From: a virus | Reading direction: 5' to 3' (one strand) | Length of the DNA: 21,743 nucleotides | IMG/VR virus record: IMGVR_UViG_3300045741_000243 | Span: 1 to 21,743 of that record | Part shown: positions 1-21,743 of the stretch, piece by piece | Layout: every line of letters begins with the position of its first letter | How positions within the stretch are numbered: position 1 is the stretch's first letter | Notes under the pieces: generated by a model | Told to the model about the DNA's origin: nothing | Database searches by the model: none | The model's input: the letters and a program-made list of their open reading frames with translations, nothing else | Position numbers and translations under genes: made by a program

Positions 1-2
1 GG

Positions 3-122
3 CATGGAAAGGGAGCTTTGGCAGTGCCTTACCTGCTATCAAAAGGCTATCAGATAATTGAGAAGGCTTCTGATGACGGACTTTATTATGAAGGTTATGT
101 TCTATTAGGGAGGGGGCTATGA
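3..122 (+). CDS. 3' end of an unrecognised protein (partial)
   Basis: The reading frame is open from the left edge and stops at TGA 120-122, so only the last 39 residues are present. They include the stretch KGALAVPYLLSKGY and end in GYVLLGRGL. I do not recognise the family; it could be the tail of a sugar- or nucleotide-related enzyme, given what follows, but that is only context. Two things support it as coding: the frame runs in the direction of the downstream operon, and its end overlaps an AGGGGG-rich stretch that could serve as a ribosome binding site for what follows. No start is visible, so length and function are unknown. Confidence 0.45.
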   Translation, partial: HGKGALAVPYLLSKGYQIIEKASDDGLYYEGYVLLGRGL

Positions 123-135
123 AATTATATAGAGG

Positions 136-252
136 ATGGCAGAAAAGGCCAAATTAAAAGTAGGCAGTCTTAATCCTTTTTATGGAAAGAAACATTCAGA
201 AGAAACAAAACTAAAAATGTCAGAAGCAAGAAAAAGGAGGGCTTCATTATGA
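136..252 (+). CDS. orphan NUMOD3-type DNA-binding peptide (38 aa)
   Basis: A 38-residue frame whose core, NPFYGKKHSEETKLKMSEA, matches the NUMOD3 motif. That motif is a small helical DNA-binding element normally attached to GIY-YIG or HNH homing endonucleases. No nuclease domain is attached: the frame closes at 130-132 upstream and at TGA 250-252, overlapping the ATG of the next gene (ATGA). It is very basic (many Lys/Arg), which fits DNA binding. The only close Shine-Dalgarno-like bases are GAGG directly against the ATG, so initiation is uncertain; coupling from the preceding frame is possible. It may be a relic of a homing endonuclease or a functional stand-alone DNA-binding peptide. The motif match is strong; expression is an inference. 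Confidence 0.6.
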   Translation: MAEKAKLKVGSLNPFYGKKHSEETKLKMSEARKRRASL

Positions 253-1568
253 GTTCTGTTCGGTGTGGTTTTGTTGGATTGGGTAAATTAGGGTTGCCTG
301 TAGCATTGGCGATTAACTCTTATGGGTTTGAAGTTTGCGGCACAGATCTTGGGGATGGACCAAGAAAATATTTACTTAATAGAAAAATTCCTTACAAAGA
401 AGAATTAGCAGATGACCTACTGAAACTTCATACTATTAAATGGTTCGATAATATTGGGGAAATAATTAGTAATTCTGATGTAATCTTTATGCCCATTCAA
501 ACTCCCCACGATAAAAAGTATGAGGGAACTACCAAATTACCTCCTGAAAGGAAAGATTTTGATTATTCTTATTTGCGAAAAGCCGTTAGTGATTTTGTAG
601 TTCAAATGGCTTTGTCCAGTGACCCAAGTCCGAAAACATTAGTGATCATTTCTACTGTTTTACCTGGAACTCTCCGAAGAGAAATAATCCCTTTGATTAA
701 AGATGATAAAAGAATCAATTTGGTTTACAATCCTTTCTTTATTGCAATGGGGACAACTATCTATGATTTCTTGAATCCTGAGTTTGTATTGATTGGTATG
801 GATAAAGGAAGAGGATGGGAAAGTCTGTTGAATGTTTATTATAAAATCTACAATCAGCCTTTACTTAGAAATGATTCAGAAGGTAAAGCATTTAAAAATC
901 CTTTCTATCAAATCATGTCTATTGAATCAGCCGAATTGACCAAGGTAGCCTACAACACTTTCATAACCAGTAAGATTTGCATCGTTAATACCCTAATGGA
1001 AATCTGCCATAAAATTCCAGGGGCAAACATTGACGATGTTACCGGAGCTTTAAAAAATGCAACTAAAAGAATTGTGTCTACAGCTTATATGACTGGTGGG
1101 ATGGGTGACGGTGGTGGGTGCCACCCTCGTGATAACATCGCTATGTCTTGCCTTGCTAAAAGCCTTAATCTTTCATACGACTGGTTTGAAAATCTAATGA
1201 TCAGTAGGGAAAGACAAGCCTATTTCTTTGCTGATTTGGTTATGACAGAATACAATGAAGGAGATCAAGTTTATATTCTTGGTTATGAATTCAAACCAGA
1301 AACAAATTTAACTACTGGAAGCCATGCCCTTTTGGTTTATAATATTTTGTATGATGACATTCTAAGTGATGATCTTATCTTACTTCAAAGCGAAGGTTCA
1401 GAAAATCGTGTTTTTGAATGGCCGAAGGATGGGAAACATATAATCTTTATCGGTTGCAAACAACCAAAGTTTGCTAAATTTAGATTTAGAAGTGGGACAG
1501 TCGTTATAGATCCATTTCGTTACATCTCTGATCAACCAGGGGTGAAAGTGATCAGGGTGGGAGAATGA
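249..1568 (+). CDS. UDP-glucose/GDP-mannose dehydrogenase-family nucleotide-sugar dehydrogenase
   Basis: A 439-residue enzyme, about the usual length for the family, which oxidises the C6 alcohol of a nucleotide sugar to the uronate with two NAD+. The N-terminal Rossmann glycine motif is VGLGKLG (residues 9-15), followed by the acidic GTD. A STVLPGT strand-turn lies near 135-141 and YNPFF at 160-164. The central helix ESAELTKVAYNTF carries the expected Lys232 and Asn236. The catalytic-cysteine loop is GGGCHPRDNIA, with Cys291 and Asp295. The C-terminal third (from about VYILGYEFKP) fits the UDP-binding domain. The start is the ATG preceded by AAGGAGGG at 7 nt. It opens the sugar cassette and overlaps its downstream neighbour by ATGA. 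The exact substrate (UDP-Glc, UDP-ManNAc or another) cannot be read from the sequence. Family assignment is firm. Confidence 0.92.
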   Translation: MSSVRCGFVGLGKLGLPVALAINSYGFEVCGTDLGDGPRKYLLNRKIPYKEELADDLLKLHTIKWFDNIGEIISNSDVIFMPIQTPHDKKYEGTTKLPPERKDFDYSYLRKAVSDFVVQMALSSDPSPKTLVIISTVLPGTLRREIIPLIKDDKRINLVYNPFFIAMGTTIYDFLNPEFVLIGMDKGRGWESLLNVYYKIYNQPLLRNDSEGKAFKNPFYQIMSIESAELTKVAYNTFITSKICIVNTLMEICHKIPGANIDDVTGALKNATKRIVSTAYMTGGMGDGGGCHPRDNIAMSCLAKSLNLSYDWFENLMISRERQAYFFADLVMTEYNEGDQVYILGYEFKPETNLTTGSHALLVYNILYDDILSDDLILLQSEGSENRVFEWPKDGKHIIFIGCKQPKFAKFRFRSGTVVIDPFRYISDQPGVKVIRVGE

Positions 1569-1792
1569 TTTTCAAACCTACATTTCACGCTTGGTTAGTT
1601 TGGAGAACAATTGATATGCTGGCTGGTCAGCATCATTTAACCATAGATGAAATTGAGGAAGGAATCGCTCTTTATGTTAAAACGATTCAAGAGAAAAATT
1701 TAATAGTGATGGCTCCCGAGTTTACCAGATCGCTTGTAAGAGCTGGAACACCAGTAGAATCCAAGGAGGACTCATGTTGCTTAGTGGAATAG
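1565..1792 (+). CDS. small uncharacterised protein in sugar operon (75 aa)
   Basis: I do not recognise this protein. It is 75 residues, soluble-looking, with a probable helical N-terminal half (WRTIDMLAGQHHLTIDEIEE) and a short tail with adjacent cysteines (SCC). Its ATG overlaps the stop of the dehydrogenase (ATGA) behind a GGGAG stretch, and its end overlaps the start of the following glycosyltransferase by 19 bp. This tight nesting indicates translational coupling and argues that it is a real gene. Its position between two sugar enzymes suggests an accessory role, but no motif supports any specific function. Confidence 0.72.
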   Translation: MIFKPTFHAWLVWRTIDMLAGQHHLTIDEIEEGIALYVKTIQEKNLIVMAPEFTRSLVRAGTPVESKEDSCCLVE

Positions 1793-2565
1793 GAAAAATT
1801 TGGAACTGTAACAAATATCATTTCCCATTGGATTTATCAATAGAATCCGTCCTTGATGGAGCGGATGAATTTGTATTAGCAGTTTGTTTAGACTCAGAAG
1901 ATGACACCGTAGAATACTGCAAAAAACTTCAAGAAAAATATAAAGGAAAATTAAAATTAGTCTTCTCAAATTGGAGAGAAAATCCAGAAGAAGGCAAGTA
2001 CACAATGCGTAGACTTGCTGATCTTGCAATCGAAGAATCACAAGGAAAATGGTTTGTCTCAGTTGATATGGACGAAGTTTACAGCGTCGGGGAAGCAAAA
2101 GGATTGAGAAACTATTTAGAAAAATTGCCTGATGAAATTGGGGCCGTGGCTGTAAATTTCTTTCATCATTATATTGATATTGATACAATCATAATGGGCA
2201 AACTATACGATTCATCCATACGAGTTGCAAAGAAACACTATGGATGGCGCAGTTATGATGACGGTTTTGGTATCACAGGGGGGGCAGGGAGAACCATTAC
2301 ATCCCCTTGTCTGGTTAACCATTATGGATTTGTTAGGGATTTAAAGATTGCCATAGACAAAGAGTTACGTTTTCAAACTGACTTATACAAGCCTTTACAT
2401 AGTGAATTCCCCGATCCACGATTAGAACAATTCAAACAAGCAAAAATCTCCAAGCAAGAATTTTATAAAGGTATGATGGGGCCAGATGATTTATTAGTTC
2501 CTTATGAACGACTGCATTGGCCGGGTGTAAAAGAATGGTACGAAAATATACAGGAGAACAACTAA
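1774..2565 (+). CDS. GT2-like (GT-A fold) glycosyltransferase
   Basis: A 263-residue protein with the hallmarks of a metal-dependent GT-A glycosyltransferase. An N-terminal alpha/beta half contains a strand-turn (ADEFVLAVCLDSEDDT, residues 30-45), then KWFVSVDMDEVY, where Asp98-Met-Asp100 is the DxD motif that binds the nucleotide-sugar diphosphate through Mn2+/Mg2+. Later aromatic and histidine-rich stretches (NFFHHYIDID; NHYGFVRDLK) probably shape the acceptor site. The start is fixed by AAGGAGGA at 1763-1770, 3 nt before the ATG, inside the upstream gene. There is no membrane segment, so it should act in the cytoplasm. The donor sugar and acceptor are unknown. It is related in type to short phage glycosyltransferases that lack the processive domains of polysaccharide synthases. 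Confidence 0.85.
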   Translation: MLLSGIGKIWNCNKYHFPLDLSIESVLDGADEFVLAVCLDSEDDTVEYCKKLQEKYKGKLKLVFSNWRENPEEGKYTMRRLADLAIEESQGKWFVSVDMDEVYSVGEAKGLRNYLEKLPDEIGAVAVNFFHHYIDIDTIIMGKLYDSSIRVAKKHYGWRSYDDGFGITGGAGRTITSPCLVNHYGFVRDLKIAIDKELRFQTDLYKPLHSEFPDPRLEQFKQAKISKQEFYKGMMGPDDLLVPYERLHWPGVKEWYENIQENN

Positions 2566-2747
2566 TGGAACGACCCGAATTTAAAGAATCTGATCCTTTG
2601 AGGATTAAAATGGTTTGTCTTGCTTTTAAAAACTGGATGAAAAATAACAATATCGAACTCTACGAAGTTACAAGAGCAATAGCACTACTTGATCGTGAAA
2701 ATGAAGAGAACCAAGCAAAAAGAACATTTGAAGAAAAGAGTCACTAA
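2565..2747 (+). CDS. small uncharacterised charged protein (60 aa)
   Basis: Not recognised. The ATG at 2565 overlaps the glycosyltransferase stop (TAATG) and follows AGGAG about 9 nt upstream. This start is preferred over an in-frame one further upstream that would lie inside the glycosyltransferase. The 60 residues are highly charged and probably all-helical (LRIKMVCLAFKNWMKN; ALLDRENEENQAKRTFEEK), with no cysteine pairs, membrane segment or known motif. It may be a small binding or adaptor protein. Nested overlaps on both sides (TAATG at each end) show that it belongs to the same transcription and translation unit. Confidence 0.7.
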   Translation: MERPEFKESDPLRIKMVCLAFKNWMKNNNIELYEVTRAIALLDRENEENQAKRTFEEKSH

Positions 2748-2977
2748 TGTGGCTGTGGATCGATTGCCCAAAGTTCACTGTCCGAGTTGAATGTGATAAA
2801 GACGATAAAATTAAAACTTTACCTCCAATCTTGGTAAAACGATACAAAAATTTCTTTGGGCAACCTTATAGAAGATTTATACACCAATTGCTTCACGATT
2901 ACACTTATTTGCCAGATTTAATAATTCAAGAATACGACAGCGATGGGTTTATAACGGAAAGGGGTTGGAGAAAATGA
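2747..2977 (+). CDS. small uncharacterised protein (76 aa)
   Basis: Not recognised. 76 residues beginning MWLWIDCPKF, rich in aromatic residues and alternating charged and hydrophobic stretches, probably beta strands first (FTVRVECD) and then a helical FIHQLLHDYTYL segment. Its ATG overlaps the preceding stop (TAATG), and its stop TGA overlaps the ATG of the methyltransferase (ATGA). The upstream Shine-Dalgarno is weak (AAAGAG), so translation probably depends on coupling. It is the third small unknown in this enzyme cassette. No function can be proposed from the sequence. Confidence 0.72.
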   Translation: MWLWIDCPKFTVRVECDKDDKIKTLPPILVKRYKNFFGQPYRRFIHQLLHDYTYLPDLIIQEYDSDGFITERGWRK

Positions 2978-3459
2978 AACTTGATATTGGTAGTGGTGGA
3001 CCAAGTACTTTAGGAGAAGGATGGTATGGGGTGGATCGTTTCATTGAATCCGCTGATTATCATTGGGCTATGGACAAATTAGAAATTGAAGATGAGTCTG
3101 TCGATGAAATTTATTCATGCCATGCTTTAGAACATATTTCCAGACACCAAGTAATTCCTACCCTGACTGAATGGCGAAGAGTGTTAAAATGGGGGGGTAA
3201 ATTAACCATTCTCGTTCCTAATATGGAATTTTGTTTAAGCGTTATGATGGAAGCGTGTCACAAACAAGATGCAGAATATTGGGATTGGCGCAGTTGTTGG
3301 ATTTACGGTAAACAAGATCATCCCGGTAATTTTCACAATTGTGGGTATTCTCCTTGGATGTTAGATCATTATTTAAAATCTGTCGGATTTAATATAAAAC
3401 ATCGAACGATTTGTATAGTGCATGACTGTGAAACTTTGAATTGGGAGGCTTACAAATGA
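2974..3459 (+). CDS. class I SAM-dependent methyltransferase
   Basis: A 161-residue Methyltransf_11-type fold. Motif I is LDIGSGG (residues 3-9), which binds S-adenosylmethionine. The acidic Asp21 in YGVDRF sits where the ribose-binding residue is expected. DEIYSCHALEHI (44-55) corresponds to motif IV, and EWRRVLKWGGKLTILVPN to the post-motif strand typical of the family. The start is ATG 2974, which overlaps the previous stop (ATGA) with AAGGGG 9 nt upstream; a TTG three codons earlier is possible. The protein is short, lacking the extra substrate-binding domain of many members. With neighbours that make and transfer sugars, it could methylate a sugar or a glycosylated acceptor, but protein or small-molecule substrates are equally open. 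Confidence 0.88.
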   Translation: MKLDIGSGGPSTLGEGWYGVDRFIESADYHWAMDKLEIEDESVDEIYSCHALEHISRHQVIPTLTEWRRVLKWGGKLTILVPNMEFCLSVMMEACHKQDAEYWDWRSCWIYGKQDHPGNFHNCGYSPWMLDHYLKSVGFNIKHRTICIVHDCETLNWEAYK

Positions 3460-4247
3460 TTTATGATTGCTTCATGTTTGGTTGGGAAATGGATTTACTG
3501 GAAATCCGATTGAATCATTTATATGATCATGTTGACTTTTTCGTATTATCTGAAGCAACGGTAACGCATGCAGGAAATCCCAAACCGTTGTTTTTTCAAG
3601 AAAATCAAAAGCGGTATGAAAAATTTCTTGATAAAATAATTCACATCGTAGTCGAGGATATGCCCGTTGATATTGCAAAAGAACGAGGAAACCGATGGGT
3701 GTTGGAAAACTTTCAAAGAAATACTTTAAAAGATGGCTTGCGTAATTTACAAGATAATGATATGGTAATGATAAGCGATTTGGATGAAATACCAAGTCTC
3801 GAAGCAGTTGGAAAACATGGGGTATTCATTCAAATACCTTATATGTATTATTTGAATGTTCGAGCTGGTGGGGATTGGCCCGGGACTGTTTCAATGACTT
3901 ACAGAGAATTTCGTGACCAATGGGGAAGTCTCGGACAAAACCTACGAGATCAACGAAATATGTATCCTTTAAAAGTTCCAAATGGTGGATGGCATTTTGG
4001 ATGGCTTGGTGGGTATGACATGGTAAAGTATAAAGTGGAATCCTTTGCTCATGGTGAATTTGACAATCCTACCTACCATGGAGAATTGAAGGAAGATGTA
4101 AAACTAATTCGACCTTTCTTTTTAGGAAGTGGAAAATCATCTATGCCAGTAGTTGATATAGATGAAACATACCCAAAATTTTTATTGGAAAATTTGTCAA
4201 AATATCAACATTTGGTTTTTCAAAGGGAATTAGTTGACCAAGGCTGA
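3456..4247 (+). CDS. GT17-family glycosyltransferase (MGAT3-like fold)
   Basis: A 263-residue protein matching glycosyltransferase family 17, whose eukaryotic members are beta-1,4-GlcNAc transferases. The typical opening is MIYDCFMFGWEMDLLEIRL, followed by DFFVLSEATVTHAGNPKPL. An ENFQRN motif precedes DNDMVMISDLDEIPS, in which Asp108-Leu-Asp110-Glu is the metal/nucleotide-sugar site. GGWHFGWLGG near 175-185 is another family-type block. The start is ATG 3456, with GGGAGG at 3443-3448; an in-frame TTG at 3441 is less likely because the SD overlaps it. The start overlaps the methyltransferase stop (ATGA). It is a cytoplasmic, soluble enzyme, being without a signal or membrane segment. Bacterial and phage GT17 acceptors are mostly uncharacterised, so the sugar transferred and the target are unknown. 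Confidence 0.9.
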   Translation: MIYDCFMFGWEMDLLEIRLNHLYDHVDFFVLSEATVTHAGNPKPLFFQENQKRYEKFLDKIIHIVVEDMPVDIAKERGNRWVLENFQRNTLKDGLRNLQDNDMVMISDLDEIPSLEAVGKHGVFIQIPYMYYLNVRAGGDWPGTVSMTYREFRDQWGSLGQNLRDQRNMYPLKVPNGGWHFGWLGGYDMVKYKVESFAHGEFDNPTYHGELKEDVKLIRPFFLGSGKSSMPVVDIDETYPKFLLENLSKYQHLVFQRELVDQG

Positions 4248-4797
4248 TCAATGTTATTGCAAAGAGGAAATTATAAAGTATTTAGCCGCACCAGAGGGTT
4301 TGGAAAAGGACACTATACGAAATAATTTGTTCCTCTTTATGGAAAAAGAACTTGGGAATTGGGTCAAATCAATTCTTAATTCCCTTGGTGTATTCTCCAC
4401 AAAACAGTTAGTTTTAAGCCTATCATGGGACTGTTTCGTTTATTGTCTCCATACTTATAGAAAATTGGAAGTCCCCCTGGGCTTCCATTTTTATCGTAAT
4501 AGTAGATACTGCATATTAAAAGACCTTAGAACTAAAAAATCACAGTCGATAATATCATACGGAGAATTTGAAATAACGGCAGATAGGCAAGATGAAGCAA
4601 AGTTTCTTGACTTAAAAGATTTTGTTCACCATTTACCAGAAAAGTACAAACCAGTATTTCAAGACGCCGTCATGTCAATGTATCATGGCAGCAGAGCAAG
4701 GAGTAAAGTAAATTGGAATAAAGAAGAAATGAATTATGTTGAATATAAAAGTGTTAAAGCAGTTCTTATTAGCGTCATTTCATATTTAACACATTAA
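4234..4797 (+). CDS. putative divergent sigma-factor-like protein (187 aa)
   Basis: A basic 187-residue protein of T4-gp55-like size. The middle segment, SWDCFVYCLHTYRKL then FHFYRNSRYCILKDLRTKK (about residues 64-102), has the pattern of sigma region 2: a helix, an aromatic turn, then a basic helix ending in DLR-K. The C-terminus, LPEKYKPVFQDAVMSM followed by EEMNYVEYKSVKAVLISVI, resembles region 4 with a helix-turn-helix-like end. The start is most likely TTG 4234, with AAGGGA about 6-7 nt upstream and a 14-bp overlap with the GT17 gene; the first in-frame ATG would cut off about 35 residues of the leader. It is the last gene of the plus-strand operon and could direct late transcription of the tail genes. 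The similarity is by pattern only; another DNA-binding protein is possible. Confidence 0.45.
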   Translation: MTKADQCYCKEEIIKYLAAPEGLEKDTIRNNLFLFMEKELGNWVKSILNSLGVFSTKQLVLSLSWDCFVYCLHTYRKLEVPLGFHFYRNSRYCILKDLRTKKSQSIISYGEFEITADRQDEAKFLDLKDFVHHLPEKYKPVFQDAVMSMYHGSRARSKVNWNKEEMNYVEYKSVKAVLISVISYLTH

Positions 4798-4805
4798 TCA
4801 AATAT
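4798..4805. other. convergent junction between the two transcription units
   Basis: Only 8 bp separate the stop of the plus-strand operon (4795-4797) from the stop of the minus-strand HNH gene (4806-4808). The flanks are AT-rich. I see no GC-rich hairpin with a U-tract on either strand here, so if transcripts end here they must do so by factor-dependent termination or within the opposing gene. Confidence 0.6.
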
Positions 4806-5147
4806 TTATCTCTTTAATTTTGCTCTCCAAATTTCTGAATCTTCCACTACCTTCATGTTAAAATCACGATAGTTCCCCAAATGGCCGAAGAACAAATGAC
4901 AAATTACTCCTCTCTTTTTACTCTCGCAAAGAGTGATCAAATTGCTCAATTCAAGTTCAAGATCGGGTCTATATTGAAAAGGAATTTTGTGGTGGACCTC
5001 TAATTTTTCACCACCACCACAAACGGCACAAGTAGAAAATTCCTGTAAGTAAGCCTTTCTAATCTTCAGCCATTCAGAGGCTCTTCTTTCAAACAGGTAA
5101 CTTTTACCTTGAAATATATCTTTTATTCTTTTGAAAGATTTTATCAA
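4806..5147 (-). CDS. HNH endonuclease
   Basis: A 113-residue HNH nuclease of the type common in phage genomes. It has CAVC (Cys40, Cys43), the LEVHHKIPF block with His52-His53, the middle Asn69 in LELSNLITLC, and a distal C-H pair in CHLFFGHLGNY (Cys83, His84, His89). The cysteines and the HH supply structural zinc and the metal-dependent catalytic site. The start given is TTG 5147, with AAAGGA about 11 nt upstream; an ATG just upstream is in another frame and stops after four codons. As the last gene of the minus-strand module it lies far from any visible terminase gene, where such HNH proteins often act in packaging. It could instead be a free-standing homing endonuclease or a general nicking enzyme. 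Family assignment is strong, role uncertain. Confidence 0.9.
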   Translation of the reverse strand: MIKSFKRIKDIFQGKSYLFERRASEWLKIRKAYLQEFSTCAVCGGGEKLEVHHKIPFQYRPDLELELSNLITLCESKKRGVICHLFFGHLGNYRDFNMKVVEDSEIWRAKLKR

Positions 5148-5186
5148 CAGAACACCATTCCTTTTTCTTTTACTGACTATCTAAAA

Positions 5187-5468
5187 TCATTCAATGATTT
5201 CCTCAGGCAATCCAAGGGGACTTTTGTGATTCACATACCAATCTGATCGTAAATTAAGAACTCCTGTCATCATGGTACCAATCTCACTAATTTGATCGAC
5301 AGTAAATAAGTGGTCTGCTTGGGCTTTGAAAGCAGGATCATTCACATATCTCTGTAGGGTAGCCTCAACTTCAAGGCAAGCCCCGTAAATATTTTTGAAG
5401 ATCCTCAGAATATCTTTTGCTGAAACCAGATTATTAAAAATCGGATCAACGCTGGAAAAATCTGCCAT
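5187..5468 (-). CDS. uncharacterised phage protein downstream of fiber genes (93 aa)
   Basis: Not recognised. A 93-residue, mildly acidic, probably helical protein beginning MADFSSVDPIFNNLV and ending LGLPEEIIE. The ATG has a clear AGGAG about 7 nt upstream. It follows the second fiber gene by 9 bp, so it is co-transcribed with the tail. Small proteins at this place are sometimes fiber chaperones or accessory tail components; no motif supports either here. No signal peptide or membrane helix is evident, which argues against a holin. Confidence 0.78.
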   Translation of the reverse strand: MADFSSVDPIFNNLVSAKDILRIFKNIYGACLEVEATLQRYVNDPAFKAQADHLFTVDQISEIGTMMTGVLNLRSDWYVNHKSPLGLPEEIIE

Positions 5469-5477
5469 GTTAGTCTC

Positions 5478-6170
5478 CTATGAAGTGGCCTCGTAAAAGA
5501 ATTGTAAAACCCATGCCTTCGTCCCTGAAGTAGTGAAGGCTCCGCCGTTCATGTCTTTATACATCGTGACCAAAGTACCACCGCTTGCTAATGCGGCCAG
5601 ACCTGGAGTGGTCGTTGACCAGACTCCATTATCTTGAACCCGACAGATGATTTGGGTTCCGCCGATGCTCAGGGAAGCACAGGTGTACGGAATGGTGAAT
5701 GTAGTGGCCCCTGTTGTTGAAGTCCCGGTGACATAGACGAAGCAAAAAACCAAACGTCCAACCTTCTTGTAATAGAAGGACTTCGTTGGAGTCCCGGTAA
5801 AACCACCAAGAGAACAGGAGGAACTCCAATCGGTATAACCGACGGTCTTAACATCACCTGTTACTTCAGCAATCCCATCCACCAGAAGGTTATCCGTTCC
5901 TGGATCAGATGTTCCACCAACATGAACTCCGCCAGCAGTCTTGGTCAGCCCTGTAACCAGCAAGGTGCCATCAATCTCTAAATTATTATCACCAGGATCA
6001 CTATCACCACCAACATGCAGTCCTCCATTGATAGAAAGTTTTGCTGATCCACCGGACGTGCCTATCCCTAACTTTTTATTAACATTATCCCAAAAAAGAT
6101 CTGCTGTAGCAATAGCTTTCCATTCAACAGGGGACCCAATTGCTGCAATCATTTGTCCTAAAGTTGGCAT
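5478..6170 (-). CDS. tail fiber/tip structural protein with tandem repeats
   Basis: A 230-residue Gly/Thr/Ser-rich protein of virion-fiber type. After an N-terminal helix-rich segment (about 1-35) come two near-identical repeats: GGLHVGGDSDPGDNNLEIDG (49-68) and GGVHVGGTSDPGTDNLLVDG (80-99), each followed by a short VTG turn. Such repeats form beta-helical or trimeric fiber shafts in phage proteins. The C-terminal half is beta-rich (YYKKVGRLVFCFVYVTG; TKAWVLQFFYEATS), consistent with a globular, possibly receptor-binding head. Its N-terminus lies 12 bp after the preceding fiber gene, with AGGAAA before the ATG. Likely a distal fiber or tip protein; its receptor is unknown. Confidence 0.8.
   Translation of the reverse strand: MPTLGQMIAAIGSPVEWKAIATADLFWDNVNKKLGIGTSGGSAKLSINGGLHVGGDSDPGDNNLEIDGTLLVTGLTKTAGGVHVGGTSDPGTDNLLVDGIAEVTGDVKTVGYTDWSSSCSLGGFTGTPTKSFYYKKVGRLVFCFVYVTGTSTTGATTFTIPYTCASLSIGGTQIICRVQDNGVWSTTTPGLAALASGGTLVTMYKDMNGGAFTTSGTKAWVLQFFYEATS
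5856..6026 (-). repeat. two tandem protein-coding repeats (31-residue period)
   Basis: The codons for residues 49-105 of the fiber protein encode two copies of a GG-HVGG-SDPG--N--VDG---VTG unit spaced 31 residues apart. The copies differ at several residues, so they are old duplications rather than fresh slippage. Confidence 0.75.
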
Positions 6171-6181
6171 TTTATTTCCTA

Positions 6182-7945
6182 TTAAATCGAAAAAGAATAA
6201 GATACTTTTTCAAATCTCTTGGTAAGAGTCGTTGACCATCCTGTGTAACTCAAACTAACAAAATTTCTTGCAACATAAATACTGCCGGATGATTGAACAC
6301 ATAACGCCCCAGCATCATTTCCAGCATTATCTACACTTCTTACTGGAACAAAAAACGGTTGGTTGCTTGCAACAAATGCCAAAAAATAAATATAAAAGGC
6401 TGAACTATTTGACGTTCCTTCACAAGCCATTTGGTGTACAAAACAAGTCCTCCCTACTAATGAATAATAAACTGTGTCTTGTGAAAGAGAGGAAAAACCA
6501 GAATCAATTCTAACCTTACCGGTCATCTTTGTTGAATTATAAATCGGATGTTGTATGATCGTTGTTGTTGATATAGACCAATAAAAAGTTGCAGTCAATC
6601 CTAATACAGCTTGTATCCTACCAACCACTCGACACACATTAGTAGACGCTGGGGCTGATCCCGTTGTAGCCATATAAAGCTGATTGGTAGAGGTCGATGA
6701 AAATTCAGAATATAGACCATCCGACCCAAATCGTGCTAAACCAATTGACACGGCACTTGTGTTGGTATTCCAAATCAAATATACAAAGTAATCATGCTCA
6801 AATGTAGACGTAGCATGGTAACTTGAGTTAAACCAGTTAGTGCCAGCATTTAAAGTTATTGACAATGCGGCAGAAATAGTCCTGATTGTTCCATCAATAT
6901 TTACATAAATAGGATCAGATGCTGAGGCATCATTTCCTGCGAGAGTTTTAATTGCAACAGTCAAATTATTACTGGCTACTGCCGATGTTATTTTTCCATT
7001 ATACATATACCCTTCGGGTAAATTTATATTACGATAGGTCACTACAGGCACATCGAGCCTCATCCACGCACCAGAGGTTTCACACAAGAGTGTCAAACTT
7101 TGATAAGGCCCAATAGTTAGGCTATTAGAACTTCCATCTACTGTTTCACTTGAATCAGGATCATATATAATTGTGCCAGTGCTTGTATTTTTTACCTGTA
7201 AAGTTCGACCAGGCCCATACTGAGTGGCAGGACACCCAGTTATGGTAAAAGAGCCCCCTGCAAGAATTATAGTATCCGTGGGTTTTACCGTGTAGGTGGT
7301 GCTTGCATAAGTCTTTTGTTTACAGGAAATCATCTCATAAGAGACAGCACCATCACTCGCACCAATATTGGGAGATACAATCGAATGTTCTACGGAAATT
7401 AAATTAGAGATAACGCCATCTCTAACTACCACCGTGGTGTCTGGGGCACTATAACTTGAAGAAATTACATCCGTATAGGCTGTTCCAGATGATCTGTTTA
7501 TCTTTAATCTTCTGGTCGGCCTGTAAATAGCGGTGCCGTCAGCTCCATACAATTTGAATTGAGTAACGCTGACTACCCCACTCGCCGCAGTCATATTGTA
7601 CCATTGACTCGGATTTAACGAAGTGGCTGCTTTTAATGTTCCATCTTCATTGTGGGATACATCCAGTCTTTGATCAAGGCTTCCCAATGAACCACGTGCA
7701 GTAACAAGTTCCAAACCAAGGCCAGCACCAGCAGATACAACTTCTGACCAACCTGAAGCTGCTGTATAACGGTATTCTATATCTAAATCAGATCGAAAAC
7801 AATGCTGTCCAACAACTGGCGTGGATGGATAGGAAGTGCCGCTAAAATTTGAAACTAAAGAAGCAATATGGTCCCTAATAATCTGATACAGTTGACTTAA
7901 CTTTGTGGTTCCTGAAATAGGCTTCAATGGATCATACGTTTGCAT
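6182..7945 (-). CDS. tail fiber-like / putative receptor-binding protein (587 aa)
   Basis: A 587-residue, Ser/Thr/Gly-rich, beta-rich protein directly after the J-like gene, where central or side fibers are usually coded. The N-terminal segment (LSQLYQIIRDHIASLVSNF, about 16-34) is helical and probably the attachment end. GSLGSLDQRLDVSHNEDGTL (about 86-105) resembles the fiber spacer found in many tail proteins. A further block around YTVKPTDTIILAGGSFTITG and IIYDPDSSETVDGSSNSL is a beta-solenoid-like unit widespread in fiber proteins. The C-terminus is aromatic-rich and could be the receptor-binding tip. The ATG has GGGAGA about 6 nt upstream. No depolymerase catalytic motif is obvious. Structural role is strong; receptor binding is inferred. 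Confidence 0.82.
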   Translation of the reverse strand: MQTYDPLKPISGTTKLSQLYQIIRDHIASLVSNFSGTSYPSTPVVGQHCFRSDLDIEYRYTAASGWSEVVSAGAGLGLELVTARGSLGSLDQRLDVSHNEDGTLKAATSLNPSQWYNMTAASGVVSVTQFKLYGADGTAIYRPTRRLKINRSSGTAYTDVISSSYSAPDTTVVVRDGVISNLISVEHSIVSPNIGASDGAVSYEMISCKQKTYASTTYTVKPTDTIILAGGSFTITGCPATQYGPGRTLQVKNTSTGTIIYDPDSSETVDGSSNSLTIGPYQSLTLLCETSGAWMRLDVPVVTYRNINLPEGYMYNGKITSAVASNNLTVAIKTLAGNDASASDPIYVNIDGTIRTISAALSITLNAGTNWFNSSYHATSTFEHDYFVYLIWNTNTSAVSIGLARFGSDGLYSEFSSTSTNQLYMATTGSAPASTNVCRVVGRIQAVLGLTATFYWSISTTTIIQHPIYNSTKMTGKVRIDSGFSSLSQDTVYYSLVGRTCFVHQMACEGTSNSSAFYIYFLAFVASNQPFFVPVRSVDNAGNDAGALCVQSSGSIYVARNFVSLSYTGWSTTLTKRFEKVSYSFSI

Positions 7946-7957
7946 AACTTTCTCCCT

Positions 7958-10900
7958 TTAATAACCAAAAATATTTATATCAGCAGTTCCAGCAACTCCA
8001 TCCCCAACAATATCAAGTAACTTAATAGTAAATCCGGTAGCAGTTTTATTATAAATATATGGGACTAACGGAAGTGTACTATTCAAGGGAGTTGCAGAAA
8101 TTCCTGGTGTTGCATAAAATTCCAATCCATACGTTGCAAAACTAATAGTAGTTCCAGAAGCTGAGATTGACAAAGCTGTTAATTTATAAGCCGTTTCTGG
8201 AACATCAATAATTGTTCTAAATTCACACATTGACATTCTCGCAGTAGAACTTGGGATTATAAAATCCTCTCGAAATTTAAAATACCTGCCATTCACATCG
8301 ACAGGGCCATAATAAGGATTCCATTCAACGCCCCACCATTTAGTTGCACCAGTTGCAGCAGTAACCATAAAAACGGGGTATTTATAATACTCTCCCGAAA
8401 TATGCAAGTCAGTATCATCAGGGAAAGTTAAATCTGTTCTATCGGGGAAAGTTAAATCCGTTGCATCTTCGCTTGAATCAATATCATCAATAAATCGAAC
8501 TGTTTTATTTCCTGATTTCAACAAATCAATTTCAGCAGTTTCATAAGAACCAGTACCAGCGGACATTGCAAATTGAAAACCAAACCCCCCACATAATCCA
8601 TAACCAGTAGCATAAGTAAAATTGAATAAAGTTCCTGAAGCTGGTGTTTCAACCCAATTATGATCGTAAACGATGTTTAAAGTTGGAGTTATATCTACAG
8701 CATTTACAATTACAGATGTAGGGGTAGTACTATAATGATTCGTTGTGTCTATTGCTTTAATAAAGAACTGGTAAGTTCCACTTAATTCCACACGATAGTA
8801 AAAATAATCATCAGTAATTTTTGAGCCAATAACTAAGCCAGTATCCCAAGCATTACCCATGCGAATTTCATAACCAGCCAAATCTGCATCTTCAATATGC
8901 TTCCAATCTAACCGGATTTCCTGTCCTACTTGTCGAGCATAAAAGGAGGTCACAGCAGATGGAGGATCAGCCATACCAAGTAATTGAACTGTTTGACTTG
9001 GTGCTAAATTAAGATCAAGTTTCTGTCCTAAAGAATTTACTGTTGAAACTGCAACAGTATAAATTTCGGAACCTCCTGACATAGGTAGGTTTGAAATTCT
9101 AAATTGATCGGAATAGGTTCTGCCAGCGAATGTATAGCCACGTGAACTTGGGGCTTTATACCAAATTTCAGCAGCAACCATATTAAAGTTCAAAGGCTTA
9201 ACAAATTGAACATCAATATTATCAGAGAGAGTACCATCCTGTAGTTTTAAAACAATTTCATTTAGAGCCAAATCTGTTACAGGAGGCAATTTCTCTAAAC
9301 TGCTGTAATCAGGAGTAGGTTCTGCAGGTTCCCCAACATCAGAATCATAAACGGTGGCATTATATTCAATCGCTTCAATAGTGAAAGTTAAATCTGTATT
9401 TGGAGTAATCTTTGTTACTCTAAATGGTTTTGTCTCAAAGTAAACTTCTCCCATTGAATACACATCATACTGATGAACTAATCCTGAACCAACCGTAGGG
9501 CTGAAAGGAAAATAATTGGTAACAGTACCAGTACCTACTGAATCTCTATAAATAATGGTGTCATCATCCTGTCGTATTCTCATTCGATAGGGAACACCAT
9601 TTACATAAGGCAGATTACTTCTATCTAAAGTTACTCCAATAGCATTTGGTCCAGAAATATTAACAGATCCAATTCGTCCGGAATACCCCCATTGGGGTAA
9701 TTCATGGGCAAAGTAAATCAAATCCCCAATGGTACAAGTAATGGCGTCAATCTCAGCATCGAATTTAATGAAACGACAAATAACGCTATTACAATTCAAT
9801 TTGAATTGGGCAGTACGCCATGCTTGAGTAATACTTGTTGTTCCAATATACTGTTCATTGGAAGATTGCTTTGTAATTTGAGCATCAGGATTTATAATGG
9901 TAACTACTTCTCTTTTATAATCGTTCAAAGCATTAAGATACTCAACTTCAAATTCAGTAGCCCTATCATTTATGGAAAGAAAAGTTTCTTCAAACGAGTC
10001 AAGTATGATATTTCCAGCAGTAAACATTTGAACAGGAGTTCCAGGTTTATCAATTACTGCATAATATTTATATCCTTTGATCACAATCATTGCTCGGGAC
10101 ATTTTACAAACTTCCATCAAACAATCCCATTGTGATCTATTAGCATCAAAAATACCATTGAAAGTAAATCGTTTTTCTGCTACTCCATTAGGTCCAAGAA
10201 TAGGTTTGGTTACTCCATTACTATCTGTAAAAGTAGTCTCGTCACAATAATCAGCCCATGCTTTAAAAGAAGCTAAATCAATTCTGATTGGATCTTCGCC
10301 ATCAAATCTATGAACATTTGGTTCAGCCACATACGGAACATGGCTCCTTGTTACCAAAGTAATTCCATTGTCATCCAAAACAGGCAAAGTAAGAATATCA
10401 TACGCAATCCATGCGGGATTTGTACTGTATTCATTAGTCCAAGTAGCCCCATCCCATACTCTTACATAGGCACCTTGTACAACAGTAGAGAAATTGAACG
10501 ATCCTGATAATTGACTGGATGCCAATGCTCTAATGCTAACTAACCCTGTTCTTGGATAGCTGAAATCATCATAAATAATAGAGTTTATTCCAGTAAAGTA
10601 AAGTTCATCACCATATTGCCCACCAGTTTGATCTGCCGTTATTCGGTAAACTATTACATCGTATTGACCATGTGGTAAATTATCTATTCGATATGTTTTA
10701 GTGAACGATGATGTTTTTGTCTCAGTAACGGAAATTACACCATCAGGAAAAGTATTTGGTTTGTAGTCTATCCAAGTTGACGATGTATGCAATTTATATT
10801 TAATCGCAAATTGTACGGTATAAGCAATAGTATCCCCACCACTTACAGACATACCTATATATTTTTGGCCGGTATATTGCCCAATTACTTTTCCCGTATC

Positions 10901-11998
10901 GTCTGTAATAGGAAATTGAACATCCTGATAATGCAATTCAGATGATGCGGACGAAACGTAAAACAAACCAGCAGGAAACGTAAAGAGTAATTCTAATCCA
11001 TCAAATTCATTACCATTGGTAGTAGCTTGTTTCCACACTCCCGTTTCTAACTTTAAATTTGGTGTGCTATCCGGTGAAAATGTATCATTGAACAAAGGTA
11101 TTGCTGTTTGATAAATACCACCAAATCGACCGTTTACTTCAACATTTTCATAAGTAGTTGCTAACCTGTTATTAATCTCAATTTGGTTAAAAGCCTTCAT
11201 AGGGCCTTGACCAATAGCGATCAAACAGTTTAAAACCTGATCCCCAGGATGGGAACCTGCTTCGATCGTGTTAACATGACCCGCAATAATGTTGCCTTGG
11301 ACCTTAACCTCACCATAAATTCTTGGTAAACAAGCCCCCAATTGTTGCATCGTTTGGGGAGACCAAGAATAAGAATTTGATGTTTCAAATCCGCCCCCAC
11401 CACCCCCCCCTCCACCTCCACCAAACCCTTGAGTGGGCACGTGAGGAGTCGTGGGGCTGGGGACATTGGGAGCTTCCGCAGTTGGAGTTATGCCGTATCG
11501 TTGGGCAATATATTTTACAAGATAACTGCCAACACCATAGGTCCAAAGTCCTGCAAAAGTTGATGCAACCGTAACCATCCACGGATTTCTTTTTGCGGCG
11601 TCCTCATGCCACAACGCTAAAGCTCCCACACCGGGAAGTGCGTTAATATGAGTACGAGCAGCATCTAATGCTTGATCAAGAACACTACCACCATTATTTG
11701 CCGCAGCAATTGAATTTTTAATTGCTTCCCAAGGATCATGACCAGAAGAAAATGGGTTTAATAACCGATCAGCATCGTAAACTCCTGGTATTAATACTAA
11801 ATGATCCCCCGGCAACAACTCATAGTCTATATCTTTAATTAATTTCCCATTTACTGAAGGTAAACAGGGTAATTTAGCATGGAAAAACTGACTGACTATC
11901 TGAAAAACGGTCAAACCTGAGCTATGGTCAATTTCTCGATCAATCCGTTTTGACCTGTCAAAATAATTTAAGCAAAGAGTTACTTTAACCTTTTTCAT
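7958..11998 (-). CDS. tail tip protein J-like with gpI-type N-terminal domain (host specificity)
   Basis: A 1346-residue tip protein that closes the tail and contacts the host. Residues 1-75 form a probable beta-grasp domain ending GDHLVLIPGV, as in lambda gpI-type proteins. Residues 141-165 are a hydrophobic glycine-containing segment, and 191-204 a polyglycine linker. PRIYGEVKVQGNIIAGHVN (225-243) matches the block that begins mature gpI C-terminal/J sequences. The J body follows; two fibronectin-III-like domains lie near 905-1007 and 1012-1098 (DLAGYEIRMGN), then a repeat TDLTFPD at 1180-1194, and a variable C-terminus that probably contacts the receptor. The start is ATG, overlapping the NlpC gene by 14 bp. 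Lambda keeps I and J as separate genes, so this looks like a fusion. Domain limits are estimates. Confidence 0.92.
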   Translation of the reverse strand: MKKVKVTLCLNYFDRSKRIDREIDHSSGLTVFQIVSQFFHAKLPCLPSVNGKLIKDIDYELLPGDHLVLIPGVYDADRLLNPFSSGHDPWEAIKNSIAAANNGGSVLDQALDAARTHINALPGVGALALWHEDAAKRNPWMVTVASTFAGLWTYGVGSYLVKYIAQRYGITPTAEAPNVPSPTTPHVPTQGFGGGGGGGGGGGFETSNSYSWSPQTMQQLGACLPRIYGEVKVQGNIIAGHVNTIEAGSHPGDQVLNCLIAIGQGPMKAFNQIEINNRLATTYENVEVNGRFGGIYQTAIPLFNDTFSPDSTPNLKLETGVWKQATTNGNEFDGLELLFTFPAGLFYVSSASSELHYQDVQFPITDDTGKVIGQYTGQKYIGMSVSGGDTIAYTVQFAIKYKLHTSSTWIDYKPNTFPDGVISVTETKTSSFTKTYRIDNLPHGQYDVIVYRITADQTGGQYGDELYFTGINSIIYDDFSYPRTGLVSIRALASSQLSGSFNFSTVVQGAYVRVWDGATWTNEYSTNPAWIAYDILTLPVLDDNGITLVTRSHVPYVAEPNVHRFDGEDPIRIDLASFKAWADYCDETTFTDSNGVTKPILGPNGVAEKRFTFNGIFDANRSQWDCLMEVCKMSRAMIVIKGYKYYAVIDKPGTPVQMFTAGNIILDSFEETFLSINDRATEFEVEYLNALNDYKREVVTIINPDAQITKQSSNEQYIGTTSITQAWRTAQFKLNCNSVICRFIKFDAEIDAITCTIGDLIYFAHELPQWGYSGRIGSVNISGPNAIGVTLDRSNLPYVNGVPYRMRIRQDDDTIIYRDSVGTGTVTNYFPFSPTVGSGLVHQYDVYSMGEVYFETKPFRVTKITPNTDLTFTIEAIEYNATVYDSDVGEPAEPTPDYSSLEKLPPVTDLALNEIVLKLQDGTLSDNIDVQFVKPLNFNMVAAEIWYKAPSSRGYTFAGRTYSDQFRISNLPMSGGSEIYTVAVSTVNSLGQKLDLNLAPSQTVQLLGMADPPSAVTSFYARQVGQEIRLDWKHIEDADLAGYEIRMGNAWDTGLVIGSKITDDYFYYRVELSGTYQFFIKAIDTTNHYSTTPTSVIVNAVDITPTLNIVYDHNWVETPASGTLFNFTYATGYGLCGGFGFQFAMSAGTGSYETAEIDLLKSGNKTVRFIDDIDSSEDATDLTFPDRTDLTFPDDTDLHISGEYYKYPVFMVTAATGATKWWGVEWNPYYGPVDVNGRYFKFREDFIIPSSTARMSMCEFRTIIDVPETAYKLTALSISASGTTISFATYGLEFYATPGISATPLNSTLPLVPYIYNKTATGFTIKLLDIVGDGVAGTADINIFGY
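8405..8461 (-). repeat. tandem TDLTFPD repeat in the J-like gene
   Basis: Two exact TDLTFPD heptads spaced 8 residues (24 bp) apart, followed by a decayed third copy TDLHI, coding residues 1180-1198 just before the C-terminal domain. Probably a flexible loop; the near-identical DNA copies could allow length change by slippage. Confidence 0.7.
11394..11422 (-). repeat. cytosine-rich tract coding a polyglycine linker
   Basis: On the plus strand this stretch is nearly all cytosine with scattered A/T, including a run of eight C at 11403-11410. On the coding strand it reads as consecutive glycine codons (11 glycines) linking the gpI-like and J parts. Homopolymer runs of this length are prone to polymerase slippage, and also to sequencing error. 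Confidence 0.75.
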
Positions 11999-12407
11999 AC
12001 CGCCAAAAACCTTCTATTCTGCCCGACCACCGAGGAGACTCTAAAGATTCAACGCTAACAGTTCTCAATCTACTAACATTCAAAAACTTCGACGTTACAT
12101 CCAAAACAACTCCAATATGAGAAACATAAGGTTTATAAATCATAAAAGTAGCCAAACAAAACGGCTCTGGCTTCTCCAATCTAATAAAATCATTTTTCCC
12201 TTTATTATAAGTAACATCGTCTTCCAGATACTTACCAAAAGAAGACGGGTGATCGGGCAACTCTATTCCCAATCTTTTATATACTTCCATACACAAACCA
12301 TAGCAGTCAAAAGTATCAGGTCCCCGTCCTCCATATTGAAATGGTTTTCCTATGAGATCACGATACAAATTTAACCCCCATAGTCTGTAACCCAGGGAAT
12401 CCACCAA
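11985..12407 (-). CDS. NlpC/P60 tail peptidase (lambda gpK-like)
   Basis: A cysteine peptidase of the NlpC/P60 family, the tail-tip cell wall hydrolase that helps the DNA cross peptidoglycan. GKPFQYGGRGPDTFDCYG contains the nucleophile Cys35 (with the start used here). SHIGVVLD has the second catalytic residue, His97. The FLNV stretch near residue 110 places Asn where the third polar residue usually is His. Start choice is uncertain: the longest frame opens at TTG 12437, deep inside the upstream gene, while AAAGGAG lies 9 nt before TTG 12407 and 12 nt before GTG 12404. A further TTG at 12368 gives 127 residues. The catalytic core is intact with any of them. It lies between L-like and J-like genes, as in lambda. 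Confidence 0.88.
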   Translation of the reverse strand: MVDSLGYRLWGLNLYRDLIGKPFQYGGRGPDTFDCYGLCMEVYKRLGIELPDHPSSFGKYLEDDVTYNKGKNDFIRLEKPEPFCLATFMIYKPYVSHIGVVLDVTSKFLNVSRLRTVSVESLESPRWSGRIEGFWRYEKG

Positions 12408-12984
12408 ATCGAACTGCTCCTTTAGTCCCTGTTCCAATGATTGTTCTGCAAGTTTTCAAGGTGTGATCGCAAGATGCTATTGCACCACTCGGATTATACC
12501 CACATTCCACACCTTTGAAAACCCAATTGCAATGAAACCCCATCATCCGAAAAAGTGGGAACCTGCGAAAAGTCGGACTTTTTAAACCAAGGTTAAAAGT
12601 AACGGAATCGTTGTTTGCTGCTGTTCCTAAAATCTTAAAATTGGATTCAAACTCAGAATAATCTTCAGAAAGATACCCTGCATTAACAATTTTGATTACA
12701 ACATCACAATCAACAGCCCCATTTACAGGTTCTATTAATCCTTGAATTTGTCTATCAACATTGGAAACTACAACATTGAGCTGAGGAATAGTTCCCGCCA
12801 TATCTTGACCAGGGGGTTGTATTTGCATTGGAAATGGAGAATAAACATTACTTTGGTAAGTGATAGCTTCGGTATTAGAAACCAATCGAATAGTCCCAGT
12901 TCCAATAGTTAGTTCAAATAGCATTAACCACGGATTTGTTGAACTTAACTTATTCTTTTCTTGTTTAATAGTAGTAGAAGGCAT
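12358..12984 (-). CDS. minor tail protein L-like, four-cysteine C-terminus
   Basis: A 208-residue tail tip/assembly protein resembling lambda gpL. The C-terminal quarter has the signature Cys pattern (CNWVFKGVECGYNPSGAI, then SCDHTLKTC), four cysteines spaced 8, 10 and 6 residues apart, followed by VRFGGFPGL. Lambda gpL binds a [4Fe-4S] cluster in the same region, so the same is plausible here. The N-terminal three quarters is beta-rich (NVVVSNVDRQIQGLIEP). ATG start, 3 bp after the M-like gene stop; its 3' end overlaps the NlpC gene. It is part of the J-L-M-K tip assembly complex. Confidence 0.9.
   Translation of the reverse strand: MPSTTIKQEKNKLSSTNPWLMLFELTIGTGTIRLVSNTEAITYQSNVYSPFPMQIQPPGQDMAGTIPQLNVVVSNVDRQIQGLIEPVNGAVDCDVVIKIVNAGYLSEDYSEFESNFKILGTAANNDSVTFNLGLKSPTFRRFPLFRMMGFHCNWVFKGVECGYNPSGAIASCDHTLKTCRTIIGTGTKGAVRFGGFPGLQTMGVKFVS
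12417..12423 (-). promoter_or_regulatory. Shine-Dalgarno AAAGGAG deciding the NlpC start
   Basis: A full AAAGGAG inside the 3' end of the L-like gene, 9 nt before TTG 12407. It argues that translation of the peptidase starts here rather than at the earlier TTG 12437. Confidence 0.5.
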
Positions 12985-12987
12985 TTG

Positions 12988-13323
12988 CTAAACCTGTATC
13001 AATGCAAATGAAACATTATAAAGAGCAACTTGAATTAACTGAAATTCTGGTATGGCTTCGTAACGAACTGTGTAAACAGTACTCGTTACTGGATGAGTCC
13101 AAGAAAATGTATCTACGTCTTTAACAGTTTTCATGTGGTTAAAAAGTGAATCTTTATCAGTTTGGCCCATATTCTTATAGTTCAATTGAAATATAAGCCT
13201 ATCCCGACTATGACGAGAACGGGCTAACAAATAACCAGCTTCAAACTGCGTTTTAATAGAGCTTGGTAGTAATTTTTCACTAATAGGATAAGTAGGTAAA
13301 ATTGTTAACGTAGGATAGGCCAT
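12988..13323 (-). CDS. minor tail protein M-like
   Basis: A 111-residue protein with the lambda gpM-type pattern: FEAGYLLARS near residue 27 (the F--GY motif), a beta strand LIFQLNYKN, and FSWTHPVTSTVYTVRYE (the F-W--P motif). The ATG at 13323 shares a base with the tape measure stop (TAATG), with AGGAGG 9 nt upstream; an in-frame GTG at 13332 is less likely. It follows the tape measure gene, as M does in lambda, and joins L and K downstream in tip assembly. Confidence 0.88.
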   Translation of the reverse strand: MAYPTLTILPTYPISEKLLPSSIKTQFEAGYLLARSRHSRDRLIFQLNYKNMGQTDKDSLFNHMKTVKDVDTFSWTHPVTSTVYTVRYEAIPEFQLIQVALYNVSFALIQV

Positions 13324-16300
13324 TATCTCCACCCTCCTAAAGCCCCACGACTATTTATATTTTTGAGAACAACATCTATAATCTGCTGTTGTTCATCTTG
13401 CGATTGTCTTGCTCTAGCAGTCGCTTGAAGCAATGCACTACTTTGATTATCTACCATTACCGTAACGCCTAACGGGACAATCGTAGTCCTTCCACTACTT
13501 CCCGCTCCACTAGAATTTATATTTATATTGTTAACAACACCACCAGATTTAACTTTATTTACAAAATCAACATCTTGTTTAGACAAAACATATTCACCTT
13601 TTTGTGCTACAATTGGAACTTCATCCCTTTTCAAACCCCCCGCATGATACCGCAGAACAGAACCACCCTTATGAAACCTTTCTATGTAACCGCCTTTATG
13701 CCAATACCCACTGTCTACGGCCGCTTCCCCAACACCTTCCGCAGCCGACTCGCCTGCACCCTCCCCACCACCAAACAAACCCCCAAAACCTGAAGATGCA
13801 AGAGAAGCCATAATTTGTTTTAAATAATCTACAACATATTTATAAATGGTTTCCATCCACCCTTTTGCAACATTTGCCAAACCAGAAAAGATGTTGCTAA
13901 ACGATCCAGCTATTCCTGAACCACCAGATTCAACTGCGCCAGAAGTATTTGCCATACCTTCTTCAACTGTCGAAGCTATGCTGTCCATACCAGTTTTTAC
14001 TTCTTCTTGTGCTCCCGTGATCCAGTCTATAAATCGGCTAAAAATGTTTTTACCAGTACCAGAAGTAGCTTGTTTCGTCTCACCAGAAAGAAACCCGAAT
14101 AAACCCTTCACAGCTTCATCAGCCATAAAATCTGTGGCTTTCTTTGTAATAGAATCCAAAAACCCTTGCCATATTTCCCCAGCACCTTTTGAATTTTCTG
14201 CTGCTGTCTTTTGGGCTTGAGCAAGTTGTTCCTCAACCTCAAGTTGCTTTAACTTTGCATCTAAAGCAGTTTGGGCTGCTTCCTTTTCCGAAGATGACAA
14301 ACTATTATTACTACTAATTTGGTCTTTCTGTAATTTTATTTGCTCTTTTTGAGCATTAATTGTATCTAACTTTCTCCCAACATCGTAAAGTTGACGTTCC
14401 TTATCTGGATTAAAATCACCTTTCCACATACTGTATAGTGCGTCTGACATGGAAGATTTCATATCTCCACCAATGCCTTGCACTAACTTGGAAATACCTT
14501 GTCGTGTAGAACCAATAGCTTTCACTGTTGCATCTAAACCATCTGTTATTCCCCCCCAAAAATCCCCACGATCTAATGATTCTTTTAAAACCGCAGCAGT
14601 TTTCCTATAAACATCGGCTAGTTCTTTCTGATTTGTTTTTTCTGCTATATATGCTTGCGACAATAATTTTGATATTTCTAATCGTCTTTCCAATGCTTCC
14701 ATAGCAGCTGGATCTGCAATTACAGCATTGTAAGCTATGTAGGCAGTAGTTACCGCATCGGCACGCTGAGCTCTATCCTGTTCATCTTTAATTTCCTCTT
14801 TAACTCTGGTTAATCTCCTAACTTCAGAAGGTTCAAGTTCCTTTAATAGTTGTGCCTTTTTCTGTTCCAAATTAATTGCTTCATGTCCAATATCTTTCTT
14901 TTGTAACTGAATGTCTATTAACGCAATTTCAGCTTTTCTCAACTCGTCTAATGCGGTAGTTTCTTCATCATAAGATTGTAGAGCTGGTTTTAAACCCAGT
15001 TGTAATTGTAAATCTAGTAGCTTTTTCCGTTCATTATATTCAACTTGTAGAGAAGCAACGGTTTGTGCGGCCCCCTGCTCTTCTTTTAAACGGGCTTGCT
15101 CAATACCTTCTGCCTGTTCAGTCGCTGTAAGTACAATATCTTTCGCACCGGCAGCTGCCAGTTCTCTCCGAACCTGCCGAACAACCTTTTCAGTCGCCCG
15201 AACTTGTTTTGCTTTCTCCTCGGGATCTTTAGCAGTTCCTTTTCCTTCGTCAAGTTTCTGCTCTTCTTCTGACAAAAATTGGTAATCCTCAATATATTTT
15301 CTTTTCGCAGCGATAATCTGTTCATTTGCTTTTTTGTCAATCTCTAATTCAAATTGTTTTCTTTCCTCCTTATTCATCAAAATTTTATGGACTTCGGCCT
15401 TCTCAATCTCAGCTTGGTCTTTTATGTTTTCTAACGTATCTTTATAATCTTCAGTTGTTTTTTCTCTGTGGCCCTTAAAAGTAGTCTCCCACTTATCTTT
15501 ATCTTCTTTTGTCATCTTGGTACGAGGAACAAAATCAGCAGCAGGCAGCTTACCATACAATCCTTCAGTTTTAGAAGTTTCCATGAAGGCCATTGCCTTG
15601 CGAGCATACTCAGCTCCACGCAGATACTTTTCCTGATCTGTTATTGTCTTCCCACCTTCTTGATAAGTTGCTTGAGGGGTCTGACTAAAATGACTTTTAA
15701 GAAACCCCGGTCCTTCTTTGTAAGCTATTAGAGCTTGTTCTGTATTACCATTGAATTGATCGAGTAATTGTTTATAATAGCGGATTCCTCCCTCTATATT
15801 CTTTCTTGGGTCAACTGCACTAAGTGGGTCTAAACCAATTTCCTTCATCGCAGTTAACCGTAGTTGCATGGGACCTACGGCACCAAATTGCTTTACACCT
15901 TTTTCATCAGTTTCCTCAGTTATTACATTACGAAAGTTACTCTCATTCTTCATTATCGCAGCTATTTGATACGGGTCTACCCCATATTTTTTAGCTTGAT
16001 GGTATGCAACTGTCTGATAAAACTGTTTTTCATCCATTCCTGCCGTACGCAAGTCGATAGTCTGTTGAGACTCTACCTCTTTTCGAGCGTCATACATTCT
16101 GGATAAATCACGGCGTGCTACATTTTGTTTTGACCAAGGGTTTTGAAGTCCAAGAAGTCCTTGCATCCAAACAGTTGTGTCATCAGAACTATTCAAACCC
16201 TCTTTAGTTTTCCCCCACCAATTTTTAACAAAATTAGTCACACCGCCAGGTTCACGGATCATTTTCAAAATTTCCCCAAAGGGACCTGATCCTTCGCTAA

Positions 16301-17912
16301 ACAACTCCCCAATTTGATTTACCGGACCACTACTCCTAAAAGCAGTCCACATATTCATAATCTCGACCAAACCACTCTTGATGGTGTTAATACCATCAAG
16401 AAAAGCGGGATTCCAAATAATTTTTCCAGCTTCCTTATCAAGAGTTACAATACTATCAATGACATCTTTTAATTGCTGTTTAATACCTTCAAAAAGTGGT
16501 TCTAAAGCCTTACCACCTGCTTGCATCATAATATCTTTAAAGTTAGACCAAAGCCCCCGCCAAGAATTCTGAATTTCCTCCCCAGCCATCCTATAAACTT
16601 GGAGTTTGCCCATTAAAAATTGGAATAACTGATTTGCATTTGCAGAATTGGCTCTAATATCCTCGGGGGTTATTCCCAACGCGACTGCAACACGACTATT
16701 TCGCAAGTTAATAGCACCAGTTAACAAAGACCTGGCTTCCTCTGCCATCATGTCAAGAGAAACACCCATAGCAGAAGCAGCTTGCGTTACTGATAGGGTG
16801 AAATCTTGAACCATTTTTTTGTCGAAGCCTTTACTCATAGCAATTGGTAAGGCTTCTTGGTACATTCTAATTAATTGTTCAAGAGTAGCAACGGTTTGAA
16901 AATTAGCAACTTGCAGAGCTTCCATGACTCCAGCAGCGTCTCGTTGGGCTACTTTAAAGGCTTGTACACCCTCCAGAACTCTCCCTGAATTTTTTTCTAC
17001 ATAATTCCCTCCTACCTGTAGAGAGGATGCCAAAGCTATCCCATACGTTTCAATACTTCCCATCCACTCTAAAACAGCGGAAGTTGTATTTTTAATAGCC
17101 CCAGCAAACTGGTAAACAAGGTAAGATGCAAAAACTCTTTGCACCAAACCAGAAACCTCACCAAGAGTAATTCCGTGACTCTCAGTAGCTTTCTGTACTC
17201 CCTTAATTGCGTTAGCTTGGTCTCTAGCACCTTCTTTAGCTTGTTTAGCAGCATCCGCTTGAACTCTTGCAACTTCTTTAACTTTAGCAACCTGATCTGC
17301 AGCTTGATCCTTAGAATATTGATCCCACGCCCCTTGATTCCCTTTAAGTCGCAGTTCATTGATCTTTGCATATTCAGCGGCCGTTTGTTTTGCAACAACG
17401 GCTTCCGCTTTAGCCTGGTTTTCAATTGCTACTGCACGTTGTTTATCTAACTTCCAGGCTTCATTATTTCCAGCAATTCTAAGTTTGTTGATTTCATCAT
17501 AGGATTTAGCCTGATTCACAATCGAATCAGCAAGGGTTTTGTCAGACGCTCTTGCCGCCTCATTCCCCGCAATTCTAAGTTTATTAGCTTCGTCATACGC
17601 TTTAGCTTGGCGTGCAACAGTAGTAGCAAGCTCTTTATATGCTTCGTTTTGAGCACGAATACTCTCAGCAATATTTGAACGGCTAGCACTAGAACCAGCG
17701 TTTTCAGTAAGACTGCCTAATGCTTTAGCTGTGGCCTTTACTTGAGCTTCCAGAGTTTTAAGCTCTGACGTTATCTTTGCAAGACCTTCAGCACTACCAG
17801 CGTCCTTTACAGCTTCTTTTACACCCTTCAAATCATTAACGACAGACTTGATAGCTGCAGAGGCTTTGTTTTCCGCTTCGATTAATATTTCAATTCTATC
17901 TTCAGAACTCAT
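13323..17912 (-). CDS. tape measure protein with lytic transglycosylase domain
   Basis: At 1529 residues this is the largest gene here. Such proteins fill the tail tube, set its length and are ejected during infection. The N-terminal 250 residues are coiled-coil-like and alanine/lysine-rich, with three repeats of a KLRIAGN-type motif. A short hydrophobic stretch VFASYLVYQFAGAI is at about 260-273. An SLT/goose-lysozyme-like transglycosylase domain lies at about 628-740: YGVDPYQIAAIMKNESNF with catalytic Glu657, then GAVGPMQL and ALIAYKEGP. More coiled coil follows to about 1260. The C-terminus has the glycine-rich HKGG-type motifs (YWHKGGYIERFHKGG) and DEVPIVAQKGEYVLS, as in many siphovirus tape measures. 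ATG start, 3 bp after the chaperone T-frame stop. Confidence 0.94.
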   Translation of the reverse strand: MSSEDRIEILIEAENKASAAIKSVVNDLKGVKEAVKDAGSAEGLAKITSELKTLEAQVKATAKALGSLTENAGSSASRSNIAESIRAQNEAYKELATTVARQAKAYDEANKLRIAGNEAARASDKTLADSIVNQAKSYDEINKLRIAGNNEAWKLDKQRAVAIENQAKAEAVVAKQTAAEYAKINELRLKGNQGAWDQYSKDQAADQVAKVKEVARVQADAAKQAKEGARDQANAIKGVQKATESHGITLGEVSGLVQRVFASYLVYQFAGAIKNTTSAVLEWMGSIETYGIALASSLQVGGNYVEKNSGRVLEGVQAFKVAQRDAAGVMEALQVANFQTVATLEQLIRMYQEALPIAMSKGFDKKMVQDFTLSVTQAASAMGVSLDMMAEEARSLLTGAINLRNSRVAVALGITPEDIRANSANANQLFQFLMGKLQVYRMAGEEIQNSWRGLWSNFKDIMMQAGGKALEPLFEGIKQQLKDVIDSIVTLDKEAGKIIWNPAFLDGINTIKSGLVEIMNMWTAFRSSGPVNQIGELFSEGSGPFGEILKMIREPGGVTNFVKNWWGKTKEGLNSSDDTTVWMQGLLGLQNPWSKQNVARRDLSRMYDARKEVESQQTIDLRTAGMDEKQFYQTVAYHQAKKYGVDPYQIAAIMKNESNFRNVITEETDEKGVKQFGAVGPMQLRLTAMKEIGLDPLSAVDPRKNIEGGIRYYKQLLDQFNGNTEQALIAYKEGPGFLKSHFSQTPQATYQEGGKTITDQEKYLRGAEYARKAMAFMETSKTEGLYGKLPAADFVPRTKMTKEDKDKWETTFKGHREKTTEDYKDTLENIKDQAEIEKAEVHKILMNKEERKQFELEIDKKANEQIIAAKRKYIEDYQFLSEEEQKLDEGKGTAKDPEEKAKQVRATEKVVRQVRRELAAAGAKDIVLTATEQAEGIEQARLKEEQGAAQTVASLQVEYNERKKLLDLQLQLGLKPALQSYDEETTALDELRKAEIALIDIQLQKKDIGHEAINLEQKKAQLLKELEPSEVRRLTRVKEEIKDEQDRAQRADAVTTAYIAYNAVIADPAAMEALERRLEISKLLSQAYIAEKTNQKELADVYRKTAAVLKESLDRGDFWGGITDGLDATVKAIGSTRQGISKLVQGIGGDMKSSMSDALYSMWKGDFNPDKERQLYDVGRKLDTINAQKEQIKLQKDQISSNNSLSSSEKEAAQTALDAKLKQLEVEEQLAQAQKTAAENSKGAGEIWQGFLDSITKKATDFMADEAVKGLFGFLSGETKQATSGTGKNIFSRFIDWITGAQEEVKTGMDSIASTVEEGMANTSGAVESGGSGIAGSFSNIFSGLANVAKGWMETIYKYVVDYLKQIMASLASSGFGGLFGGGEGAGESAAEGVGEAAVDSGYWHKGGYIERFHKGGSVLRYHAGGLKRDEVPIVAQKGEYVLSKQDVDFVNKVKSGGVVNNININSSGAGSSGRTTIVPLGVTVMVDNQSSALLQATARARQSQDEQQQIIDVVLKNINSRGALGGWR
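17325..17603 (-). repeat. three degenerate repeats in the tape measure N-terminus
   Basis: Three copies of the unit (A/S)YDE-NKLRIAGN--AW at residues 104-120, 136-153 and 179-196 (last copy EYAKINELRLKGNQGAW). Spacing is 32 then 43 residues. Probably a coiled-coil module that was duplicated. Confidence 0.65.
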
Positions 17913-17915
17913 TTA

Positions 17916-18290
17916 TTAGGTCTCTTTCGCAACTGTAACGGATTTAGTGCAGTTGGCGCAATCTAAATCTTTTTTTGCTTTTTTACACGCCAAACAAAAG
18001 GCATCTTGGAGACTTGGTTTGTCAGATTTTTTATCTTCCTCACCAACCCCCAACATGCCTATTACTGCCTCCCTAAATAGTATTTCTCTCCCGATAAACT
18101 CCACATATGGATCAACTTCATCAAGTGTATATCCCCACAATATAGAGTCTCGCTTCGTTATATCACCCTTGGCTAATACTACGACAAGTTTATCAACCCA
18201 TTGATCTACTGGGTATTCGCTTCCATCAACTTTTGAAACACTTCCGTCATTTGGGTGAAGTAAGAAGCTATCGGGTTGCAGACGAAAAAA
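17916..18290 (-). CDS. T part of the tail assembly chaperone G-T (-1 frame extension)
   Basis: This frame has no usable start codon upstream of TTG 18140, but it is open from the slippery heptamer at 18284-18290 to TAA 17916-17918. It would add about 122 residues to G by -1 frameshifting, giving a G-T protein of about 224 residues. The extension ends with a CLAC---------CANC pattern (two CxxC pairs 8 residues apart), suggesting a small zinc-binding tail. Its stop lies 3 bp before the tape measure start, the standard place of T in phages. It would help load or stabilise the tape measure during tail assembly. The frameshift is a prediction from sequence. Confidence 0.78.
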   Translation of the reverse strand, partial: FFRLQPDSFLLHPNDGSVSKVDGSEYPVDQWVDKLVVVLAKGDITKRDSILWGYTLDEVDPYVEFIGREILFREAVIGMLGVGEEDKKSDKPSLQDAFCLACKKAKKDLDCANCTKSVTVAKET

Positions 18291-18589
18291 TCTTGTACCA
18301 CCTTAAAACCAATGTCCACATCAGCTTGATTTTCAAACTCAACAGTCAAAGCTGACAAGTCCTTATCTTTAAGCTCAGTATCTTTTTTACAAAGAATAAC
18401 CGCCATAAATTCCGGCAGTTTTCCACCAAATACTGTGAACATCGAAATAGCTGAAATATTCGCTGGCATTTCAAAGTTATCAAACAGTTTATTCATCTGT
18501 TTAACTTGGCCCAAACGCAATTTCTTTTGGACGTAAGTAGCGCCGTTTATTTCGTACTCAAATACTTCTTTCACAATTTCCTCACTCAT
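18206..18589 (-). CDS. tail assembly chaperone G-like
   Basis: A 127-residue protein between the tail tube and tape measure genes, where lambda G lies. Alternating beta/alpha character (FEYEINGATYVQKKLRLGQV; FMAVILCKK) and length suit the G-type chaperone family, though the family is diverse and the assignment rests partly on position and on the frameshift. AGGAGG lies about 10 nt before the ATG. Residues 101-102 (Phe-Phe) are the TTT TTC codons of the slippery site. Without slippage the protein ends QKLMEANTQ at TAG 18206-18208. Confidence 0.85.
   Translation of the reverse strand: MSEEIVKEVFEYEINGATYVQKKLRLGQVKQMNKLFDNFEMPANISAISMFTVFGGKLPEFMAVILCKKDTELKDKDLSALTVEFENQADVDIGFKVVQDFFVCNPIASYFTQMTEVFQKLMEANTQ
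18284..18290 (-). promoter_or_regulatory. slippery heptamer T TTT TTC for -1 frameshifting
   Basis: On the coding strand codons 101-102 of G are TTT TTC preceded by T, so the phase is exactly X XXY YYZ. Both tRNAPhe can re-pair in the -1 frame (TTT TTT). The -1 frame is then open for 122 codons. I did not find or exclude a downstream pseudoknot by eye. Confidence 0.78.
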
Positions 18590-18613
18590 TAGAATTGGCC
18601 TCCTTTTTTATTT

Positions 18614-19588
18614 TTAATACGTTGCTAAACTATCAACAAGGACAGCACGACACGCACTTGCATCAATATCGTCCCCATAGTAAGCCTCGAAATCCAGACT
18701 TACAAACAAACCAGTAGGACCTTCAACAACAGGAGCAGCAGGCTTGTAAACTAACTCATCAAAATAGAAAATCAGTTTCTCATTTCCACTAGTTCCTGCA
18801 CCAGTTCCCTTCGTAAGTGTAATAACTAGGCTACTTTCTGAATGGGCAATGGCCTTGTTATACATAGCAACGGAGTCAAACAGACACTTAACATTCCCCG
18901 TTACTTTTGCAAAACCTTCGGGCATGGAATACCGCTCACCAGTTCCATCAATAACGTAGGTACTTCCGTCCAAACCATTGTCCAACGAAAAATTAATTTC
19001 AGTTCCAATAGCAAGAGACGAACCACCTTCTAAAATGGTACATTCAAAACCATCAAAAGGAGTGTGACCCCGATCAGTCGGATTCGGATCAAACGTACCA
19101 CCAAAACCTGTTGCAACGGTTTCCTTTGCACCAATAATATCTACGGAACCAGTAATCATTCCCTCAGGTCGAATGGCTACCTTAAAACTGTTGACTTTAC
19201 AACCATTGTACCTAAACCAAGTAGGAGTGGCAAGATCAGGGAAATATTTTTCAATTACCATACCAGCAGGCAAATCCCCAATTTTATACGTGTGGTAATA
19301 CGGGGAAGAACCAGTGGTTACAGTAGTCCCAAAAATATGCTTCAAAAGCAAACCATATTGAGGAGCCAATTCAAATTCAACCCCACCAGACACATCACGA
19401 TTTCCACGAACCGGCATTTGAGGATTTCTACTTGAACGAATTGTGTTCGAAGAAATCAAATTCCGATTCATTCGCAAACTCTCTCGAACATAAGGCATAA
19501 TTCGAGAAGTTCCAGAAGCAGGACTCGTTTTAAAAACAGATTCAGTATCGTAACTTAGCCTAACCGTAGTACCTCTTTGCTGAGCCAT
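18614..19588 (-). CDS. major tail tube protein
   Basis: A 324-residue tail tube subunit resembling the Phage_tube_2 family. The N-terminal motif RMNRNLISSNTIRSSRNPQM followed by PVRGNRDVSGGVEFELAP is a characteristic block of this family. The body is beta-rich with glycine turns, consistent with the tube fold that polymerises into hexameric rings. It has a strong GGGAGG before the ATG and lies between the tail terminator and G genes, as expected. It should be the most abundant tail protein in virions. Confidence 0.92.
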   Translation of the reverse strand: MAQQRGTTVRLSYDTESVFKTSPASGTSRIMPYVRESLRMNRNLISSNTIRSSRNPQMPVRGNRDVSGGVEFELAPQYGLLLKHIFGTTVTTGSSPYYHTYKIGDLPAGMVIEKYFPDLATPTWFRYNGCKVNSFKVAIRPEGMITGSVDIIGAKETVATGFGGTFDPNPTDRGHTPFDGFECTILEGGSSLAIGTEINFSLDNGLDGSTYVIDGTGERYSMPEGFAKVTGNVKCLFDSVAMYNKAIAHSESSLVITLTKGTGAGTSGNEKLIFYFDELVYKPAAPVVEGPTGLFVSLDFEAYYGDDIDASACRAVLVDSLATY

Positions 19589-19605
19589 TTTTCTTCCTCC
19601 CTATT

Positions 19606-20013
19606 CTATGGGTTTCCCCAAGGATGTCTATAACCAATTTTAAAATTAATAATTATGCCATTCAGTTGCTTGTCTGCTTCGATCGTAAAAATGTCTGATC
19701 CCATTCTCATTGTACTTTGTGCTAATCCACCACGCAATGGGTCTTCATATAATTTTACATGAATCAATCCAAGCAATTCCTCTAAATCATCTCGTGCCCA
19801 AACTTCGATATTAATTGACCAATCCCATGACTCATACCCAATAGTCCCGGTTTCAACTCGCCCTTCTGCACCAGCTACTACAAAAGCACAAGGCATTGGA
19901 ACCGTGTCTAAGTCAGTAATGACTACCTCTTCAGCTGTAACGGATTTCAATTGAGGAATCTCTTGCAATGCCGTTACAATATTAGTGATTATATTTTGCC
20001 GAAAAGTACTCAT
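19606..20013 (-). CDS. tail terminator protein (gpU-like)
   Basis: A 135-residue protein that should cap the tail tube and join it to the head. It has the typical layout: N-terminal helix RQNIITNIVTALQEIPQL, then strand VVITDLDTVPMPCAFVVAG, a WDWSINIEVWAR strand, helix ELLGLIHVKLYEDPLRGGLA, and a C-terminal strand GIIINFKIGYRHP. The ATG overlaps the previous stop (TAATG), preceded by AGGAAA. Position directly upstream of the tube gene supports the call. Confidence 0.85.
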   Translation of the reverse strand: MSTFRQNIITNIVTALQEIPQLKSVTAEEVVITDLDTVPMPCAFVVAGAEGRVETGTIGYESWDWSINIEVWARDDLEELLGLIHVKLYEDPLRGGLAQSTMRMGSDIFTIEADKQLNGIIINFKIGYRHPWGNP

Positions 20014-20693
20014 TATTTTCCTGCAATTGCTTTCGCAACTGCCTCCTTTACACCTGAATAAATGAATTTTCGACGTAGTTTAACAATCCAATCGGGGTGA
20101 ACTCTCGCCCGCACCTGAACACTCTTTTTCAACCAGTAAACTACACGAACACCTCTCCCTCCTTTTCCCATTGCTTTTAATGGTACTAACTTTCCCCTTG
20201 TCCCTATCTTTCCAGCTACAAGAGCAGGTTTACCACCAATCATCATATAAACTAAATGGGGGTAATCAATAGACCGAGAATATTTTGCTGCTCCCTGTCC
20301 TAAAGATTTTTTGTAAGCAGGACCCCCTAATTGTGGAACAGTTAACCAAGGATTACCTGTAATAGTGGTGACTGTTCCCGGCTTATTAATATGTAATCTT
20401 GCATACGGAACACCTCCACCAACATGAATACCTGCTACAATACTGTCAGCACTTTTCTTCGTAGCCCAATTAGTTGAAGCACTAATAACTCCTAAACTCC
20501 TTACCAATGTTCTACTTCTAACTCTTAATCTATGAGGTCCAGGTCCGCCAGTAAGGTATGCCTCCTTAACAAAATCTTTCATTTCCCGAGCTTGATAATT
20601 CAGTTCGGCTTTAACCCTTGAAATAATTCCAGGGACGAGCTTCTCCAAGTAAACGGTGACGTTATTATCTTCAGCCCGAATGTTAGTTAACAT
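20013..20693 (-). CDS. HK97-gp10-like neck / tail completion protein
   Basis: A 226-residue basic protein of the head-tail joining type. An amphipathic N-terminal helix is followed by RVRSRTLVRSLGVISAS and VAGIHVGGGVPYARLHI, the pattern (R-G-L-RS, then V---VPYA--H--G) seen in HK97 gp10 and related proteins. It is longer than HK97 gp10 itself, with an extra glycine/lysine-rich middle (AYKKSLGQGAAKYSRS) and a WLKKSVQVRARVHPDW block. The start overlaps the connector gene by 11 bp with a weak RBS, so coupling is likely. It lies between connector and tail terminator, as in HK97. Confidence 0.8.
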   Translation of the reverse strand: MLTNIRAEDNNVTVYLEKLVPGIISRVKAELNYQAREMKDFVKEAYLTGGPGPHRLRVRSRTLVRSLGVISASTNWATKKSADSIVAGIHVGGGVPYARLHINKPGTVTTITGNPWLTVPQLGGPAYKKSLGQGAAKYSRSIDYPHLVYMMIGGKPALVAGKIGTRGKLVPLKAMGKGGRGVRVVYWLKKSVQVRARVHPDWIVKLRRKFIYSGVKEAVAKAIAGK

Positions 20694-21246
20694 TATTTAA
20701 ATGGTATCTATCTACAATCTTTTGGACTTGTGGAAGAAATTCACCCGTAAGGAAAGTTCCAATTGAACCATCCGGCATAGACATTTGGTTAATCCCAATG
20801 TCTTTACGTCTGCGAAATAAATAACCTGTCTGCAACATACAGGCCATTTTTATATCATTTGGAACTGCAAGACTATTGCCAGTTCCAGAATATCCTCCAG
20901 TATAAGTAACGACGAGTTGTTTAGGATCTGTGTATTCAGTTCCTACAAGAAACTCTACGAGACCGGAATTCACATGAACAAAAAAATCATCGTTTATTGC
21001 CTGTGAATCACCATCAATCGTAAGGGAGAAGGGGTGGTTAACAACATCAATAGGAGGGGCCTTCAATGCAAATATAGAACCACCACCCCGAAAATATTCT
21101 ATCCTCTGTTGTTTCTCTAAGAAACGATTCATAGCTGTTTCTAAATCTGTAGAAACATATTCTATGAGCAATTCCAACAGAGAATCGTGATCCCCATCAG
21201 TCTTTTCTAAAAACTCTTTTAAGTCAGCTACACTTATGAGTTTCAT
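20683..21246 (-). CDS. head-tail connector (gp6-like adaptor)
   Basis: A 187-residue adaptor that should form a ring under the portal. The N-terminus is helical (LISVADLKEFLEKTD; LLELLIEYVSTDLETAMNRF), then the RGGGSIFALKAPPIDVV block, a beta stretch LVVTYTGGYSGTG and the helical end PNDIKMACMLQTGYLFRRRK. This follows the HK97 gp6 / SPP1 gp15 family pattern (VTY-GGY---PxxIxxA). ATG start shared with the lysine-rich gene stop (TAATG). It is the first head-tail gene visible; capsid and portal genes, if present, lie to the right of the window. Confidence 0.86.
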   Translation of the reverse strand: MKLISVADLKEFLEKTDGDHDSLLELLIEYVSTDLETAMNRFLEKQQRIEYFRGGGSIFALKAPPIDVVNHPFSLTIDGDSQAINDDFFVHVNSGLVEFLVGTEYTDPKQLVVTYTGGYSGTGNSLAVPNDIKMACMLQTGYLFRRRKDIGINQMSMPDGSIGTFLTGEFLPQVQKIVDRYHLNNVN

Positions 21247-21353
21247 TACTTTTTACCACCTTTTTTCTTCTTGTTTTTAGGTCGTCCACCAGTAACTAAT
21301 GGTTCCATATTCTTCTTAGGAGCTTTCTTCTTGTTTCCTGCTTTTTTTGCCAT
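21246..21353 (-). CDS. small lysine-rich protein (35 aa)
   Basis: 35 residues beginning MAKKAGNKKKAPKKN and ending in a lysine/glycine-rich tail; almost half are lysine. It has AAAGGAG before the ATG. Its stop overlaps the connector start (TAATG), and its start overlaps the zinc-ribbon gene by 38 bp in another frame. Very basic peptides of this kind could bind DNA or RNA, but no family is recognised. The good RBS and coupling favour a real gene over chance. Confidence 0.6.
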   Translation of the reverse strand: MAKKAGNKKKAPKKNMEPLVTGGRPKNKKKKGGKK

Positions 21354-21489
21354 AGAATTCTCCTTTATACTCATCTTTTAATGTTTGAGTGTAGGAAGTT
21401 TCCCACCTACGAAAACAGTTCAAACAAATTGACTGCCATTCTATCTGCGTAGTTTCAGAATCACAAAAGGGACATCGGATAGTTGTCAT
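21316..21489 (-). CDS. small zinc-ribbon protein (57 aa)
   Basis: 57 residues with two CxxC pairs: CPFC near residue 6 and CLNC near residue 22, then RRWET, a typical zinc-ribbon arrangement. The tail is basic and Gln/Glu-rich. An AGGAGG (21499-21504) abuts the muramidase stop and lies 9 nt before the ATG; a nearer out-of-frame ATG gives only a 10-codon peptide. Short zinc ribbons in phages often bind nucleic acid or RNA polymerase, but the partner here is unknown. Confidence 0.72.
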   Translation of the reverse strand: MTTIRCPFCDSETTQIEWQSICLNCFRRWETSYTQTLKDEYKGEFYGKKSRKQEESS

Positions 21490-21498
21490 TCATAAATA

Positions 21499-21504
21499 CC
21501 TCCT
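21499..21504 (-). promoter_or_regulatory. Shine-Dalgarno AGGAGG of the zinc-ribbon gene
   Basis: A perfect AGGAGG directly after the muramidase stop codon and 9 nt before the zinc-ribbon ATG. It supports this short frame as a translated gene. Confidence 0.6.
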
Positions 21505-21743
21505 TCAACTTCTTTTAGCCTCTGAATACAAATCCAAAACTCTATTAATCCAGCCTTTGAGATATTTATTTTTCGTTTGCGCTGAAATATTGATATACCG
21601 GGCAATACGAGAAAGAAGATACTCCCTCCAATCTTCATTCTCCTGAAATAAAATGTTCGCTCTCTTGACCCCCATATTCACGGCGGTATCGAACATAATT
21701 AAATCCCACGGCCATGCTCTTACATCACAGCCTGTAGGATTCC
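21505..21743 (-). CDS. C-terminal part of a GH108-type N-acetylmuramidase (partial)
   Basis: The frame is open to the right edge, so the 5' end is missing; an internal ATG at 21696 should not be taken as the start. The 78 visible residues read PTGCDVRAWPWDLIMFDTAV, then NMGVKRANILFQ and YLKGWINRVLDLYSE, the C-terminal signature of glycoside hydrolase family 108 muramidases (TtsA/secretion-activator type: G-CD, FD-AVN-G, LQ, GW-NRV). These cut the beta-1,4 bond between MurNAc and GlcNAc and act as endolysins or virion lysins. The catalytic Glu (normally in an N-terminal EGGY-type motif) is outside the window. Its site just before the connector genes is unusual for an endolysin. Confidence 0.83.
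   Translation of the reverse strand, partial: NPTGCDVRAWPWDLIMFDTAVNMGVKRANILFQENEDWREYLLSRIARYINISAQTKNKYLKGWINRVLDLYSEAKRS

Follow-up and report, generated by a model that had tools for sequence, protein, structure and literature searches.

Multi-gene glycan-modification sets have been annotated in pelagimyophage HTVC008M, the cyanophages Bellamy, Sf-FS3, and S-SSM7, and Bacillus phage SP-15 (PMC7029224), which removes the premise, stated in the first-pass annotation of the locus described here, that phages are known for single glycosyltransferases only. In HTVC008M and the three cyanophages, as in the present locus, genes for a nucleotide-sugar dehydrogenase (UGD), glycosyltransferases, and methyltransferases lie in one directional run. 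The pelagimyophage UGD and glycosyltransferases have been interpreted as enzymes of O-chain modification (PMC7029224). Changes that phages make to bacterial surfaces decide which phages infect next, and their chemistry in uncultivated phages is almost unknown. The cassette analyzed in this study is best explained as one that modifies a host surface glycan, with a lipid-linked surface-polysaccharide intermediate as the most likely acceptor. A probability of about 0.5 was assigned to this reading.

Organization of the Cassette

The window, an environmental bacterial-virus contig of 21,743 bases, represents a fragment of a lambda-like siphophage. Its minus strand encodes a tail module from approximately 5 to 21.7 kb (host-specificity protein J, tape measure, tail tube or minor tail protein, tail terminator, and head-tail adaptor), which converges head-on with a plus-strand operon near 4.8 kb. 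The closest relative of the tail module (L137; 90% identity for the protein encoded at 18614–19588) was found on a record that stops short of the cassette. A coupled operon had been proposed for positions 249–4247. Coupling in this region was confirmed, but the operon proved to be larger, extending from before base 1, where its left side is truncated by the contig end, to position 4797. ATGA start/stop overlaps were found at 1565, 2974, and 3456, TAATG overlaps at 2563–2567 and 2745–2749, and a 19-base gene overlap at 1774, while the last gene (4234–4797) starts inside the end of the preceding one (3456–4247). These overlaps bear out the description of a single, tightly coupled plus-strand operon. 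Corrected starts are likely at ATG 2565, ATG 2974, and ATG 3456. Sites resembling promoters and terminators were not more frequent here than in shuffled sequences. What the window contains is the 3′ portion of a glycan-modification cassette encoded by a phage.

All genes of the cassette are on the plus strand. The first (3–122) is truncated by the contig boundary, with only its C-terminal end present. Its frame 3 translation (HGKGALAVPYLLSKGYQ...) resembles, by eye, the end of a 203-aa protein encoded directly 5′ of UGD in a 64-kb phage record (L047:7380-7991), of whose gene it is the predicted counterpart. Pfam returned zero matches for the 203-aa protein, and the two may perhaps belong to a family of class I methyltransferases. 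The translation of a 38-aa micro-ORF (136–252) contains a lone NUMOD3-like motif (NPFYGKKHSEETKLKMSEARK) and is probably the remnant of a homing endonuclease. UGD, a member of the UDP-glucose/GDP-mannose dehydrogenase family (249–1568), is followed by a small protein of 75 aa (1565–1792), a GT2-like GT-A glycosyltransferase (1774–2565), two further small proteins of 60 aa from ATG 2565 (2565–2747) and 76 aa (2747–2977), a SAM-dependent methyltransferase (Methyltransf_11; 2974–3459), and a GT17 family glycosyltransferase (3456–4247). The three small proteins had been considered as pathway-specific partners, a suggestion that found no support: when all fetched loci were compared, none was conserved and the best match to any relative had an E-value of at least 0.8.

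The last gene of the operon (4234–4797) encodes a possible sigma-factor-like protein, for which Pfam gave no match. Its first approximately 100 residues were modeled with pLDDT values mostly above 80 and may adopt a fold like that of ECF region 2. The top 11 matches of a fold search were all sigma factors, mostly ECF, with a best E-value of 0.18 and none significant alone. As a lead only, the gene might supply a transcription factor for late genes or for those of the cassette.

Family Assignments of the Glycosyltransferases and Methyltransferase

Family searches upheld the four enzyme assignments of the first-pass annotation, that of the GT-A enzyme less firmly than the others. For the GT17 enzyme, which contains the sequence SDLDEIP, the match to PF04724 (E = 1e-24, 87.7 bits) was well over the cut-off of 26 and confirmed the earlier call, made on DLDEIP. 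A sequence search of the PDB with this protein returned no solved relative, and a literature search on GT17 in phages found no useful paper. Animal members of GT17 have GlcNAc transfer activity. The GT-A enzyme, with DMD at residues 98–100, was weak when taken alone (PF00535, 20.4 bits, cut-off 23.3). Its assignment is nevertheless probable, as an orthologue in L047 with 57% identity scored 24.8 bits and DMD was invariant across three orthologues. A structure predicted from three sequences reached a pLDDT of only 41, too low to support a fold. The methyltransferase scored 30.4 bits against PF08241 (cut-off 21.2) and was thereby placed, as previously proposed, among the class I SAM-dependent enzymes. 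No DNA methyltransferase family in Pfam matched it.

A Dehydrogenase Clade With an Altered Motif

The dehydrogenase matched the N-terminal NAD-binding domain (PF03721, E = 1.4e-20, 74.1 bits, cut-off 27) and the central domain (PF00984, E = 1.2e-15, 57.8 bits, cut-off 25.4) of its family, and the Cys291 of the first-pass annotation was located in GDGGGCHPRD. The C-terminal domain that this annotation had named (PF03720) gave no Pfam match, although relatives align through to the end of the protein. C291, K232, N236, and D295 were retained in 131 of 131 aligned members, as were the C, H, R, and D of CHPRD, a sequence that was not among the search patterns of the scan.

Where solved enzymes have NPEFLAEG, the UGD of the window has NPFFIAMG, and its relatives show NPFFIAMG or NPYLIA(M/Q)G. 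As YNPFFIAM was a search pattern, the invariance of NPFFIAM among the 131 members is partly an artefact of the scan, and the motif was therefore rechecked in phages retrieved by plain tblastn. In relatives from Bellamy, HTVC008M, and AG-345-E15, NPYLIAMG or NPYLIAQG occurred together with GDGG(G/A)CHPRDN; the UGDs of SP-15 and Yong-DA have canonical motifs. Members of the clade thus have neither of the glutamates of canonical NPEFLxEG, which correspond to E161 and E165 of the human enzyme. In human UGDH, the first of these glutamates acts in thioester hydrolysis. No useful paper was found on the chemistry of the glutamates.

Scores against more specific models were also low. Against TIGR03026, the NCBIfam model for nucleotide-sugar dehydrogenases, the protein reached 143.8 bits (cut-off 189.8), a threshold that one cellular relative cleared, and for AglM it reached 112 of 670 bits. 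Both the NPEFLxEG glutamates and the equivalog/subfamily cut-off thus placed the protein outside UDP-glucose 6-dehydrogenase as a named enzyme. A full four-electron oxidation and its product are only putative, because the score was below the TIGR03026 cut-off and the two canonical glutamates were absent, observations that were also counted against the favored explanation. The clade was found in addition in SAR11, thaumarchaea, Patescibacteria, Azospirillum, and others, and cellular members of the family adjoin genes for GT2, GT4, epimerase, GDP-mannose dehydratase, and FkbM methyltransferase.

A uronic acid and further sugars might instead be placed on modified bases of the phage DNA, as in SP-15. 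In the SP-15 cluster, UGD and glycosyltransferases are accompanied by an HNH-NUMOD3 gene and a uridylyltransferase. SP-15 DNA carries phosphoglucuronate and glucose. Glucuronolactone has been described on this DNA (PMC5977210), an example of a phage UGD put to use in DNA modification. However, the SP-15 UGD is just 27% identical to that of the window and is canonical (NPEFLAEG, GFGGSCFPKD). Only 3 of 42 phage records with UGD, possibly fragments, contained a base-modifying gene of the thymidylate synthase family, and the 64-kb record L047 had none; the methyltransferase, as noted, matched no DNA methyltransferase family. Hypermodification of DNA was consequently judged quite unlikely, and modification of a host surface glycan remains the preferred explanation.

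A Conserved Three-Gene Core in Other Phages

When viral contigs were scanned with UGD, 169 related stretches were obtained. Scans with single GT17, GT-A, or methyltransferase sequences gave almost no matches, and alignment queries were productive: a GT-A alignment retrieved a second informative record (L138). In L047, UGD, GT-A, and GT17 (71, 57, and 44% identity, respectively) were ordered as in the window, and the same order was found in L138 (70% for a UGD cut by the contig end, 59, and 44%). Co-occurrence elsewhere, on which the first-pass annotation had made its proposal depend, was thereby observed. The genes between them differed, and comprised the methyltransferase gene in the window, genes for a caspase-fold protein and a hexapeptide acyltransferase in L138, and an undescribed gene and a homing endonuclease gene in L047. 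Judged from sequence, UGD, GT-A, and GT17 form a conserved core within which the intervening genes change. Of the proposed make-transfer-methylate set, the phage-encoded glycan-modification set was retained, and the methyltransferase, which has no counterpart at that place in L047 or L138, was assigned to the accessory genes. A retained core with varying middle genes is what one would expect to encode a glycan with a constant backbone and variable caps, the enzymatic roles being putative. L047 and L138 also have in common another small protein, encoded 3′ of GT17.

Among 50,697 deposited phage records, no relative of the GT-A enzyme was found; the triad therefore appears to be undescribed in those records. 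A general rule that pairs GT17 with UGD was considered and rejected, since among 79 GT17 phage loci this UGD was near GT17 only in the L138 and L047 records, and since GT17 occurred in 4 of 42 phage records with UGD. Across 57 non-redundant phage loci, the genes around members of this UGD family included epimerases, GT2, GT4, GT11, GT29, methyltransferases, hexapeptide transferases, radical SAM proteins, and GLF.

The tail module of the window is shared with L138 at 31–56% identity. L047 has no such tail genes and only two small proteins in common with the window; its cassette is surrounded by genes for UDP-galactopyranose mutase, a B12-radical SAM protein, an intact HNH-NUMOD3 protein, and several proteins without Pfam match. 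Since UGD is equally similar to those of the tail-related L138 and the tail-unrelated L047, the cassette has probably moved between phages. A further alternative is a mostly non-adaptive passing load of host polysaccharide genes acquired by recombination. Phage and cell UGDs were interleaved in a quick tree (11 label changes, at least seven of them forced by well-supported branches), and homing-endonuclease genes and the NUMOD3 remnant, which can drive exchange, lie among the genes. Yet the reading frames are intact, the catalytic residues are retained, and the order of UGD, GT-A, and GT17 is held in three phages at 44–71% identity, and a mere passing load is regarded as very improbable.

In L138, the core is followed by a small gene, a relative of the sigma-like gene 4234–4797 (again 3′ of GT17), and then the terminase genes. 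This position of the L138 cassette directly upstream of terminase genes is consistent with virion glycosylation, in which capsid or tail proteins of the phage itself would receive sugars and methyl groups from these enzymes in the cytoplasm. All enzymes of the operon look soluble and no export part is present, and mycobacteriophage capsid and tail-tube glycans, as cited in PMC12619734, provide a precedent. A GT4 gene between the capsid and head-tail connector genes of L138 fits virion glycosylation equally and was counted against the surface reading. On the other hand, soluble transferases are equally normal for envelope glycans, and the cellular UGD relatives are located among polysaccharide genes. 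Glycosylation of the virion is accordingly regarded as a possible but not a probable function.

Association With NAD Synthase

A less expected finding was an NAD synthase (NadE) gene within approximately 8 kb of UGD in 30 of 80 phage loci, which contain near-copies, so that 30 is not the number of independent events. No such gene was detected in the control loci (0 of 77 phage loci with GT17 but no triad, 0 of 49 cellular UGD loci). All five phage NadE proteins tested scored over the NCBIfam nadE cut-off, and in Bellamy, HTVC008M, Sf-FS3, and S-SSM7 the gene adjoins UGD or sits one gene away. The part of the cassette seen in the window, which is cut at its left end, contains no NadE. The simple reading is that NadE would regenerate the NAD+ consumed by the dehydrogenase; more speculatively, it might amidate the uronic acid. 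It is conceivable, though doubtful, that these observations belong together: the UGD would then represent an uncharacterized clade of phages, SAR11, archaea, and others, whose replaced glutamates entail a product or mechanism unlike that of known UDP-glucose dehydrogenases, paired in many phages with a NadE-family enzyme that either restores NAD+ or converts the uronic acid to a uronamide, and the cassette of the window would be a small core-plus-decoration version.

Proposed Function of the Cassette

Modification of a surface polysaccharide is favored by the family evidence and by the chromosomal context of the relatives. The interleaving of phage and cell UGDs in the quick tree was likewise counted in its favor. 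In the proposed pathway, the dehydrogenase would oxidize a host NDP-hexose to an NDP-uronic acid, and the two transferases, working on the cytoplasmic side, would attach the uronic acid and a second sugar to a glycan under assembly, most likely a lipid-linked intermediate of the host surface polysaccharide. An accessory enzyme would then cap the glycan, with a methyl group in the window and probably an acyl group in L138. Competing phages would adsorb less well to the altered surface of the infected cell. The sigma-like last gene may drive phage transcription.

No operon protein in the part of the cassette seen contains a strongly hydrophobic stretch, and none corresponds to the membrane flippase or membrane glucosyltransferase of a serotype-converting gtr cassette. 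Genes for a membrane transferase, flippase, polymerase, or acceptor were not seen in this fragmentary record, a result counted against the surface reading.

With its order kept and its decorating enzyme swapped, the three-gene core represents a small expressible system for acceptor finding. The altered active site of UGD and its link to NadE raise an enzymological question that can be tested directly and concerns more than this one phage.

Comparison With Known Systems

HTVC008M, Bellamy, Sf-FS3, and S-SSM7 are large myophages with NadE beside or near UGD and with carbamoyltransferase or GT11 genes, whereas the window derives from a lambda-like siphophage, encodes a GT17 enzyme, and shows no NadE in the portion available. 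The UGDs of HTVC008M and Bellamy belong to the same GDGG(G/A)CHPRDN clade as that of the window. SP-15 resembles window-type cassettes in bringing together UGD, glycosyltransferase, and HNH-NUMOD3 genes, and differs from the window in its canonical UGD, its phosphotransferase and base-modifying genes, and its action on DNA (PMC5977210). Mycobacteriophages that glycosylate their virions share phage-encoded glycosyltransferases with the window, a likeness known here through citations rather than sequence comparison. The Synechococcus phages RN05-S, S-B05, S-H68, and S-B43 encode GT17 enzymes of the same family (32% identity over 96% of the protein), but no relative of GT-A was found in any of the 50,697 deposited phage records. 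The cassette is thus of a kind already known from pelagiphages, cyanophages, and Bacillus phage SP-15, and fits the habit of aquatic phages of carrying genes that change sugar coats; less expected is its version of the dehydrogenase, in which the canonical glutamates are replaced.

NAD synthase genes near UGD

Among the phage loci that carry a nucleotide-sugar dehydrogenase (UGD) gene, a set that includes near-copies, 30 of 80 had a gene for an NAD synthase (NadE) near or adjoining UGD (loci L005, L009, L010, L011, L075 and others, as well as L220, L221, L223 and L225). No NadE gene was found near the anchor gene in either of two control sets, consisting of GT17 phage loci without the UGD, GT-A and GT17 triad (0/77) and cellular UGD loci (0/49).

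Additional genes and possible mobility of the cassettes

The L047 phage, which carries the triad, has a second glycan region (L133:269-7607), which contains another GT17 gene in addition to three GT2 genes, one GT29-like gene and Methyltransf_24 genes. Although otherwise different, this phage shares with the window a small zinc-ribbon-like protein (L047:12815-13003 and window 21316-21489; 50% identity). In the L138 phage, a caspase-fold protein (Peptidase_C14, E 4.6e-31; L138:980-1831) is encoded within the glycan cassette, and a GT4 glycosyltransferase gene (L218:7836-8807) has capsid-side genes on one side and head-tail connector genes on the other.

Within the reading frame of the possible sigma-like gene is a hairpin that resembles a terminator and has a T-rich tail (window 4466-4487); terminator-like sites in the window region were no more frequent than expected by chance. 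An HNH endonuclease gene (4806-5147) is located where the operon meets the tail module. Together with the probable NUMOD3 remnant at 136-252 and the HNH-NUMOD3 gene that L047 carries intact, it suggests that homing endonucleases accompany these glycan cassettes in transfer.
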